A DNA stretch of 64,000 nt from Candidatus Saccharimonadota bacterium (lineage in GTDB: Bacteria; Patescibacteriota; Saccharimonadia; Saccharimonadales; Saccharimonadaceae), in NCBI GenBank assembly GCA_030528625.1, contig JAUMYN010000001.1, forward strand, positions 62,001-126,000, given 5' to 3'. A model generated the notes under the pieces. It was not told the origin of the DNA. It worked only from the letters and a program-made list of their open reading frames with translations, and searched no databases. Position 1 is the first letter of the stretch. Each line of letters starts with the position of its first letter. Shown piece after piece: positions 1 to 64,000 of the stretch. A program made the translations under genes and the position numbers.

Positions 1-1
1 G

Positions 2-292
2 GATTATCCCGTGCCAGGCGGCGAGACGCTGAAGGATGTTTACGAGCGCGCCCTTCCCTGCTTCGAAAGGGAAGTGCTGCCTAGGCTCCAGGCGGGTGAA
101 AATATCCTCTTGGTGGCGCATGGCAATTCCATCCGCGCCCTGATGAAGCACCTCGACCAAATCCCAGAGGCTGACATGGCGCATGTCGAAATGCCATTTG
201 GCCAAGTCTTGGTGTATACTTTTGAGGCGGGTAAGGACCTGCCGGTGAAGAAAGAAGTGCGCTCGGTGGAGATTGCGCCGGTGAATGCGTAG
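2..292 (+). CDS. gpmA: phosphoglycerate mutase, histidine phosphatase family (5' truncated by window edge)
   Basis: This is the C-terminal part of a 2,3-bisphosphoglycerate-dependent phosphoglycerate mutase (3-PG to 2-PG, glycolysis). The reading frame is open from base 2, so the real start lies outside the window. Visible are the PGGETLKDVYER segment, matching the GES-L-D region of GpmA, and VAHGNSIRALMKHLD, containing the second catalytic His of the histidine phosphatase fold. The tail MPFGQVLVYTF matches the conserved C-terminal strand. A strong terminator follows at 309-346. The family is clear. The assignment to GpmA rather than another phosphatase of the superfamily is likely but rests on about 95 residues. 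Confidence 0.75.
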   Translation, partial: DYPVPGGETLKDVYERALPCFEREVLPRLQAGENILLVAHGNSIRALMKHLDQIPEADMAHVEMPFGQVLVYTFEAGKDLPVKKEVRSVEIAPVNA

Positions 293-308
293 ACTTTTGC
301 GTACGGAT

Positions 309-346
309 AATCCAGCACTGCCATGGTTGGTGGTGCTGGATTTTTT
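309..346 (+). terminator. intrinsic terminator of gpmA
   Basis: A 10-bp perfect stem (309-318 pairs with 333-342, arms AATCCAGCAC and GTGCTGGATT) runs directly into a six-T run at 341-346. It lies 17 bases after the gpmA stop codon. Confidence 0.85.
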
Positions 347-359
347 CTGCCGACTGTGC

Positions 360-365
360 TATGCT
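360..365 (+). promoter_or_regulatory. extended -10 of tRNA-Pro
   Basis: TATGCT preceded by TGC (TGN extended -10), about 30 bases before tRNA-Pro. No good -35 is visible. Confidence 0.45.
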
Positions 366-394
366 GTAAGTAGGTGAGCGATTGCCCTCAGTTT

Positions 395-471
395 CGGGGT
401 GTGGCGCAGTTGGCTAGCGCGCGCGGTTTGGGACCGTGAGGTCGAAGGTTCGAGTCCTTTCACCCCGACCA
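395..471 (+). tRNA. tRNA-Pro(TGG)
   Basis: A complete cloverleaf can be drawn: acceptor CGGGGTG/CACCCCG, anticodon loop TTTGGGA with anticodon TGG, T arm with GGTTCGAGTCC, discriminator A468 and an encoded CCA at 469-471. It reads CCA and, by wobble, other CCN codons. Confidence 0.95.
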
Positions 472-486
472 CATATGAAACGTGAG

Positions 487-514
487 AACCTCCGTCCTCA
501 GGGCGGAGGTTTTT
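487..514 (+). terminator. terminator after tRNA-Pro
   Basis: An 8-bp perfect stem, AACCTCCG (487-494) with CGGAGGTT (504-511), is followed by a T run. It ends the monocistronic tRNA-Pro transcript. Confidence 0.85.
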
Positions 515-630
515 CGTGGCTTCGAGGGCATGAAGCCGCCAGACCTTTCCCAGAGACAGCGATCATAAGGAAATAGATCAATATCCTCCTGGCTGCTTTG
601 CTTATGTATGCTCAGGAGCGGCTAGTCGTG

Positions 631-636
631 TATAAT
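631..636 (+). promoter_or_regulatory. -10 element upstream of the NUDIX gene
   Basis: A perfect TATAAT hexamer. The predicted +1 near 643 is just upstream of a strong AAAGGAGG ribosome binding site at 646-653. The reading frame is open from further upstream, but this promoter means the protein starts after 653. Confidence 0.55.
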
Positions 637-657
637 TTTATCTTAAAAGGAGGACGT

Positions 658-1128
658 ATACGACGAGTCAATGTGCGCGGTGTTATTGTGAACGACAAGG
701 GCGAGCTGTTTTGCCAGCGGCTGACGGCGCGTGACCGGGATGGGCGTGATTTTTGGTGCACGCCGGGTGGCGGGCTTGATATGGGCGAGAGCTTGCTTGA
801 TGGTCTGCGTCGGGAGATGATTGAAGAGACTGGCGTTGCGCCGGAAATCGGGCGGCTAGTGTTGGTGCAGCAATTTACGGAGGGCGGCGAGCAGTCGGCG
901 CATGGGCCGAGTGAGCAGCTTGAGTTTTTCTTTCACATTACCAATTGGCAGGACTATCAGCAGATTGACTTGGCGGCGACAACGCACGGTGTGGCGGAAG
1001 TTGCACAATGCGGCTTTGTTGATCCAAGTACGACAGAGATTTTGCCATCCCTGCTGACTGAGATTGACACGACAGCACTAGTTAATGAGCTGGCGCCAGT
1101 GATAATACATAGCGAGCTGCGTCCATGA
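658..1128 (+). CDS. NUDIX hydrolase
   Basis: A NUDIX-fold pyrophosphohydrolase of about 156 residues. The NUDIX box is complete: GGGLDMGESLLDG followed by LRREMIEETGV, fitting GX5EX7REUXEEXGU. The substrate cannot be told from sequence. Start choice is unusual. The AAAGGAGG site at 646-653 is followed in this frame by ATA at 658 (spacing 4), giving (M)RRVNVRGVIVND, while the next accepted start is GTG at 673, 19 bases from the ribosome site. No ATG exists in frame after the promoter. The stop overlaps the ATG of the next gene by four bases, so the two are co-translated. Confidence 0.85.
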   Translation: MRRVNVRGVIVNDKGELFCQRLTARDRDGRDFWCTPGGGLDMGESLLDGLRREMIEETGVAPEIGRLVLVQQFTEGGEQSAHGPSEQLEFFFHITNWQDYQQIDLAATTHGVAEVAQCGFVDPSTTEILPSLLTEIDTTALVNELAPVIIHSELRP

Positions 1129-1898
1129 TAGATGATCAGCAGACAATCAAGCACTACATGGTCGCTGCGGCCGCTACGATAGGTGTCGGGCTAGGATTGG
1201 TGCTGTTGGCGGCCATTGGTAGCGAGCTGTGGTCTAGCCTGCCCCAAGCTACCTGCCTCGTTCACGGCCCAGGCTGTTTTTGTGAAGCAGCCAGCGGCGG
1301 TTTGTTTAAGCAGCCGATGAATACGCTCAGTTCTCTGGCTTTTGTGTATGTTGGCGTCCTTGCCCTGCTACGTCAGCCAAGAGGCTGGCTATCGCTCCTC
1401 GCCTGGTCGCTGATAGTGACGGGAATCGGCAGTGCATTTTATCACATGAGCCTTAGTTTTGCGGGGCAGACCGCCGACGTGTTCGGGATGTATATGCTAG
1501 GGGTATTCATGGTAGTATATGCCTGGCGGCGGCGGAGTCGCTGGTTAAATTATGCACCGTGGCTGTACCTAGCGCTACTGGCTGGGTTGTCGACGTTATT
1601 GCTCATTGTGCCAGAAACCAGGCGGTCGGTATTTGCTCTGGTGATTGTGCTCGGTGCGGCGCTGGAGTATGCACTTGGCTGGCGGACGCACACAAGCTGG
1701 CGTTATATCACGAGCGGGCTAATCATCCTAGCGCTTGCGTACGGCGTATGGCTTATTGATACTCATCGGCTGCTCTGTGACCCTGGTGGTCTGCTACAAG
1801 GTCATGCGCTATGGCATGTATTGTGTGCGGTGATCGGGTGGTTATTGTATCAGCATTACGCCGTTAATGCGAAAGCTGACTCCGCTGTACGACAGTAG
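1125..1898 (+). CDS. ceramidase-like membrane hydrolase (CREST superfamily)
   Basis: A 257-residue polytopic membrane protein with about seven hydrophobic helices. Its motif order matches the alkaline ceramidase/CREST group: an acidic C-E pair after the first helix (PGCFCEAAS), MNTLSSLAF, the S-x3-H segment IGSAFYHMSL, an Asp in TADVFGMYMLG, and H-x3-H in HALWHVLC. In CREST enzymes the Ser, Asp and three His form a metal-dependent amidase site. It overlaps the NUDIX gene by ATGA, suggesting one operon. The substrate, possibly a host or acquired lipid amide, is inference. Confidence 0.7.
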   Translation: MIDDQQTIKHYMVAAAATIGVGLGLVLLAAIGSELWSSLPQATCLVHGPGCFCEAASGGLFKQPMNTLSSLAFVYVGVLALLRQPRGWLSLLAWSLIVTGIGSAFYHMSLSFAGQTADVFGMYMLGVFMVVYAWRRRSRWLNYAPWLYLALLAGLSTLLLIVPETRRSVFALVIVLGAALEYALGWRTHTSWRYITSGLIILALAYGVWLIDTHRLLCDPGGLLQGHALWHVLCAVIGWLLYQHYAVNAKADSAVRQ

Positions 1899-1929
1899 GG
1901 GTTGGGTGGCCCCGCTGTTAATAATTTGC

Positions 1930-1935
1930 TATGAT
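1930..1935 (+). promoter_or_regulatory. extended -10 giving a leaderless start
   Basis: TGC-TATGAT ends six bases before the ATG at 1942. The predicted +1 is the A of the start codon. Confidence 0.6.
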
Positions 1936-1941
1936 AGTGAT

Positions 1942-3525
1942 ATGTTACAAAAGGTGACACGTTGGTTTCGTGATGCGCCGCAGCAATTGAGCATTGGCGA
2001 CTGGGCAATGCTGGGTGGTGGACTAGCGGTGTTTTCGGGTATCACGCTAGGCAATATTACTCGCTGGTCGATATGGTTCGATGAGGCATTTGGCATTTAT
2101 CTGATTCGCTTTAGTTATCCAGAGGTTGCTCAGTATACCGCGACCGATGTGCACCCGCCGCTGTATTATTGGCTGCTTAAAGCTTGGCAGTCGCTGTTTG
2201 GCAGCAGTGAATTGGCGCTGCGCAGCTTGAGTCTTGTGGGCATCCTGGTGGCAATCGGCCTGGTATTCGGCCTGGTGCGGCGGCGCTTTGGCCGGCTGGC
2301 TGCCGGGTTTAGTTTGGGAATGATGGCGATACTGCCGCTGATGATTCGCTATGGCGAAGAGGCGCGGATGTATGGCCTGGCAATGGCCATTGTAGCGGCA
2401 GCGACCGTGCTGCTTGTGCGCTTGACAGAAAAGCCATCAACCAAGGGCTACGCGGCATATGGGCTGCTCTTGGCGCTTGGCATGTGGACGCATTATTTTA
2501 CGGCAGTGATGTGGCTGGCGCACTGGGTGTGGCGGTGGTGGTTGGTGCGTGCCGGGTCGGCGAAACGAACCGCTAAGGCATTTTGGACGAAGCAGTGGAT
2601 TATGGCGCATGTGGTGGCGATGGCGGCCTATGCGCCGTGGCTGGCGATTATGATCAAGCAAGTGACGAGCTTGCAAGGCGGCGGATTTTGGATTGGCCCA
2701 GTGAGCGCCGATACACCGTTTAATTTCTTGACCAATATGGTGCTGTATCGACAGAACGGCGAGGCCACTGGGTGGCTGGGCCTGGGGATGCTGGTCTTGC
2801 TAGTGCTAGGGACGCTAGTGGTGGTGCGGGCGCTGCGAACGCTCAGCGGCGTCAAAAAGCAGCAGTACATGCTGCTGGTAATGATGTCGCTGGTGCCGAT
2901 GGCGTGGCTGTTGCTGTTGTCGATGCCGCCGTTGCGCTCGGTGTTTATTGAGCGTTATCTTTTGCCATCAATGCCGTTTTGGGCAGCAACCTTAGGCGTG
3001 GCCTTGTCGCTGGCATGGCAGCGGTCGCGTCCGCCGATTTCTCGCCGTTTGGCGTGGATGGTCATCGGGTTGTATGGCGTGCTAAGTCTGTCAGGTATTG
3101 TGCATCTGTATCAGATAGGTAATTTCAACAAGAACGCCAATGATCCGCTGCTGATTCGGCCGCTCATCCAACAACTACAGGCGGCGTCGCCAGATGGTCA
3201 GCCGGTCGTCGCTCGTTCGTCATGGCGCTTTTACGAGGCTCACTATTATCAGACGCCAGCACATCAGGTGTACTTCGAGGCGACGGATGACTTGACATGG
3301 GGTTCGTATGATATGCTGCGCCATAATGCATACCACAAGCTCTATGATACGGCGGCCTTTGCTCGCCAGCATGGCGGGCGGATTTGGTATGTGGGCGATT
3401 GGGAGCAAGGCAAGCCAGAGCTGCCGCGCCAGGGTTCGTGGCGGGTGATTCGTGAAATGCAGCCAGCCAAGCTGCCAGCTGATCGATCGGGTTTTCGGGC
3501 GGTTGAAGTTGAGCTGCTTCCCTAG
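1942..3525 (+). CDS. GT39/PMT-like membrane glycosyltransferase
   Basis: A 527-residue integral membrane protein resembling the dolichyl-phosphate-mannose/ArnT superfamily (PMT_2). After a first membrane helix comes the extracytoplasmic WFDEAF motif, with the catalytic-type Asp-Glu, followed by DVHPPLYYWLLKAW, a hallmark of this family. About ten further hydrophobic segments follow, then a soluble C-terminal domain from about residue 400. These enzymes move a sugar from a polyprenyl-phosphate donor to a protein, lipid or glycan outside the membrane. The convergent neighbours gtrA and gtrB could supply that donor. The start is ATG 1942 because the -10 lies six bases upstream; an in-frame extension to 1867 would cross the promoter. 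Confidence 0.75.
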   Translation: MLQKVTRWFRDAPQQLSIGDWAMLGGGLAVFSGITLGNITRWSIWFDEAFGIYLIRFSYPEVAQYTATDVHPPLYYWLLKAWQSLFGSSELALRSLSLVGILVAIGLVFGLVRRRFGRLAAGFSLGMMAILPLMIRYGEEARMYGLAMAIVAAATVLLVRLTEKPSTKGYAAYGLLLALGMWTHYFTAVMWLAHWVWRWWLVRAGSAKRTAKAFWTKQWIMAHVVAMAAYAPWLAIMIKQVTSLQGGGFWIGPVSADTPFNFLTNMVLYRQNGEATGWLGLGMLVLLVLGTLVVVRALRTLSGVKKQQYMLLVMMSLVPMAWLLLLSMPPLRSVFIERYLLPSMPFWAATLGVALSLAWQRSRPPISRRLAWMVIGLYGVLSLSGIVHLYQIGNFNKNANDPLLIRPLIQQLQAASPDGQPVVARSSWRFYEAHYYQTPAHQVYFEATDDLTWGSYDMLRHNAYHKLYDTAAFARQHGGRIWYVGDWEQGKPELPRQGSWRVIREMQPAKLPADRSGFRAVEVELLP

Positions 3526-3950
3526 CGTTCGGGAGTGTGGCGGAACACGATGCGGCTATAAAGCACGTAATTCCAGATTAGCGATACCGCAGTAGCGGCC
3601 AATTTGCTGACAATCAACGCAATCGCTGGCGATAGGCCAAGCGCGATGAGCGGCGGTGTACCAAACATAATAATGATGCCCTGTAGCACCCAGAGACCGA
3701 ATAGGGTAACGATGGTGAACAGGACTAGCTGGCGCCAGACGTTGCCGCTGGTCTTAGGGAATGTAAAACGACGATTGAGCGCAAAACTGATCAAAAAGGT
3801 GATAAACGTTGAAATAATGTTGGCTAGCTCTTTAGGTAGGCCGACATAGAGTGTCAAGCCGAGTAACAACGCGAAATCCAGCCCGGTATTGAACAGGCCG
3901 ATAATGCCGAAACTGAGTTTACTTCGATGTTTTTTTATGAGTTGCTTCAT
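3522..3950 (-). CDS. GtrA-like flippase-type membrane protein
   Basis: A 142-residue protein with four predicted transmembrane helices and the GtrA family pattern: FGIIGLFNTGLDFALLLGL near the N terminus, then an NRRFTF loop and paired C-terminal helices. GtrA proteins are thought to flip undecaprenyl-phosphate-glucose or related lipid-linked sugars. It overlaps the stop of the upstream gtrB-like gene by 32 bases, so the pair is translationally coupled. ATG 3950 was chosen; a TTG at 3965 is an alternative. Its stop overlaps the convergent GT39 gene by four bases. Confidence 0.8.
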   Translation of the reverse strand: MKQLIKKHRSKLSFGIIGLFNTGLDFALLLGLTLYVGLPKELANIISTFITFLISFALNRRFTFPKTSGNVWRQLVLFTIVTLFGLWVLQGIIIMFGTPPLIALGLSPAIALIVSKLAATAVSLIWNYVLYSRIVFRHTPER

Positions 3951-4869
3951 GATATTCCCGAACAAGGTAAGGTGGACGTTGCTTGGTTTCGTTGAAAATG
4001 CGAGCGATATATTCGCCGATAATACCGAGGAAAAGCATCTGGACGCCGCCCATGAACAACATGATGGCCATCAGTGATGAATAACCTGAGCCAGTCGGCA
4101 CGCCAAACAGAGGCCGGATGAGTAGATACAGAATATAGCAAAACGAAGCGAATGAAATCATCAAGCCAGTAATACTGGCGAGGCGAAGTGGCGCAGTAGT
4201 GAAGCTGGTAATGCCATCGATAGCTAGATTGATAAGCTTGCGGTAATTCCACTTGGTCTGGCCAGCCAGACGCGGATCGCGGTCGTAAAAAAGTTCTTTT
4301 TTGCGAAAACCAATCCAGCTAAACAACGCTTTGGTATTGCGCTGCGACTCGCGCAAGGAGCGCAGGGCGTCGATGCAGCGTTTATCAAGCAGCCGAAAAT
4401 CACCAGTGTCGATCTGAATGGGAATGGAGGTGGTCGACTGAAGTAGGGTGTAGTACCACTTTGAAGTAAGTTTTTTGAAGAAAGCTTCGCCTTGACGGCT
4501 GCGACGGCGGGCGTAGACATCGTCATAGCCTTCTTCCCAGTAGCTGATCATTTCTGGAATCAGCTCTGGCGGATCTTGTAGGTCGGCGTCGAGAATTACC
4601 ATGGCGTCGCCTTTGACCACGTCAATACCGGCCATCATGGCAGGCTCCTTGCCAAAATTACGCGACAGATCGACATAGGAAATTCGCGTATCCTTAGCGG
4701 CGGCCTGGCGAATCAACTCCATCGTTTGATCTTTGCTACCGTCATTAACGAAGAGGAATTCGAACCGATAGCGGCTTACTTGTTTGTCGAGTGCATCAAG
4801 GCGTTCCAAGAGGGGTGCCATGACTTCTTGTTCGTCGCAGACGGGGATTAGCAGGGTAATTGTCTTCAT
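3919..4869 (-). CDS. GT2 polyprenol-phosphate glycosyltransferase (GtrB/DPM1-like)
   Basis: A 316-residue family 2 glycosyltransferase. Residues 1-230 form the GT-A domain, with LLIPVCDEQEV at the start, the nucleotide-sugar DGSKDQT motif and the metal-binding DADLQDPPE. Two C-terminal transmembrane helices (about 232-255 and 265-290) match GtrB/DPM1 enzymes, which load glucose or mannose onto polyprenyl phosphate. With GtrA and the nearby GT39 enzyme it would form a complete export and transfer path for a lipid-linked sugar. The start ATG lies six bases after a TACAAT element, so the mRNA is probably leaderless. Confidence 0.85.
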   Translation of the reverse strand: MKTITLLIPVCDEQEVMAPLLERLDALDKQVSRYRFEFLFVNDGSKDQTMELIRQAAAKDTRISYVDLSRNFGKEPAMMAGIDVVKGDAMVILDADLQDPPELIPEMISYWEEGYDDVYARRRSRQGEAFFKKLTSKWYYTLLQSTTSIPIQIDTGDFRLLDKRCIDALRSLRESQRNTKALFSWIGFRKKELFYDRDPRLAGQTKWNYRKLINLAIDGITSFTTAPLRLASITGLMISFASFCYILYLLIRPLFGVPTGSGYSSLMAIMLFMGGVQMLFLGIIGEYIARIFNETKQRPPYLVREYHEATHKKTSK

Positions 4870-4875
4870 ATTATC

Positions 4876-4881
4876 ATTGTA
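4876..4881 (-). promoter_or_regulatory. extended -10 of the gtrB-gtrA pair (leaderless)
   Basis: TGC-TACAAT on the minus strand, six bases before the ATG at 4869. Confidence 0.6.
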
Positions 4882-4889
4882 GCACGAAT

Positions 4890-5612
4890 CTAGCGCTTGA
4901 GGGTGTCAGCGATGTGGCGCGCTTCCTCAGCCAGTATGTCGATATCTAGCGGTGTTAACTCGGCGTCCAGCCCCTTTCGCTCCAGCGCTTTGGCGATCAA
5001 AAAGTCGGCCAGGCGTGGGTTTTTTGGCAGCAGTGGGCCGTGCAGATAAGTAGCGATGACATGGTGGTGCAATACGCCTTCGTGTCCATCGGTCAGGTTG
5101 TTGCCCGCACCGCGCACCACCTTTCCCAGTGGCGCGACCCCCTCGTCCAGGAAGGTCTGGCCGCTGTGATTTTCATAGCCCACCATGCGGCCAAATTGCT
5201 CATTCTCCAGCGTGATATTACCGATCAGCCGCTCCTCGCCCGCCCGCGTCTCCACTGGCAGGGCGCCGATGCCGCGAATTTCCGCGCCGCCATTCGTCAC
5301 GAAACGCCGTCCGAACAGCTGGTACATGCCGCAGATGAGTAGCATCGGTGCGCCATTTGCGACCAGTTGGCGCAGCTCCTCGCCGCGCGCCAACAAATCG
5401 TCCTGAATGACCGTCTGTCCTGAGTCCTGCCCGCCGCCGCCGACAAAGATGTCGCCGCCCGAAAAGTCCGTCGCGTCGCCTGGATTATGGTCAATGATTT
5501 CTACCGCAAAGCCGCGCCATTCCAGCCGCTTTTTCAGTACCAAAACATTACCCCAATCGCCGTACAGGTTCATGTTGCGCGGGTAGAGCTGAATGATGCG
5601 AATCGTCGTCAT
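4890..5612 (-). CDS. gatD: lipid II isoglutaminyl synthase, glutaminase subunit GatD
   Basis: A 240-residue class I-like (CobB/CobQ-type) glutamine amidotransferase. It frees ammonia from glutamine for amidation of D-Glu in the lipid II stem peptide. Visible: LYPRNMNLYGDWGNV at the N terminus, the nucleophile Cys in LLICGMYQLFG (about residue 95), and the catalytic His in IATYLHGPLLPKNP. The start ATG overlaps the stop of murT by four bases (ATGA), as expected for a stoichiometric complex. An upstream in-frame start near 5681 would sit inside murT and is rejected. Amidation of this type is usual in Gram-positive bacteria. Confidence 0.93.
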   Translation of the reverse strand: MTTIRIIQLYPRNMNLYGDWGNVLVLKKRLEWRGFAVEIIDHNPGDATDFSGGDIFVGGGGQDSGQTVIQDDLLARGEELRQLVANGAPMLLICGMYQLFGRRFVTNGGAEIRGIGALPVETRAGEERLIGNITLENEQFGRMVGYENHSGQTFLDEGVAPLGKVVRGAGNNLTDGHEGVLHHHVIATYLHGPLLPKNPRLADFLIAKALERKGLDAELTPLDIDILAEEARHIADTLKR

Positions 5613-6871
5613 GAGATGTCCTCCACCTCTGTTTTGGCCGCCAGGAGTTTGCGCAACGTCGTCATGGCGGTGTAGCTGCAAAAAATCTGCTTTGGCGCGT
5701 CGGGCTGATCAGCCAGAAAATGCTCCAGTGCCGCCGCCAACTCTTCCTCTACCGCACCCACCGGCACTTCATCATAGCCCAGGCGCAGCGCCATGTCATG
5801 CGCCCGCGACCCGCTGACCAGTGCCACGTGCTTGAGGGCCGTAAAATCCACATCCCACAGCCAGCTCATGTCGCGCCCGTCGGCGTAATTATCATTGATA
5901 GCGATCATGGTGCGGCGTTCTCGGCCCGCAAACGACAGTAGACTCAGTCGAAAGCCGCTGGGGTTTTTCACCAGCAGTAGGTCAATCGGCGTACCGCGGT
6001 AATAAATCGTCTCGCCCCGTCCAAAGGCAGGCTGTACTTGGCTCAGTGCCATCAAAAAAGTCTGCACAGGCGTGTCGGGCATGATGATGCGCACTAAACT
6101 CAGCGCCGCTGCTGCATTCAGCAAATTATACACGCCGCTTAGTGCCACCGACACCTCATGCGCCTGCCCGTCCAGCGAGAAACTGGCCTGCTGGTCACCG
6201 ACTCGTGTCAGCAAGACGTCGGCGTCTACCGAATCATTAGCGCTCGCACCGCCGGCTTTCAGAGCGTCGTCGGTCGGCATCAGCTGCAGCAGCTCTGTGG
6301 TGAGACCAAAATACCGCGCCTCAGCCCGAGTCCGTTCATGCAGCTGATACACCCGCGGATCATCGCGGTTCAGCACCACCGTGTCGGTCGTCGCCTCGGC
6401 GATTTTACCCAAAAACCCGGCCGCCGTATCAATTTCCCCAAACCGATCTAGCTGGTCGCGCATGACGTTCAGCAGCAGCGAATAGCGCGGTTGCACCATC
6501 TGGACAAATTTGACCGCCCAGGCTTCGTCCAGCTCCAGTACCGCGATGTCAGCACTGAGTCTTCCGCGCACGTCAACCTCACCCAGTAGCGCCGCCGCCA
6601 CACCGCGGGAAAAATTACTTCCCGTGCGGTTAGTAAACACTTTGAGGCCCGCCGCTTCCAGCAGCTCCACGACGATTTTGGTAGTCGTCGTCTTGCCATT
6701 GGTGCCAGAAATTACCACTACGCCGTGCGGCAGATCGCGCAGGGTCCGGGCGATAAAGCCGCGGTCAATTTTTTCCACCACTAACCCCGGCAGTGCCGAA
6801 CCACCGCCGCGCAGCCGCATCCCGGCGCGCACTGCTTTGCCGATTGTCGTTGTCACTAGCTGTCGAACCAT
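5609..6871 (-). CDS. murT: lipid II isoglutaminyl synthase, Mur ligase subunit MurT
   Basis: A 420-residue Mur-ligase-like ATPase that activates the D-Glu carboxylate of lipid II for amidation by GatD. The P-loop SGTNGKTTTTK is at about residues 54-64. The C-terminal DUF1727 region holds NDNYADGRDMSWLWD, which contains the Asp thought to complete the GatD catalytic triad in the family. The protein has only one Cys, in IFCSYTAM near the C terminus, so the four-Cys zinc ribbon found in staphylococcal and streptococcal MurT is missing. It starts a two-gene operon (murT-gatD) from a TATAAT six bases upstream. Confidence 0.93.
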   Translation of the reverse strand: MVRQLVTTTIGKAVRAGMRLRGGGSALPGLVVEKIDRGFIARTLRDLPHGVVVISGTNGKTTTTKIVVELLEAAGLKVFTNRTGSNFSRGVAAALLGEVDVRGRLSADIAVLELDEAWAVKFVQMVQPRYSLLLNVMRDQLDRFGEIDTAAGFLGKIAEATTDTVVLNRDDPRVYQLHERTRAEARYFGLTTELLQLMPTDDALKAGGASANDSVDADVLLTRVGDQQASFSLDGQAHEVSVALSGVYNLLNAAAALSLVRIIMPDTPVQTFLMALSQVQPAFGRGETIYYRGTPIDLLLVKNPSGFRLSLLSFAGRERRTMIAINDNYADGRDMSWLWDVDFTALKHVALVSGSRAHDMALRLGYDEVPVGAVEEELAAALEHFLADQPDAPKQIFCSYTAMTTLRKLLAAKTEVEDIS

Positions 6872-6877
6872 AGGGGT

Positions 6878-6911
6878 ATTATAGCACCGCAGGCTTGTCT
6901 CGTGGTATACT
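6878..6911. promoter_or_regulatory. divergent leaderless promoters of murT and the Clp operon
   Basis: On the minus strand TGC-TATAAT (6883 to 6878) ends six bases before the murT ATG at 6871. On the plus strand TGG-TATACT (6906-6911) ends six bases before the ATG at 6918. The two -10 elements are only 22 bases apart, so the polymerases would compete. Confidence 0.6.
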
Positions 6912-6917
6912 GGGAGT

Positions 6918-7292
6918 ATGTTTGTGGTGGGAATTTTGCAGTGGTGGTATGGTGCTGGCTGGGTGGGTCATGCGCGGCGCTCGTATCACGGCGTTGTGCG
7001 AACGGCTGATTTTTTCTCTATCGGGTTGCTGCTAAAAACCCTGTTTGCGCCGTTTCGGCAAATTTCCGCTGGGCAGGTAGGCGGCGGGATGCCAGATCAG
7101 CTGCGGGCCTGGGTAGATCGCTTGTTTTCGCGCGCCGTTGGGGCGGTAGCGCGTAGCCTAGTGATGCTAGTTGGATTACTCTGCTTGGCGGGGCGAGCAG
7201 TGTGGTGCGGATTGAGTATTCTGGCATGGTCGCTACTACCGCTGTTGCCGATTGCTGGTGCACTATTGTGGCAGTTAGGAGTGGCGCCATGA
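6918..7292 (+). CDS. small membrane protein preceding a Clp-like ATPase
   Basis: A 124-residue protein of unknown function. It has an aromatic N terminus (WWYGAGW), an amphipathic region with GLLLKTLFAPFRQIS, and two strong hydrophobic segments in the C-terminal half (about 76-97 and 100-120). Its stop overlaps the ATG of the membrane-anchored Clp-like ATPase by four bases (ATGA), so the two are probably made in fixed ratio and act together at the membrane. A substrate-adaptor or anchor role is inference only. Confidence 0.7.
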   Translation: MFVVGILQWWYGAGWVGHARRSYHGVVRTADFFSIGLLLKTLFAPFRQISAGQVGGGMPDQLRAWVDRLFSRAVGAVARSLVMLVGLLCLAGRAVWCGLSILAWSLLPLLPIAGALLWQLGVAP

Positions 7293-9763
7293 AGCCGTCG
7301 ACTGAGGCCGTCCCTGCGCCGTCAAACGTCGCGGAATTAGCGCCAATCTTTCGCTATCATTCACAACGGGCTGCCAAGGCGCGCTTCAGTGTTCGCTTTG
7401 GTTCGGTGTGGCATTTTCTGGCTGGGCTGACCAGTGCGGTATTGGTGCTGACCGGCGTGTGGCTATTGCTGGAACATGGAGCAATCGGCTGGTTGCTGAT
7501 CGGACTGAGCGGGCCGCTGCTTATGCTGACGATATGGTGGCAGGGCGATCTCAAGACGGCGGCGATTGCGCGTCGGCCAGCGACGGTTGATGACGTACTG
7601 GCGGCTGATGTGCTGGGGCGTCTGCCCGAACGGCCGACGCCGGCCGACATTGCTCGGGCAGTGGCCGATACGCGAGCTGGTCAGTTTATGGCGGTGCGGC
7701 TGGGGTTGACACCGAATGTACTGGCTAATATTGCTCCGGACGATCCAGCGCTGACTGAGGCGCTGTGGCGTCAAGCGTTGGCCATCCGGCGGGAAACTGA
7801 CAGCCTGAAGCTCACGGGCGCGGTACTGGCGGCGGCGCTGATGCGGCAGTTCCCGGCTCACGAGGCGCTGCTGGCCAATTTTGCATTAGACAGTGCTGAT
7901 TTATTGGAGGGAATTCGTTGGTATGAGCGGCTCAAGTCGCTGATTGCCCAGTCCAAAGAGATTCCGCTGCGTACTGGCGGCATTGCACGCGACTGGTCAT
8001 TTGGTTATACGCCGCTGCTGAGCCGCTTTGCCCAAAACCTCAGTCAACAGGTATCGGGCGGCACTATCTTTGGCAAGCTGGGCGCGCATAGCGACGTGCT
8101 TGATCATATGGTCAAAGTATTTGCTGGCGGCGGTCGGCAGAATGTGGTGCTGATTGGTGAGGATGGCGTGGGAAAAAGCACGCTGATTGCTGCTTTTGCC
8201 GAAATGCTGATTGACGGCCATCGTCAGGTGCCAGCAGCGCTGCTGTATCAGCAGGTGTTTTTACTGGATGCGTCGGCGTTGATTTCGGTGGCGACGGAGT
8301 GCGGCGAACTAGAGCAGTTAGTGACTCGCCTGCTCAACGAAGCCTTCGCCTCAAAAAACGTTATTATCTGTCTGGAGAATGCTCAGCTGTTTTTTGAGGA
8401 AGGTATCGGTTCGGTTGATTTGACTAACCTCCTCTTGCCAGTATTGGAGGCGGGTCGTTTGCGGATGATTTTAGCGATGGATCAGCAGCGCTTTTTGCAA
8501 ATATCGCAGCGCAATACGCAGTTGGCTCATGCGCTCAATACGGTGGTGGTCGAGCCGCCCGACCGAGCAGAAACCATGCGGATTTTGCGCGATCAGCTGA
8601 TTGTCTTTGAGCAGCAGCACAAAGTGACCTATATGTATCAGGCACTCACCGAAGCCTATCGGGTGGGCGAACGCTATATTCAAGATCGCGCTATGCCAGG
8701 GCGGGCACTCAAGGTGCTAGAAGCGGCGGCCAATCATGCTCGGCAGGGGCTGGTGACAGCGCAGTCGGTTGATGAGGCGGTTGAGGCGACCATGGGCATC
8801 AAGATTGCGACCGCCTCGAGCGATCATGAGCGGGAGATGCTGCTTAATCTCGAGGAGCTAATTCATCAGCGGATGATCAATCAGTCGCGTGCGGTGAGTG
8901 TGGTGGCCGATGCTATTCGGCGGGCGCGGGCAGGGGTGCGCAACCTCGACCGGCCGATCGGTACGTTTCTTTTTTTGGGCCCGACCGGGGTGGGCAAAAC
9001 AGAACTCAGTAAAGCGCTGGCCGAGGTGTATTTTGGCGGCGAGGGAAACTTGATTCGTCTAGATTTGAACGACTTTGTCCGTCCTGAGGATGTGGCGCGC
9101 CTGATTGCTGATGGCGCTGATGACCCCTTGAGCCTGACGGCCCAGGTGCAAAAGCGGCCGTTTTCGGTGGTGCTGCTGGACGAAATTGAAAAAGCTCACC
9201 CGCAGGTGCTGACCACGCTGCTGCAACTGCTGGACGAAGGGATTTTGCGGGATGAAAAGAACCGCGAGATTAGCTTTCGTGATGCCATTATTATTGCCAC
9301 CTCAAACGCTGGCGCTGAGCGCATTCGGGAATATATTGAGCGGGGTTATCAGTTGGAACAGTTTGAACAGACTTTTATCAATGAGCTGATCAGCGCCAAT
9401 ATATTCCGTCCCGAATTTCTCAACCGCTTTGACGAGATCGTACTGTTTCGGCCGCTGGAAAAGACCGAACTCCTTCAGGTGATCGATCTCATCTTGGCCG
9501 GTATCAACAAAACGCTGGAGCCGCAAAAAATCCAAGTCGCCGTGGAGACCGAAGGCAAACAGCTCCTGGTGGACGCCGGCTATGACCCGCGCCTGGGTGC
9601 GCGCCCGATGCGCCGCGTGGTGCAGCGCGCCGTGGAAAATACGGTGGCAAAGCAGCTGCTGGCTGGCACGGTGGCGCCAGGCAGCACTACCATCATTACC
9701 ACCGAGCAAATTCGGGCGATTGTGGGTGAGGCGTCAACTCAGGATACTCCGCTCGGAGTATAG
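7289..9763 (+). CDS. membrane-anchored double-AAA+ Clp-family ATPase
   Basis: An 824-residue ClpA/B/C-type ATPase. The usual Clp N domain is replaced by two transmembrane segments (about residues 41-61 and 66-84). The first AAA+ module has Walker A GEDGVGKST (about 290), but its Walker B is ICLENAQLFF, with Glu-Asn in place of the usual Asp-Glu. The second module is intact: GPTGVGKTEL (about 563), VVLLDEIEKAHPQ (about 630), then the C-terminal ClpB small domain GYDPRLGARPMRRVVQ. No ClpP-loop tripeptide or long coiled-coil M domain was recognised. Likely a membrane-side unfoldase or remodeller. A start further upstream (7202) is rejected because 7289 makes an ATGA overlap with the small membrane gene. 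Confidence 0.85.
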   Translation: MKPSTEAVPAPSNVAELAPIFRYHSQRAAKARFSVRFGSVWHFLAGLTSAVLVLTGVWLLLEHGAIGWLLIGLSGPLLMLTIWWQGDLKTAAIARRPATVDDVLAADVLGRLPERPTPADIARAVADTRAGQFMAVRLGLTPNVLANIAPDDPALTEALWRQALAIRRETDSLKLTGAVLAAALMRQFPAHEALLANFALDSADLLEGIRWYERLKSLIAQSKEIPLRTGGIARDWSFGYTPLLSRFAQNLSQQVSGGTIFGKLGAHSDVLDHMVKVFAGGGRQNVVLIGEDGVGKSTLIAAFAEMLIDGHRQVPAALLYQQVFLLDASALISVATECGELEQLVTRLLNEAFASKNVIICLENAQLFFEEGIGSVDLTNLLLPVLEAGRLRMILAMDQQRFLQISQRNTQLAHALNTVVVEPPDRAETMRILRDQLIVFEQQHKVTYMYQALTEAYRVGERYIQDRAMPGRALKVLEAAANHARQGLVTAQSVDEAVEATMGIKIATASSDHEREMLLNLEELIHQRMINQSRAVSVVADAIRRARAGVRNLDRPIGTFLFLGPTGVGKTELSKALAEVYFGGEGNLIRLDLNDFVRPEDVARLIADGADDPLSLTAQVQKRPFSVVLLDEIEKAHPQVLTTLLQLLDEGILRDEKNREISFRDAIIIATSNAGAERIREYIERGYQLEQFEQTFINELISANIFRPEFLNRFDEIVLFRPLEKTELLQVIDLILAGINKTLEPQKIQVAVETEGKQLLVDAGYDPRLGARPMRRVVQRAVENTVAKQLLAGTVAPGSTTIITTEQIRAIVGEASTQDTPLGV
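9745..9760. repeat. 16-bp palindrome at the Clp stop codon
   Basis: TACTCCG-CT-CGGAGTA lies across the last codons of the Clp-like gene, between convergent transcription units. The two-base loop makes it a poor RNA hairpin and there is no T run, so a DNA site or a weak bidirectional stop are both possible. Confidence 0.35.
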
Positions 9764-9797
9764 GCCGCATAGAAAGGCGCCGATGTGAGTAACATTG

Positions 9798-11297
9798 CTA
9801 GTGATCCAGCCCGAGTGCAAGGCGCGGATACAGTTCGGCAAACTTCTCGGGGGTCGGTAAGTTAGGTAGTGTTTCGTGAAATACTTCGTAAAAGGCAGCG
9901 TAATACGTGGCAGTGTCGGCATAGTCGTCGGTAGCGCCATCAGCATGTTTAATCCAATCATATGCCTTTAGCAGTGTGGCGGTTGCAGGGTTTGAATTAT
10001 CGTGCTGAAAATCAGTCCCAAGAAACGCCGTAAAGGCGGCTTCGTGAATGCATCGACATACTTCCGACTTATAACTAGGCGTTTCGGTCAGGATTGAAAG
10101 CGCTTTCTCGAGCCGATTGCGTTCGTTTTCTAGCGTGCGACGACTTTTTTCTTTGTGCTGAGCGACAGCTACGAACTCGACATACTGTATAAGATCGCTA
10201 AATGCATCCGCCCAAGCATCGTGCGCTAGCTCCTGGCACTGCTTTAATTCCTCAAGCGCTTGAACGCCATTATCCGCTGTCTTGATGCCCAACAGGAGAC
10301 GACCCTGGCGTTTGCACTGTGCTTCAAGAAGGGTGTGTTTTGTAGACCAATAGTCATTGTAGACGTGAATGAATGACGTCAGCTGTGCCGTGACAGCATC
10401 AAGTGCGCCTATGGGGAGCGGAGTAACGAAGTTGTCGACCACGGTAATGCCAAGCGACAGATCTATGAGAAACTTTTTCCCGTCTTTGATGCTGAGTATT
10501 GGGCATTCCTCCAATCGCTGCGATAGGATATCCGCTTCCTCTTTGGAAATATGGCTGAGATCCAGTGTGTCGTTGTGCTGATCCATAGCGTTGTAAAGAG
10601 TATTCAGAAATTCGTCCAGCCGGTTAGCGAACCGGCGGTACTTTGCATTTGTGTCTAGCCGGCTCGCAAGGCAGGCACCAGCAAAGCTTGTCGCCGCTAC
10701 GATAGTGCCTATCAGCGGATGCGGCTGCCACGAGGCGTGGCCGATACCCGTTAGTGCGGCTGCGATTATGCCTGATCTGCCAATCTCCTTGATGTCTCGG
10801 TAGAAAAACGATGGCTCTTGATCCAGTGCGCTAGCCGTATCGTGAAGAATACCGTGACCTGCCTTGCTAGTGTGGATGCGTATCGCACCAGACCATTTAT
10901 CTGCAAAAACACAGATTGGCTGATCGGGCGACACGATACACAGTTTATGGCTTAGCTCATTGTTGCCGCTGCTTCGGTCGGAGGTCGTGAGGGCGCGTAG
11001 CTGATCCTGTATCTGCTCGCGGGACATGGCTAAATGATGTGGATTTCCATCGGGGATTGGTCGCGGGGCGTATCTAACGACGGGCTGGCTCTTTAGGAGA
11101 TCTGATACTTCATAGTAGGCGGGGAATGGAAGGTCGTATTGTCTACAGTGAAGGGCTGCTGTCAGTTCTGGTACCACCTCAAGCTGCCGCTTTCCCTTCT
11201 GTGAAAGATCACCTCTTCGATTGATCCATGGATGGTGTGTTCCTCCCGAAAGAGGTTTTTGTAATTCATGCTGATCATGCCACGCGTCTCTTGACAT
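9798..11297 (-). CDS. uncharacterised protein, tandem paralogue 2
   Basis: A 499-residue protein of unknown function, related to the gene directly upstream. Shared blocks, in order: HPWIN near the N terminus followed by a basic KGKRQL stretch; SPDQPICVF; a hydrophobic pair around IIAAALTGIGH..QPHPLIGTIVAA (about 190-230); a long helical, charged central region; and a C terminus YYAAFYEVFHETLPNLPTPEKF. It looks like a membrane-inserted protein with large soluble parts. No known domain was recognised. Start ATG 11297 was chosen because TTGCTA-17-TACAAT ends six bases before it; the longer frame to 11339 would cross that promoter. Confidence 0.75.
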   Translation of the reverse strand: MSRDAWHDQHELQKPLSGGTHHPWINRRGDLSQKGKRQLEVVPELTAALHCRQYDLPFPAYYEVSDLLKSQPVVRYAPRPIPDGNPHHLAMSREQIQDQLRALTTSDRSSGNNELSHKLCIVSPDQPICVFADKWSGAIRIHTSKAGHGILHDTASALDQEPSFFYRDIKEIGRSGIIAAALTGIGHASWQPHPLIGTIVAATSFAGACLASRLDTNAKYRRFANRLDEFLNTLYNAMDQHNDTLDLSHISKEEADILSQRLEECPILSIKDGKKFLIDLSLGITVVDNFVTPLPIGALDAVTAQLTSFIHVYNDYWSTKHTLLEAQCKRQGRLLLGIKTADNGVQALEELKQCQELAHDAWADAFSDLIQYVEFVAVAQHKEKSRRTLENERNRLEKALSILTETPSYKSEVCRCIHEAAFTAFLGTDFQHDNSNPATATLLKAYDWIKHADGATDDYADTATYYAAFYEVFHETLPNLPTPEKFAELYPRLALGLDH

Positions 11298-11303
11298 GAA
11301 CAT

Positions 11304-11332
11304 ATTGTAACATGTTATTATAGATATAGCAA
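11304..11332 (-). promoter_or_regulatory. promoter of tandem paralogue 2 (leaderless)
   Basis: -35 TTGCTA (11332-11327), 17-base spacer, -10 TACAAT (11309-11304) with TGT before it, then six bases to the ATG at 11297. The layout is the same as the promoter at 12807-12835. Confidence 0.7.
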
Positions 11333-11339
11333 ACAGCAA

Positions 11340-12800
11340 CTAACGATCCAGCCCAGCAGCAATGTGAGGGTAGTTTTGCTTGAACTCTTCGGGGGCTGGT
11401 AGCCCGGGGAGCTCTCTACGGAACCGTCTATAAAAGGCGCTATAATAGCTGCTTGTGTCCGCTAATTCATCAGTAGCCGCACTTGCTTTGGTAAGCCAGT
11501 CGTGTACTTGTTGCAGTACGCGCTCGGCGTGTTCTGTACTGTCAGCCGAAAAAAGATTATTTACGATAGCTGTAAACGCGACGCTTTGTATGGTCTGGCA
11601 GACAGAAGAGGTATAAACTGGTTCGATGATCTTGGAGTCGAGTGCTTGTCGAAAGCGATGACGCTGCTCTTCTTCCCGCTGTGCGGCGACACCAACTTCG
11701 ACGCCGGTGACTAGGTTATAAAAGGATTTCATGGCCTCGCTGCGAAGAATGTTGGTGCGCTGCCGTAGCTCCTGGAGTTTGCACATATTGTCACGTCGGG
11801 TATCAATACCTGCCTGGCGCCGAGAGAGGTGATTTTCCTCGGCGGTACCGTAGGCATCTGCGGCAGCGCGATACTCGTTAAAGGCGCGAATAAATGATTC
11901 AAGGGGTACGACGCAGGTGTCAAGTTGTTCGTTGGACAGGGGTGTTGGGGTACCGTCTATAGTAATGATGCCGAGCGCTAGATCTATAAGGAATAGCCGG
12001 GATGAATAAAAAGACGGGTTCAAATTGGACCGCTCTAGTCGCCCATTCATGACTGACTGGTCTTTGGTCGATATGGTATTAAGGTCAAGCGTTGCGGCGT
12101 CGTGCTTTAGTGTGTCATACGCCGCATCCAGTAAGTCATGGAGCTGCTCGACACTGCCACCATAGCCGAACCTCGTTCGCAGGCGATTGACGACATAGGC
12201 GCTCCCCAGGCTTGCAGCGGCAACGACGCCGCTGATAATCGGATGGGGCTGCAGTGCTGCGTGCTCTACTGCTGTCAGTGCAGCAGCAAAGAGGCCTGCG
12301 CCGCCAAGCTCTGCGACCATCCTTTGACGGCGGAGCACCTCGTCGCTCGCTTGGTTTTTGTGAAGGGAATTCTCCGCTTCTCTTAGCGTCGCAATGACGG
12401 GGCTGCCAACATTGATAATAGGGAGGCTTTGCGGGTCACGGCTAAAAACGCAAATGGGATGATTGGGGGGAGAGACGTAAATCTCGTTCTCGGGGCAATC
12501 ACGTGAAGACCATATCACGTTAAGGTATAGTCTTCGTCGAAAATATTCGTAGGTTTTCATGGTGCTGCCTGGCTTCCAATCTGGAGTGCAAGCAATAGTC
12601 GGTTCATTGATGAAGGTTTGGGTTATATTCCGGTTTAGACCTACATATCTGTCATCGGCGACAGCCCGTAGGGCTGAAAGACGGCTCAGCTGCCGCTTCG
12701 CCCGCGTCGAAAGAGCGCCATCAACCACCCACGGATGATTCACTGGTGACTCTAATGGAGTGAATTGACCTTCTGGGTGCTGTGTGGCTTCTCCTGACAT
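11340..12800 (-). CDS. uncharacterised protein, tandem paralogue 1
   Basis: A 486-residue protein of unknown function, paralogous to its downstream neighbour. Conserved shared blocks are HPWVVDGALSTRAKRQL (N terminus), SPPNHPICVFSR (about 125), a hydrophobic double segment including GLFAAALTAVEHAALQPHP, and FYRRFRRELPGLPAPEEF at the C terminus. The central third is helical and charged. Divergence is high, with similarity confined to blocks, so the duplication is not recent. Each copy keeps its own promoter of identical geometry, so they are separately transcribed although only 42 bases separate stop and start. No catalytic motif is visible. Confidence 0.75.
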   Translation of the reverse strand: MSGEATQHPEGQFTPLESPVNHPWVVDGALSTRAKRQLSRLSALRAVADDRYVGLNRNITQTFINEPTIACTPDWKPGSTMKTYEYFRRRLYLNVIWSSRDCPENEIYVSPPNHPICVFSRDPQSLPIINVGSPVIATLREAENSLHKNQASDEVLRRQRMVAELGGAGLFAAALTAVEHAALQPHPIISGVVAAASLGSAYVVNRLRTRFGYGGSVEQLHDLLDAAYDTLKHDAATLDLNTISTKDQSVMNGRLERSNLNPSFYSSRLFLIDLALGIITIDGTPTPLSNEQLDTCVVPLESFIRAFNEYRAAADAYGTAEENHLSRRQAGIDTRRDNMCKLQELRQRTNILRSEAMKSFYNLVTGVEVGVAAQREEEQRHRFRQALDSKIIEPVYTSSVCQTIQSVAFTAIVNNLFSADSTEHAERVLQQVHDWLTKASAATDELADTSSYYSAFYRRFRRELPGLPAPEEFKQNYPHIAAGLDR

Positions 12801-12806
12801 AGCAGT

Positions 12807-12835
12807 AGTTTACCACCAAATTGCCAAATCAGCAA
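12807..12835 (-). promoter_or_regulatory. promoter of tandem paralogue 1 (leaderless)
   Basis: -35 TTGCTG (12835-12830), 17-base spacer, -10 TAAACT (12812-12807) preceded by TGG, then six bases to the ATG at 12800. Confidence 0.7.
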
Positions 12836-12924
12836 TAATATACTAGCGACACAATCGGCGCGACTTCAACGCCCAACACGCGACAGTGTGATTCCAGGCG
12901 TCCGCTCTGCCAGGCAGCGCCGCT

Positions 12925-13905
12925 CTACTCCGGGCGATCCATCGAGATCAGTAGCGAGTTTACGTCTCGCCGCAGCGAATAAGGCATCGGCTTGCCATAC
13001 CCGATACGCAGTAGCACGGTTGGATGTTCATCAGGAATCGCCAGTCGAGCAGCCAGTTGTTTCGCAAGCTCGGCGACTTCATTGGGCTGATTCATGTAGG
13101 CATGAGCGACGCCCAGCTTGGTCGCTGTGAGCAGCAGGCGCTCCAGCGTCATGCCCAGACGCACCCATTCATTCAGCGTGTTGTGCCGAGTCGTCAGCAG
13201 TATCATATGCGACGATGCTGCGATTTTCTTTTCATCAAGCTTGTTCTGCGATGTTTCGTTGACAGTGCGGGAAATAATCCATTGGGCAATGCGTCGAGGA
13301 ATATTCGGAGCACCGAACACTGCATAGCTCAGGCCGTCGCGCGTTTCGTCTTGGTGCTTCTTGTTGTAGCGCATCCAAGACTGGAGTTCATGCACAAACC
13401 GCTCGTCGCGCAGTTGTCGACGATTCCCTTCGTAGACCAAGTGCGCGATGTCGTCAAACGCCGCACTATCCTTGGCAAAAACATGTACGGCCACGCCAGG
13501 TTCGGCAGGCACGCCCTCCAACAGTTGTACAATATCATCAGGAACCGGCTGGCCAGTATAGAGGCGGCGATTGGTCTGTCTGAGGGGAATCTGCGACAGG
13601 AGCGGCGATGGGGTGACGCTAGCTTGTCTAGCGAGGGTAATCGTTATCACGCCGTTCTTGCCGACACCTACCTTCGTCCGATAGCCGCGATGCGATGCAG
13701 CAATGCAGAGATTTTCCGCTGCGCAGCCAAGACTGACGAATAACTCGCGATTTTCTGGGTCAACGACTGGCAGCGCCTTGGTTATATCAGGGTGAATTTC
13801 AATACTATTCCCATTCAAGCGAAATTTCCAGGGCTGCGTATTGTGTCCAGAGGGGGCCTTGGCGGCCTGTTCTACCATAAATAGATAGTCTGCCTGTGTA
13901 ATCAT
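12925..13905 (-). CDS. Acg-family nitroreductase-like flavoprotein
   Basis: A 326-residue protein of the nitroreductase superfamily. The N terminus APSGHNTQPWKF is the FMN-phosphate-binding signature and DPENRELFVSLGCAAENL matches the Acg (Rv2032-like) subgroup, which tends to be longer than single-domain nitroreductases. Acg proteins are thought to bind FMN, with redox or FMN-storage roles under stress; no substrate can be given. A strong GGAGGAGG ribosome site sits eight bases before ATG 13905, so this mRNA has a leader, probably reading through from the two tRNA-Arg genes or from a promoter near their end. An 18-bp perfect palindrome lies 23 bases upstream. Confidence 0.8.
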   Translation of the reverse strand: MITQADYLFMVEQAAKAPSGHNTQPWKFRLNGNSIEIHPDITKALPVVDPENRELFVSLGCAAENLCIAASHRGYRTKVGVGKNGVITITLARQASVTPSPLLSQIPLRQTNRRLYTGQPVPDDIVQLLEGVPAEPGVAVHVFAKDSAAFDDIAHLVYEGNRRQLRDERFVHELQSWMRYNKKHQDETRDGLSYAVFGAPNIPRRIAQWIISRTVNETSQNKLDEKKIAASSHMILLTTRHNTLNEWVRLGMTLERLLLTATKLGVAHAYMNQPNEVAELAKQLAARLAIPDEHPTVLLRIGYGKPMPYSLRRDVNSLLISMDRPE

Positions 13906-13927
13906 AGACGCCTCCTCCTGGGTGGTG

Positions 13928-13945
13928 ACAACTGCGCGCAGTTGT
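13928..13945. promoter_or_regulatory. 18-bp perfect palindrome (possible operator)
   Basis: ACAACTGCGCGCAGTTGT is self-complementary over its full length. It sits between tRNA-Arg(CCG) and the Acg-type gene, 23 bases before the start codon. As RNA it would be a 7-bp stem with a CGCG loop and no T run, so an operator is at least as likely as a terminator. Confidence 0.5.
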
Positions 13946-13960
13946 TGGATTATTTCATAG

Positions 13961-14037
13961 TGGTACCCCGCACAGGAGTCGAACCTGCAACCTTTGGTAC
14001 CGGAAACCAACGCTCTATCCGGTTGAGCTAACGGGGC
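13961..14037 (-). tRNA. tRNA-Arg(CCG)
   Basis: Cloverleaf with acceptor GCCCCGT/GCGGGGT (G1-U72 wobble), anticodon stem TTGGT/ACCAA and loop TTCCGGT giving anticodon CCG, T loop TTCGACT, and encoded CCA. It decodes CGG. Confidence 0.93.
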
Positions 14038-14040
14038 CTA

Positions 14041-14117
14041 TGGTACGCCCGGCACGATTCGAACGTGCGACCACTTGGTTCGAAGCCAAGCACTCTAATC
14101 CGCTGAGCTACGGGCGC
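14041..14117 (-). tRNA. tRNA-Arg(TCG)
   Basis: Acceptor GCGCCCG/CGGGCGT with G1-U72 wobble, anticodon stem CTTGG/CCAAG, loop CTTCGAA giving TCG, encoded CCA. It is three bases upstream of tRNA-Arg(CCG) on the same strand, so both probably come from one precursor. Confidence 0.93.
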
Positions 14118-14160
14118 GTACAGAGATAGTATACCATGGTATCGCTCGATAAAAAAGTGC

Positions 14161-14166
14161 TATACT
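14161..14166 (+). promoter_or_regulatory. extended -10 of murB (leaderless)
   Basis: TGC-TATACT ends six bases before ATG 14173. Confidence 0.65.
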
Positions 14167-14172
14167 GGGGGC

Positions 14173-15195
14173 ATGGATATACGCACTGGTGTCCCTCTCC
14201 GTTATCATACGACCATGCAGCTCGGTGGTGATGCGCGTTTTATGGCACAGGCGACGACGCCAGGCGAAGTGGTGGCGCTTTATGACTATGCAGCGCAGCA
14301 AGGCGTGCCGTTGTTCGTGCTCGGTGGTGGTAGTAATGTCATTGTACATGACGAGGGCTATAACGGGATTGTGATGCTCAATCGCCTGTCGGGTTTTGAC
14401 GTAGTGTCGGATGATGGTGAAGCGGTGCTGGTAAAGATCGGTGCGGGTGAATTGTGGGACGAAGTGGTGGCGCGAACGGTGGCCATGGGACTGAGCGGCA
14501 TCGAGGCGATGTCGGCCATCCCCGGTACGGCCGGGGCGGCACCGGTACAGAATATCGGTGCTTATGGCCAGGAGCTGGCAGACACCTTTGTTAGTCTGGA
14601 AGCGTATGATTCGTATGAAAAAACCTTCGTTACACTGTCGGCTGAGCAGTGCGAGTTTTCGTATCGTCACAGTATTTTTCGCGGGGCGTCGATGGGGCGC
14701 TATTGTATTTTGTCAATCACCCTGCGGTTGTATCGCGCTGCCCCCAAGCCGCCGTTTTATGCGGCGCTGCAGACTTATTTGGACGCGGCGGGTATCACCG
14801 TTTACACACCAGACGTCATTCGCCAGGCGGTTATCGCGATTCGTGCCGACAAATTGCCTGACCCGGCGCAGCGGCCCAATGCTGGTTCGTTTTTCAAAAA
14901 TTCACTGATCGAGGACTGGCAACTCAAGGAGCTGCGCGAACGCTATCCCGATATGCCGTGCTATGACATGCCGGGCGGGGTATGCAAGGTACCGACTGGC
15001 TGGTTGATTGAACAGGCGGGGTTCAAGGGCCAATTGCTCCATGGAATGCGAGTGCATGATAAAAACGCCCTGGTCCTGATCAATGAATCGGCGGCCAGTT
15101 ACGCTGATTTAGCAGCGGCCCGAGATGAAATTATCCAGTCGGTTTATGACAGGTTCCATATTCAAATCGAGCAAGAGCCGCTCGAAATACCGTAA
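14173..15195 (+). CDS. murB: UDP-N-acetylenolpyruvoylglucosamine reductase
   Basis: A 340-residue type I MurB. It reduces UDP-GlcNAc-enolpyruvate to UDP-MurNAc with NADPH and FAD, the second committed step of peptidoglycan precursor synthesis. FAD-binding motifs are visible: FVLGGGSNVIVHD (about 55-67) and SAIPGTAGAAPVQNIGAYGQE. The catalytic Ser sits in NAGSFFKNS (family consensus SFFKNP) and the general-acid Glu in QEPLEI at the C terminus. Length and the extra C-terminal segment match the E. coli form. It stands alone between the tRNAs and the pilin genes. Confidence 0.95.
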   Translation: MDIRTGVPLRYHTTMQLGGDARFMAQATTPGEVVALYDYAAQQGVPLFVLGGGSNVIVHDEGYNGIVMLNRLSGFDVVSDDGEAVLVKIGAGELWDEVVARTVAMGLSGIEAMSAIPGTAGAAPVQNIGAYGQELADTFVSLEAYDSYEKTFVTLSAEQCEFSYRHSIFRGASMGRYCILSITLRLYRAAPKPPFYAALQTYLDAAGITVYTPDVIRQAVIAIRADKLPDPAQRPNAGSFFKNSLIEDWQLKELRERYPDMPCYDMPGGVCKVPTGWLIEQAGFKGQLLHGMRVHDKNALVLINESAASYADLAAARDEIIQSVYDRFHIQIEQEPLEIP

Positions 15196-15202
15196 ATACT
15201 GC

Positions 15203-15231
15203 TTGCGCTTTAGACCGAAACTCGCTATCAT
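15203..15231 (+). promoter_or_regulatory. promoter of the pseudopilin cluster (leaderless)
   Basis: -35 TTGCGC (15203-15208), 17-base spacer, -10 TATCAT (15226-15231), six bases to ATG 15238. The -35 lies just after the murB stop. Confidence 0.65.
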
Positions 15232-15237
15232 GAGACT

Positions 15238-15804
15238 ATGAGACAGCGGGGGTTTACCGTGGTAGAGTTGGCGATCGTTATTGTTATTGTCGCTATACTG
15301 CTCGTGTTGGCCACGGTGTCGTTTCGTGGTCTCCAGCAGCGCGCCGAAGACAAGGAGCGTGATGCCGATGTCCAGGCGATCGCTGCCTACCTGGAGTCAA
15401 TTTACCCGCGAGAAATTCGTTCTTCGACTGGCCAGCTCCTCAAGCCAGCTGGTTCTTATCCGTCTCGCGAATGGTTATATCCGCACACCAAAGCAGCATT
15501 TGATGTTATTTTTGCCGGCATAGAGCCGAGCGCGCTTATCGCGCCAGGCGCCGGCGGGGCGATGTCGCTCTATCCCTCGCAGAATCATTACACTGCCGAT
15601 AACATCACGATGGCGAATATTCTGCCGCGTGATCGCTTAGATGGCGCCAGTACTTATCTTTATTTGCCGCTAGTAAACGAACGCGGTCGGCCGTGCGTGA
15701 ATACTGCCGCCGGGCAGGAATGTCGGATGTTTCAGATTTACTATCGACTCAAAGGCGGGCCAGGCGGCGGCGAGTACAAGCTTATTGAAAGCAGGCACCG
15801 ATGA
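15238..15804 (+). CDS. type IV pilin-like protein (pseudopilin 1)
   Basis: A 188-residue prepilin. The very short leader MRQRG precedes FTVVELAIVIVIVAILLVLA, the classical type III signal, with Glu at mature position 5 and a hydrophobic N-terminal helix. The globular part has a late Cys pair (GRPCVN, GQECRM). Prepilin peptidase would cut after Gly5. It is the first of three overlapping pilin-like genes and probably a minor pilin. ATGA overlaps the next gene. Confidence 0.88.
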   Translation: MRQRGFTVVELAIVIVIVAILLVLATVSFRGLQQRAEDKERDADVQAIAAYLESIYPREIRSSTGQLLKPAGSYPSREWLYPHTKAAFDVIFAGIEPSALIAPGAGGAMSLYPSQNHYTADNITMANILPRDRLDGASTYLYLPLVNERGRPCVNTAAGQECRMFQIYYRLKGGPGGGEYKLIESRHR

Positions 15805-16187
15805 GCCAGCGGGGCTTTACTGCTGTTGAGTTGATGGTGACGCTGTTTGTGGCGGCATTTTTTGTGCTGAGCGGCCTACAGTTATATGGCGTGGTGATTG
15901 ATCGTATCGCCGAAACGCGGCGCCTGTCTGAGGCGAGTAGTGTAGCCTACGAAGTGCTGCGCAGTGCCAGTACCCTGCCAACTGGTGCGGCGGATATTGT
16001 CAATCGCTGCACGTCGCCGCATCGGGAGACCGTGGCGCGTCACGTACCGGCCCTGCCTGATGCAGAGATTACCGTTGTTCGTTGCCGGCCGTTTCGAGGC
16101 TCTTCTGTTATGGTGCAGGTACAGGTAATTGTCCGCTACGGTTCGCCAAAGAAGGAGGTTATTCATGCGACATACCGGCCAAAATAG
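15801..16187 (+). CDS. type IV pilin-like protein (pseudopilin 2)
   Basis: A 128-residue prepilin with leader MSQRG and mature N terminus FTAVELMVTLFVAAFFVLSG, keeping Glu5. It is short, with two Cys (NRCTSP, VVRCRP) that may form a disulfide. The start overlaps gene 1 by four bases and its end overlaps gene 3 by 23 bases. Likely a minor pilin that helps start assembly. Confidence 0.87.
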   Translation: MSQRGFTAVELMVTLFVAAFFVLSGLQLYGVVIDRIAETRRLSEASSVAYEVLRSASTLPTGAADIVNRCTSPHRETVARHVPALPDAEITVVRCRPFRGSSVMVQVQVIVRYGSPKKEVIHATYRPK

Positions 16188-16800
16188 GCAAACCGGATTT
16201 ACTCTGGTCGAGGTGCTGGTTGTCGCGCCGATGGCGATCATCATTATCGGCGTGCTGGTGGCAATGGTGGTGAACCTGACTGGTTCGGCTATGCGCTCGA
16301 CCGCCAAGGCGCAGCTGCAAAATGAGATCATTGGGGCGCTTGATCAGATAGAGCAGGATGTGCGCCTCAGTATGAAGATCGGCGATGCTGGCTCGCACGC
16401 GATCGATTTGGAGAATTTAGCAACTAACAAGAACCCCCTCAACCCCGATCGCCAATTGATTCGCGCCAATGACTGCGTGCCAGCCGCCAGCGGGCTGTTG
16501 CTGGATGATGCGATGCGCTACACGGTTCACTATCGGATTGACGGTGGTAAAAAGCTCGTGCGGGAACTGCGAGTAACTCACAAGCCTGGTTGTGCTGGTC
16601 GTGAGCATAATGTCTGGCAGCGTACCGTGACCGAGACGTTAGTACAAGGCTCTCAGGTGAAGCTAACGGTGACGCCTGCGACGTCGGGTGTCGGACACAC
16701 CAATATTATTCATGCGACGGTGTCAGCTGAACGCTGGGTGGCGGGCGAGAAGATAGAGGTCTCATCTAATATATACGTCAAGTCGTCAAATATTCGCTAA
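16165..16800 (+). CDS. type IV pilin-like protein (pseudopilin 3)
   Basis: A 211-residue prepilin. Leader MRHTGQNRQTG is followed by FTLVEVLVVAPMAIIIIGVL; Glu5 is present, but the helix carries an unusual Pro (VVAPMA). The C-terminal half has two Cys (ANDCVPA, KPGCAG). The start was set at ATG 16165, which has an AAGGAGG site eight bases upstream; the 16129 in-frame ATG has none. It closes the three-gene minor pilin operon. Confidence 0.85.
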   Translation: MRHTGQNRQTGFTLVEVLVVAPMAIIIIGVLVAMVVNLTGSAMRSTAKAQLQNEIIGALDQIEQDVRLSMKIGDAGSHAIDLENLATNKNPLNPDRQLIRANDCVPAASGLLLDDAMRYTVHYRIDGGKKLVRELRVTHKPGCAGREHNVWQRTVTETLVQGSQVKLTVTPATSGVGHTNIIHATVSAERWVAGEKIEVSSNIYVKSSNIR

Positions 16801-16805
16801 AATGC

Positions 16806-16834
16806 TTGTGCTTTCAAAAGACCTCTGCTACAAT
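16806..16834 (+). promoter_or_regulatory. promoter of the major pilin (leadered)
   Basis: -35 TTGTGC (16806-16811), 17-base spacer, extended -10 TGC-TACAAT (16829-16834). It gives a leader of about 39 bases with an AGGGGG ribosome site at 16863-16868, in contrast to the leaderless minor pilin operon. Confidence 0.7.
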
Positions 16835-16879
16835 CAGAATTGTTAACAACTTAACTAAACAATAGGGGGCAAATCAGAA

Positions 16880-17314
16880 ATGATTTCTTCAAACAAATCA
16901 AAGGGTTTTACGCTCGTTGAGCTCTTGATCGTGATTGTCGTTATCGCGATCTTGGCAGCAATCTCGATTGTTGCGTACAATGGCGTGACAAACAAGGCGC
17001 GTGACGATGAGCGTGCTTCAAATGCGCGTAACTTATTGAACGCGGCTGCGGCATACAACTCAGACAACGATAAGTGGCCTGAGCTTAGCGACCTTGCCGC
17101 TTTCGAAACCATTAAGCTACCGACCACTGTAACTGACGCTACAAAGGTGAACGCAACGGTTGATGCAGGTAAGGATACTTACAAGTATCGCCTATGCAAG
17201 GATAGTGGCTTTACGACAAATAAAGCAGAGGCTACTGGTGTTGAAGTTCAGTACCTGAAAGAAGCTGATCCGGATAAGGGCGTAAAGACTATTAAGACTG
17301 GCAAATGTTCATAG
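16880..17314 (+). CDS. major type IV pilin
   Basis: A 144-residue prepilin with leader MISSNKSKG and mature FTLVELLIVIVVIAILAAIS, the most canonical pilin helix of the cluster, followed by AYNGVTNKARDDERASNARNL. It is probably the major subunit: it has its own strong promoter, a ribosome binding site, and a strong terminator directly after. Its codons favour AAC/AAG and differ from the neighbouring minor pilins, as expected for high expression. Two Cys (RLCKDS, GKCS at the C terminus) suggest a closing disulfide. Confidence 0.9.
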   Translation: MISSNKSKGFTLVELLIVIVVIAILAAISIVAYNGVTNKARDDERASNARNLLNAAAAYNSDNDKWPELSDLAAFETIKLPTTVTDATKVNATVDAGKDTYKYRLCKDSGFTTNKAEATGVEVQYLKEADPDKGVKTIKTGKCS

Positions 17315-17331
17315 TTTGAAGTCTTACTTAT

Positions 17332-17361
17332 AAAAATCCCGGGGTTTCCCCGGGATTTTTT
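17332..17361. terminator. bidirectional terminator between pilin and glyA
   Basis: A 13-bp perfect stem, AAAAATCCCGGGG (17332-17344) with CCCCGGGATTTTT (17348-17360), three-base loop, flanked by A and T runs on the two sides. It serves both convergent genes. Confidence 0.92.
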
Positions 17362-17378
17362 ATGGTGTTTACCACGCA

Positions 17379-18650
17379 TTAGTACGGCAACGGGAATTGT
17401 TGTGCCAGTGCCTTGGTTTGTTCTCGTAAGGTTGCTTGGGTGGCTGGGTCGGTCGTTTGCAATGCCTGAATAATCAACTGGCCGACCTGTCGCGCCTCCG
17501 CTTCTTTCATGCCGCGGGTAGTAATTGCCGGGGTGCCCAAACGCAGTCCGCTCGGACGGAATGGCGGCAGGGTGTCGTTCGGGATAGCATTGGCATTGGC
17601 GGTGATGCCGCAGGCTTCCAGTCGCTCCTGCGCCTCCTTGCCGTCAATTCCCAGACTGTCGTGAATATCCGCCAGGATGAGGTGATTGCTGGTACCACCA
17701 GTAATGAGCGTGATGCCGCCTTTTTGTAGCTCGTCTGCCAGCGCCGCTGCATTGGCCACAATTTGCGCTGCATACTCACGAAACGCCGGCTGCAAGGCCT
17801 CGCCGAATGCCACTGCCTTGGCGGCGATGGTGTGCATATGTGGGCCGCCTTGGGTGCCGGGGAATACGGCACGGTCAATTAGTGTTGGAATATTTTCAAT
17901 AGTTTTTTCTGGCCGCTTCAGCGGATTTGACACGGTGCCGCGGCTCAAAATTAGGCCGCCCCGTGGGCCGCGCAAGGTCTTGTGTGTCGTCGTGGTGATG
18001 ACATGAAAGCCATGGTCAAACGGATTGGCCGCCACACCGCCGGCAATCAGCCCAGCAATATGCGACATATCGGCCACCATCAGCGCGCCGACCTCCCGTC
18101 CAATGGCGGCAAACTTGGCATAATCAAGCTCCCGCGGATAGGCCGAAAAGCCCGCCAAGATCAGCTTTGGTCGGTGTTGCAGCGCTAACGCTCGCAGCTC
18201 GTCATAATCAATCTCGCCAGTTGCTGCGTCCTTCATGCCGTAGCGCACAAAATTGTACTCGCGCGCACTGCGGGTCACTGGCGCACCGTGCGTCAAGTGC
18301 CCGCCATGATCCAGCGACATCGCCAGTACTGTGTCGCCCGGCTCCAGCCACGCATAATACACGGCTTCATTGGCCTGCGCGCCAGAATGCGGCTGAACAT
18401 TGGCGTGATCCGCCTTAAATAATTCCTTCGCCCGATCAATCGCCAGCTGCTCAACCTGGTCGGTATTGTCCTGGCCGCCATAATACCGTCGCCCCGGGTA
18501 GCCCTCGGAATATTTATTAGTAAACACACTCCCTAGCGCCATCAAGACGCTCGGCGAAACATAATTTTCACTCGGAATCAGCTCCAGCCCCTCTTGCTGC
18601 CGCGTTGTTTCTGCGGCGATCAAAGCCGCTACTGTCGAATCATCACTCAT
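17379..18650 (-). CDS. glyA: serine hydroxymethyltransferase
   Basis: A 423-residue PLP enzyme interconverting serine and glycine with tetrahydrofolate, the main one-carbon source. Motifs: LIPSENYVSPSVL, TNKYSEGYPGRRYYGG, and the PLP Lys in TTTTHKTLRGPRGG. Length is typical of bacterial GlyA. The mRNA has a short leader: TGC-TATAAT about 29 bases upstream and an ATAGGAGGT ribosome site before ATG 18650. With folD at 23.5 kb it supplies the window's folate chemistry. Confidence 0.96.
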   Translation of the reverse strand: MSDDSTVAALIAAETTRQQEGLELIPSENYVSPSVLMALGSVFTNKYSEGYPGRRYYGGQDNTDQVEQLAIDRAKELFKADHANVQPHSGAQANEAVYYAWLEPGDTVLAMSLDHGGHLTHGAPVTRSAREYNFVRYGMKDAATGEIDYDELRALALQHRPKLILAGFSAYPRELDYAKFAAIGREVGALMVADMSHIAGLIAGGVAANPFDHGFHVITTTTHKTLRGPRGGLILSRGTVSNPLKRPEKTIENIPTLIDRAVFPGTQGGPHMHTIAAKAVAFGEALQPAFREYAAQIVANAAALADELQKGGITLITGGTSNHLILADIHDSLGIDGKEAQERLEACGITANANAIPNDTLPPFRPSGLRLGTPAITTRGMKEAEARQVGQLIIQALQTTDPATQATLREQTKALAQQFPLPY

Positions 18651-18678
18651 ACTCTACCTCCTATACCCATTATAGCAC

Positions 18679-18707
18679 TTGTATTCATATATCATTCATG
18701 ATATATT
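18679..18707 (+). promoter_or_regulatory. promoter of the HTH-MurA fusion (leaderless)
   Basis: -35 TTGTAT (18679-18684), 17-base spacer, -10 TATATT (18702-18707) preceded by TGA, six bases to ATG 18714. The region overlaps the divergent glyA promoter, and the imperfect repeat ATATATCATTCATGATATAT across 18689-18707 could be an autoregulatory site for the HTH domain. Confidence 0.6.
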
Positions 18708-18713
18708 TTTGGT

Positions 18714-20237
18714 ATGAAAACCGAGCAATATCTGCAAAAAATTGGCGAGCTGGTGGCCGAAACCAGACAGCGCAAACAACTCACTCAGGCGCAACTGGCG
18801 GAGGCAATTGGTAGTTCGCAGAGCGCTATCAATCGTATTGAGAACGGGGGTCAAAATGTCAGTTTCGAGATGTTGGCCCGTATCAGCGAGGTGCTCAATA
18901 GCAATCTCGTGACGCTGAACACCTCGGGCAAGGTGAATTTTCGAGTGCAGGGCGGCAAGAAATTGTCTGGTGAGATACGCGTCAAGACCAGCAAAAATGC
19001 GGCGGTCGGTTTACTATGTGCTAGCTTGCTGAACAAAGGCAAGACCACGCTGCGTAAAGTGGCGCGCATCGAAGAGGTAAATCGCATCATTGAGGTGCTG
19101 AATTCAATCGGTGTCAAGACAAAGTGGCTGGAGGATAACGACCTTGAGATCACGCCGCCAAGTCGGCTGCGGCTGGAGGATATGGATATTGAGGCTGCCA
19201 AACGCACCCGCACAGTACTGATGTTTTTGGGGCCATTGCTGCATCAGTACGATGAATTTCGCCTGCCCTTTGCTGGCGGCTGCAATCTCGGCAAGCGCAC
19301 CGTTGAACCGCATCTGAGTGGACTAGCGGCCTTTGGGCTGCACGTCGAGGCGGCGAGTGATTACTATCAAGCGACCACCCAGCGCTGCTCTGGCGATCGA
19401 ACGATTTTGCTGACGGAACGCGGCGATACTGTTACTGAAAATGTCATCATGGCGGCAGCCCTATCGCCCGACAAGACAATCATCCGTAATGCTAGCCCGA
19501 ACTATATGGTGCAGGACGTTTGTTTCTTCCTGCAAAAACTGGGCGTTAGTATCAGCGGCATCGGTACGACCACTCTGGAAATCGTCGGTCGTCGGGAAAT
19601 CAACAAAAATCTAGACTACTATCCGAGTGAAGATCCGATTGAGGCGATGAGTTTTATTGCGGCGGCTGCGGTGACCGATTCGGAGATCACCGTTCGTCGG
19701 GCGCCGATTGAATTTTTGGAGATTGAGCTGGCGACGCTGGAGCAGATGGGGCTGCGCTATGAACTGAGCGACGAATATCTGGCGAATAATGGCCGGACGC
19801 GCCTGGTGGATATTCAGCTGAAGCATTCCCAGCTGCAGGCGGCCAAGGACAAACTACACGCCCTGCCATTTCCTGGCATCAACATGGATAATCTGCCGTT
19901 TTTGGGGTTGATTGCTACAGTGGCCGAGGGTCGAACACTGGTGCATGACTGGAGCTATGAAAATCGGGCGATTTACTTCACGGAACTCAGCAAGCTCAAC
20001 GCCCAGATTGAGCTGGTTGATCCGCACCGCGTGTACATCGCTGGCCCGACGCGCTGGAAGCCCGCTGACGTGGTGGCGCCGCCAGCCCTGCGGCCGTCGG
20101 TGGTGATTCTACTAGCTATGCTGGCAGCGCCTGGTGTGTCGATACTGCGCGATGTGTATTCTATCAATCGCGGCTACGAAGAGTTGGCCGAGCGGCTCAA
20201 TTCGCTGGGCGCATCTATCGAGGTGGTTGTCGAATAG
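18714..20237 (+). CDS. HTH (XRE) domain fused to MurA-like enolpyruvyl transferase
   Basis: A 507-residue two-domain protein. Residues 1-66 form a Cro/C1-type helix-turn-helix (TRQRKQLTQAQLAEAIG then SQSAINRIENGG). Residues about 72-507 form an EPSP-synthase-fold MurA, which transfers enolpyruvate from PEP to UDP-GlcNAc. The catalytic loop FAGGCNLGKRTVEPH keeps the PEP-attacking Cys (Cys190), and the N-terminal substrate Lys-Asn pair is in KTSKNAAVGL. MurA normally has no DNA-binding domain (about 420 residues), so this looks like an enzyme that may also sense flux and regulate its own or glyA transcription. That regulatory role is inference. Confidence 0.9.
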   Translation: MKTEQYLQKIGELVAETRQRKQLTQAQLAEAIGSSQSAINRIENGGQNVSFEMLARISEVLNSNLVTLNTSGKVNFRVQGGKKLSGEIRVKTSKNAAVGLLCASLLNKGKTTLRKVARIEEVNRIIEVLNSIGVKTKWLEDNDLEITPPSRLRLEDMDIEAAKRTRTVLMFLGPLLHQYDEFRLPFAGGCNLGKRTVEPHLSGLAAFGLHVEAASDYYQATTQRCSGDRTILLTERGDTVTENVIMAAALSPDKTIIRNASPNYMVQDVCFFLQKLGVSISGIGTTTLEIVGRREINKNLDYYPSEDPIEAMSFIAAAAVTDSEITVRRAPIEFLEIELATLEQMGLRYELSDEYLANNGRTRLVDIQLKHSQLQAAKDKLHALPFPGINMDNLPFLGLIATVAEGRTLVHDWSYENRAIYFTELSKLNAQIELVDPHRVYIAGPTRWKPADVVAPPALRPSVVILLAMLAAPGVSILRDVYSINRGYEELAERLNSLGASIEVVVE

Positions 20238-20258
20238 GTAATGTGCTTCGGCTGTCGG

Positions 20259-22022
20259 TTAGGGTTTGGCCGGTGGAAAAATAAACTTCAGATACTCCTT
20301 GAGCATCCGCGCACCAGAAATAATCGGCAGATAGGCCTTGAGTTGGCGTCGAATGGCTTGTTCAAGTAGCTGATCGTCACGATACATCAGCGCTGCTTTG
20401 TGCATGGTGGCGTACAGGGAATTCACCTCTGACTGATAGCCATTGCCAGACACCTCCAGGCAGGCGATCGGCTTTACGTCGGCTACGCCGCCATCGCTGG
20501 TGCTGATCAGCAGCTTCAGATTAGCAATATCCTTCTCCCAGGAGGTTCCGCAGGCCTCTAGGCCGATGATCGGCACATTGATAGCGATATCAGCACCGAT
20601 AGCCAGCGCTCGGCCCAGCTCCTCGTCGTAATCCTGGATATAATGGACGCGTTCGCGCAGCACTGGGTCATGGTCAACCAGCCGCAAAATGTCAAGCAGC
20701 CGTTGATACATCTGCGCATCCCCCTGATGCACCTTGCCAGCCAAGATATAGTGCGCGTTATGGTCAATCAGCAGCTGGCGCAGCACAGTCGGCTGCTCAA
20801 AGGGCAGATAGGGGCGCTTATAATTGGCAAATCGCCGCTTGAAATCAAACACCAGCACTTCGTCGGGCAGGGTAACAGGCTGGCCATATTGATCTTTGCG
20901 ATGAGCCAAAACCCTGGCGAGCTCCTGGCGGCCTGCTCGTTGCAGTGATCGAATGGTTGGGCTGGTCAGCGCCAGGAGTTTGGTTTCATAATCGTCGGTT
21001 GGCAGGCCAAATTTATCGATAATGCCCAGCCGCCGGTAGGTAGCCAGCGTGTCTGGCAGCACCCATGTCTCCAGGTCAATGCCGTTGGTGATGGCGTGGA
21101 ATTTGACGCGTTCATTATTGCGGTCACGAAAATTCGCCACCTGAGCGTGCAGCTTGGAAACGCCATTTTTCGCTTCGGTCAGTTCGATGGCGAGCATATT
21201 TGGACGCAGGCGCTCATGGCGGAATTGCTCGAGCAGCCAACAACGCACCGCTCGGCTTTTGATATTGGGCAGCACCAGCTTTTTGAACTGCGACACATGA
21301 AACTCCGGCTCGGCCGCCTGAAGCAAGGTGTGGTTGGTATAAAGCGTATGTTTGCGCACATAAACAATGGCCTCATATAGATTCATGCCGTTAGCGCACA
21401 GCTCATCCAGCCGCGCCAACGCCGCAAAAATGGTGGCTGTTTCGTTCAGCTGAATCACCGCTGGCTTCACCCCAACCAATTTCAGCGCCTTATAGCCGCC
21501 AAACCCCAGCGCCACTTCCTGGTAAAGGCGGTGATCGCCTGAACCCTCGCCCTCGTACAGCTGGCCGAAATTTGGCTCCGACATGGTGATAAACTGGGTT
21601 GACCCCAGTACCTTGCGGAACACGCTCAGGCTGGTATCGGGCTGATCAGTAGAACTCACTGTTACCTCGTCGATATACTCAAAGCCATGATCTTGCGGGC
21701 AGACCGGCTCAGAATACTCAGTTTGCGCCAGGCCTTCAATTTTCTGGTGTGATTCGCTGCGGTAAAACGGCGTCACCGCCACGAACGGCACTTCTAGCTG
21801 CTCGGCAACTCGGCGCGTATCGGCCGCCAGTACGCCCAGGCCGCCGCCGCCCTTGATGCCATTGGCCTTATCATAAATTTCCATCGTCCAATAGACATAG
21901 GGTCGCGACTCTGACAGCTGATGCGTCAGGCTGGAGCGATTGATCAATTCATAAAATTCGGAAGCGTCCTCGATGTCTTGCGGTTGGTACTTCGGTGGTT
22001 CGGTGTAACTATATGGATCCAT
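20259..22022 (-). CDS. glgP: alpha-glucan phosphorylase (GT35, short form)
   Basis: A 587-residue phosphorylase that would release glucose 1-phosphate from alpha-glucans using a PLP phosphate. Motifs: GGGGLGVLAADTRR near the N terminus, IQLNETATIFAAL, FDFKRRFANYKRPYL (phosphate-site region), and EACGTSWEKDIANLKLL with the PLP Lys, followed by TSDGGVADV. The length fits the short alpha-glucan family phosphorylases, not the long E. coli form (about 800). It starts at ATG 22022 with an AAAGGG site. Since no glycogen-synthesis genes are nearby, it may use imported or host-derived glucan. Confidence 0.88.
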   Translation of the reverse strand: MDPYSYTEPPKYQPQDIEDASEFYELINRSSLTHQLSESRPYVYWTMEIYDKANGIKGGGGLGVLAADTRRVAEQLEVPFVAVTPFYRSESHQKIEGLAQTEYSEPVCPQDHGFEYIDEVTVSSTDQPDTSLSVFRKVLGSTQFITMSEPNFGQLYEGEGSGDHRLYQEVALGFGGYKALKLVGVKPAVIQLNETATIFAALARLDELCANGMNLYEAIVYVRKHTLYTNHTLLQAAEPEFHVSQFKKLVLPNIKSRAVRCWLLEQFRHERLRPNMLAIELTEAKNGVSKLHAQVANFRDRNNERVKFHAITNGIDLETWVLPDTLATYRRLGIIDKFGLPTDDYETKLLALTSPTIRSLQRAGRQELARVLAHRKDQYGQPVTLPDEVLVFDFKRRFANYKRPYLPFEQPTVLRQLLIDHNAHYILAGKVHQGDAQMYQRLLDILRLVDHDPVLRERVHYIQDYDEELGRALAIGADIAINVPIIGLEACGTSWEKDIANLKLLISTSDGGVADVKPIACLEVSGNGYQSEVNSLYATMHKAALMYRDDQLLEQAIRRQLKAYLPIISGARMLKEYLKFIFPPAKP

Positions 22023-22057
22023 GATGCCCTTTGTGGATAAAACTTATCATAAAAAAA

Positions 22058-22132
22058 TGGTGCGGGCGGCGAGAATCGAACTCGCATCACTTGCTTGGAA
22101 GGCAGGTATATTAGCCATTATACGACGCCCGC
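22058..22132 (-). tRNA. tRNA-Gly(TCC)
   Basis: Acceptor GCGGGCG/CGCCCGC is perfect, anticodon loop CTTCCAA gives TCC, T loop TTCGATT, encoded CCA. The anticodon stem CCTGC/GCAAG has one C-A mismatch at 28-42. Confidence 0.93.
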
Positions 22133-22159
22133 GACTAGGACAATTGTACCAGAATGATG

Positions 22160-22165
22160 CTATAA
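22160..22165 (+). promoter_or_regulatory. extended -10 of tRNA-Arg(TCT)
   Basis: TGC-TATAAT, 13 bases before the tRNA. It may also drive the cupin gene downstream. Confidence 0.6.
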
Positions 22166-22178
22166 TGAAAATAGGCGT

Positions 22179-22255
22179 GCCCTGATAGCTCAGCTGGATA
22201 GAGCAGGAGACTTCTAAGCTCAAGGTCGTAGGTTCGAATCCTACTCGGGGCGCCA
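22179..22255 (+). tRNA. tRNA-Arg(TCT)
   Basis: Acceptor GCCCTGA/TCGGGGC, D arm GCTC/GAGC, anticodon loop CTTCTAA giving TCT, T stem GTAGG/CCTAC, discriminator G, encoded CCA. The anticodon stem GGAGA/GCTCA is weak: only three central pairs, with A31-G39 and G27-A43 mismatches. It decodes AGA and probably AGG. Confidence 0.9.
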
Positions 22256-22287
22256 TAAAACTGAAAACAGTAATAAAGGAGGGAATA

Positions 22288-22722
22288 ATGATACAAGACG
22301 ATCACGGCACGCAGCCATTTGTGGTGGACATTGAAGAGGCGACAGTTGTCAATGACACGTTTCGCACGGCTATCTGGACGGGCGAGCAGTTACAGATGAC
22401 AGTGATGAGTATTCCGGTTGGCGAGGAGATTGGCTTGGAGCTGCATGACGAGAATGATCAATTCTTGCGCATTGAGCAAGGCCAGGCACGAGTGCTGATG
22501 GGCGATAGTCCGGATAATTTGACGTTTGATGCACCGGCATCAGATGATTTTGGTATTTTCGTGCCGAAAGGGAAATGGCATAATATTATCAACACTGGCG
22601 ATGAGCCGCTGAAGCTGTATTCGATTTATGCGCCGTCGCATCATCCGTCTGGTACGGTACATGCCACAAAGGCGGAGGCCGATGAGGCTGAGGCCGCTGA
22701 ACACGCTGCGCAGCACGCGTAG
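22288..22722 (+). CDS. cupin-domain protein
   Basis: A 144-residue single-domain cupin. Motif 1 is IGLELHDENDQFLRIEQGQ, with a metal-type His and Glu, and motif 2 is FVPKGKWHNIINTGDEPLK, with the second His. The acidic, Ala-rich tail (KAEADEAEAAEHAAQHA) looks disordered. Similar short cupins bind a metal and act on small metabolites or as sensors; no substrate can be assigned. An AAGGAGGG ribosome site lies six bases before ATG 22288, and it is probably co-transcribed with the tRNA-Arg upstream. Confidence 0.85.
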   Translation: MIQDDHGTQPFVVDIEEATVVNDTFRTAIWTGEQLQMTVMSIPVGEEIGLELHDENDQFLRIEQGQARVLMGDSPDNLTFDAPASDDFGIFVPKGKWHNIINTGDEPLKLYSIYAPSHHPSGTVHATKAEADEAEAAEHAAQHA

Positions 22723-22736
22723 AGGGGCGCCAGAAG

Positions 22737-23090
22737 ATGGATGCCAACGGTAAGCCGCGCATGAGTCGCCAGTTGTTGCAGCGCTTGATGGACTGCGGTC
22801 AACCGCCGGCCGTCAAGGCGACTCAGGTTTCGGCGACACCCCAGGCTTTTCAGCAGCGACGCTGGCAAGAAGCGAATGGTAATCGTCAGCATGTAGGAAA
22901 TTATCGCCGCTCCAGCCTGGCCAACCAGTCATATATTCGTCGGCCGGGCGGCGAGATTTCTGCTGATAGGCGATCAGACACGGCCGGCGGGCAGCAGGGT
23001 GTCCTGCGTGAGCGCATCAATTCTGGAGTGAATCGTCCTTCGGCTGGCTTTCAGGAGCCGCCAAGCCGGGGGTGTAATCCCTTTGCTTAA
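22737..23090 (+). CDS. hypothetical basic Gln/Arg-rich protein (uncertain)
   Basis: A 117-residue open frame, the only sizeable one between the cupin (stop 22722) and the terminator at 23126. It is rich in Arg, Gln, Asn and Ser with no hydrophobic core, for example QQRRWQEANGNRQHVGNYRR, so it would be disordered and might bind nucleic acid. The ribosome site is poor (GCCAGAAG). A non-coding RNA in this stretch is a real alternative: I looked for RNase P and tmRNA signature motifs and found none. Confidence 0.35.
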   Translation: MDANGKPRMSRQLLQRLMDCGQPPAVKATQVSATPQAFQQRRWQEANGNRQHVGNYRRSSLANQSYIRRPGGEISADRRSDTAGGQQGVLRERINSGVNRPSAGFQEPPSRGCNPFA

Positions 23091-23125
23091 GGCCGTATGT
23101 CCTAGGTGGCGATAGAGCTAAAGAC

Positions 23126-23153
23126 AAAAACACCCGCCTTGTTATGAGGCGGG
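23126..23153 (-). terminator. terminator of the tRNA-His/tRNA-Lys unit
   Basis: A 7-bp stem CCCGCCT (23133-23139)/AGGCGGG (23147-23153) is followed on the minus strand by a TTTTT run (23130-23126). It ends minus-strand transcription from the two tRNAs. Confidence 0.75.
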
Positions 23154-23175
23154 CTGATTTCTATGATAGCGATTC

Positions 23176-23252
23176 TGGAGGGCCAGGAGGGGCTCGAACC
23201 CTCGACACCCTGCTTAAGAGGCAGGTGCTCTAACCAGCTGAGCTACTGGCCC
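23176..23252 (-). tRNA. tRNA-Lys(CTT)
   Basis: Acceptor GGGCCAG/CTGGCCC, anticodon stem CCTGC/GCAGG, loop CTCTTAA giving CTT, encoded CCA. The base before CCA (discriminator) reads U, whereas bacterial tRNA-Lys usually has A. It decodes AAG. Confidence 0.92.
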
Positions 23253-23321
23253 ATGTTGCTTTTTCCATTGTAGCACAATTAGCAGAAAAGTAAACTCCTC
23301 TGCGCTGCAATGAAAAGTGCT

Positions 23322-23399
23322 TGGGGCGAATGATGGGGCTCGAACCCACGGCCTCCGGAGCCACAATCCAGCGCTCTAACCAACTGAGCTACATCCGCC
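23322..23399 (-). tRNA. tRNA-His(GTG)
   Basis: Anticodon stem CTGGA/TCCGG, loop TTGTGGC giving GTG. The extra G-1 (complement of 23399) is encoded and pairs with C73, the His identity element, followed by encoded CCA. It is probably co-transcribed with tRNA-Lys. Confidence 0.94.
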
Positions 23400-23461
23400 A
23401 GATACCCAAGCCTCCCCGATTATATCACAGTCGCCCTCTGTACTCAAGGCGCTTGATTTGC

Positions 23462-23467
23462 TACAAT
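23462..23467 (+). promoter_or_regulatory. extended -10 of folD (leaderless GTG)
   Basis: TGC-TACAAT ends six bases before the GTG at 23474. Confidence 0.65.
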
Positions 23468-23473
23468 CAAACA

Positions 23474-24301
23474 GTGAAACAGCTAAACGGTGCCGATCTG
23501 GCAGGCTATATTAAAGAGCGGCAAGCCAAGCAAGTGCGAGGTCTCAGGCAGGCCTGGCGGGTTTTTCCGCGGCTGGCGATTGTGACCGATGCTCAGTGTC
23601 CAGTCATCGAGACCTACATGCGGCTGAAGCAGCGTTATGGGCAGGATATTTTGATTGATGTTGAGGTGCACCGGGTCGAGCCGGGGCAGGCGCCGCAATG
23701 CATTGCCCAGCTTAATCAGCGGCCGGATATTCACGGTATTATCGTGCAGCTGCCGCTGGCTGATCCAGCGCAAACTGATGCGGTGGTGGCCTTGGTGGCA
23801 CCCGAAAAAGATGTCGATGGCCTAGGGCCGAACTCGCCGTTTGACGCGGCAACCCCGATGGCGATCAATTGGTTGTTGGCTGGTTACAGCGTGGAGCTTG
23901 CGGGCAGGCGTGTGGCGATTGTGGGTCGCGGCCGATTGGTGGGCGCGCCGCTGGAAAAGATGTGGCGTCGTTCTGGCGTGGACGTGACGGTGTTTGCCAA
24001 GGGTGATGATCTGGCTTCCCTCAAAGACTATGACATTATTGTCAGCGCTACGGGGCAGCCGGGCCTCATCACCAATGCGCTGGTCAAGCCTGGCGCCACG
24101 GTGGTTGATGCCGGGACGGCCTCGGAGGACGGCAAGCTGGTTGGTGATGTGGCACCCGAGGTGCGGCAGCGCCAGGATATTCATCTGACGCCAGAAAAGG
24201 GCGGCGTTGGCCCGCTGACGGTGGCGGCGCTGTTTGACAATGTGATTACGGCTGCTCGTCAATCGCTTCCTTCACCCGAGCTACCACCTGGCGCGGCGTG
24301 A
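23474..24301 (+). CDS. folD: methylenetetrahydrofolate dehydrogenase/cyclohydrolase
   Basis: A 275-residue bifunctional enzyme converting 5,10-methylene-THF to 10-formyl-THF with NADP. The catalytic Lys is in ETYMRLKQRYG, followed by IIVQLPLADP, PEKDVDGLGP, the dinucleotide loop IVGRGRLVGAPLEKM and TPEKGGVGPLTVAALFDN. The GTG start was set by the -10 spacing; the longer frame from 23321 runs through tRNA-His and is rejected. The last 56 bases overlap the convergent response-regulator gene. Confidence 0.93.
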   Translation: MKQLNGADLAGYIKERQAKQVRGLRQAWRVFPRLAIVTDAQCPVIETYMRLKQRYGQDILIDVEVHRVEPGQAPQCIAQLNQRPDIHGIIVQLPLADPAQTDAVVALVAPEKDVDGLGPNSPFDAATPMAINWLLAGYSVELAGRRVAIVGRGRLVGAPLEKMWRRSGVDVTVFAKGDDLASLKDYDIIVSATGQPGLITNALVKPGATVVDAGTASEDGKLVGDVAPEVRQRQDIHLTPEKGGVGPLTVAALFDNVITAARQSLPSPELPPGAA

Positions 24302-24620
24302 AATTGGCCTTGACGATATAGCTATGAATCCCGAGTGTGCGCACAATAGAGGGGGCTTCCTCCTCGCCAAGGTTGGTCAGAACGATCACTGGAATCGTCT
24401 TGCCCCAGGTGCTAGCGCGGATTTTTTTCAGCGCCTCAGTACCGTCCATTTCCGGCATCTGAATATCCAGCAAAATAACATCGGGGCGAAAGCTCTCGGC
24501 CAGCTTGACACCGATAGCACCGTTGGCTGCTACTCGCACCTCAAAGCCATCGGCCTCAAATTTCATGCGGTACATCTGGCTGATGACGGGATCGTCTTCA
24601 ATAATGGCAATTTTGGTCAT
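24246..24620 (-). CDS. single-domain response regulator
   Basis: A 124-residue receiver domain without an output domain. The acidic pair is in IIEDDPV (Asp9/Asp10), the phospho-acceptor Asp52 in VILLDIQMPEMDG, the switch Thr in VIVLTNLG and the Lys in YIVKANF. CheY-like stand-alone receivers pass phosphate to a partner protein. The histidine kinase at 25789 is the likely donor. Start ATG 24620 follows TGC-TATACT by six bases; an in-frame extension to 24677 crosses the promoter. Its 3' end overlaps folD. Confidence 0.92.
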   Translation of the reverse strand: MTKIAIIEDDPVISQMYRMKFEADGFEVRVAANGAIGVKLAESFRPDVILLDIQMPEMDGTEALKKIRASTWGKTIPVIVLTNLGEEEAPSIVRTLGIHSYIVKANFTPRQVVARVKEAIDEQP

Positions 24621-24626
24621 ACATAT

Positions 24627-24648
24627 AGTATAGCAGATAGGGTATAGT
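24627..24648. promoter_or_regulatory. face-to-face leaderless promoters
   Basis: Minus strand TATACT (24632-24627) serves the response regulator, and plus strand TATAGT (24643-24648) serves the methyltransferase. Each ends six bases before its ATG. The two -10 boxes are ten bases apart, so both cannot be occupied at once. Confidence 0.6.
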
Positions 24649-24654
24649 GAGACT

Positions 24655-25764
24655 ATGACAGAAAAAATAGTGTGCACTCCGCTTGGTGTGCCGCAAGTGT
24701 TGAAATGGCCTCGGAAACCGGAAGATCTACCGCCCCGCGAAGAAACGGTGGTGAGGTTGAAGGTGCCTGATGCTTATGCGGTGAATTCGCGGCGGCAAGA
24801 AGAGGTGGCAGACGCGGTGGCGGAGCTAACAAGCATGGGATTTTATGGGGAAACCAGCCGTAAGAAGGCGATAGCGCGCAAGCGGGGCAAGATAGACTAT
24901 GATAATCCAGCAACCCAAGCGCTGATGGAGAAAGTCGAAAATGTTATAGCGTGGCTAGAGCGAGTGCCGACTGCAAAGGCTCTGGCGGTTATTTACGACC
25001 CCAAGGTGCATGATCCTGAGATGTCGGAGGCTGTACGCACATGGGTAACCTATCTGCTTGACGGCATTGGTATTCGTAGCCGGGCGAAGGTTATGCAGAG
25101 GTTAATACTAGAAGAGTGGTATAAAGGTCGTAAGGAGGGGCATTCTGAGTCACAGAGATGGCTTAGCCTGGCCTGCGGGGCAGCTCAGCCAGTAATACAG
25201 TTGCTGGGGCAGATAAAGAGCGGTCAGTTTGGCAAAGCTGGCCAGCTGCCGCGATGTACGTTAGTCGATCTTGATAGGGGTGCGCTTCAATTGGCAAAAG
25301 GCTATGCTGATGCTTCAAAAGTAGCCGATGCCGTAATGATACGTCCTGGCAATATCTTGGCCGATCGGTTTTATGCTGAAATTGAAGGGGTGTTTGATGT
25401 TGTTGAGGCGGTGGGCTTCTTTGAATATCTTAGCGCCTCGCCCGAGGAGTTCCAGTATAACGGCGTGGTTGACGCTCGCGCCAGAGTGAGATCTACGGCT
25501 GGGGACTTTTTAAGAAATGCCTATCAAGCGGTAGCACCAGGCGGTTTGCTGGTGATCGGCAACATGCTTGATACGCATCCTCAGCTAGGCTTTACGCTGA
25601 ATGTGGTGCAGTGGCCGCATATCCAGCCGCGCTCCATGGAGGAGATGTGTCGCATCATCCACTCGTCACTCGGCACTGCGCCTGAAGACGTGACGATTTA
25701 TGCGCCAAATGATGGCGTGTATGCACTGTACGCTATACGAAAACCAGAAAATTCTGTACAATAA
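24655..25764 (+). CDS. class I SAM-dependent methyltransferase-like protein
   Basis: A 369-residue protein. The N-terminal 150 residues are helical and charged, with no recognised domain. The C-terminal part looks like a Rossmann methyltransferase: motif I WLSLACGAAQPVIQLL (about 167), with ACGAAQP where GxGxG is usual, acidic-loop CTLVDLDRGALQLA, VFDVVEAVGFFEYL, then VAPGGLLVIGNM. The substrate is unknown. Its place between a response regulator and a histidine kinase suggests a signalling output or a shared regulon, which is inference. A small gap (25765-25788) separates it from the kinase. Confidence 0.7.
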   Translation: MTEKIVCTPLGVPQVLKWPRKPEDLPPREETVVRLKVPDAYAVNSRRQEEVADAVAELTSMGFYGETSRKKAIARKRGKIDYDNPATQALMEKVENVIAWLERVPTAKALAVIYDPKVHDPEMSEAVRTWVTYLLDGIGIRSRAKVMQRLILEEWYKGRKEGHSESQRWLSLACGAAQPVIQLLGQIKSGQFGKAGQLPRCTLVDLDRGALQLAKGYADASKVADAVMIRPGNILADRFYAEIEGVFDVVEAVGFFEYLSASPEEFQYNGVVDARARVRSTAGDFLRNAYQAVAPGGLLVIGNMLDTHPQLGFTLNVVQWPHIQPRSMEEMCRIIHSSLGTAPEDVTIYAPNDGVYALYAIRKPENSVQ

Positions 25765-25788
25765 TAAGCATATGATGCGGTGGGTGGT

Positions 25789-27966
25789 ATGGAAATCGTA
25801 GGACTGGTGATTGCAGGGGGCGTACCGTTAGTGCTCGGTGGCATTATTTTATTCAATCAGCCACAGTCGGTTGCGACACGGTTCTTTTTTTTGACAACGG
25901 TTGGTATCGCAGCTTGGTCGTTTGGTATAGCGTTGTTTCTGACGGGTGTAGTGGCGGGACTTAGTTTGCCCGTCGTGCAGCTGTACTATATCGGTGCGGC
26001 GCTCATTGCAGTTTCGATGCTGTCTTTGGCCATGTCTCTTGGTGGTCGTGTAAAACATCGCTATTGGCTAGCGGCTTCCTGGCTAGTATTTGGCATAGTG
26101 GCAGCAATGGTTGCTTTTTCGCCCCAATATATCATTGGCGCAGTATCACCAGCTGATAAGCATGTGCAGCTGCTATCCCTGGGCTATGGTTTGTACGGCC
26201 TATATTTCTTGGCGATGTTCTTTGCGACCATGGCGGTGCTTCGCTATAGGATCAGCCGCGAGCGTTCCAGCTCTCTGCGAACTCAGTTGAGTTGGCTCGT
26301 GTATGCATACGGACCTTCAGGCCTTATCGGTTCATGGTTTAATCTGATACTGCCAGCCTTGGGAAATTATGATTTAATTTGGATAGGTCCGCTGAGTACC
26401 TTTGTGTTCGTACCGATTGCGTATTTGGCGGTGGTACGCTATGGTCTATTTGATTTACGTGATGCTGCCGTAAGGACGGTTTCCTACGGCCTGGCTCTTT
26501 CAGTGCTTACGGTGGCTTATTACATGGCGGCATTAGTCATCATGTGGGTATTGGAAGCAATGATCCCAACTTCGGGCTTGCAGTCTGGTTCAGTGCATGT
26601 AGTCCTTGCATTGTTAGTGGCCTTGGCCTTTCAGCCGATTCGAGATTTCTTTAATTATGCCACCGACTGGTTGTTTTATCGCCAAGAATACAATCGAAAC
26701 GCTTTTTTCTTGGAGTTGGGAAATCTACTGTCGCATAACGCCAACCTCCAGCTGCTGCTCAGGCGAGTGGCGGTGTTTTTGCAGAAAGTATTAAAAGCCG
26801 AACAGGTGTTTTTTGCGGTGCATAGCGAAGGGGCGTTTCGGTTTTTTGGCGCTAAAGGACACGGTCGTCTGCCGCTGCCCGATGCGCTAGGTATCTATCA
26901 GGCATGTGATCAGCGTACGGGCCAGAGTAAGGTAGTGATTGCTGATGCAGTGGAGGATGCAGCACTGTATGAGATGCTGCGCGTGCATCGCATCGCCCTG
27001 GTACTACCCCTGGTGCTGCGAGAGCGAGTCATCGGCTATTTACTGCTTGGCGAGCATCGCGGTCGCGGTTATACGATGCGGGATATTCAGCTGCTGGAGT
27101 CGGCAGCCGGTGAGCTGACGGTGGCGCTCAATAATGCTCTGTCGCTGGAGGAAGTCCAGCAGCTGAACCACTCACTGCGGCAGCGGATCGATGATGCGAC
27201 CAGAGAGCTGCGCGAAAGCAACCGCCAGTTGCAGCGATTGGACGAGGCTAAAAATGAATTTATTTCGATGGCCTCTCACCAGCTGCGCACGCCGCTGACC
27301 AGCATCAAGGGATATCTGGATATGGTGCTGGAGGGCGACTTGGGCAAGATCAATGCCACGCAAAAAACGGTGCTCACCGAAGCCTTTTCGTCGAGCGAGC
27401 GAATGGTGCAGTTGATCAATGATTTCTTGAATGTATCGCGACTACAGACAGGGAAGTTTAGTATTGACCGCCAACCGAGCAGCCTGGAGGCGTTGGTACG
27501 CGAAGAGGTTACGCTGTTGCAAGTAGTGGCGCGCCAGCGACAAATCACGCTCAAGACGGCGATCAGCCGCCAGTTACCACCGCTAGCGATTGACGCCGAT
27601 AAATTTCGCCAAGTGATTCTCAATATGATCGATAATGCCATTTACTATTCGCCGAATCACTCGACAGTATCAGTGCAGCTGCGGCGCGAGGGCGATGAGG
27701 CGGTATTTACAGTGCGCGACAAAGGTATTGGAGTACCAAAGGAAGAGCAAGCTGGATTATTTGGTAAATTTTTTAGGGCGTCAAATGCTCGTAAACGTCG
27801 GCCCGACGGCACGGGAGTTGGGCTGTTTTTGGCGCGTAAAGTCGTGTTAGCGCATGACGGGCAGATTATTTTTGAATCGACTGAGGGCAAAGGAAGTGTG
27901 TTCGGCTTCCGCTTACCGCTCGATCAAAGAAACACCCCTCGAAAGACGAGGGGTGCCAGGGTCTGA
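25789..27966 (+). CDS. sensor histidine kinase with 7TM N-terminal region
   Basis: A 725-residue membrane kinase. Residues 1-300 hold seven or more transmembrane helices, like the 7TM region of histidine kinases; a GAF-like domain spans about 315-450; a short coiled coil (about 450-485) leads to the HisKA domain with phospho-acceptor His497 in SMASHQLRTPLTS. The ATPase has the N box NMIDNAIYYSP, G1 DKGIGVP and G2 GTGVGLFLARKV. The stimulus is unknown. ATG 25789 is preferred to GTG 25780, although neither has a convincing ribosome site. The last 12 codons encode a hairpin (27933-27955). Confidence 0.9.
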   Translation: MEIVGLVIAGGVPLVLGGIILFNQPQSVATRFFFLTTVGIAAWSFGIALFLTGVVAGLSLPVVQLYYIGAALIAVSMLSLAMSLGGRVKHRYWLAASWLVFGIVAAMVAFSPQYIIGAVSPADKHVQLLSLGYGLYGLYFLAMFFATMAVLRYRISRERSSSLRTQLSWLVYAYGPSGLIGSWFNLILPALGNYDLIWIGPLSTFVFVPIAYLAVVRYGLFDLRDAAVRTVSYGLALSVLTVAYYMAALVIMWVLEAMIPTSGLQSGSVHVVLALLVALAFQPIRDFFNYATDWLFYRQEYNRNAFFLELGNLLSHNANLQLLLRRVAVFLQKVLKAEQVFFAVHSEGAFRFFGAKGHGRLPLPDALGIYQACDQRTGQSKVVIADAVEDAALYEMLRVHRIALVLPLVLRERVIGYLLLGEHRGRGYTMRDIQLLESAAGELTVALNNALSLEEVQQLNHSLRQRIDDATRELRESNRQLQRLDEAKNEFISMASHQLRTPLTSIKGYLDMVLEGDLGKINATQKTVLTEAFSSSERMVQLINDFLNVSRLQTGKFSIDRQPSSLEALVREEVTLLQVVARQRQITLKTAISRQLPPLAIDADKFRQVILNMIDNAIYYSPNHSTVSVQLRREGDEAVFTVRDKGIGVPKEEQAGLFGKFFRASNARKRRPDGTGVGLFLARKVVLAHDGQIIFESTEGKGSVFGFRLPLDQRNTPRKTRGARV
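27933..27955. terminator. hairpin inside the 3' end of the kinase gene
   Basis: A 9-bp perfect stem CACCCCTCG/CGAGGGGTG with loop AAAGA, fully inside the coding sequence and without a T run. A second 9-bp stem follows at 27969-27977/27990-27998. Together they separate two convergent genes and may act as a two-way transcription block. Confidence 0.45.
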
Positions 27967-28003
27967 GGCTGATCGCTTCAGATGAGAGGAGCGGTCAGAC
28001 TCG

Positions 28004-29755
28004 TTAGGCGCTCAAGCCGCGGCGGCTGAGGGCATAGGCTGCACCAGCGGTAATGAGAGCACCGAGGCCGAGACTGCTCAGCACGAGATTGCCGCTACCG
28101 CTCCTTGGAAGGACAGGCGGGGTCTTTGGTGCTGGCGTGATAGGAGTTGGCTCCTTACACAGGTCGCTATCGGCAGCAACATAGCGCTTTGGATCGGCTT
28201 CGGCTTGATCTTTAGGAATGGTCACTACCTTTTTAGTAGTTACATCACACACTGTAATCTTGATCTTAGTGCTGACATGAGCGTCATCGCAGACTGGCTT
28301 TCCCGGGATGGTTGGCGTCTCGACACAAGCAGTGTTGGTGAGCTTACCAGGAATTTCCTCGGTAACGATGGCAGTAATCTTGAAGGTCATTGATTTACCA
28401 ACTGGCAGCTCAGGAATGGTGTAGCTCCACTTGTTGTTGGTGATCGTTCCCTTGTCGGCACTCTTGAATACCAGGCCCTTCTTGGCAGGGTCGCTGACAA
28501 CGGCATTTTTTAGAGCGACGTTGCCGGTGTTGGTAACCGTTACCTCGTAGACGAACGGCTTGTTCATCTCGACAGTAATGTGCTCCTTGCCTTCGACAAC
28601 CTTGTTGATGGCGATGCCTGGTTTATCGGCTGGCTTGATAGTGAAGGTACCTTCACACTGCGGGCTAGTGGTGTTGTCGCTTAGGCTCGTCTTGACGACG
28701 ACCTTGGCCTTGTAATCGCCTGGCTCGGTAATACTCAGCGTGGCGGTTGCGCTTTTATCGGCGGTCGTTACCTCTTTTGATGCAGCAACGACACCCTTGC
28801 TATTAGTGACGGTAAAGACGTAGCCCTTGATAACGGCACCGTGATCAGCCGTAGCGTGCGCCTTGAGTGTTACCTTGGTGCGATCGGTGATAGTGATTGG
28901 CTTATCAAGCGCTGAACAGGTAGCAACCGGTGCCGGTGGAGCTGGCTTGATAGTAAACGGTTTCTGGCAGGCCTGAGGAGAGCTGTTGCCGAGATTGGTA
29001 TGTACCACGACCTTGGCGGTGTAGGTACCGGCTGTCGTGATTTCGGTGCTGACTTGAGCCTGTAGTTTGTTGCTGTCAACTGGCTTCGCGAAGACTACCT
29101 TGCCCTTAGCGTCGGTAATGGTGAAAGTGTAGCCTTCAATTTTACCGCCATCCTTCGCTGTTGCCGCAGCCTTGAGCGTCACCTTAGTACGATTAGTGAT
29201 GATAGGCTGATCAAGAACGGAGCAGGCAGCTGCTGGGTTGGTTGCCGGAATAGCGCGTACCGGGTTGCCGCAGTCCTTGATGATAGCGCCCTGGAAGCGA
29301 CCGGTGTTATCAAAGAGGACATATGCTGCGAGTTGGTTGCTGCGGAATGAATCGGAGGTTTTACTCTCGTAGTAGGTTGTACCGCCATGTGAGTGCTTGA
29401 TGCGTTGTTTGGTGTGCGACATGATGGTGCGTCCAGCCGAGCTGGCGCCAGTTGCCACGACCTTGCCGCCTACGATGACGCGGCCGTCCTTGCCAACAAC
29501 ACCCTCTTTGATAACCGAGTGGTTGATCATTTCGCGGGTAATGCCCATGCCAGCAAAGATATTGCGCGTACCAGGGGTGCGGTCGCTGTAATAGGCCGCT
29601 CGCATTTCATTGACCGACCAAACGCCACACTTGATAACGGCGTTTGTCGAACAGTCCTTGGCGGCTGCCGGGTTGATAAAGTGGTCATAGCTGATAACAC
29701 CGGCTATGGCGGCGACAGCGGTGACGATAACCGCTGCGATGCGTAGCTTCCTCAT
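28004..29755 (-). CDS. wall-anchored surface protein with Ig-like and DUF11 domains
   Basis: A 583-residue exported protein. Signal peptide: MRKLRIAAVIVTAVAAIAGV. A unique N-terminal domain (about 35-165) contains paired Cys. Then come two similar Ig/PKD-like repeats (about 175-275 and 283-385), each starting CSxLDxPI and ending FTIKPA, and a DUF11-like domain (about 388-490, VTVTNTGNVALKNAVVSD). The end is a sorting signal: LPRSGSG, a hydrophobic stretch and an SRRGLSA tail, resembling LPxTG with Ser for Thr. It would be anchored to peptidoglycan by a sortase not seen here. The leader mRNA has a GAAGGAG site and TATAAT upstream. Confidence 0.85.
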   Translation of the reverse strand: MRKLRIAAVIVTAVAAIAGVISYDHFINPAAAKDCSTNAVIKCGVWSVNEMRAAYYSDRTPGTRNIFAGMGITREMINHSVIKEGVVGKDGRVIVGGKVVATGASSAGRTIMSHTKQRIKHSHGGTTYYESKTSDSFRSNQLAAYVLFDNTGRFQGAIIKDCGNPVRAIPATNPAAACSVLDQPIITNRTKVTLKAAATAKDGGKIEGYTFTITDAKGKVVFAKPVDSNKLQAQVSTEITTAGTYTAKVVVHTNLGNSSPQACQKPFTIKPAPPAPVATCSALDKPITITDRTKVTLKAHATADHGAVIKGYVFTVTNSKGVVAASKEVTTADKSATATLSITEPGDYKAKVVVKTSLSDNTTSPQCEGTFTIKPADKPGIAINKVVEGKEHITVEMNKPFVYEVTVTNTGNVALKNAVVSDPAKKGLVFKSADKGTITNNKWSYTIPELPVGKSMTFKITAIVTEEIPGKLTNTACVETPTIPGKPVCDDAHVSTKIKITVCDVTTKKVVTIPKDQAEADPKRYVAADSDLCKEPTPITPAPKTPPVLPRSGSGNLVLSSLGLGALITAGAAYALSRRGLSA

Positions 29756-29911
29756 TGCTAAACAACTCCTTCTCGCAACTCCACGATGCGTATTATAGGA
29801 TTATTCCTTGTCATTATAGCACAGCTTATGAACTATGTCAATAAGTATAACCATAAAAACCACAAAATAACAATATTGGCAAATCTCTCAGTGGTTTCTG
29901 GGTTATTGGTT

Positions 29912-29940
29912 TTGCAAAATGCGTTGCGTTGTGCTATAAT
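29912..29940 (+). promoter_or_regulatory. promoter of tRNA-Glu
   Basis: -35 TTGCAA (29912-29917), 17-base spacer, extended -10 TGC-TATAAT (29935-29940), ten bases before the tRNA. Confidence 0.75.
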
Positions 29941-29950
29941 CGCCGAGGTT

Positions 29951-30025
29951 GGCCTCATCGTCTAACGGTTAGGACACCAGGTTTTCATCCTGGCAATCGG
30001 GGTTCGATTCCCCGTGAGGTCACCA
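29951..30025 (+). tRNA. tRNA-Glu(TTC)
   Basis: Acceptor GGCCTCA/TGAGGTC, anticodon stem CCAGG/CCTGG, loop TTTTCAT giving TTC, T arm CGGGG TTCGATT CCCCG, discriminator A and encoded CCA at 30023-30025. Confidence 0.95.
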
Positions 30026-30060
30026 CGAAAACAGCTCGCTCGGAAGGCGGGCTTTTTTCG
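30026..30060 (+). terminator. terminator after tRNA-Glu
   Basis: Inner stem GCTCGC/GCGGGC (one G-T pair), extended by the outer CGAAAA/TTTTCG arms, with a six-T run at 30053-30058. Confidence 0.75.
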
Positions 30061-30100
30061 TGGGGAGTAATTGTGATTATGCAAAACCCACCGAATGCGC

Positions 30101-30106
30101 TATAAT
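30101..30106 (+). promoter_or_regulatory. -10 of pyk (near-leaderless)
   Basis: TATAAT ends seven bases before ATG 30114. Confidence 0.6.
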
Positions 30107-30113
30107 AAAGCGA

Positions 30114-31538
30114 ATGAGTAACACAGTTTTTAAGCGCACCAAAATTTTGGCGACGGTTGGGCCGGCAACCATGAGCCAAGAAAAAATTAGTCAAATCATG
30201 GAGGCCGGTGTTAATGGCTTTCGTATCAATTTCAGTCATGGCGACTATCCAGATCGCTTACAGCAGATTAACTGGATTCGAACAGCCAGTCGTCAGCTGA
30301 ACAAACCAGTCGCTATCTTGCAGGATCTCCAGGGGCCGAAAATTCGTCTTGGTGTTCTCAAGGATAATATGCTGACAGTCAAGGCTGGTGATCGGCTAGT
30401 GCTGGACTCGGCACTGGGCGAACATGATGGCGGCACTCACCTGCCAGTACAATACAACCTGGCGGAAAAGATGCAGGTCGGTGAGCCGCTTTATATGTTT
30501 GACGGTAAGATCAAATCAGTAGTGCGGGAGATTGTCAGTCCGACGGCGATCGAGGTTGAGATACTCAATGACGGGTTTTTGATGAGCCGCAAGGGTTTGA
30601 ACTTGCCAGACACTGACTTTGGCGGCGATATTTTAACACCAAAGGATATTGCCGATATCGAGTGGGCAGCCCAGCAGGACTTTGACTATGTGGCGCTCAG
30701 TTTCGTACAGACTGAGGACGATATTATCGATCTGCGGAGTCGCCTGACTGAGCTAGGGTCGGATGCGTATATTATTGCCAAGATCGAAACCAAATCGGCC
30801 ATCTCCGATGAGCATTTGGAGGAAATCGTTAAGGTCAGTGACGGTATCATGGTGGCGCGTGGCGACTTGGCGGTTGAGGCTGGTGCGGAGATTGTGCCGG
30901 TAGTACAGCGCCGTATTATTGCATTGTGCCGCAAGCATTCCAAGCTGAGTATCGTGGCAACGCAGATGATGGGCAGTATGGTGGATAACCCAGAGCCGAG
31001 CCGCGCTGAAGTAAGCGATGTTGCCAACGCGGTAATTCAGGGCGCTGATGTGGTGATGTTGTCTGATGAGACGGCCAATGGGAAATATCCAGTCGAGACG
31101 GTGCAGGCGATGCGTAAGACGATTATGTACACCCAGGAACATAGTGAAGTGATGGCGGTGGAAAAGAGCGAAGCGCGGCGTAAAACCGATGCGGTGCTTA
31201 GTTATGCGGCAGCTCAGCTGGCTAAGGAGGTACACGCCCGAGCGATTATTGCTGAGACAAGCAGCGGCGCGACTGCGGTGAATGTTGGAGCCTATCGGCC
31301 GAATATGCCGATTATTAGCGTGACCGACCGAGTGAAGACGGCGCAGAAGCTAGCGCTCAGTTATGCAACGCGTTCCTATGTACGACCGAGCGGTCTCGGC
31401 TCGGCAAATAAATTAGCTGAAGAGTTGCATGCCGAAGGGTATTTTGGTGAGGCGCCGGTAACGCTGGTGCTGGTGAGCGGCCATCAGCCGGGCCGGCCAG
31501 GTAAGACCGATAATATTCAGGTGCGAACCATCGGCTAG
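30114..31538 (+). CDS. pyk: pyruvate kinase
   Basis: A 474-residue enzyme making ATP and pyruvate from PEP. Motifs: KILATVGPATMS, FRINFSHGD, ILQDLQGPKIRLG, the active-site IIAKIETKSAI followed by DGIMVARGDLAVE, and MLSDETANGKYPVE. Length equals that of typical bacterial PykF, with a complete C-terminal regulatory domain. It heads the pyk-pgk-tpiA cluster, 11 bases before pgk, and starts seven bases after TATAAT. Confidence 0.97.
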   Translation: MSNTVFKRTKILATVGPATMSQEKISQIMEAGVNGFRINFSHGDYPDRLQQINWIRTASRQLNKPVAILQDLQGPKIRLGVLKDNMLTVKAGDRLVLDSALGEHDGGTHLPVQYNLAEKMQVGEPLYMFDGKIKSVVREIVSPTAIEVEILNDGFLMSRKGLNLPDTDFGGDILTPKDIADIEWAAQQDFDYVALSFVQTEDDIIDLRSRLTELGSDAYIIAKIETKSAISDEHLEEIVKVSDGIMVARGDLAVEAGAEIVPVVQRRIIALCRKHSKLSIVATQMMGSMVDNPEPSRAEVSDVANAVIQGADVVMLSDETANGKYPVETVQAMRKTIMYTQEHSEVMAVEKSEARRKTDAVLSYAAAQLAKEVHARAIIAETSSGATAVNVGAYRPNMPIISVTDRVKTAQKLALSYATRSYVRPSGLGSANKLAEELHAEGYFGEAPVTLVLVSGHQPGRPGKTDNIQVRTIG

Positions 31539-31549
31539 GAGCAAATGGG

Positions 31550-32830
31550 GTGGGCAGGCGTTTTTGTAAGCAGACGATTCGCGACGTCGCGGTTGATGGT
31601 CGGACGATATTGGTGCGGACTGATTATAATGTGCCGCTGCGGGACGGCCAGATTGCTGATGATTTGCGCATTCGCGCCAGTCTGCCAACGCTGCGCTATC
31701 TGTTAGAACGAGGCTGTCGGGTAGTGCTGATGAGTCATCTGGGACGACCCAGCGGCCGGGAGGTTGCGCTGAGTTTGCAGCCGATCGCTGAGCGGCTTGA
31801 GCAGCTTTTGGGCCAGCCAGTTCGCTGGGTGGATGATTGTGTCGGTGATCAGGTGCGGCGAGCGGTCAAGACGCTGGCACCTGGTCAGGTGCTGCTTCTG
31901 GAAAATCTGCGTTTCTATCCTGAGGAAGAGGCAGATGATGCCGTGTTCGCACGCGCTATCGTGCAGGCGGTGCGCCCGGACTATGTGGTGCAGGATGGGT
32001 TTGGCGTAGTGCACCGGGCGCATGCTAGCACCTGCGCTATTAGCCTGTTGGTGCCGAGCATAGCAGGGCTGCTCCTCGAAAAGGAGGTGACGGCAATTAC
32101 GAGTGCATTGGAGCGGCCGGCCCGCCCCTTAGTGGCGGTTATCGGCGGCGCCAAAGTGAGCGACAAACTGGCGCTGATCAGTCGTCTGATTGACCAGGCG
32201 GATACGATTTTGATCGGCGGCGCGATGGCGAATACTTTTTTGGCGTATCGAGGGTATGATATGGCGGATAGCCTGGTTGAGCCTGATCAGCAGACGGCGC
32301 TTGAGGAGATATATCAGACAGCCGCGCGTAAGGTCGGTGCCGATATGGTGGATGATTTTTTGCTTCTGCCAGTTGATGTAGCGGTTGGTAGAAGTGAGGC
32401 AGCTACGGTACGCCGCGAAGTGGCGGTTGATAAGCTACGCCCAGGCGACAAGGCGTTGGATATTGGCAGCCGCACCATTGAACACTTTGTGGCAGCGGTG
32501 CAGCGGGCTGGCACGGTGGTTTGGAATGGGCCGCTGGGTTATGCCACAACCGAGAGTTTTGCTATCGGGTCGGCGCGTGTCGCGCTCGCGATTGCACAGC
32601 AGCAAGCAGCGACCTCGATCATTGGCGGCGGCGATACGGCTGAGTTTATTTTGCGCTGGGACGGTCATGACGGGGCAAGTTTTTCGCACGTATCGACTGG
32701 CGGCGGCGCCAGCTTGGAGCTGATGGCCGGTCAGCCGCTGCCTGGTGTGGAAAACTTACTGGACGCTCACGGCCTGGGGTGTTACACTAAGCATAAGGAG
32801 TATCATGATGCGGAAGTTGATCATCGGTAA
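31550..32830 (+). CDS. pgk: phosphoglycerate kinase
   Basis: A 426-residue enzyme transferring phosphate from 1,3-bisphosphoglycerate to ADP. Motifs: VRTDYNVPLRDG, LMSHLGRPSG, ENLRFYPEEE, AVIGGAKVSDKL, WNGPLGY and GGGDTAEFI. Start is GTG 31550, with an AGGAG site eight bases upstream at the end of pyk. The C terminus (KEYHDAEVDHR) is an extension that overlaps the start of tpiA by 23 bases and holds the tpiA ribosome site. Confidence 0.95.
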   Translation: MGRRFCKQTIRDVAVDGRTILVRTDYNVPLRDGQIADDLRIRASLPTLRYLLERGCRVVLMSHLGRPSGREVALSLQPIAERLEQLLGQPVRWVDDCVGDQVRRAVKTLAPGQVLLLENLRFYPEEEADDAVFARAIVQAVRPDYVVQDGFGVVHRAHASTCAISLLVPSIAGLLLEKEVTAITSALERPARPLVAVIGGAKVSDKLALISRLIDQADTILIGGAMANTFLAYRGYDMADSLVEPDQQTALEEIYQTAARKVGADMVDDFLLLPVDVAVGRSEAATVRREVAVDKLRPGDKALDIGSRTIEHFVAAVQRAGTVVWNGPLGYATTESFAIGSARVALAIAQQQAATSIIGGGDTAEFILRWDGHDGASFSHVSTGGGASLELMAGQPLPGVENLLDAHGLGCYTKHKEYHDAEVDHR

Positions 32831-33563
32831 TTGGAAGATGCATCTCAATATGCAGGAGGCGAGTCTCTATTTGCATGGGTTGATGCAGCAGCTGCCGTCG
32901 CATCGTGATGTCGAGACAGTTGTCGCGCCAACCATGCTGACGCTACAAAGTCTGAGTTTGCAGGTAAATCGTCGTCTGGTAAAACTGGCGGCGCAGAACG
33001 GTTATTGGCGCGACCAGGGGCCATACACTGGTGAGACGCCAATTGCACATCTGCGAGGCATTGCTGATTATGTGCTGATCGGGCATTCCGAGCGGCGCTA
33101 TGTATTTCTGGAAGATGATAAGGAAGTTCGCCAAAAAGTACAAGCGGCGATTCGCAGCCGGTTGCAGCCAGTGCTTTGTATCGGCGAGACGGCTCACGAG
33201 CGAGCTCTGGGCGAAACGCGCGACGTGTTACATGATCAGCTTGGCAGCGGCCTGGCTAATGTGACGGCTGACGAACTGGTGCAGGTGGTGATTGCTTATG
33301 AACCAGTCTGGGCAATCGGTACTGGCGACTGCGCCCGCCCGAGCGATGTGGCGGAGGCGATACGCATTATTCGTCGCTACATGACGCACTTATTCGGCAA
33401 GCAGGCGGCGGAAGCGGTACGTGTTTTATATGGCGGCAGCGTAACAGTTGATAATGCTGACGGTTATCTGTCCATTGACGGGCTGGGTGGGCTGCTAGTC
33501 GGTGGAGCTAGCCTGGACGCGCATCAATTTTCGGCTATCGTGAGCAAGGCACATAGGAAATAA
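32808..33563 (+). CDS. tpiA: triosephosphate isomerase
   Basis: A 251-residue TIM barrel. Visible: the substrate-binding IIGNWKMHLN, catalytic His in IGHSERR, catalytic Glu in YEPVWAIGTGD (loop 6 follows), and VLYGGSVTVDNAD for phosphate binding. Two adjacent ATGs (32805, 32808) are possible; 32808 is seven bases from AAGGAG. It is co-translated with pgk. Confidence 0.95.
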   Translation: MRKLIIGNWKMHLNMQEASLYLHGLMQQLPSHRDVETVVAPTMLTLQSLSLQVNRRLVKLAAQNGYWRDQGPYTGETPIAHLRGIADYVLIGHSERRYVFLEDDKEVRQKVQAAIRSRLQPVLCIGETAHERALGETRDVLHDQLGSGLANVTADELVQVVIAYEPVWAIGTGDCARPSDVAEAIRIIRRYMTHLFGKQAAEAVRVLYGGSVTVDNADGYLSIDGLGGLLVGGASLDAHQFSAIVSKAHRK

Positions 33564-33575
33564 ACGGGAGGGCAT

Positions 33576-34850
33576 ATGACAGATATAGATTTTGACGAGT
33601 TGGATAGAGCCGTGGCGTCGCTCATGGAGCAGCGCAAAACAGCGGAGTCGCCAACTGCGGTTCAGGACGCTTCGTCCGACAAAAGTGAGCCATCGATTTC
33701 GGCCGCAACGATTCAGCCGCCAGCCGATCCATTTACCCCGGCTCAGCCCACTATGTCATCTGAACCGCCGGTGTCAGCGACCACTGCGCCATTGAATGAG
33801 CCAGCGGCATCAGCGAGTCAGTCTGTTGTTGCGCCCGTGCCGCCAGCCACTGTTTCCGATGAGTCAGCGATAGCCGGTGAGGCTATTGATACTCCCGAAC
33901 CATTGGTCGCTAGTGGCGATTCATCTGTTTCATACCAAGAACCGGGAGTCGCACAAGAAGCACCATCGACTGTTCCCGCGGCAACTATTACGCGACGTCC
34001 TTCGGGGAAGTTCATGGACGTGGTGCATCCGTCATCTGACATGACTCATGCGCGGACAGAACCGACTGTCCCAGTGGCGCGCACCGGGCTATCGCTGCAA
34101 CCGATGGGGGCGATCATCAATGATATTGCGCCGCCTGAAAACACGGTAGCCCTGTCTGAAGCAGCCGCTGAGGCGCTGGAGTTGGCGGAGCCGCCAGTAA
34201 CACTGAGTGACGAGGCGTTGCAGGTAGCAGAGGAGGTTGAGCCGCTAGCTGTGACATCTGAGCAAGATGCAGCGACCGAATATCAGCATATGGCGGATAC
34301 GGTGGCAGCATCGCTGGAGCAGTCAGCGGCTGAGCAAGTGGTATCACCGGCGCCATATACTGACGAGCCGCAAGGAGCTTCAACAAGCGAGCAGGCGGTC
34401 GCGGAGACTGAGGCGCCCCTGGCAACACCATTTCTCGCCGATGCCGTAGTCGACAAGCGGCCATTAGGCGGCGAGCAGCCAGCCGCAGGCGCGGCTATCG
34501 CTGAATCGCCAGCAGCAGTTGATGGGACGTCCGAAGCAGTATCATCAGCTGACGAAACGACACCAGCGGCACCGCTCCAGCCGGAACTGTCACGGGATGT
34601 GATGGCCCTAGAGTCAAGTGAATCGAAGCCTTCGACAGCGTTGATGGCCGATGCACTGTCGCAGAGTCTGGCGGGTGCGGGCGCGAGTGATGATGTGTCG
34701 ATGTTCGAAGTGGCGGCAGCGCAACCTGCCGCTGAAGCAGCAAGCGCTCCAAAAGCAAAATCGGGCTGGTCAACAGTGCTCTTTATTATCATTTTCTTGT
34801 TGCTAGGTGCGGCTGGCGGCGCAGCGGCCTACTTCTTCTTGCTACAATAG
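33576..34850 (+). CDS. tail-anchored Ala/Glu/Pro-rich low-complexity protein
   Basis: A 424-residue protein of unknown function. It begins with a short conserved-looking helix MTDIDFDELDRAVASLMEQ, continues as about 350 residues of Ala, Glu, Ser, Thr and Pro-rich acidic sequence that is almost certainly disordered, and ends with one hydrophobic helix (WSTVLFIIIFLLLGAAGGAA) and a few residues. With no signal peptide it would be a C-tail-anchored protein facing the cytoplasm. It has a GGGAGGG site and follows tpiA by 12 bases. The uvrD promoter lies inside its last codons. Confidence 0.75.
   Translation: MTDIDFDELDRAVASLMEQRKTAESPTAVQDASSDKSEPSISAATIQPPADPFTPAQPTMSSEPPVSATTAPLNEPAASASQSVVAPVPPATVSDESAIAGEAIDTPEPLVASGDSSVSYQEPGVAQEAPSTVPAATITRRPSGKFMDVVHPSSDMTHARTEPTVPVARTGLSLQPMGAIINDIAPPENTVALSEAAAEALELAEPPVTLSDEALQVAEEVEPLAVTSEQDAATEYQHMADTVAASLEQSAAEQVVSPAPYTDEPQGASTSEQAVAETEAPLATPFLADAVVDKRPLGGEQPAAGAAIAESPAAVDGTSEAVSSADETTPAAPLQPELSRDVMALESSESKPSTALMADALSQSLAGAGASDDVSMFEVAAAQPAAEAASAPKAKSGWSTVLFIIIFLLLGAAGGAAAYFFLLQ
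34843..34848 (+). promoter_or_regulatory. extended -10 of the uvrD-like gene (leaderless)
   Basis: TGC-TACAAT overlaps the stop of the upstream gene and ends six bases before ATG 34855. Confidence 0.65.
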
Positions 34851-34854
34851 GGTA

Positions 34855-36960
34855 ATGGACAGCTTGACAGGCTTAAATCCCGAACAGCGACGGGCAGTGG
34901 AACACGACACTGGCCCGCTGCTGATTTTGGCGGGTGCTGGCAGCGGTAAGACCAAAACCTTGACGCACCGCATTGCCCATTTGATTAGTCAGCGCGGTGT
35001 CTGGCCGAGCAAGATTTTGGCGGTGACATTCACGAATAAGGCGGCGCGTGAAATGCGTGAGCGGTTGGCGCTGCTGGTCGGCGAAAGTGCGGATAATCGG
35101 CAGTTTATGCCGTGGATGGGTACATTTCACAGTATCTGTGTTCGCCTGCTGCGAATGGACGGGCGAACGTTGGGCCTGGCGCCGAACTTTGTGATTTATG
35201 ATGAGGACGATCGGCTGGGGCTGATGAAACAGTTGATGAAAGCGCGCGGATTGACCGATCGTGATATTAAGCCGCGGGCGGTGACTGGGGCGATTTCTCA
35301 TGCGAAGAACGATATGCTGACGGCCGACGAGTACGCGACATCGGCGGCTGGGCCGATTAAACAGCGGATTGCTGAATTATACGCCGACTATGAGCGGGCA
35401 ATGCAGGCGGCTCAGGCGCTGGATTTTGACGATCTGCTTATTAAGGTCGTCGAGTTGCTCCGCCAGCACCCTGATATTCGTCAGAAATGGCAGCAGCAAT
35501 TTCAGCATATTTTGATTGATGAGTATCAGGATACGAACGCCGTGCAATATGCGTTGATTAAGCTACTGGTTGGTCCGGAGCGCAATCTCTGTGTGGTGGG
35601 TGATGATGCGCAGTCAATTTACAGTTTTCGCGGTGCGGATTATACGAATATTCTCAATTTTGAGCGCGATTTTCCGGGCGCGGTGGTGATCAAGTTGGAA
35701 CAGAACTATCGCTCCACCGGTGCTATTTTGGAGCTTGCCAATACTTTGATTCGGCATAATGTTAATCGGACTGATAAAAACCTCTGGACGGATGCAGGTG
35801 CGGGCGCACCGCCGCAACTATGGCAGCTATATTCTGAGGCGGAGGAGGCGCTGGCTATTGCTCATGAAATTACGCGGCAGACGAGCCTTGGGCGCGGTTA
35901 TGATGATATTGCCGTGCTGTACCGCACCAATGCGCAGAGTTACGCTATTGAGCGAGCGCTGCGTCAGGCCTATATTCCGTATAAAATTGTCGGCGGTCTG
36001 CGCTTTTTGGATCGGGCGGTGGTCAAAGATGTCTTGGCGTATCTGCGCCTGCTATATCAGCCGTATGATCGGGTGAGTTTTACGCGTATTGTTAATTTGC
36101 CGAAGCGCGGCATTGGCGCGGTGAGCGTGGCGAAGTTTTTGGCGTGGCATGACGGAACGGGGCGGAGTATTGTTGAGGATTTGGCGCGGGCAGACGAGGC
36201 GGATGGGCTAACGGCGCGCACCACGATACCACTGATGAGTCTCGGTGTATTGTTGCAAGAATTACAACAGCTTCTTGATGGCGCGCCAGCTGATGTGTTG
36301 GAGCAAATTATTCAGCGCACGGGCTATAGTGATTACGTCAATGACGGCAGCGTACAGGCCGAGGAGCGGCAGGAAAACCTTGGCGTGCTGATCGCCGAGG
36401 CCAAGGCCTATACTGATGTGCCGACATTCTTAGAGGAGATGGCGCTGATGTCGGCCAGCGACGACCATGCGGAGCGGCAAGTTACCTTGATGACGCTGCA
36501 CGCTGCTAAGGGCCTGGAGTTCCCGGTGGTGTTTATGGCTGGCCTTGAAGAAGGTATCTTGCCGCATGCTCGGGTGTTTGATTCGGGGAAGTCTGATGAC
36601 ATTGAGGAGGAGCGCCGTCTCTGTTATGTGGGGGTAACGCGCGCTCGAGAGGAGCTGTTTATTAGCTGCGCTTCTTCGCGAACGCAGTTTGGGCAGATTG
36701 GATACAATCTACCGTCGCGCTTTTTGGACGAGATGGGGCTGCTGAAGACTGCCGGGCTTGATAAGCCAGCTGCGCCGCCAAGCTACGAGCCGGAGTTCTT
36801 CTCGGATGACAGCGGCATTGATGTTGGCGATCGGGTGCGGAGTCCGCGGTTTGGCGATGGCGAAGTGATCGACAGCGAAGGGCTTGGCGTGACGGTGCGA
36901 TTTGACAATGGCGTCATCAAAAAGCTCAATGTTGAGTTCGCGCGGTTGGAGAAACTGTGA
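34855..36960 (+). CDS. pcrA: UvrD/PcrA-type DNA helicase
   Basis: A 701-residue superfamily 1A 3'-5' helicase for repair and removal of replication blocks. Motifs: Walker A ILAGAGSGKTKTL, Ia TFTNKAAREM, II IDEYQDTN, III VVGDDAQSIYSFRGAD, IV QNYRSTGAIL, V LMTLHAAKGLEFPVVF, VI YVGVTRAREEL. The C terminus (GDRVRSPRFGDGEV to ARLEKL) is the Tudor-like domain of PcrA that contacts RNA polymerase. The start is set by the -10 spacing; a longer frame to 34807 crosses it. Confidence 0.95.
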   Translation: MDSLTGLNPEQRRAVEHDTGPLLILAGAGSGKTKTLTHRIAHLISQRGVWPSKILAVTFTNKAAREMRERLALLVGESADNRQFMPWMGTFHSICVRLLRMDGRTLGLAPNFVIYDEDDRLGLMKQLMKARGLTDRDIKPRAVTGAISHAKNDMLTADEYATSAAGPIKQRIAELYADYERAMQAAQALDFDDLLIKVVELLRQHPDIRQKWQQQFQHILIDEYQDTNAVQYALIKLLVGPERNLCVVGDDAQSIYSFRGADYTNILNFERDFPGAVVIKLEQNYRSTGAILELANTLIRHNVNRTDKNLWTDAGAGAPPQLWQLYSEAEEALAIAHEITRQTSLGRGYDDIAVLYRTNAQSYAIERALRQAYIPYKIVGGLRFLDRAVVKDVLAYLRLLYQPYDRVSFTRIVNLPKRGIGAVSVAKFLAWHDGTGRSIVEDLARADEADGLTARTTIPLMSLGVLLQELQQLLDGAPADVLEQIIQRTGYSDYVNDGSVQAEERQENLGVLIAEAKAYTDVPTFLEEMALMSASDDHAERQVTLMTLHAAKGLEFPVVFMAGLEEGILPHARVFDSGKSDDIEEERRLCYVGVTRAREELFISCASSRTQFGQIGYNLPSRFLDEMGLLKTAGLDKPAAPPSYEPEFFSDDSGIDVGDRVRSPRFGDGEVIDSEGLGVTVRFDNGVIKKLNVEFARLEKL

Positions 36961-36981
36961 TACACTACAGAGCGGATTAGT

Positions 36982-38010
36982 ATGAGCTATTTTCGAATCG
37001 TACGAATGCATGTTGGCGGGCGAATACCGTTACTGCTTGCTATGCTTGCGGCTAGTGTCATCGGGTTGTCAGTGACGCAGCGGGCGTTGGCGCAGGGCGG
37101 TCAGGGCGTATCGGTGCAGGCTCAGCGTCTCATTACGATCCATGATCGCCACCAAGAACGTGTGGTGCTGACGACGGCGCGGACGACGCGTCAGGTATTG
37201 GCGTCAGCGGGGATTGTTACGACAACGCATGATTTGGTGCGGCCAACGCTAGATGAGCCGTTGGCTGAGAAAGAGCCGGTCATTACCATCACGCGTGCCC
37301 GGCCGATCACGGTGATTGATGGCAGCCGTCGCGTCCGGCTGATGACAGCCGAACAAGCACCGACGGCTATTGCTCAGGCGGCTGGCCTGCCCCTGTACGA
37401 GGGCGATCGGGTGGAGCTAACGTTGTCGCGCCATATTTTGATTGACGGGCCCGGGCCAGTACTGACGCTTCACCGCGCCCCGAGCAGACTGCTGAACATC
37501 GATCAGCCGCTACCATTTGAGGTGAAGCAGCAGATTGATCCTACTAAGCCAGCTGGTTTTCGCCAGGTAGTGCAGGTTGGCGTGCAAGGTGTGCGTCGGG
37601 TTACTTTTGAACTCAGTCTGCGGCAGGGGCGCGAGGTGGCGCGGCGTGAAGTAGCCAGTGCGGTGCTGACTCCAGCGATTGAGCAGCGGGAAATTATCGG
37701 CACCAAACCAGAAGCAATGCCCTATACTGGCGGCGGCAATAAGGATCAGTGGCTGGCGGCCTCGGGGATTCCGCGCGATCAGTGGGGATATGTTGAGTGG
37801 TTGGTGCAGAAAGAGAGTGGCTGGAACCCGAATGCGCGCAATCCTCGCAGCGGTGCTTGCGGCTTGGCGCAGGCGCTTCCGTGCAGCAAGGTTGGTGCCG
37901 ATCCGCATAATCCAGTCGTTTCGTTGCGCTGGATGCACGGCTATGTGACCAAGCGGTACGGGTCGTGGGCTGCTGCTGTGGCGCATAGTAAGCGGCATAA
38001 TTGGTATTAG
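36982..38010 (+). CDS. Rpf-like exported protein: DUF348, G5, lysozyme-like domain
   Basis: A 342-residue exported protein. Signal segment about 14-36, then two DUF348 (ubiquitin-like) repeats (about 45-165: TARTTRQVLASAGI and TAEQAPTAIAQAAGLPLYEGD), a G5 domain (about 175-235, ending EQREIIGTKP), and a lytic-transglycosylase-like domain (WLVQKESGWNPNA, SGACGLAQALP, SWAAAVAHSKRHNWY) with the catalytic Glu in KES. This is the domain order of actinobacterial RpfB. It should cut peptidoglycan at growth sites or in a partner's wall. A TACACT box lies 15 bases upstream. It is followed by a paralogue with a different catalytic end. Confidence 0.85.
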   Translation: MSYFRIVRMHVGGRIPLLLAMLAASVIGLSVTQRALAQGGQGVSVQAQRLITIHDRHQERVVLTTARTTRQVLASAGIVTTTHDLVRPTLDEPLAEKEPVITITRARPITVIDGSRRVRLMTAEQAPTAIAQAAGLPLYEGDRVELTLSRHILIDGPGPVLTLHRAPSRLLNIDQPLPFEVKQQIDPTKPAGFRQVVQVGVQGVRRVTFELSLRQGREVARREVASAVLTPAIEQREIIGTKPEAMPYTGGGNKDQWLAASGIPRDQWGYVEWLVQKESGWNPNARNPRSGACGLAQALPCSKVGADPHNPVVSLRWMHGYVTKRYGSWAAAVAHSKRHNWY

Positions 38011-38024
38011 CCTCCCTAAAGTGG

Positions 38025-38030
38025 TATAAT
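38025..38030 (+). promoter_or_regulatory. extended -10 of the YabE-like gene
   Basis: TGG-TATAAT ends nine bases before ATG 38040, so +1 falls within a few bases of the start. Confidence 0.55.
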
Positions 38031-38039
38031 GACTTCACT

Positions 38040-39056
38040 ATGCACCGAGGAAATATCCTGATGAGGATCGGCTTGGCAATATCTGCGGGACTGTTGGTGG
38101 CGCATGGCTCGGTGTACGCAGCGCAGGCGGCCCTGCCGATGGAAAAAATTATCGATGTTCAGGTAGATGGGCAGCAGCGCTCGGTTGTTAGTACTGCTGG
38201 TACGGTGCGGCAGGCGCTGGCAGCAGCTGGTATAGCGGTGAACAAAGCCGACCTAATTGAGCCAGGCTTAGACGCGGCGCTGGAGGGCTCGGCAGCTCGG
38301 ATTAACGTGCGACGCGCCCGGCTGGCCACGGTGGTGGATGGGACGCGGCGCATTCGAGTAACGACTGCCGAGCGGGAGTCGGCTGCGATTGTGCGGGCGG
38401 CTGGGATAACGCTGTATCCTGAGGATACGGTGCAGGCTGTGGCCTCTGATCAAGTGTTGATTGATGATGCTAGCCTAGTGCTAGAAATACGACGTTCGCC
38501 GCAGCGAACGGTGGTCGAAACCGAGCTGATACCGTTTGCGGTGGAGCGCACGCACGACCATACGCGACCAGCTGGCGAGCGACAGGTGGTGGCACCGGGC
38601 AAGGCTGGGTTGAAGCGGATTACTTATCAAGTGGCGGTGCGGCGCGGTGTCGAAGTGAGCCGCCAGCGGCTGGCTGAAGAAATAGTGGCGCAGCCAACGA
38701 CTCAGCGCGAAATTATTGGCGCCAAGCCGACCAATCCGCTCACTAAGGCGCGCGGGGCGCATATCTTTACCGACTCGCGCGGTGTGGCGCATCGCGAGAC
38801 GTATTATGATTTGCCGATGAGTGTGGTGATGGGTGCGTGCGGCGCTGGCGGTCGGTATTCGGTGCGGGCTGATGGTGCGAAGATTGACAAAGATGGCTAC
38901 GTGATCGTGGCGGCTCACCTCGGTAATTACCCGCGCTGCTCAGTCGTAGAAACAAGCATGGGGCCGGGCAAGGTGTACGATACGGGCGGCTTTGCCAAGG
39001 TGCATCCGCATGGATTTGATCTGGCGACTGACTGGACGAATGGAGACGGGCGTTAG
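38040..39056 (+). CDS. YabE-like exported protein: DUF348, G5, 3D domain
   Basis: A 338-residue exported protein paralogous to the gene before it over DUF348 and G5. Signal peptide (M..LMRIGLAISAGLLVAHGSVYA), two DUF348 repeats (TAGTVRQALAAAGI, TAERESAAIVRAAGITLYPED), G5 (ending TQREIIGAKP), then a 3D-type double-psi barrel with conserved acids, GKVYDTGGFAKVHPHGFDLATDW. The 3D domain is the lytic-transglycosylase-like end of B. subtilis YabE. ATG 38040 is nine bases from TATAAT; ATG 38061 with a GAGGAAA site is an alternative. The stop directly abuts rsmA. Confidence 0.85.
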   Translation: MHRGNILMRIGLAISAGLLVAHGSVYAAQAALPMEKIIDVQVDGQQRSVVSTAGTVRQALAAAGIAVNKADLIEPGLDAALEGSAARINVRRARLATVVDGTRRIRVTTAERESAAIVRAAGITLYPEDTVQAVASDQVLIDDASLVLEIRRSPQRTVVETELIPFAVERTHDHTRPAGERQVVAPGKAGLKRITYQVAVRRGVEVSRQRLAEEIVAQPTTQREIIGAKPTNPLTKARGAHIFTDSRGVAHRETYYDLPMSVVMGACGAGGRYSVRADGAKIDKDGYVIVAAHLGNYPRCSVVETSMGPGKVYDTGGFAKVHPHGFDLATDWTNGDGR

Positions 39057-39854
39057 ATGAGGGAGGCTCGGGCGCGTAAGGGGCCGAAAAAAGAACTGGG
39101 ACAGCATTGGCTGAAGGATCCGGAGATATTGGCAGCGATTGCCGAGGCGGCGGAAGTAAACGCGGACGATACGGTGCTTGAGATTGGGTCGGGATTGGGT
39201 ACGCTGACCAGCCGGCTACTGGCGCGGGCTAAGCGGGTGATTGCCGTTGAGCTTGATGCTGATTTGGCGCGCAAATTGCCAGGGCAGTTTCCAGGTAAAG
39301 ATTTGACAGTGGTGAATGAAGATATTTTGCAGTTTGATCTGAATACGCTACCGGCTGGCTACAAAGTAGTGGCCAATGTGCCGTACTATATCACCAGTAA
39401 AATCGTTGAGAAGTTAATGACGGCCGACAATAAACCAAGCGCAGCGGTGCTGTTGGTGCAAAAAGAGGTGGCGGAGCGGATCGCGGCCGGTCCTGGCGAG
39501 ATGAGCATTTTGGCCGTGGCAGCGCAGGTCTATGCCGAAACGGAGCTTGATATTGAGGTTCCGCGGGAGTTTTTCACGCCGCCGCCAAAAGTTGACTCTC
39601 AAGTGGTGGTGCTATGGACGCGACCAGAGCCATTGGTGAAGCCTGAAGATGAGAAAGACTTTTTCCGCGTGGTGAAGGCCGGCTTTGCGGCCAAGCGCAA
39701 AAAACTGCGCAGTTCCATCGCCGGGGGGTTGGCATTGAGTAAGCTTGAGGCCGAAGAGTTATTGTGTCAAGCAGGTATAAACCCTGAGCAGCGCGCCGAG
39801 GACCTGGCGATTGATGATTGGCTGCGGCTGATGCAGGAGTGGCGCGGGCAATGA
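39057..39854 (+). CDS. rsmA: 16S rRNA (A1518/A1519) dimethyltransferase
   Basis: A 265-residue KsgA enzyme. Motifs: KKELGQHWLKDP, SAM-binding VLEIGSGLGTLTSRLL, VNEDILQFDL, the adenine-binding ANVPYYITSKIV (NxPY) and the C-terminal FAAKRKKLRSSI. The ATG directly follows the stop of the YabE-like gene. The rpf/yabE to ksgA linkage is also seen in Actinobacteria and Bacillus. Confidence 0.95.
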   Translation: MREARARKGPKKELGQHWLKDPEILAAIAEAAEVNADDTVLEIGSGLGTLTSRLLARAKRVIAVELDADLARKLPGQFPGKDLTVVNEDILQFDLNTLPAGYKVVANVPYYITSKIVEKLMTADNKPSAAVLLVQKEVAERIAAGPGEMSILAVAAQVYAETELDIEVPREFFTPPPKVDSQVVVLWTRPEPLVKPEDEKDFFRVVKAGFAAKRKKLRSSIAGGLALSKLEAEELLCQAGINPEQRAEDLAIDDWLRLMQEWRGQ

Positions 39855-40585
39855 TCGCGAGCAATCAGCCGACTTGCTTTCCGCCCGATGTGCTCGTGGC
39901 GGTGTCGTCGCGTTCTGACGGCACCATGCTCGATCGCCCGCGCGGCGTGCATCACCCCGAGGTGGTGGCAAGTCGCCGCTCATTTTGCCAAAAGAACGGC
40001 ATTGTGTATGATGATGTGGTGTATCAGCGGATCGTTTACGGCGAGAAGCGGCGGTATGATTGTATGGCGGAAGTTGATTGCGGCATGACCACGGCGTATA
40101 CGTCGGAGTTGATGGCGGACGGATTATTTACGAAAGAACGCGGTGTTGCCTTGTTCTTGCCGGTGTCCGATTGTATTGCGGCGGTACTCTATGATCCAGT
40201 CGCGAAGCATCTGGCGATGCTGCACCTCGGGCGGCATTCAACGATCGCGGGGCTGATGCGGCGCGGGATTGCTGCCTTTTTACAAGCCGACTCGCGTCCA
40301 GAGGATATCGTCGTTTGGATGAGTCCAAGCGCCCAGGCCGAGACCTACGTGATGCAGTATTTTGATCAGGCAAATAAATCGGATTGGCGCGACTTTTACC
40401 GCCAGTCGCCGGAGGGGATTCATCTGGATATGCAGGGATATAATGCGGCCGTTTGTCGGCGCGCGGGTATCCCGGCTGCCAACATTCATTGTTCGCCCAT
40501 CAATACCATGACGAACCCAGACTACTTTTCTCACGCCTGCGGCGAGCGATCGGGTCGGATAGCGGTAGTGGCGATGATGTTGTGA
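39851..40585 (+). CDS. laccase-domain (PgeF/YfiH family) protein
   Basis: A 244-residue protein of the peptidoglycan-editing factor/multicopper-polyphenol-oxidase-like family, whose members act on purine nucleosides or guard muropeptide composition. Visible metal and active-site residues: ADxDCGMT region (AEVDCGMTTAYTSE), LPVSDCIAAVLYDP and LHLGRHSTIAGLM. The family usually has H-x-G-W-R-G where this has HLGRHS, so it is a divergent member. The start overlaps rsmA by ATGA; longer in-frame extensions are rejected. Confidence 0.8.
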   Translation: MIASNQPTCFPPDVLVAVSSRSDGTMLDRPRGVHHPEVVASRRSFCQKNGIVYDDVVYQRIVYGEKRRYDCMAEVDCGMTTAYTSELMADGLFTKERGVALFLPVSDCIAAVLYDPVAKHLAMLHLGRHSTIAGLMRRGIAAFLQADSRPEDIVVWMSPSAQAETYVMQYFDQANKSDWRDFYRQSPEGIHLDMQGYNAAVCRRAGIPAANIHCSPINTMTNPDYFSHACGERSGRIAVVAMML

Positions 40586-40620
40586 TACACGTAAGGAAGC
40601 AATGCGTAAGGAGGATTTTT

Positions 40621-41838
40621 ATGAAGACGAATGCACCAATTCTCAAACGACAATCTCAGCATTTATTTTTCCAGGATGCTGATGTTGATTTTATGTTCAA
40701 TTGGCAGCTGGGTATCGCAGAGGTTTTTGGTCTATCGCATGGCGAGCTGTACTATCTTGCACAGCAGATTGGCAAGCGAAGTACTCCTGAGAAGTGGCGG
40801 ACTGCTTTTACGCGGCATGCCGAGTATGCGCGGCGTCAGGCCGTAGAGGTTGCGCGCAGTCATCAGACCGCTGCGAATTATCAGCTGGCAGCTACCTATG
40901 CGTATCGCGCGGCGCTGCAAATGACTGATCCGTACAGCGCTGAGTATGGCGAGCTGGTGGCAGGTATGGAGCAGTCGTTTGCCGAAGCGATGCGACGAAT
41001 GGACGCACCACTTGAGCCGATAACCATCGCCTATCAAGAAAGTTATCTGCCAGGCTACTATCTGCACACGGGCAATGATCGGCCAACCGTCATGATGGTG
41101 GGTGGCGGTGACACGTATCGTGAAGACCTGTTTTATTTTGCTGGTTATCCGGGCTGGCAGCGTGGCTACAATGTATTGATGGTTGATCTGCCGGGGCAAG
41201 GGACAAATCCGCAGCGGGGGTTAATATTTACGGTTCGTATGGACGAAGCAATATCGACCTGTATCGACTGGCTGGAACAGCGCAATCCGCGCCTTGAGCA
41301 GTTGGCGGTGTACGGCGTGAGTGGTGGTGGCTATTTTTCTGCGCAGGCTGCTCAGTACGATGAGCGCATCACGGCATGGATTGCCAGTACACCGATTTAC
41401 GATATAGCGAGACTGTTCCGACAGGAGTTTGGCGCGGTGCTGAGGGTACCTGGCTGGATGACGAAGCTACTGACGCGACTGGCGGGAGCAACAAATCAGC
41501 ATACCGCATTGGCGCTGAAAAAATATGCCTGGCAATTTGGTGGTAGTGATTTTCGGATGATGGTTAAGGAGGTTGAGCAGCGGGCAACCGTGGTGCGGCA
41601 CGAGAAGATTCAGTGCCCCGCCCTGTTTTTAGTGGGTGAAGGCGAGGGCATCGAGCTACAGCGACAAGCGCATGAGCTGCATGATGCACTCACTGAGCGA
41701 GATATAGCGGTGACGCTCCATTCTTTTAGCGCGCAGAGTGGCGCTGATGCCCATTGTCAGGTGAATAATCTGCGCTTGGCCCACAGCGTGGTGTTTGATT
41801 GGCTGGACGAGCGGTTTGGCTTGGCGGGAGGAGTGTAA
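40621..41838 (+). CDS. alpha/beta hydrolase (FrsA-like)
   Basis: A 405-residue serine hydrolase. A helical N-terminal region (about 1-135) precedes the alpha/beta fold: TVMMVGGGDTYREDLFYF (oxyanion region), LMVDLPGQGTNP, nucleophile Ser in VYGVSGGGYFSAQA, acid near LFLVGEGEGIEL and His in SGADAHCQVNN. This layout resembles FrsA-type esterases and acyl-peptide hydrolases. The substrate is unknown. GTAAGGAGG lies six bases before ATG 40621; an upstream frame to 40453 overlaps the laccase-domain gene. Confidence 0.85.
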   Translation: MKTNAPILKRQSQHLFFQDADVDFMFNWQLGIAEVFGLSHGELYYLAQQIGKRSTPEKWRTAFTRHAEYARRQAVEVARSHQTAANYQLAATYAYRAALQMTDPYSAEYGELVAGMEQSFAEAMRRMDAPLEPITIAYQESYLPGYYLHTGNDRPTVMMVGGGDTYREDLFYFAGYPGWQRGYNVLMVDLPGQGTNPQRGLIFTVRMDEAISTCIDWLEQRNPRLEQLAVYGVSGGGYFSAQAAQYDERITAWIASTPIYDIARLFRQEFGAVLRVPGWMTKLLTRLAGATNQHTALALKKYAWQFGGSDFRMMVKEVEQRATVVRHEKIQCPALFLVGEGEGIELQRQAHELHDALTERDIAVTLHSFSAQSGADAHCQVNNLRLAHSVVFDWLDERFGLAGGV

Positions 41839-41839
41839 A

Positions 41840-42177
41840 ATGGCAACATCCGGCATGTGCTACCTGCTTCTTACTTGCGCAACTCAACAGGAGGCGCACC
41901 TCATTGCTCGTAGGCTCCTCGAGGAGCGATTGATCATATGCGCCAAATACAGTGAGGCGAAGTCGATGTACTGGTGGCAGGGCGCCATTACGGAGGATGA
42001 AGAGGTTATTGTGATGATGAGGCGTCGGTTGAGCGGGTTACTGAGATAGAGGCAGTCGTAGCCACGCTGCATAGTTATGAGACGTTCGTGCTGACGAAGG
42101 TGGCGATGGAGGTTGTCAATTCGACAGCGCAAGCGTGGGTTAGTGAGGAATTATCGGATCAAGCTAGCGACTCATAA
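41840..42177 (+). pseudogene. cutA: CutA-like protein broken by one frameshift
   Basis: The first frame (41840-42049) gives a CutA N terminus: MATSGMCYLLLTCATQQEAH, an AKYSEAKSMYWWQGAITEDEEVIVMM strand pair, then an unrelated RRRLSGLLR and a stop. The second frame resumes the family from about 42021 to the TAA at 42175: ASVERVTEIEAVVATLHSYETF and AWVSEEL. Adding one A near 42020 restores MMKASVERV, with the Lys expected there. CutA is a small trimeric protein once linked to copper tolerance. A GGGAGGAG site precedes the ATG. Recent mutation and sequencing error are both possible. Confidence 0.75.
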
Positions 42178-42255
42178 GATTCAACCAACCCGTTACGTCA
42201 GGTATGCCAGTGAGGACTCTAGTTGCTCAGACCTGGGCAGGCTCTTTGGTTTTGC

Positions 42256-42822
42256 CTACTTAGTAAACCCTCCCACGACATAAGCTGTCTTAGGGTTTGC
42301 CGACCAGTCGAGTCCATCACATCGCCATCCTGGCGACTCATCAAAACGCTGAGCCTTCGTGCTATATATGCGTAAAACATAAAAATCGCCTCGGCTAGCA
42401 TCGCAGCCCTTTGATCCTGCTGGGTAGCGGAAGTATTCATAGTGGGCATCTCGTGAATTTTCAGGATCAACTATCGTTTTACTGCCAAGGTAGGGCTTGA
42501 GAGACGAGAGAAATTCCGAAGGACATGCATGGGATGATTCCCAGGAATCAGCGTGGCCTGATACCGCGCGACACCTCAAATCTCCCGTTGCTGGGTATTC
42601 TCCGTTTTTTGTCTTGTATACCTCCAGGGCCTTCTGTAGTTGTGTGGCGTCGTTCAGTCTACGGGTTTTAAGTGCATCCCCCTTCATCCAGCTATATGAT
42701 ACGACTACGATTGCTGCGAGTATTGCTATCACTACGATAACTACGATTAACTCGACTATAGTAAAGCCTCTCTCTCTGTGTGTGTGTGTGTGATGTCTCT
42801 CATATAAGCAAGTATAAAGCAT
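42256..42822 (-). CDS. type IV prepilin with a dinucleotide-repeat leader
   Basis: A 188-residue prepilin when read from ATG 42822 (an ATG at 42828 is also in frame). The leader MLYTCLYERHHTHTHRERG is followed by FTIVELIVVIVVIAILAAIV, a canonical pilin helix with Glu5, then a globular domain with several Cys. The His-Thr and Arg-Glu part of the leader is encoded by a (CA)8-(GA)5 tract at 42768-42792. The leader is unusually long. A better-placed promoter (TTGCAG-18-TATACT) points to ATG 42803, which is in another frame and would be in frame with the pilin only after loss of one dinucleotide. Confidence 0.85.
   Translation of the reverse strand: MLYTCLYERHHTHTHRERGFTIVELIVVIVVIAILAAIVVVSYSWMKGDALKTRRLNDATQLQKALEVYKTKNGEYPATGDLRCRAVSGHADSWESSHACPSEFLSSLKPYLGSKTIVDPENSRDAHYEYFRYPAGSKGCDASRGDFYVLRIYSTKAQRFDESPGWRCDGLDWSANPKTAYVVGGFTK
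42768..42792 (-). repeat. (CA)8-(GA)5 microsatellite in the prepilin leader
   Basis: On the plus strand this is (CT)5 at 42768-42777 and (TG)8 at 42777-42792. It is the only such tract seen in the window, it sits between the start codon and the prepilin cleavage site, and its unit is not a multiple of three. Confidence 0.9.
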
Positions 42823-42840
42823 AACCATCTTCCTCTGCAA
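42811..42840 (-). promoter_or_regulatory. promoter pointing to out-of-frame ATG 42803
   Basis: -35 TTGCAG (42840-42835), 18-base spacer, -10 TATACT (42816-42811), seven bases to ATG 42803. An alternative upstream -10, TATAGT (42852-42847), would give a leadered mRNA with GAGGA at 42835-42831 and ATG 42822. Confidence 0.5.
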
Positions 42841-42951
42841 GATAAAACTATAAAAAGAGACATGTATTGGTTGACGCCGCCGAAACCATAAGCTATACTA
42901 GGATCACTGATTAGAACAGGGCATAACATAAAACAGGAAAGAGGGGATTAT

Positions 42952-45834
42952 ATGAGGAGGGGATTAACCATTAAGCGGCGCACTGGGCTATTGTGCAGCG
43001 CCTTGATTGTGGCAGCTGTTGCAGCGATGCCACTACTGCTCCAGCAGTCGCCGCGGGCGCGGGCTGATGCTATCAATGCGACGGATTTCGTCATTACCAT
43101 TGACACTACCAAAACACAGAACGGAAGCGGTACTGACCGGGAGTTCAAGATACCGATTGTTGGCGGCACTCGTCCCTATAACTACACAGTAGACTGTAAT
43201 AATGACGGTGTGCTTGAGGCGACTGGTCAGACTGGCAATTATACCTGTTCGTATGCTGCTCCAGGCATATACAAGGTTCGCATCGGCGGCGAATTTCCGC
43301 GGTTTCGTTTTAATATAGCTAAGGAAGAACTGAAGCTTGTCTCGGTTGACCAGTGGGGCACCATGCAGTGGGAGAGATTATCAGATGGTTTCCGCGGCGC
43401 CAAGAACATGGACCTGCTGGCAACCGATGTACCCGACCTCACGCGAGCAACTTCGCTGAATGGACTATTCTTTGATGCGGAGTCCCTGAAGGGCGAGGGT
43501 GCCAACTGGAACTGGAATACCGCAACCATTACCGACATGGGCAGCGTGTTTGGCGGCGCAAAACTGTTCAACCAGCCGCTGCCATGGAATACTTCAAACG
43601 TCACAACCATGTCGTTTATCTTTAGTCGAGCCAGCGCCTTCAACCAGCCGCTCAATCACTGGGATGTCTCAAAAGTGCAAAACGGTCTTGCTATGTTCCA
43701 ACTAGCAACGTCGTTCAACCAGCCACTCACCAACTGGCAGACAGGGGCGATGACCGATGTTAGGTCGATGTTCCAAAATGCCCGTGCCTTCAACCAGCCG
43801 CTTGATAGTTGGAATATGTCGAATGTCACCAATATGGCAAACATGTTCCAGACTGCCCGTGCCTTCAACCAGCCGCTGAATAGTTGGCAGGTGGGTAAGG
43901 TGACTAATATGGCCGATATGTTCCAGGGTGCTGATTCCTTCAACCAGCCGCTTGATAGCTGGGACGTGTCAAAGGTGACCAATATGAGCAGGATGTTCTC
44001 CCAGGCGGCCGCTTTTAAGCAGTCGCTGGCGGCCTGGGATGTCAGTCGGGTCACCGCTGCCACTGACATGCTCGACAATACCAAATTGTCTGTGGCGAGC
44101 TACGACGCTACGTTGATCGCCTGGAATGCTAGGCCGCTTCAGAAAAATGTGGCATTTGGCGCGCGGTCGTTGAAGTATTGTGCGGCCACTGCTGCCCGCG
44201 CTAACATGACAAGTCCGACTGGCTACGAATGGACGATCAGCGGCGATACCAGACAATGCCCAACATTTACGCTGACTTTTGATACGCAGCAAGGTACGCC
44301 TGTTCCGCCAATGCAGCAAGTAGAGCAGGGCGCTTTGGCGACCAAGCCGTCAGACCCAAGTCGGCCGGGCTTCCGCTTCGGCGGGTGGTATACCGGGCTT
44401 GATTATGCTGAAGAGTGGGATTTTGCAGTCAATACTATGCCGGCACAGGCGACGACACTGTATGCTCGGTGGATTGATGCACAGGCTCCAGCGGCGCCGG
44501 CTGCTGCACCGGATTTGGTTGACAGCGACGATAGCGGCGACAGCAACACTGATAATGTGACCAATCTCCGGCGTCCGTCATTCACGCTGCACTGTAGCGA
44601 GGCGGGCAGTAGAGTATTATTGTATGTAGACGGCACGCATGTCGGTGAAGCTATTTGTCCAACGATCGGCGACGTTACTGCTGCGCCAACGGTCGATTTG
44701 AGCGAGGGCGCGCGAGCTATCACCTACACCGAAGCTGATGCCACGGGCAATGAGTCGCCGCACTCTCCTTCCTTGACTATCACGGTTGATGCCACGCCGC
44801 CTACCCCAGTCATCACTCTCGACAACATTGCTGGTGATAATGTTATCAATAATACGGAGGCTGGAAATCCTCAGGTTGTATCGGGTACGGTGACCGGAGG
44901 TCGTCAGGGTGATCCGATAACGGTGACGGTGAACGGCGTGTCGCATAATGCACAGCTAGGGGCTGACGGAAGTTTCAGGGTTGTTGTTCCTGGTAGTGAT
45001 CTCGTTAATAATGCCAGCCTTCAGGTCATTGCTAAGGTTGTTGCTTATGACGTTGCTGGTAATAGTCGTGAGGCTCAGACTGTACGAGCGTATACTCTCG
45101 AGACCGGCACTATCCCTGCGCCAGCCACGCCGGTACTGCCAGCCAGCTCAGATAGCGGTAGTAATAATTCTGATGGCATCACCAACGATGCCACTCCAGC
45201 CGTAACACTGCAATGTCCAGCGGCAGGCAGCAAGCTCTATCTCTTTGTTGACTCGCATCAAATTCAGACGCTCAACTGTGCGTCTACCGATCCAATTGAG
45301 GTGGTTCTGCCAGCACTAGGTGATGGCGTCCATACCGTTGCTTATCGCTACGAAACGCCAGCTGGTAATCTTTCCACCGGCTCGTCATCCCTGTCTATTA
45401 CTGTCGACACGGGAGCGCCGATTGGTACGGCAGTTGATACGGTAGCAGCTACTCCATCGCCAGAGTTGAGCGGTACTGTAGACGATGCGGGCGCGCAGAT
45501 CATGATAGCCATTGAGGGGCGTCAGTTCGCGGCTCGCAATAATGGCAATGGCACATGGACCCTACCTCATGGCGTGCTCGTTCCTGCCTTGGCAGTTGGT
45601 ATTCATCCGTTTGAGGCGTCATTTACTGATATTGCAGGAAATGTGTCGACGGTGCGCGCGGTGCTTACCATAAAAGCTGCCCCAACAGGTACTGAGCAGC
45701 CGGCTGCTCCAGCAACACCTAATGCACCACAGCGGTTGAGCGATACTGGCGGCAATCTCTGGACGGCAGTGCTCGCGGTGTTGGGCTGTCTGGTTGGCGG
45801 CTCAGTGCTGCTCGTACGCGCTAAACGCGCTTAG
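42952..45834 (+). CDS. BspA/DUF285-type surface protein with sorting signal
   Basis: A 960-residue exported protein. Signal peptide with RR (about 1-40); a PKD-like start (GGTRPYNYTVDCNNDG); seven DUF285 leucine-rich-type repeats of 24-25 residues (about 206-380), each beginning FNQPL; an InlB-type repeat (about 440-505, PGFRFGGWYTG to TLYARW); then Ig-like domains (about 510-920) with TVDTGAPIG-type linkers. The C terminus LSDTGGN, a hydrophobic helix and RAKRA tail resemble an LPxTG anchor. DUF285 proteins are adhesins in oral and mucosal bacteria and mycoplasmas. ATG 42952 has GAGGGG upstream. Confidence 0.9.
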   Translation: MRRGLTIKRRTGLLCSALIVAAVAAMPLLLQQSPRARADAINATDFVITIDTTKTQNGSGTDREFKIPIVGGTRPYNYTVDCNNDGVLEATGQTGNYTCSYAAPGIYKVRIGGEFPRFRFNIAKEELKLVSVDQWGTMQWERLSDGFRGAKNMDLLATDVPDLTRATSLNGLFFDAESLKGEGANWNWNTATITDMGSVFGGAKLFNQPLPWNTSNVTTMSFIFSRASAFNQPLNHWDVSKVQNGLAMFQLATSFNQPLTNWQTGAMTDVRSMFQNARAFNQPLDSWNMSNVTNMANMFQTARAFNQPLNSWQVGKVTNMADMFQGADSFNQPLDSWDVSKVTNMSRMFSQAAAFKQSLAAWDVSRVTAATDMLDNTKLSVASYDATLIAWNARPLQKNVAFGARSLKYCAATAARANMTSPTGYEWTISGDTRQCPTFTLTFDTQQGTPVPPMQQVEQGALATKPSDPSRPGFRFGGWYTGLDYAEEWDFAVNTMPAQATTLYARWIDAQAPAAPAAAPDLVDSDDSGDSNTDNVTNLRRPSFTLHCSEAGSRVLLYVDGTHVGEAICPTIGDVTAAPTVDLSEGARAITYTEADATGNESPHSPSLTITVDATPPTPVITLDNIAGDNVINNTEAGNPQVVSGTVTGGRQGDPITVTVNGVSHNAQLGADGSFRVVVPGSDLVNNASLQVIAKVVAYDVAGNSREAQTVRAYTLETGTIPAPATPVLPASSDSGSNNSDGITNDATPAVTLQCPAAGSKLYLFVDSHQIQTLNCASTDPIEVVLPALGDGVHTVAYRYETPAGNLSTGSSSLSITVDTGAPIGTAVDTVAATPSPELSGTVDDAGAQIMIAIEGRQFAARNNGNGTWTLPHGVLVPALAVGIHPFEASFTDIAGNVSTVRAVLTIKAAPTGTEQPAAPATPNAPQRLSDTGGNLWTAVLAVLGCLVGGSVLLVRAKRA
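43567..44088 (+). repeat. seven tandem 72/75-bp DUF285 repeats
   Basis: Units start at TTC codons at 43567, 43639, 43714, 43789, 43864, 43939 and 44014, spaced 72 or 75 bases apart. Each opens with TTCAACCAGCC or a close variant. The last unit is degenerate (FKQSL). The array is inside the surface protein gene and could change copy number by recombination. Confidence 0.9.
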
Positions 45835-45848
45835 CTATCAGCGGTAGA

Positions 45849-45871
45849 GGCGGACATGGCAACAGTCCGCC
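45849..45871 (+). promoter_or_regulatory. stem-loop just upstream of the metG promoter
   Basis: GGCGGAC (45849-45855) pairs with GTCCGCC (45865-45871) over a nine-base loop. It lies between the surface-protein stop and the metG -10, with no T run, and could end one transcript or affect the other. Confidence 0.4.
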
Positions 45872-45879
45872 AAAACTGC

Positions 45880-45885
45880 TATAAT
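45880..45885 (+). promoter_or_regulatory. extended -10 of metG (leaderless)
   Basis: TGC-TATAAT ends six bases before ATG 45892. Confidence 0.65.
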
Positions 45886-45891
45886 TATCCT

Positions 45892-47400
45892 ATGACCAAA
45901 CAACACGCCTATATTACGACTGCTATTCCTTATGTCAACGGTTTGCCGCATATTGGCCACGCGCTAGACTATATGTTGGCGGACGTGTGGGCGCGCTATA
46001 CGCGTCAGCAGGGCAAGGAGGTGCGGTTTCAGACGGGCGTTGATGAGCACGGCAATAAGATTGCGGCCAAGGCGGCTGAAAACAATCTGACGCCGCAAGC
46101 CTATGTTGATCAAATGCATGGTAACTTCAAGCAGCTGATCAGCGAGCTGAATATTTCGGCGACGGACTTTATTCGCACCACGGACATACACCACAAAGCG
46201 GCGGTGCAATACATTTGGCAGAAGCTGGCGGCGGCTGGGCTAATCTACAAGGGAAGCTATGAAGGCTGGTATTGTCAGGGGTGCGAGAACTTTGTGACTG
46301 ACAAAGAAGCTGCGGAAAATAACGGCATTTGTCAGGATCACCAAACACCGTACCAGCGCCTGAGCGAAGAGAATTATTATTTCAAAGCCAGTGCTTTTTC
46401 GGAACAAATCCGCCAAGCTATCGAGTCAAATAAACTCAAAATCGTGCCAGAGTTCCGCAAAAAAGAGTTCCTAGAGCTCATCAAGGACGGCCTGCAGGAT
46501 GTGTCGGTGTCGCGACCGCGGAAAAACCTTAGCTGGGGCGTGCCAGTGCCAGGTGACGACACGCAGGTGATGTATGTTTGGCTGGATGCGCTGAGTAATT
46601 ACCTCACGGTCATCGGCTACCCTGACCGCGCTGAGGAATGGCAAAGCTATTGGCCGGCGAATATTCAGGTGATCGGTAAGGATATTTTGCGCTTTCATGC
46701 TGGCATTTGGCCGGCCATGCTGCTGGCGCTTGATGTGCCATTGCCTAAAGTGCTGTTGGTGCATGGCTTTGTGAATGTTGGCGGCATGAAGATGTCAAAG
46801 AGCCTCGGCAACGGCGTTGGTCCGGTGGATATTGTGCCGCATTACGGCGTTGACGCCTTTCGGTATTATTTCCTGCGCCATGTGCCAACGCAGGACGACG
46901 GCGATTTCACTTGGGAAAAATTTGAAGCGGCCTATAACGGCGAACTAGGCAATGACTTAGGCAATCTGGTGCAGCGCGTGGCAAAAATGGTGCAGAGTTA
47001 TCAGGCGGGCGTTATCGGCGATGCGCCGCAGGCCGAGCATGACATGGGGCCCTACCGGCAGGACATGGAGGCATTGGAGTTTGACAAGGCGCTGGATGAA
47101 ATCTGGACGATCGTTCGGTCGCTTAACCAATATATTGAGCGCGTCAAACCATGGCAGGTGGCCAAAAACCGCGCCACTGACCCAGAGGCTGAAGCGCACC
47201 TGGGTGAAATCCTGGCGAAGTCGTGCGGCACGCTATTGCAGGTGGCGGATATGTTGGCGCCATTTCTGCCGGATACGGCAGCTGAAATACAACGACTATT
47301 TGCCAGTGGTGTGATTCCGGCCGATATCACGCCGCTCTTCCCGCGGCTATATCTCCATACGCCAGACCCTCGTGCGCCGCAAAGCCCACAAGGAGCGTAA
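45892..47400 (+). CDS. metG: methionyl-tRNA synthetase
   Basis: A 502-residue class I synthetase. HIGH motif in VNGLPHIGHALDYM, zinc-knuckle region GWYCQGCENFV, KMSKS motif in GGMKMSKSLGNG, then the alpha-helical anticodon-binding domain (NQYIERVKPWQVAK). It lacks the C-terminal EMAP/Trbp-like tRNA-binding domain, like many short MetRS. tatD follows after three bases. Confidence 0.96.
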   Translation: MTKQHAYITTAIPYVNGLPHIGHALDYMLADVWARYTRQQGKEVRFQTGVDEHGNKIAAKAAENNLTPQAYVDQMHGNFKQLISELNISATDFIRTTDIHHKAAVQYIWQKLAAAGLIYKGSYEGWYCQGCENFVTDKEAAENNGICQDHQTPYQRLSEENYYFKASAFSEQIRQAIESNKLKIVPEFRKKEFLELIKDGLQDVSVSRPRKNLSWGVPVPGDDTQVMYVWLDALSNYLTVIGYPDRAEEWQSYWPANIQVIGKDILRFHAGIWPAMLLALDVPLPKVLLVHGFVNVGGMKMSKSLGNGVGPVDIVPHYGVDAFRYYFLRHVPTQDDGDFTWEKFEAAYNGELGNDLGNLVQRVAKMVQSYQAGVIGDAPQAEHDMGPYRQDMEALEFDKALDEIWTIVRSLNQYIERVKPWQVAKNRATDPEAEAHLGEILAKSCGTLLQVADMLAPFLPDTAAEIQRLFASGVIPADITPLFPRLYLHTPDPRAPQSPQGA

Positions 47401-47403
47401 ATA

Positions 47404-48168
47404 ATGGAGGCGTTGCAGCTGATTGACAGCCATTGCCATCTGCATGATAGCGAATTTTACCCTGATGGTCGCGAAGAGATCTATCAGCGCGCCGTACAGC
47501 GGGGTATCGGCATGATTGTGGTTGGCACTGATGAGCGTAGCTCTGCTGAGGCGGTGGCGTTTGCTGAGGCGCACGAGCAGGTTTGGGCGGCTGTCGGCGT
47601 GCATCCGCATGACGCCAAGGACGGCTGGTCGCAGATTGAGGTGTTACTAAAGGCGGGTAGTCAGAAGATTGTCGCGGTTGGCGAGATTGGGCTGGACTAC
47701 CACTACAATAACAGCCCGCGCGAGGTGCAGATTCAGGCACTCGAAGCGCAAATTCAGCTGGCACTTGATCATAATCTGCCGATTAGTTTTCATGTGCGCG
47801 ATGCGTTTGATGATTTTTGGCCGGTGTTCGACAATTTTCACGGCGTGCGTGGCGTGCTGCATAGTTTTACCGACACCCAGGCGAACTTGGACAGGGGCTT
47901 TGAACGCGGGTTATATGTCGGGCTGAACGGGATTAGCACTTTTACGCGCGACACTGACCAGCAAATATTGTATCGTGCCGTTCCATTGGAGCGACTACTG
48001 CTGGAAACGGACGCGCCGTTCTTGACACCTCGGCCATTTCGTGGTAAGATGAACGAGCCAGGGTATGTGAGACTGGTGGCTGAGTACTGGGCGCGCGAGC
48101 GAGGCGTGCCAATTGAGCAATTATGCCAGCAGGCACTTGCCAATACCCGCCAATTATTTGGTATATAA
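47404..48168 (+). CDS. tatD: TatD-family metal-dependent hydrolase
   Basis: A 254-residue TIM-barrel amidohydrolase. Metal ligands: LIDSHCHLHD, GEIGLDYHY, ISFHVRDAFDDF, LHSFTDT and LLLETDAPFL. TatD proteins are 3'-5' exonucleases or deoxyribonucleases in repair. An AGGAG site in the end of metG precedes ATG 47404, and the metG-tatD order is common in bacteria. Confidence 0.95.
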   Translation: MEALQLIDSHCHLHDSEFYPDGREEIYQRAVQRGIGMIVVGTDERSSAEAVAFAEAHEQVWAAVGVHPHDAKDGWSQIEVLLKAGSQKIVAVGEIGLDYHYNNSPREVQIQALEAQIQLALDHNLPISFHVRDAFDDFWPVFDNFHGVRGVLHSFTDTQANLDRGFERGLYVGLNGISTFTRDTDQQILYRAVPLERLLLETDAPFLTPRPFRGKMNEPGYVRLVAEYWARERGVPIEQLCQQALANTRQLFGI

Positions 48169-48179
48169 GTGGAGTTATT

Positions 48180-48470
48180 ATGCCAGAGCAGTATACGAAG
48201 AACCCAGAGGTGATTTCCAAGGCGTTGCAAGACGCTTTTGCTGCGTATGTTGAGAAAAATGATGCGCCAGTGTCGCCATCTGAACAGTCGACTCGTGACC
48301 CGCGAGTTGGTAATGCTGCGGCACCGCTTATCACGACGACGATGAATGAAAAGATGACAATACCAGAAAAGCCGATCAACAAGTCGGTGGATTATGTGAA
48401 ACAAGCAGCGAAGCTGCTGAAGACCTTCCGCGCCGAACATCATAATGACACGGCTGGTCGTCGGAGTTAG
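48180..48470 (+). CDS. hypothetical small protein
   Basis: A 96-residue soluble protein of unknown function. It has a helical start (NPEVISKALQDAFAAYVEKN), a flexible middle, and a basic helical end (KSVDYVKQAAKLLKTFRAEHH). It follows tatD by 11 bases with a TGGAG site and precedes another hypothetical by three bases, so it belongs to the same operon. No motif was recognised. Confidence 0.65.
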   Translation: MPEQYTKNPEVISKALQDAFAAYVEKNDAPVSPSEQSTRDPRVGNAAAPLITTTMNEKMTIPEKPINKSVDYVKQAAKLLKTFRAEHHNDTAGRRS

Positions 48471-48473
48471 CTG

Positions 48474-48908
48474 ATGGCGGGTATCCTGAAAAAAGCTGCG
48501 CGACTGGTGTTTGCTGATGATGCGTCGCCACTGCTGAAACTGCGCCGCAAAGATCGACCACTGAAACAACTCACTGAGCGAGAGCTGATTCAGCTGGAGA
48601 GTCAGATTGGAGCGACTATTTTCGGTGAGCTACCGAGTCATGTGACGCGACGTGAGTTTTTTAATCTTGATGAGGACACTTGGATGTGGCATGAGGAGAT
48701 TACTCATCCTGATGGTCGAGTTGAGGAGTTGACGACGCGCTACGAGGTGCAAGAGCGAGGGATCTTAAAGATTCAGCCGAACTATCAGTATAGCTACCTC
48801 GATGGTGTGGAGCTGCAAAACTTCGTGTTGGCAGTGAAAGAATATTATGAACGCGTGGCGCGGCAAGTGTATGGTCGTGATCCGCGCACGGGGCAGCGTG
48901 ATAGCTAG
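48474..48908 (+). CDS. hypothetical protein
   Basis: A 144-residue soluble protein of unknown function. A basic N terminus (AGILKKAARLVF) leads to RPLKQLTERELIQLESQIGATIFG, then an Asp/Trp-rich strand region (NLDEDTWMWHEEITHPDGR) and LQNFVLAVKEYYERVARQVYG. The WMWHEE and YEVQERGILKIQPN stretch suggests a beta-sheet core. It ends the metG-tatD operon. Confidence 0.7.
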   Translation: MAGILKKAARLVFADDASPLLKLRRKDRPLKQLTERELIQLESQIGATIFGELPSHVTRREFFNLDEDTWMWHEEITHPDGRVEELTTRYEVQERGILKIQPNYQYSYLDGVELQNFVLAVKEYYERVARQVYGRDPRTGQRDS

Positions 48909-48932
48909 TCGCTGTGCTGGCGTGGCTGATGG

Positions 48933-48938
48933 TATAAT
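48933..48938 (+). promoter_or_regulatory. extended -10 of the iscS-like gene (leaderless GTG)
   Basis: TGG-TATAAT ends six bases before GTG 48945. Confidence 0.65.
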
Positions 48939-48944
48939 AAAACA

Positions 48945-50099
48945 GTGACAGACGATATAATCTATCTTGACCACGCGGCTGCGACGCCGATGGATTCGTT
49001 GGTGCTAGCGGCCATGCAACCGTATTTTTCAGAGCAGTTTTTTAATCCATCCAGCCCCTATGCTGCCGCAGTGGGGGTGAAGCGAGCCTATGCTGACGCT
49101 AAGGCGCGTATTGCGCGGGTGCTGGGCGTCGGCGCGGATGAGTTAGTGATGACGGCCGGCGCAACTGAGTCGGTGAACTTGGCGCTGACGGCTGCCGGTG
49201 ATGGCCGTTGTGCGGTGAGTGCGATTGAGCATGCCTCTGTGATTGCGGCGGCGGGTCGTGGTGGCGAGCCGGTGATCATTCCTGCTGACAAAAAGGGGCG
49301 CGTAACACCTGAGGCAGTGCGGGCGGCGCTAACACCAGAAGTGAGTGTGGTATCGGTGGCGTTGGTGAATCATGAGCTTGGCACGGTACAGGCGATTGAT
49401 GATATTGTGCGAGTGGTTGAGGCGGAGCGCCAACGTCGCCGTGAGGCCAGTGAAGCACTGCCTCTTTATGTGTATACTGATGCGTCGCAGGCAGCAGCGC
49501 TGCTTGATGTGAAGGTGAAGCGACTCGGCGTTGATCTATTGACATTGAGCGCCGCGAAGGTATACGGCCCAAAGCAGGTTGGCTTATTATGGGTGCGTCC
49601 AGGCGTGCGGCTGTCGGCGACGGTGGTTGGCGGCGGCCAAGAGGGAGGCCTTAGGAGTGGTACGGAAAATGTGGCGGGCGTGATTGGCTTTGCGACTGCG
49701 CTGGAATTAGCGGCGCAGCGGCGATCTGGTGAAGTGAGACGACTGCGTGTATTGCGTGATCGGCTGCGTGATCGGTTGGCGGCGGCACTACCCGACATGA
49801 TAGTGAATGGCGACCAGAAAAAAGGCCTAGTAAGTATACTGAATGTGGCCTTTCCGGGTGTTGACGCTGAGCGGCTGGTATTTTGGCTGGAGGCCCGCGG
49901 TGTGATGGTGGCGACGGGCAGTGCCTGTGCGGCCAATGCTGGGCTGCGGTCATCGGTATTGACGGCGATTGGCCTGGAGACAGCGGCGATTGACGGTAGT
50001 CTGCGAATGAGTCTCGGGCGTTTAAGTACCGAGGCAAATATAGACCGGGCGGCGGAACTGATTATTCAGGCGGTGCGAGTGGAACAGGAGCGACGATGA
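48945..50099 (+). CDS. iscS: cysteine desulfurase (IscS/NifS family)
   Basis: A 384-residue PLP enzyme removing sulfur from cysteine. Motifs: IYLDHAAATPMD, AGATESVNLAL, the PLP Lys in TLSAAKVYGPKQVG, GGQEGGLRSGTENV and the sulfur-accepting Cys in VATGSACAANAG. The residue before the PLP Lys is Ala, where IscS and NifS have His. With mnmA two genes downstream it most likely supplies sulfur for 2-thiouridine in tRNA; no Fe-S scaffold gene is nearby. GTG start fixed by the -10 spacing. The stop overlaps the next ATG by four bases. Confidence 0.92.
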   Translation: MTDDIIYLDHAAATPMDSLVLAAMQPYFSEQFFNPSSPYAAAVGVKRAYADAKARIARVLGVGADELVMTAGATESVNLALTAAGDGRCAVSAIEHASVIAAAGRGGEPVIIPADKKGRVTPEAVRAALTPEVSVVSVALVNHELGTVQAIDDIVRVVEAERQRRREASEALPLYVYTDASQAAALLDVKVKRLGVDLLTLSAAKVYGPKQVGLLWVRPGVRLSATVVGGGQEGGLRSGTENVAGVIGFATALELAAQRRSGEVRRLRVLRDRLRDRLAAALPDMIVNGDQKKGLVSILNVAFPGVDAERLVFWLEARGVMVATGSACAANAGLRSSVLTAIGLETAAIDGSLRMSLGRLSTEANIDRAAELIIQAVRVEQERR

Positions 50100-50695
50100 T
50101 TCATCGGTTGATTGGTGTGGTGGTGATTATGGCGGTGATGGTGATTGGCCTGAGTCTGTATTTGTCGCCAGATGGCTTGGCGGATTGTCAGGATGAGCCG
50201 ACGACTGGTCAGTGTGCGGCAGCTGATGCGATTGTGGTGATTTCTGGTGGTGATACCAATGCGCGAACGGATGAGGCAATTCGGTTATTTCAGCAAAAGT
50301 GGGCGCCGCTGTTGATTGTGTCGGGCGCGGCGGCCGATAAAACGAGTCAATCAAACGCGGCGGCAATGCGACAGCGGGCTCGCGCTCAAGGTGTGCCGTT
50401 GACGCAGATTATCGCCGAGGAGCAATCCGAGACGACGAAGCAGAATGCGGTTGAAGTCAAGGCGATTGCTCAGCAGCGGCAGCTAAAGCGGCTGATCTTG
50501 GTGACAAGCGGCTACCATATGCGGCGGGCGCAGTCGGAATTTGCTGCTCATATGCCGGGTGTGACTATCGTGGCGCATCCAGTGGGCCATGACAAGCACT
50601 GGGGTGTGGCATGGTGGTTAACCCCATGGGGATGGTGGCTGGCGCTGAGTGAACTTGTGAAAAATGGACTATTTATGATTGGAGGGTCGCGCTAA
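50096..50695 (+). CDS. YdcF/SanA-like DUF218 membrane protein
   Basis: A 199-residue protein with an N-terminal signal anchor (about 1-25) and a DUF218 domain: ADAIVVISGGDTNARTDEAIRLF, IVSGAAADKTS, IIAEEQSETTKQNAVEVKAI, LVTSGYHMRRAQSEF. Related ElyC/SanA proteins act in envelope and undecaprenyl or peptidoglycan metabolism. It overlaps the iscS-like gene (ATGA) and mnmA (TAATG), so it sits in the thiolation operon without an obvious functional link. Confidence 0.85.
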   Translation: MIHRLIGVVVIMAVMVIGLSLYLSPDGLADCQDEPTTGQCAAADAIVVISGGDTNARTDEAIRLFQQKWAPLLIVSGAAADKTSQSNAAAMRQRARAQGVPLTQIIAEEQSETTKQNAVEVKAIAQQRQLKRLILVTSGYHMRRAQSEFAAHMPGVTIVAHPVGHDKHWGVAWWLTPWGWWLALSELVKNGLFMIGGSR

Positions 50696-51816
50696 TGGCG
50701 AAAGTATGGGTTGGTATGTCGGGTGGCGTGGATTCCAGTGTGACAGCAGCGCTGCTGGTCGAGCAGGGACACGATGTCACGGGCATCTATATGAAAAACT
50801 GGGCGCAAGATTTGCCCGGTATGCACTGTGCCTGGGCGGATGATGTGGCGGACGCCAAGCGCGTGGCAGTTGGCCTTGGGATTGACTTTCAAGTGATTGA
50901 TTTTCAGGCGGAATATAAGCACCATGTAGTGGATTATGTGGTGCGTGAATATCAGTCAGGGCGGACACCAAATCCCGATGTGATGTGTAATCAAGAGGTG
51001 AAGTTCGGACTGTTTTGGCAGGCAGCGTTGCAGGCTGGGGCGGATTTTGTGGCAACGGGGCATTATGCGCGAGTTGAGCATATTTCCGATGACTGCTCGG
51101 ATAGCCCCGAAAAACAATCCGGGTCCCACGTAAAGTTGCCCAGATTTTTTTCGGGGCCATCACTCGCGTCATCGGGTCGTCTGCTGCGCGCGCGTGATGA
51201 CAACAAGGATCAGACCTACTTTTTGTATCGGGTGAGCGGCGAGGCGCTGGGGCGGACGCTCTTTCCGTTGGGTGATTATACCAAGGACGAGGTGCGGCAG
51301 CTGGCCAAAGATCGGGGTCTATGGACGGCGGATAAAAAAGAGTCCATGGGGATTTGTTTTGTTGGTCAGGTCGGTATTCGTGAGTTTTTAAGCGAGTATG
51401 TCGAGACGCAGCCCGGCAATATTATTGACAAAAAAACTGGCCAGGTGGTCGGTCAACATGATGGCGCAATTTTCTACACACTGGGGCAGCGGCATGGGCT
51501 GAATGTTGGCGGCGGCCTGCCATATTATGTCGTCGGTAAGGATATGGCGAAGAATGAAGTGTATGTGTCGCGGTCGCTGGACGATGAGAATCTATGGCGA
51601 CGAGAGATTGCGCTCGGCGATATCCATTGGATCAATCAACCGCCGGCTGACGACGCTCGGGTGCAGGTGCGATTGCGCCACCGCGGCAGGCTAATTGACG
51701 CTACATATAGCGCTGGCACACTACATCTAGCGTCGGCCGAACGCGCCGTGGCGGCGGGGCAATCTGCCGTCATCTACGATGGCGAAGTGTGTTTGGGCGG
51801 CGGGATTATCGCATGA
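50695..51816 (+). CDS. mnmA: tRNA-specific 2-thiouridylase
   Basis: A 373-residue PP-loop enzyme that puts sulfur on U34 of Lys, Glu and Gln tRNAs. PP-loop VGMSGGVDSSV, first catalytic Cys in NPDVMCNQEVKFG, second in SMGICFVGQVG, then TLGQRHGLNVGGG. Between ATGHYARVEH and LLRARDDNKDQTYFL there is an insertion of about 30 residues (about 129-160), encoded by a large inverted repeat. Its sulfur donor is probably the IscS-like protein upstream. Confidence 0.95.
   Translation: MAKVWVGMSGGVDSSVTAALLVEQGHDVTGIYMKNWAQDLPGMHCAWADDVADAKRVAVGLGIDFQVIDFQAEYKHHVVDYVVREYQSGRTPNPDVMCNQEVKFGLFWQAALQAGADFVATGHYARVEHISDDCSDSPEKQSGSHVKLPRFFSGPSLASSGRLLRARDDNKDQTYFLYRVSGEALGRTLFPLGDYTKDEVRQLAKDRGLWTADKKESMGICFVGQVGIREFLSEYVETQPGNIIDKKTGQVVGQHDGAIFYTLGQRHGLNVGGGLPYYVVGKDMAKNEVYVSRSLDDENLWRREIALGDIHWINQPPADDARVQVRLRHRGRLIDATYSAGTLHLASAERAVAAGQSAVIYDGEVCLGGGIIA
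51104..51157 (+). repeat. large inverted repeat inside mnmA
   Basis: Outer arms GCCCCGAAAAA (51104-51114) and TTTTTCGGGGC (51147-51157) are perfectly complementary over 11 bp. Inner arms ATCCGGG (51117-51123) and CCCAGAT (51139-51145) add six more pairs. It encodes the non-conserved insertion of MnmA. Confidence 0.8.
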
Positions 51817-51836
51817 TAGGATGAGGTGGCGATTGT

Positions 51837-53489
51837 CTATGGGTGAAACTCGTTGAGCCATTTTGTTGCTATGTCGCGATTCGAGCTATCCGTCAGTTCG
51901 TATATAACACCCGTTTTGGCGTTCTTTCCCAGGCGCAACACTTCATTTATCGATTCAATAATTGTGGCGTGGGTAAGAAAAATATAATTATCCAGCGCAG
52001 AGCCTACTGCAAAGTTTGGTGGTATGCCATCATTTAGCATATAAAAGTAATTGTTATCATTTTTATATTTTGTAATATATCTGCCTATTTTTGTTTTTTG
52101 ATATTCTTCTGATAAGTAATCTAAGAGAAACTCATCTTCACTAGATGTTGCGACAACTATAAATAAGCCGTTTTTCATGCTTCTAAAATTATGAATGTCA
52201 AGACTATGTGATCCTGTCGCGCAGAATACAATATCTGTAGCAGATAGGTCGGGGTTGAGGGCTATATTATTCCCGTCCCTCGAGGCGATAATTGAACGAA
52301 GGGGATTTTTTTCGATGACTGTAGGCGTTACTCCAACACTCCTGAGGTGCGCACAGATGCCTCGGCCGATCTTACCATAACCGATACACGATACTTTCAT
52401 GTAGTTTAATAAGGTATTTTCAAGTCTAAGCATGTAGCTTGCGCCAAATACTATCCCCGACCCTACAAGAAAGTCTTCACTCTCTTTTAGGGGGTTTCTA
52501 GCAACGGAGAATACAGGGTATTTTACTTTTGAGATGATTGAGTTGTATTTCTGATGTCCGTTTTCGGTGTCCTCAACAATGCCTATAATAGGTAAACCGC
52601 CACCGGCTGCTAGCTTAGCAAAGTAACCACCGATATCCAGTAAGATTGTTGGCTTGTCTTTAATTCCAAAGAACAACTCTGCGTTGTCTGGATCTCTCTT
52701 GGCTACTCTAAGTTTAATCCCCGCAGACTTTAGCTCATCCCATACAGATTGGTCTATCGAGTTTGGTTTAGCGAAGATAGTCAAGTCGTCTCTAAATATA
52801 TCATCCAGAAGATAAATAAAGGGTAGGCTATTTCGCACTATGTGCTGAATGGCTATACACGATATGTCCTGCTGTTTCCTTGCTATATCTGACAAGAACC
52901 TCCTTGGGGACGGCTCCATTAAATCTTCTATCTTGTTCGCTATATCCCTAAACTTAGCCATCTCCTTAAATTGACTCCACTCCACCCATTCGAAAGAGCT
53001 AGATTCAGACTTGTCAATTGTGATACTTGGCTCCTTTTCGCTCAAGAATAGATATTGCATGTCGTAGTGGTAGTGTGCCGCTTCTTGTTTCTTCTTGTTC
53101 TCGGGAATGGAATGAATGTCAATATTAAAGGGTACCTGTCTGTCTAGGGGACTAACGCAGTGATACTTCAGGCTAGCTATGTCTACACCAGACTCCTCAG
53201 CTAGTTCCCTCGCTGCTGCATCAAGGGGTGTGTTGTCACTTACTTCAATGTGCCCTCCTGGTTGGAGGTATTTCTTCAGAAAAGTATGGTGGATGAGTAA
53301 TACTCTCCGTGGGGCTTTTGTGATAACAAATGCTGATGCTGTAAAGTGGCCAATGAAATTCTTACGGTCTATTAGCTCCCTATCGCTCTGATTCGACAAC
53401 TGTTTTTTTACTAAACAAAATTTATTATCGGAGGTCTCATAGTAGGATGAATAGCTGTCAAAAATTTGTCTGTATAGATTTGCTGTCAT
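51837..53489 (-). CDS. NUDIX domain fused to adenosylhomocysteinase-like domain
   Basis: A 550-residue two-domain protein. Residues about 45-180 form a NUDIX hydrolase: QPGGHIEVSDNTPLDAA then ARELAEESGVDI, the box intact at REUxEExG but with Asn for the first box Glu. Residues about 200-550 resemble S-adenosylhomocysteine hydrolase, best seen in the NAD-binding fold CIGYGKIGRGICAHL, VIEKNPLRSIIAS and DIVFCATGSHSL, then MKNGLFIVVATSSEDEF. The SAHH catalytic N domain is poorly conserved. Base composition is clearly more AT-rich than both neighbours, suggesting acquisition. Start ATG 53489 has AAGGAGG upstream. Function unknown. Confidence 0.8.
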   Translation of the reverse strand: MTANLYRQIFDSYSSYYETSDNKFCLVKKQLSNQSDRELIDRKNFIGHFTASAFVITKAPRRVLLIHHTFLKKYLQPGGHIEVSDNTPLDAAARELAEESGVDIASLKYHCVSPLDRQVPFNIDIHSIPENKKKQEAAHYHYDMQYLFLSEKEPSITIDKSESSSFEWVEWSQFKEMAKFRDIANKIEDLMEPSPRRFLSDIARKQQDISCIAIQHIVRNSLPFIYLLDDIFRDDLTIFAKPNSIDQSVWDELKSAGIKLRVAKRDPDNAELFFGIKDKPTILLDIGGYFAKLAAGGGLPIIGIVEDTENGHQKYNSIISKVKYPVFSVARNPLKESEDFLVGSGIVFGASYMLRLENTLLNYMKVSCIGYGKIGRGICAHLRSVGVTPTVIEKNPLRSIIASRDGNNIALNPDLSATDIVFCATGSHSLDIHNFRSMKNGLFIVVATSSEDEFLLDYLSEEYQKTKIGRYITKYKNDNNYFYMLNDGIPPNFAVGSALDNYIFLTHATIIESINEVLRLGKNAKTGVIYELTDSSNRDIATKWLNEFHP

Positions 53490-53553
53490 GTCTACGCCTC
53501 CTTTTTCACTGCTTCTACTCATGCGATTATATCATAATGAGCCCGTTTACGAA

Positions 53554-53582
53554 TTGACGCTGCGCGCCAAATAGTGTATACT
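53554..53582 (+). promoter_or_regulatory. consensus-like promoter of rpsP
   Basis: -35 TTGACG (53554-53559), 17-base spacer, -10 TATACT (53577-53582). It yields a leader of about 41 bases. Confidence 0.8.
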
Positions 53583-53629
53583 GCCATAGAAGTAAAGAGT
53601 TTAAGTAAGGCAAAAGGAAGAAATACTAC

Positions 53630-53998
53630 ATGCTCGCAATTCGTTTGCAACGATTGGGCCGTAAGGGCTATCCAGTATACCGCTTGGCAGTGCAGGAAGC
53701 ACATCGCCATCCTTCGAGTGGTCGCGTGGTGGCATACGTCGGTTCATACAATCCACACACCAAAGAAGCTAACATCCAGGTTGAGCTCGCGCAAAAATAT
53801 CTTGATAACGGCGCACAGCCAACGCCTCGTGTTGTTAAACTACTGAAAGAAGCTGGTGTAAAATTGCCAAAGTGGGTCAAAGAGCCGGCTACTGACAAGA
53901 AAAAGACCTTGCGCAACCCAGAAAAACTGCGCAAAAATCAGCCAAAAGAAGAGCCAGTGGCCGAAGAGGCGGCCGACGAAGCCTCAGCCGAAGCTTAG
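53630..53998 (+). CDS. rpsP: 30S ribosomal protein S16
   Basis: A 122-residue protein. MLAIRLQRLGRKGYPVYRLAVQE and HPSSGRVVAYVGSYNPHTK are the S16 core. The C terminus is an extended Lys/Glu/Ala-rich tail (EEPVAEEAADEASAEA) beyond the usual 80-90 residues. It is expressed alone from a strong promoter with its own terminator. Confidence 0.97.
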   Translation: MLAIRLQRLGRKGYPVYRLAVQEAHRHPSSGRVVAYVGSYNPHTKEANIQVELAQKYLDNGAQPTPRVVKLLKEAGVKLPKWVKEPATDKKKTLRNPEKLRKNQPKEEPVAEEAADEASAEA

Positions 53999-54015
53999 GG
54001 ATATCTTTGTAACAC

Positions 54016-54042
54016 AAAACACCGCTATAGAGCGGTGTTTTT
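54016..54042 (+). terminator. terminator of rpsP
   Basis: An 11-bp perfect stem AAAACACCGCT (54016-54026)/AGCGGTGTTTT (54031-54041) with loop ATAG and a T run. Confidence 0.92.
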
Positions 54043-54077
54043 GCTAACATACTTTGTCGCTATCAGGGGTGGTGTGG

Positions 54078-54083
54078 TATAAT
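54078..54083 (+). promoter_or_regulatory. extended -10 of alaS (near-leaderless)
   Basis: TGG-TATAAT ends seven bases before ATG 54091. Confidence 0.6.
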
Positions 54084-54090
54084 TGCCCGT

Positions 54091-55992
54091 ATGAATGCTC
54101 AAGATATCCGTAACGCCTATTTGCAATTTTATAAGGAGCGAGGTCACGCCGTAGTGCAGCGCGCGCCTCTGGTGCTGACGGGCGACCCAACCACGCTGTT
54201 TACCGGCTCAGGGATGCAGCCGATGATCTCTTATCTTTTGGGTGAAGCGACACATCCTGAAGGTAATCGCATCGCTGACAGCCAGACTTGCCTGCGCGCG
54301 CAGGACATTGACGATATTGGCGATAACCGCCACACTACCTTTTTTGAAATGCTGGGTAACTGGAGCTTGGGTGATTACTTCAAAGAGCAGCAAATCCGCT
54401 GGATGTGGGAGTTTTTGAGCGAGGTGGTTGGCCTGGATATGAGTCGGATCTACGTCACCTGCTACATCGGTGATGAGCGCTATCATATTCCAAAAGACAC
54501 CGAAGCGGCGGCGGTCTGGGCGGGGCTGTACGAAAAGGCGGGCTTGAGCCACGGGCAGGCGGATATTGGCTCAGAAGAAAATGGCTACGCACGCGGTATT
54601 CATGACGGTGAGCGGATTTTCTACTATGATGGCAGCAAAAACTGGTGGAGCCGCAATGGCGGGCCGGAAACCACGCCGATCGGCGATCCGTGTGGGCCGG
54701 ACAGCGAAATGTTCTATGATTTTGGTACGCCACACGACCCTGCGTATGGCGAACATTGTCATCCGAATTGCGACTGTGGCCGTTTTATGGAAATTGGCAA
54801 CAATGTTTTCATGGCCTATAAAAAAGTGGCTGACGGCGTGTTTGAGCCGCTGGAAAAGCCGAACATTGACCATGGTTCAGGCCTGGAGCGCATCGCGGCG
54901 GCCAAGCTGGGCGACCCGGATGTCTTTAAGATTAGTCTGATGTGGCCGATTATTGAGAAGCTGCAGGAGCTGAGTGGCAAGAAATATGAAGACAACCTGG
55001 AGAGCATGCGTGTCATCGCTGACCATCTGCGGGCTGCTACTTTCCTGGCGGTAGATGGCTGCACACCAAGCAACAAAGAGCAGGGCTATGTAATGCGCCG
55101 GCTGCTCAGGCGGGCCATTCGCTTTGCGCATGAGCTGGGTATTAAGGAAGAGTTCTTTGAGACCGTCGTGCCGGTGATCGCCGATCTGTACGCGGCGGAT
55201 TTCCCAGAGGTGGCTGAGCAGCGCGACAAGATTATCATTACGCTGATGAAGGAGGAAAAAGCCTTTGCGCGCACTCTGCTCAAGGGCACCAAGCACCTGA
55301 TGAGTTTTATCGCCGATGGCCTGACGGGGCAGGAAATTTTCACCATGCACGACACCTACGGCTTTCCGTATGAACTGAGCGTGGAGATTGCGAGGCGGCA
55401 TCATATTCAAATCGCCAGTGACTGGAAAGCCGAATTTGACCGCCTAATGCAGCAGCAACGTGAGCGCTCTCAGACCGCCGCCAAAGGTACTTTCAAGGGC
55501 GGGCTGGAAGGCCAGACCATGGCGCACCGCCGCCTGCATACTGCTAATCATCTGATGTATGCGGCTCTTCGCAAAGTTTTGGGTGATCACGTCATGCAGC
55601 GCGGCAGTAACATCACCGCGGAGCGGCTGCGCTTTGATTTTAATCATGACAGCAAGGTGACGCGCGAGCAGCTGGATGAAGTCGAGCGGTTGGTAAATGA
55701 TTGGATTGCGGCTGATTTGCCGGTGAGCTATCAGGAATACCCAACTGACGAGGCGTTCAAGATGGGGGCAATCGGTGCCTTTGGTGACCGCTACGGTGAT
55801 AAGGTGAAAGTCTATCAAATGGGTGAGGGCGACAACAGGGCGTCGTTTGAAATCTGCGGCGGCCCGCATGTTGATCACACGGGGCAGCTGGCACAGGATG
55901 ATGACGGCACACCGAACGGCAAACGCTTCAAAATCACCAAGGAAGAAGCATCGTCGGCTGGCGTGCGGCGAGTCAAGGCAGTTTTGCAGTAG
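54091..55992 (+). CDS. alaS: alanyl-tRNA synthetase lacking the C-Ala domain
   Basis: A 633-residue class II synthetase. The catalytic domain is complete (FYKERGHAVVQRAPLV, TGSGMQPMISYLLG, GDNRHTTFFEMLGNWS, GSGLERIAA). The editing domain follows, with HTANHLMYAALRKVLG (first metal-site His pair) and FEICGGPHVDHTG. The protein stops right after EASSAGVRRVKAVLQ, where typical AlaRS (about 870 residues) continues with a coiled coil and the C-Ala tRNA-binding domain. Its last 20 bases overlap the convergent orphan gene. Confidence 0.96.
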   Translation: MNAQDIRNAYLQFYKERGHAVVQRAPLVLTGDPTTLFTGSGMQPMISYLLGEATHPEGNRIADSQTCLRAQDIDDIGDNRHTTFFEMLGNWSLGDYFKEQQIRWMWEFLSEVVGLDMSRIYVTCYIGDERYHIPKDTEAAAVWAGLYEKAGLSHGQADIGSEENGYARGIHDGERIFYYDGSKNWWSRNGGPETTPIGDPCGPDSEMFYDFGTPHDPAYGEHCHPNCDCGRFMEIGNNVFMAYKKVADGVFEPLEKPNIDHGSGLERIAAAKLGDPDVFKISLMWPIIEKLQELSGKKYEDNLESMRVIADHLRAATFLAVDGCTPSNKEQGYVMRRLLRRAIRFAHELGIKEEFFETVVPVIADLYAADFPEVAEQRDKIIITLMKEEKAFARTLLKGTKHLMSFIADGLTGQEIFTMHDTYGFPYELSVEIARRHHIQIASDWKAEFDRLMQQQRERSQTAAKGTFKGGLEGQTMAHRRLHTANHLMYAALRKVLGDHVMQRGSNITAERLRFDFNHDSKVTREQLDEVERLVNDWIAADLPVSYQEYPTDEAFKMGAIGAFGDRYGDKVKVYQMGEGDNRASFEICGGPHVDHTGQLAQDDDGTPNGKRFKITKEEASSAGVRRVKAVLQ

Positions 55993-56980
55993 TTGAATAC
56001 GCTCGTTTGAGTAACTCAAGAAAGGAAATGCAGATGGTCGCATAGTCTCTTGCTGTCTCTGCACTGCCTCTTGAAGGATAGCGCGGAACAGCAAGATCGA
56101 CATCACTAAGGCGTCTATGCGCCAGAGCCTGTTGAGCGAACAGTAGGGTGTCGGTTTGCTCTGTCCCGTAAGAAAACGCCGTCTCGAGGTCGCAATCTTC
56201 CGGTGTTGGAACTGCAAAGTGCACCGTATCTACGCCAAATTCTTCGGCGAACAGAGGAGTGTTTTGGTGCGCTTGTACAAAGTGATTAATAGTGCTCTGT
56301 TTTGGTGTTTCACTAGTCTCAATACGTGAGACAAACGCTTCGTTTTCATCACGGAAAACCGCCGCCTGGACATCGCTAGTTGAGCCGTTTATATTACCAA
56401 GTGCGGTAAGCGCGCAACCGAGTCGACGCCAAGCGCTGTCGGCCTGATTCATGGCATGTATCATCTCATTGATAACACCACCATCCAGGCGCCCTATTCT
56501 TGAGTCATCATTGCATGCAAATTTAACGAGGAGGCTGGTAAATTCGGGGGGGGTGAGCTCAAGTACATTGCCATATGACTGGGTGTCTACGAGAATAACA
56601 TGGTCAAGCAGGTTGCTGACACTAAAACATCGGCCATTCATCACAATTGATCCGCTGAGAAAGTGTTGATCAAAGGTTTTGCTATCCTGGGCAATGGGAA
56701 GGTGAGCAAGCTGTATATCGCAGTGGTTGACGACGATAATATCTTGATCACCAGTTGCATGGCGAAACTCTGTACTACCGCTGAAACAAGTAGCAAGATC
56801 GTCCGCCTCGCATGCGATCGGTCGCTCATCGTCCTGCTGCCATATCGTCGAGTGGCGCACACGGCATCTCCGAAACAGTTCGCAGAAACCATCATCGAAC
56901 GGCAGATTGACAACTGTATTCATAGCGTCGGCTCGCTCATGCCATAGACCTGGTGATTGCTCAGGGTTATGCATAGTCAT
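55973..56980 (-). CDS. orphan hypothetical protein
   Basis: A 335-residue soluble protein of unknown function. No signal peptide, membrane helix or known motif was seen. It is acidic, with scattered Cys and His and an N terminus LWHERADAMNTVVNLPFDD; the C-terminal SAETARDYATICISFLELLKRAY is a helix pair. It sits between alaS and ftsA, in opposite direction to both. Start ATG 56980 lies seven bases after a consensus promoter; a second ATG is at 56974. Confidence 0.65.
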   Translation of the reverse strand: MTMHNPEQSPGLWHERADAMNTVVNLPFDDGFCELFRRCRVRHSTIWQQDDERPIACEADDLATCFSGSTEFRHATGDQDIIVVNHCDIQLAHLPIAQDSKTFDQHFLSGSIVMNGRCFSVSNLLDHVILVDTQSYGNVLELTPPEFTSLLVKFACNDDSRIGRLDGGVINEMIHAMNQADSAWRRLGCALTALGNINGSTSDVQAAVFRDENEAFVSRIETSETPKQSTINHFVQAHQNTPLFAEEFGVDTVHFAVPTPEDCDLETAFSYGTEQTDTLLFAQQALAHRRLSDVDLAVPRYPSRGSAETARDYATICISFLELLKRAYSTTAKLP

Positions 56981-56987
56981 CGCCTTG

Positions 56988-57016
56988 ATTATAACATTTA
57001 TAATATAAAAAGTCAA
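56988..57016 (-). promoter_or_regulatory. near-consensus promoter of the orphan gene
   Basis: TTGACT (57016-57011), 17-base AT-rich spacer, TATAAT (56993-56988) preceded by TGT, seven bases to ATG 56980. It is among the best sigma70-type matches in the window. Confidence 0.8.
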
Positions 57017-57020
57017 TTAT

Positions 57021-57050
57021 TTGCCAATCGCGGGCGGGGTGGAGTATACT
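57021..57050 (+). promoter_or_regulatory. promoter of the ftsA-like operon
   Basis: -35 TTGCCA (57021-57026), 18-base spacer, -10 TATACT (57045-57050), nine bases to ATG 57060. TACTAT at 57047-57052 would give a seven-base gap. Divergent and only a few bases from the orphan gene promoter. Confidence 0.6.
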
Positions 57051-57059
57051 ATAAGCAGT

Positions 57060-58322
57060 ATGTCTATCAAAAACCTACTCAAAAAATCAGAGAAGCAGCC
57101 GCGGCAACTACTGGTCGCGCTTGATATCGGTACTGAGGTGGTCAAGGCACTGATTGCCGAGGTGGGGGATGATGAATTGTCAATCATTGGCGTTGGTCGC
57201 AAGCAGCAAGAGATGGGCGACATGCATCTGGGGGCAATTGCTGACATTGCTGGCGTAGTGGCAAACTGCGAGGCGGCGCTGAGCGAGGCTGAAGACCAGG
57301 CTGGCGTACAGGCAAAGCAGGTGATTATCGGCATTGCTGGCGAGTTGGTCAAGGGCACGACGCACACCATCCGCTATCGTCGGCCGCAGCCGAATCGACC
57401 GCTTGATATCGCCGAGATGGAGTTTATTATCGAAAAGGTCCAGGAGCGAGCTCAGGGTCGGGCGCAGGCACAGATCAGCCTAGAGACGGGTAATCAGGAT
57501 GTTGAAGTAAAGTTGGTTAACTCAGCTCTGGTCAGTATCCATATCGATGGTTATAAGGTGTCAAATCCGATTGGCTTTCAGGGCAAGGACGTGGCGGTGC
57601 AAATTTACACGGCCTTTGCGCCGATGGTGCATATTGGGGCGCTCGAGAAGGTGGCCGATGAGCTGGCGCTGGAGCTGATTGCGGTGGCGGCTGAGCCGTT
57701 TGCGGTCAGTCGTAGCGTGCTAGGAACTGATACTAATAGTTCATTTACGGCGATTTTAGCTGACGTTGGCGGCGGCACAACGGATATCGCGGTGGTGAAT
57801 GATGGCGGTGTTGAGGGTACCAAGATGTTTGGTATTGGTGGACGCAGTTTTACGCGGACGATTGCCAGCGAGCTGGATTTGAGTTATGCTGATGCCGAAA
57901 AACTCAAGCTCAATGTCGATCACGAGCATATCAAGCCATCGGTTAAAAAGCGGCTTGACGAAGCGATCGACAAGACATTGGAGGTATGGCTATCCGGAGT
58001 GGAATTGGCTCTCAGCGAGTTTGACAGCGTTGACCATTTACCGCATCGTATTCTGCTCTGTGGCGGTGGTGCCAGCTTGCAGTCGCTGGTTGATGCGCTG
58101 GCGACCCGGCCTTGGCACAAGGAGTTGCCTTTCACCAAGGCGCCGACTGTGCAGCATATCCGGCCGTCCGATGTGGCAGGCATCCAGGATACGACAGGCG
58201 ATATTACCGATCATACCTTCGTCACGGCCATGGGGCTGCTGCGCGTGGGGTATGATACAATGATAAGCAGTCAAGACGCTCATGGCTTGATGGATAAAGT
58301 AAACAAACTCTTGAAGATATAG
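57060..58322 (+). CDS. FtsA/PilM-like actin-fold ATPase
   Basis: A 420-residue actin-like protein. Phosphate-1 motif LVALDIGTEVVKALIAEV, an SHS2/1C-type insertion (about 95-185), phosphate-2 AILADVGGGTTDIAVV, and adenosine motif ILLCGGGASLQSL, then a C-terminal LMDKVNKLLKI amphipathic helix like the membrane-targeting helix of FtsA. FtsA tethers FtsZ to the membrane; PilM, of the same fold, serves type IV pili. The amphipathic tail favours FtsA, but the membrane-protein gene directly downstream leaves PilM open. It opens a tight four-gene operon. Confidence 0.8.
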   Translation: MSIKNLLKKSEKQPRQLLVALDIGTEVVKALIAEVGDDELSIIGVGRKQQEMGDMHLGAIADIAGVVANCEAALSEAEDQAGVQAKQVIIGIAGELVKGTTHTIRYRRPQPNRPLDIAEMEFIIEKVQERAQGRAQAQISLETGNQDVEVKLVNSALVSIHIDGYKVSNPIGFQGKDVAVQIYTAFAPMVHIGALEKVADELALELIAVAAEPFAVSRSVLGTDTNSSFTAILADVGGGTTDIAVVNDGGVEGTKMFGIGGRSFTRTIASELDLSYADAEKLKLNVDHEHIKPSVKKRLDEAIDKTLEVWLSGVELALSEFDSVDHLPHRILLCGGGASLQSLVDALATRPWHKELPFTKAPTVQHIRPSDVAGIQDTTGDITDHTFVTAMGLLRVGYDTMISSQDAHGLMDKVNKLLKI

Positions 58323-59930
58323 ATGAATAAGGACGTTATTTACATCGATGTCGAGGACGACCTCACTGCTATTATCAGCAAGATAAAGTCGTCGACTCAT
58401 AAGATTATTGCCCTGGTGCCGCCAAAGCGGATCGGCGTGCTGCAAAGCGCAGTAACGATGCGCCTCCTAGCAAAGACGGCCGATGCTGCCGGCAAGCGTA
58501 TCGTGGTGATTACTAATGATCAGGCGCTGGCTGGGCTGGCCGCCGCCGCTGCTATTCCAGTGGCCAAGAATTTACAGAGCAAGCCAGAACTGGCGGAAAT
58601 TACGGCGCTCAAGGTTGATCATGACGATGATATTATTGACGGTCGCGATGTGCCGGTCGGCGTGTTGGCTAATAGCCAGCCGGGGAAGGATAGCGCCAAG
58701 GATAATGCGGTTGAGGCGATTGCGGCGGCGGAGACGGCTGCGGCCAGCGCCAAACCAAAGCCTGTGCCAAAGGTGCCGAATTTCTCGATATTTCGCAAGC
58801 GCTTGGTGCTGATCGGCGGCGGCGCGATGGTGCTGATCGGCGGTTTGGTGTGGGCTATTTGGTTTGCGCCACGGGCAACGGTGACGATTACTGCTAAAAC
58901 CACCACGGTGACGGTTGATAAATCGGTTCGCTTGAAGCTTGATGCGCCGACCGATGCCAAGCTCGGTATCGTTCGCGCCCTTAAACAGGAACAGGCAAAG
59001 GAATTGAGCGTGGAATTTACCGCGACTGGCAAGAAAAAGGTCGGTGAAAAGGCCACTGGTACTATGAAACTGCGCCGCAGTTCAATCTCGCGCCGGCCGC
59101 TGCAAGTGCCAGCTGGAACGACGTTTTCAGCGGGCGATTACATGTTTGTCAGCACCGAATCGGCGACGTTGGCGGGTACTGATATCGGTGACAACGGTAT
59201 CGTGCAAGATACAGCAACTGTGCGCGTTCAGGCGACGCAAGTTGGCGAGGAATATAATCTTTCACCGCGCAGCTACACCTCAAATGTGAGCGGATTTATT
59301 GCAACTGGCTCGGCGATGTCAGGCGGTAGTAGCCGCCAAGTAACGGTGATCAGTAAAGATGACGTGGCCAAAGCGACTCAAAAATTGCAAGAACTAAAGG
59401 ATCCTGAGCTGGAGGCCAAGCTGCGAGCGCAGTTTGCCAGCTCGGCGGTGGTGATTCAGGAGAGCTACAGCGAAAAGCGTTCGACGCCAGCTACTAGCGT
59501 GCCGATTGAGACGGAAGTGACAGGGTCGGTGGCGCTGAAGACGACCCTGACTGCCAGTATGATGGCAATCGATAAGGCCGATATTAACGCTTTTTTGACC
59601 GCCAGCGTGAACGATGAGATTAGCGAGAAAAAATCGCAAAAAATTTATAACGATGGTGCTGATGCGGTGAAGTTCGCGCAGTTTGCTAACTCGGCGGAAG
59701 CGCCGACGGTTCGACTGACGGCAAATGCAGTGGTTGGTCCGACGATTGACGAGGGCCAGGTGAAGGAGCAGGCCAAGGGCAAGAGCTACGGCGACATTCA
59801 GGCTAGCCTAGAGGCGATTGAGGGCGTCGAGGATGTCAACACGACGTTCTGGCCGTTTTGGGTGCGGACGGTGCCGAATGATGTGAAACGTATAGAGGTG
59901 AAATTCGATATTAACAATGGCGGCTCGTAA
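58323..59930 (+). CDS. single-pass membrane protein with baseplate-J-like domain
   Basis: A 535-residue protein. Residues 1-100 look like a small alpha/beta domain (VIYIDVEDDLTAIISKI, IIALVPPKRIG). A disordered Ala/Lys/Pro linker leads to one transmembrane helix (about 158-180, LVLIGGGAMVLIGGLVWAIW). The large outer region has ATGTMKLRR, VPAGTTFSAGDYMF, QATQVGEEYNLSPRSY, features of phage baseplate J/gp47 domains. Similar proteins recur in CPR genomes next to division or pilus genes; their job is unknown. It starts directly at the stop of the ftsA-like gene. Confidence 0.75.
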   Translation: MNKDVIYIDVEDDLTAIISKIKSSTHKIIALVPPKRIGVLQSAVTMRLLAKTADAAGKRIVVITNDQALAGLAAAAAIPVAKNLQSKPELAEITALKVDHDDDIIDGRDVPVGVLANSQPGKDSAKDNAVEAIAAAETAAASAKPKPVPKVPNFSIFRKRLVLIGGGAMVLIGGLVWAIWFAPRATVTITAKTTTVTVDKSVRLKLDAPTDAKLGIVRALKQEQAKELSVEFTATGKKKVGEKATGTMKLRRSSISRRPLQVPAGTTFSAGDYMFVSTESATLAGTDIGDNGIVQDTATVRVQATQVGEEYNLSPRSYTSNVSGFIATGSAMSGGSSRQVTVISKDDVAKATQKLQELKDPELEAKLRAQFASSAVVIQESYSEKRSTPATSVPIETEVTGSVALKTTLTASMMAIDKADINAFLTASVNDEISEKKSQKIYNDGADAVKFAQFANSAEAPTVRLTANAVVGPTIDEGQVKEQAKGKSYGDIQASLEAIEGVEDVNTTFWPFWVRTVPNDVKRIEVKFDINNGGS

Positions 59931-60318
59931 TTTTTTGGCGCTTGACGTTGGAGATAGGCGGATTGGCCTGGCGATGGCCGATGCGCAGGTGCGGATTGCG
60001 GTGCCGTTCGGTTGGCTGGAGCGCTCTGACTCGGTGCTGGTTGAGCTGACCGAGCTGCTCCTGCGGCACAATATCGATATGGTGGTAGTTGGCTATCCGC
60101 GTAATCAGGCCGGCGAGCCGACACAGCAAACAGCCAAAGTGGAAGAGTTCGTCGCGCAGTTGGCTGAGATTGAGCTGGATATTGACGTAGTGTATCAGGA
60201 CGAATCACTGACGAGCGTGCAGGCAGAACAGCGGCTTGGCTCTAAGATAAAGGAAAAAGGCGAGATTGACGCCGAAGCGGCCAGTATTATTTTGCAAGAT
60301 TATTTGGAGGCTCGCTAA
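59917..60318 (+). CDS. ruvX: RuvX/YqgF Holliday-junction resolvase-like nuclease
   Basis: A 133-residue RNase H-fold protein. LALDVGDRRIGLAMAD, VVVGYPRNQAG, VVYQDESLTSVQAEQRL and EIDAEAASIILQDYL match YqgF, which is implicated in 16S rRNA 5' maturation and junction resolution. It overlaps the baseplate-J-like gene by 14 bases and mltG by one base (TAATG). Confidence 0.93.
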   Translation: MAARNFLALDVGDRRIGLAMADAQVRIAVPFGWLERSDSVLVELTELLLRHNIDMVVVGYPRNQAGEPTQQTAKVEEFVAQLAEIELDIDVVYQDESLTSVQAEQRLGSKIKEKGEIDAEAASIILQDYLEAR

Positions 60319-61619
60319 TGGACGGATTTCGGCGGCCACGGCCGCGTCGGCCAGAGGCCCAGTCGCCTGTAGTAACGCCCGCTACCGCGACATCGACCTC
60401 TACGGGCTCTCGTGCGCAATCGACGCAGTCCGCACCTGAGGCGGACAGATCGGCGTCGCAGCCAGCGAATGAATTGGCGGTCAAGCATCGACAGACGACT
60501 GTTCGCCGTCGGAGGTGGCCATGGGTCATGCTGAGTATTGTTCTGGTGCTACTGGCAGCAGGTGCTGGTGCCTACTGGTGGTATAGCGAGCAGCTGCGCC
60601 CCGTATCGGATGATGCCGCAAAACGTTCGTTGATGATCGCCAATGGCGACTCGGTAGCAACAATCGCACAGAAACTCAAGGCCGCTGGACTGATCCGTCA
60701 TGAGCTTGCTTTTCAGCTGCATCTTCGCCTGAGCGGTAATACCAAGCTTCAGGCTGGTAGCTGCCGCCTGTCGCCATCACAGTCGACTCCGGAAATTACT
60801 GCCAAAATTGCCGCTGGTTGTCGTGATTTTAAGGTGCTGACGTTTTATCCCGGCGGCACGCTGGAACCTTCTCAGTACAAGGCGTCGCGTGCAGCGGACG
60901 GTGTTGATAAATCCAGCGCTCGTTATGTTTTGAGGCGGGCGGGTTATAGCGATCAGGATATTACCGAGGCGTTTCGTGCTCGCTACGACAGCCCGTTATT
61001 TGCTGGTAAGCCGGCCGATGCGCCACTAGAAGGATATATATTCGGCGAGACCTATTACGTGGCTGCGGATGCTACCGCCAAGCAAGCGTTAGAAGCAGTA
61101 TTCGCCCAGATGTATACGGTAGTCAAAAAACACGATTTGGAGGAAAAATATCGGCAGCAGGGGTTGACGCTGTATCAAGGCATTATTATGGCGTCGATTA
61201 TTGAGCGCGAATTAACGTGTGAGGACAAGCCGACGCCAGAGCGCAAGGAGCGCTGCTATCAGTACCAGCGAGGGATCTCCCAGGTATTTTTGAAGCGTCA
61301 TACTATCGGTATGCGCCTCGGTTCAGATAGCACTGCGGTGTATGCAGCTGACCATAAAGGCATTGCCATCCCCAAAGACGACACTGCGACACTGCTCGCC
61401 GTTGACTCGCCGTACAATACACGGAAATATGCCGGCTTAACCCCGACGCCAATTGGCGCTCCGGGTGAATTGGCGCTCAAGGCAGCCGCTATGCCGACGC
61501 CAACTGACTACCTGTTTTTCCTAGCGGGCGATGACGGATTGATCTACTTTGCACGCACCGATCAGGAGCATCAAGCCAACACCAAGCAGCATTGCCAAGT
61601 GCTATGCAAAAAGATTTAA
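60318..61619 (+). CDS. mltG: endolytic murein transglycosylase MltG
   Basis: A 433-residue membrane protein. A Pro/Arg/Ser-rich cytoplasmic N terminus (about 1-65), one membrane helix (VMLSIVLVLLAAGAGAYWW), a LysM-like domain (about 108-165, DSVATIAQKLKAAGL), then the YceG catalytic domain: PLEGYIFGETYYV, catalytic Glu in IMASIIERELT, DSPYNTRKYAGLTPTPIGAPGE. It cuts nascent glycan strands to set their length. The ruvX-mltG order is common in bacteria. Confidence 0.95.
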   Translation: MDGFRRPRPRRPEAQSPVVTPATATSTSTGSRAQSTQSAPEADRSASQPANELAVKHRQTTVRRRRWPWVMLSIVLVLLAAGAGAYWWYSEQLRPVSDDAAKRSLMIANGDSVATIAQKLKAAGLIRHELAFQLHLRLSGNTKLQAGSCRLSPSQSTPEITAKIAAGCRDFKVLTFYPGGTLEPSQYKASRAADGVDKSSARYVLRRAGYSDQDITEAFRARYDSPLFAGKPADAPLEGYIFGETYYVAADATAKQALEAVFAQMYTVVKKHDLEEKYRQQGLTLYQGIIMASIIERELTCEDKPTPERKERCYQYQRGISQVFLKRHTIGMRLGSDSTAVYAADHKGIAIPKDDTATLLAVDSPYNTRKYAGLTPTPIGAPGELALKAAAMPTPTDYLFFLAGDDGLIYFARTDQEHQANTKQHCQVLCKKI

Positions 61620-61671
61620 TGTTGGCGTGCTGCTATAACAGGGGTCGCTGCTTCGTATTACCCCGGGTTGG

Positions 61672-61701
61672 TTGACAGGTATCTTGGGGGTCTGTTATAC
61701 T
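61672..61701 (+). promoter_or_regulatory. promoter of the CHAP/LysM gene
   Basis: Perfect -35 TTGACA (61672-61677), 18-base spacer, -10 TATACT (61696-61701). It gives a leader of about 140 bases, the longest in the window. Confidence 0.75.
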
Positions 61702-61845
61702 TAACCATAGCCTCGATGCGCGTCGAGCCGTAGGATTGTTCCGGGCCGCGCGTTAGTCGGGCCTGCCATCGTCGTCGTACGGATATAGTTTTAACTAATC
61801 GGTAATACTAACATAATCATTAGGTCGACGAAATATCCTGTTCTT
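61702..61845 (+). promoter_or_regulatory. long structured 5' leader of the CHAP/LysM gene
   Basis: About 138 bases separate +1 from ATG 61846, in a genome where leaders are otherwise absent or under 45 bases. It contains GC-rich self-complementary parts (CGATGCGCGTCG at 61713-61724, and GGGCC repeats around 61744-61769), then an AT-rich stretch with TAACTAATC and ACATAATCATTAGG. It precedes a wall hydrolase, a class often under riboswitch control. I could not match it to a known class, including the c-di-AMP (ydaO) consensus. Confidence 0.4.
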
Positions 61846-63018
61846 ATGCGAGAAGAAAGACGAGGTGGTAGCGGGTGTCAAGCGGTAACGCAGGGACACG
61901 GGAGCACGATTATTCGTAATCAAAAAGTCGCCCGCAGGGGCAAAAAAGCCAATCTACGCGCCGTCCTGGCATATGGTGGTCTCTTTATAGCAATTATGAC
62001 CCTGTTGACAGTCAGCCACAGGGAGCAATCTGTATCATCGAAGGAGTCTCCGGTAGCGGCCGCGACGACAACTACGGCGTCTGGGCCGGTGGCAGCTAAG
62101 GTATCAGTTGATCAGCTGGCGGCGGTCAATGCGGCGACTAACTTGGCCGAGGCAGCCAACCTACCGTCAGCTGGAGAGTTGCGCGAGGCAACCACGACCC
62201 TAGCGATCAAGAAAGAGCTGGCGCAGACCGATGCCGAGGTGATTTCCAAGCCGCAGATTATTCAGCCCGAAACTTCGTCGCGCCGTGGCCTGACGAGCTA
62301 TGTTACCAAACAAGGCGATACGCTCGAGACGGTAGCGCGTCGGTTCGGTATTTCGACGCAGACCTTGCGCTGGGCCAATAATACTACCTCTGATGCGGTG
62401 GAGGCGGGTAAGACGCTAACGGTGCCGACGGTTGATGGCGTGGTGTATACGGTGAAACAAGGCGATACGGTTGAATCGATCGCTACTAAGTACAAGGTCG
62501 ATGCCGAACGCGTGGTGTTGTTTAATGATCTTGATCGCACAGCGGCCCTGGCTAAGGACACTCGTTTGGTATTGCCAAATGGTGAATTGCCAGAAAACGA
62601 GCGGCCGGGTTATGTGGCACCGCGGGCGCAGCGTTCCTATCGATCTAATAACTCGTCGTATAGCGCTATCCGATCAAGCTACGCACGGGCGTCTGTGGGC
62701 AATCGTTACGCGCCAGGCAACTGTACCTGGTATTCGTATGAGCGGCGCTTAGCACTGGGGCGGCCAATCGGTAGCTTCTGGGGGAACGCTAACTCATGGG
62801 CAGCGAGTGCCCGGGCGGCTGGGTTTACGGTGAATCGCACCCCAGTGCCAGGGGCAATCTTCCAGACGGCGGCAGGCGGCGGTGGCTATGGTCATGTGGG
62901 GATTGTGGAGCGTGTTGAAAATGGACGGGTGTTCGTGAGTGACATGAACTACGGCGGCTATGGCGTGGTAACGCACCGCGAACTGACAAATCCTGGTGCA
63001 TATAATTACATTCACTAA
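61846..63018 (+). CDS. exported peptidoglycan hydrolase: two LysM and CHAP
   Basis: A 390-residue protein. A basic N terminus and one hydrophobic helix (about 41-58, LAYGGLFIAIMTLLTV) form a signal anchor. Two LysM domains follow (TSYVTKQGDTLETVARRFGI and VVYTVKQGDTVESIATKYKV). After a Ser/Tyr/Arg-rich linker the CHAP amidase/endopeptidase domain has its catalytic Cys in PGNCTWYSY and His in GGYGHVGIVE. It would cut peptide stems or MurNAc-Ala bonds in its own or a neighbour's wall. The ATG at 61846 has no clear ribosome site, which fits control by the long leader. Confidence 0.9.
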   Translation: MREERRGGSGCQAVTQGHGSTIIRNQKVARRGKKANLRAVLAYGGLFIAIMTLLTVSHREQSVSSKESPVAAATTTTASGPVAAKVSVDQLAAVNAATNLAEAANLPSAGELREATTTLAIKKELAQTDAEVISKPQIIQPETSSRRGLTSYVTKQGDTLETVARRFGISTQTLRWANNTTSDAVEAGKTLTVPTVDGVVYTVKQGDTVESIATKYKVDAERVVLFNDLDRTAALAKDTRLVLPNGELPENERPGYVAPRAQRSYRSNNSSYSAIRSSYARASVGNRYAPGNCTWYSYERRLALGRPIGSFWGNANSWAASARAAGFTVNRTPVPGAIFQTAAGGGGYGHVGIVERVENGRVFVSDMNYGGYGVVTHRELTNPGAYNYIH

Positions 63019-63034
63019 AAGAAGGCGGCTGTAT

Positions 63035-63063
63035 AGCGCCCCTGTGATGATGGGGCGCTTTTT
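63035..63063 (+). terminator. terminator of the CHAP/LysM gene
   Basis: An 8-bp perfect stem AGCGCCCC (63035-63042)/GGGGCGCT (63052-63059) with a T run to 63063. The obgE -10 begins three bases after the T run. Confidence 0.9.
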
Positions 63064-63065
63064 GG

Positions 63066-63071
63066 TATACT
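63066..63071 (+). promoter_or_regulatory. extended -10 of obgE (leaderless)
   Basis: TGG-TATACT ends six bases before ATG 63078. Confidence 0.65.
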
Positions 63072-63077
63072 AGAGGT

Positions 63078-64000
63078 ATGTTTGTTGATGTTGCTAAAGT
63101 GATAGTGCGAGCCGGCCGTGGCGGTAGTGGTGCGGTGAGTTTTCGTCACGAAAAATATGTTGATAAAGGCGGCCCGGACGGCGGCGACGGCGGCCGCGGC
63201 GGCGATGTGATTTTTAAGGCGACCAAGCGGCTGAATACCCTGCTGAAGTTTCGCTATAAACCAGAGCTAGCGGCACAGAATGGGGCGGATGGCGCCAAAC
63301 GCGACAAGCGCGGCCGGAGCGGACAGGCGTTAGTGGTCGAGGTGCCGATGGGGACGATTGTCAAGCGCGACGGTGTAGTGGTGGCCGACTTGACCGAGGA
63401 TGAGCAAGAGGCGGTAGTGGCCAAGGGCGGTGATGGTGGCTTTGGTAATGCGCATTTTAAGTCATCAACTCGTCAGGCGCCGCGCATGGCGGAGTTGGGT
63501 GAGGACGGTGATGAGTTTGAGGCAGAGTTAGAGTTGAAATTGCTGGCCGATGTTGGGTTGGTGGGCTTTCCAAATGCTGGCAAGTCAACATTCTTGAGCG
63601 TCGTGTCGAACGCGAGGCCGGAAATTGCCAACTATGAATTTACCACGCTGACGCCGAATCTGGGCGTGGCGGATGTTGATGACGGCAGCGTGTTGATTGC
63701 GGATATCCCCGGGTTGATTGAGGGCGCGTCGGAAGGAAAGGGCCTGGGTGATCAGTTCCTGCGCCATGTGGAGCGTACAGCGGTGCTGCTGCATATGATT
63801 GACGCGTATAGCGATAATCCGGCCGAGAAATATTTGACAATCCGCCGTGAGTTAGAGAAATATTCAGCGGAACTGGCGGCGCGACCAGAAATTGTTGCCT
63901 TGACGAAGTGCGAGGGACTGGATGATGAGATTATCGCTATGCAGTCGACGGCGCTGCAGCAAGTGACGAATGGTGCGCCGGTGGTGGCGATGTCGTCGCA
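63078..64000 (+). CDS. obgE: Obg-family GTPase (3' truncated by window edge)
   Basis: About 307 residues are visible. The N-terminal Obg fold is Gly-rich (FVDVAKVIVRAGRGGSGA, GGPDGGDGGRGG). The G domain has G1 LVGFPNAGKSTFLS, switch NYEFTTLTPNLG, G3 IADIPGLIEGASEGKGLGDQF and a G4 TKCE at LTKCEGLDDE, where NKxD is usual. ObgE associates with the 50S subunit in ribosome assembly and stress. The frame stays open to base 64000. Confidence 0.95.
   Translation, partial: MFVDVAKVIVRAGRGGSGAVSFRHEKYVDKGGPDGGDGGRGGDVIFKATKRLNTLLKFRYKPELAAQNGADGAKRDKRGRSGQALVVEVPMGTIVKRDGVVVADLTEDEQEAVVAKGGDGGFGNAHFKSSTRQAPRMAELGEDGDEFEAELELKLLADVGLVGFPNAGKSTFLSVVSNARPEIANYEFTTLTPNLGVADVDDGSVLIADIPGLIEGASEGKGLGDQFLRHVERTAVLLHMIDAYSDNPAEKYLTIRRELEKYSAELAARPEIVALTKCEGLDDEIIAMQSTALQQVTNGAPVVAMSS

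Follow-up and report, generated by a model that had tools for sequence, protein, structure and literature searches.

A dinucleotide microsatellite in the leader of a predicted type IV prepilin: a likely phase-variable pilin in a Saccharibacteria-type genome

Pathogens, Neisseria and Haemophilus among them, provide the classic examples of phase variation by repeat slippage. In Haemophilus influenzae, the contingency loci lic1A, lic2A and lic3A carry (CAAT) repeats together with several ATG codons in different frames, and at hifA/hifB a (TA)n promoter spacer places a fimbrial gene under dinucleotide control. For the Neisseria pilin gene itself, we know of no leader-located dinucleotide tract. 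The gonococcal pilin varies by recombination (PMC4877100), and in the Neisseria phasome it is surface genes that simple sequence repeats render phase-variable (PMC7371114, PMC5953494). In ultrasmall epibionts, type IV pili serve host binding and motility; N. lyticus TM7x has several pilins, some of them nonessential, and one of its pili aids host binding (PMC12206443). Slippage has also been discussed for a CPR surface gene, the hypervariable repeat gene of a Gracilibacterium (PMC6851277). Save for that gene, whose repeat is of a different kind, no paper on phase variation in Saccharibacteria or Patescibacteria was found in the literature searched, which excludes most subscription journals.

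How does the present locus compare? The window, by which we mean the whole 64,000-nucleotide stretch that was analyzed, holds a prepilin gene whose leader contains a dinucleotide microsatellite. Its features are as follows.

42847..42852, minus strand: possible second -10 box, TATAGT, which could drive the SD-led start (inferred from the sequence)
42835..42840, minus strand: -35-like TTGCAG, 18 nt from the -10 box
42831..42835, minus strand: SD-like GAGGA, 8 nt before ATG 42822
42820..42822, minus strand: upstream ATG, in frame at (CA)8, with an 18-residue leader before the Gly
42811..42816, minus strand: -10 box TATACT, 7 nt before ATG 42803
42801..42803, minus strand: leaderless-type ATG, off-frame at (CA)8 and in frame at (CA)7 or (CA)10
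42777..42792, minus strand: (CA)8 microsatellite in the prepilin leader
42769..42776, minus strand: (GA)4, continuing the (CA)8 tract to the Gly of the cleavage site
42256..42822, minus strand: gene for a type IV prepilin of 188 aa (start at ATG 42822) or 194 aa (start at TTG 42840)
42952..45834, plus strand: divergent neighbor encoding a 960-aa surface protein with PARCEL/DUF285, List_Bact and Big_13 (Ig-like) repeats

Judged by its amino-acid sequence, the window protein is a type IV prepilin with a class III signal peptide; there are no experimental data on its processing by a peptidase or its assembly into a pilus. It matched PF07963 at 31.4 bits (cut-off 21.2) and TIGR02532 at 27.2 (cut-off 16.3), and the solved structures that it matched were those of GspG, PilE and PilA. 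It has the G^FTxxE cleavage motif expected of a type IV prepilin and, behind it, a hydrophobic helix; the mature pilin is predicted to start after the Gly codon at 42768-42766. A single-sequence AlphaFold model displayed a long N-terminal helix (residues 4-55), albeit at low confidence (mean pLDDT 62.6). The large adhesin-type surface protein that had been claimed to adjoin the gene is indeed there: it is the 960-aa neighbor, whose C-terminal end consists of LSDTG and a hydrophobic tail.

On the minus strand, ATG 42803 is followed by AGAGACAT, (CA)8, (GA)4 and GGC TTT ACT ATA GTC GAG; the codons from 42768 thus read Gly-Phe-Thr-Ile-Val-Glu, the prepilin cleavage site. The original prediction had described the tract as (CA)8(GA)5. 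Its (CA)8 portion stands, but a recount on this strand yields only four GA units. The promoter arrangement that it proposed, TTGCAG-18-TATACT-7-ATG 42803, has the spacings given, and this ATG is off-frame with the pilin: its distance to the Gly codon is 35 nt, two bases out of register, and in the assembly its frame reads MRDITHTHTEREALL and then a stop, 15 codons in all. The accompanying arithmetic is also sound, as the loss of one unit, to (CA)7, would place ATG 42803 in frame with an 11-residue leader before the Gly. So is the claim that the assembled state can be read from ATG 42822 with its GAGGA site; at (CA)8, and again at (CA)11, the pilin frame is shared by ATG 42822, ATG 42828 and TTG 42840. 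All candidate starts lie on one side of the tract and the cleavage site on the other, a position in which a change in unit number alters the frame. Because the window pilin has no in-frame start between the tract and the cleavage site, the tract must be translated whenever this pilin is made.

These considerations presuppose that both leaderless and SD-led starts are used in this genome. Boxes preceding the first ATG were scored by whether an ORF of at least 100 aa began there. Against a baseline of 669 of 7,478 (9%), a TATAAT-like box 6 nt before the ATG was followed by such an ORF in 60/81 cases and a box 7 nt before it in 20/40. Most other spacings of the -10 box scored 4-25%, with 41% at 9 nt. 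Strong SD sites marked ORF starts in 89/161. Both types of start are far above the baseline and are therefore credible in this genome, which substantiates the original prediction's reliance on the two. By the leaderless-gene rule, which asks for an ATG preceded at 6-7 nt by a -10 box, ATG 42803 qualifies as a putative start, although the 5' end of the mRNA has not been mapped.

The tract is rare in its genome. A whole-genome pattern search of the 788,276 bp found no other (CA) run of at least seven units. The census of simple sequence repeats comprised a 464-kb sample plus whole-genome pattern searches; the sample contained three dinucleotide tracts of at least seven units, that of the window included, and no repeats with a unit of 3-8 at the thresholds used. 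Simulated sequences of the same size, generated to match the local composition, contained no dinucleotide tract of at least seven units in 20 runs each of order-3 and order-5 Markov models. The window tract thus meets the criterion for a contingency locus of being a perfect short repeat longer than chance would provide.

The second of the three tracts, (GA)8, was observed inside a SAM methyltransferase gene (L048:2237-2948; G000:C3:328237-328948), and the frame breaks exactly at the tract. One Pfam model is matched by both halves, at its positions 1-43 and 60-95, in relatives a single unbroken ORF matches both halves, and the gene would be in frame at (GA)6 or (GA)9; this genome thus probably has a second phase-variable gene here. 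The third, (AG)7 (L056 around 12250-12300; G000:C2 near 102.27 kb), makes up most of a 19-nt spacer between TTGACA and TATTAT in a promoter region 56 nt upstream of a lipoprotein-like gene, and looks like a promoter-spacing switch. All three tracts occupy positions that govern frame or spacing; each long dinucleotide tract found therefore sits where a change in unit number would alter expression. A separate peculiarity of the window is a minus-strand gene at 51837-53522 with a NUDIX-like N-terminal part (by eye) in a low-GC stretch. The GC content at 52-54 kb is about 43%, compared to about 54% for the genome, and the gene region was probably acquired horizontally.

Prepilins bearing tracts recur among relatives. 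A pattern of six CT units within ~60 nt before GFTxxxE was scanned over 84,980 species genomes and returned 18 stretches, including Saccharibacteria 49-20 and 47-87, a Parcubacterium and unassigned bins; the reversed control pattern had 0 matches. Several of these sequences reappeared in a search of the window genome's own family, and versions of the same start-tract-cleavage-site layout with GA units are also present. Low-count CT matches in Planctomycetes, Lentisphaeria and Burkholderiales (L125, L137-L139) were rejected as chance-level or different, and that at L130 as a CT/AG palindrome. One genome (G185; L133, L128 and L176, on C10 and C13) has at least seven tract-bearing prepilins, most of them in one cluster. 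Their layout is a -10 box, a leaderless ATG, AAAAAGCGT or similar, (CT)7-17, the leader and the cleavage site, and only one of these CT-tract prepilins is in frame in the assembly. At 8 units, compared to 7-17 in the relatives, the tract in the window is of modest length, a point against the switch reading. Since the units differ (CT, GA or CA) while the position is the same, repeated independent gain is indicated.

Frames were tallied by taking the nearest ATG before the tract as the start; some members are paralogues of one genome and hence not independent. Only 4/23 tract-bearing prepilins were in frame, or 4/21 in a strict tally without L131 and L136, where a stop comes directly after the nearest ATG and a further ATG, in frame, stands behind the tract. 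By contrast, among the loci analyzed, the ATG was in frame in 25/26 tract-free prepilins with a -10 box (p about 1e-8; Fisher p about 2e-8 when the 23 are taken); the leaders of these are mostly 2-9 residues long. A count of 4/23 is consistent with the random third that slippage would be predicted to leave and not with an ordinary coding leader. The window locus itself has no near-identical copy in its genus or in the 295 family genomes sampled, and tblastn of genome contigs with the window pilin found no relative. The homologues of the window pilin that were read upstream (38-51% identity) have no tract; this too speaks against the switch, and the pilin lineage probably did not carry the tract ancestrally.

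The only near-identical pair of loci at hand concerns an analogous prepilin, not the window locus, and its members are exactly two repeat units apart. Saccharibacteria 49-20 (G121, C1:133.6-153.9 kb) and 47-87 (G110) have in common a 20.3-kb island of 99.84% identity, set in dissimilar flanks. Apart from differences at one island edge, which are confined to the first hundred bases, the sole indel is 14 vs. 12 CT units upstream of the prepilin. The other difference is a group of 13 substitutions within 98 bases at the 3' end of the same pilin. That 3' end (the tip) is the variable region of a diversity-generating retroelement: the template repeat lies at G121:143817, 14 of 19 mismatches fall at a template A, and genes for a reverse transcriptase and bAvd adjoin it. 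Both places at which the island changes fast therefore belong to one pilin, one being its repeat and the other its retroelement target. As an in-frame ATG follows the tract in 49-20 and 47-87, its effect there may be on the 5' sequence and not on the frame.

Long tracts were also observed in other kinds of gene. At L075, L080 (G074) and L076 (G267), (CA)7-8 lies within hsdS-like genes for type I restriction specificity or where such genes are broken; these are likely phase-variable restriction systems in Saccharibacteria. At L077:1487-3013 (G028), an AAA ATPase gene begins with ATGGACCCCACT and, directly after it, (AC)10, and its ATG is off-frame, a start-proximal layout like that of the window prepilin. 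(GA/TC) tracts of at least seven units are present in 52/295 family genomes. Three genomes (G011, G020 and G076; L098, L101 and L182-L189) have more than 100 (GA)7 pattern positions each, with GA tracts of up to ~32 units, and several of the GA tracts that were read come right behind the start codon of a gene for a surface protein of signal or membrane type.

Must the window tract be a switch? The assembly is readable from ATG 42822 with its SD site, and hence a fixed in-frame leader is possible: the tract would be a stable, always-translated part of an oddly long leader initiated at ATG 42822 or 42828, and no switching would occur. The open frame at (CA)8, the GAGGA 8 nt upstream and the commonness of SD-type starts in the genome accord with this explanation. 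However, it calls for a leader unlike the short ones of the family's tract-free prepilins, and it renders TATACT-7-ATG within that leader a coincidence. The mostly off-frame tract-bearing prepilins of relatives and the switch positions of the genome's two other tracts also count against it, and we deem it unlikely. An assembly or sequencing slip is another possibility, in which the true genome has (CA)7 and its pilin gene is an ordinary leaderless one from ATG 42803; assemblers do err at dinucleotide tracts, and one unit fewer yields exactly that gene. Yet mixed reads would themselves show variability, and (CA)7 would still be the genome's longest CA run, in the sole place where it controls the frame. 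We give this explanation very little credence. Finally, the tract could act on transcription or mRNA structure by tuning the 5'-UTR or promoter, leaving the frame aside; the ATG after the tract in the related locus of 49-20 and 47-87 and the (AG)7 promoter spacer of the same genome lend it some plausibility. The absence from the window of an in-frame start after the tract, which obliges the tract to be translated with the pilin, makes it barely tenable here.

We return to the reading of the original prediction, that the window gene is a type IV prepilin rendered phase-variable by slippage, and hold it to be quite probable, with the switching and the repeat-number variation at the locus being inferred. 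It is well supported by the recurring start-tract-cleavage layout, by the mostly broken frames, by the two-unit difference within the near-identical pair of related loci and by the two further tracts at switch positions. That the two starts constitute a switch in expression level is an inference.

Under the slippage reading, the leader would gain or lose CA (or GA) units when replication slips, and no MutS was detected in these cells. MutS domain I (MutS_I) was not found in 35/35 family genomes, while a control search was positive in 11/14 well-known genomes; with no MutS found, slippage should be frequent. With each such change, the frame of the cleavage site would shift relative to the start codon. 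Prepilin would be made from the leaderless ATG 42803 if n is 7 or 10, only from the upstream SD-led ATG 42822 or 42828 if n is 8 or 11, and from neither start if n is 6 or 9. A clonal population would thereby become a mix of cells with the pilin on, differently expressed or off, and this mixture would probably vary the epibiont's engagement with host bacteria. Slippage at the window locus, the use of both starts and promoters, and the effect on host attachment are all inferred. A broader proposal, for and against which we see about equal odds, is that Saccharibacteria (perhaps Patescibacteria more widely), having no detectable MutS, have repeatedly and independently placed dinucleotide tracts between a leaderless start and the cleavage site, sometimes in pilin clusters with one member in frame and sometimes with retroelement-diversified tips. 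The window pilin would then be a three-state member of a pilus phasome that randomizes host binding.

Because type IV pili are used in host binding and motility, random pilin switching, if true, would give a minimal genome cheap variation in attachment and escape; it would also explain the broken pilin frames in assemblies. The idea is directly testable with reads, since repeat lengths can be counted in existing metagenomes. N. lyticus TM7x belongs to the same broad group as the window genome, and the paper on its pili describes no repeat-based phase variation; neither "homopolymer" nor "frameshift" appears in it (PMC12206443). That its pilins are partly nonessential and that one pilus aids host binding nevertheless make pilin switching biologically plausible. 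The Gracilibacterium gene is unlike the window locus, as it has an in-frame 9-mer repeat with synonymous variation and no on/off switching (PMC6851277). In the Neisseria phasome, too, hypermutation is localized to the simple repeats of surface genes and changes either the frame or the promoter spacing. The hifA/hifB spacer resembles this genome's (AG)7 promoter spacer, whereas the window tract lies in a coding leader and not in a promoter. As at the lic loci, the repeat is just inside the coding start, and the frames of alternative starts allow more than two expression states. The lic loci differ in having tetranucleotide repeats, in LPS genes with SD-led starts; the window, from a Saccharibacteria-type genome, has a dinucleotide tract in the leader of a prepilin whose gene has a leaderless start. 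These differences notwithstanding, the window locus is predicted to work like the contingency loci of Haemophilus and Neisseria.
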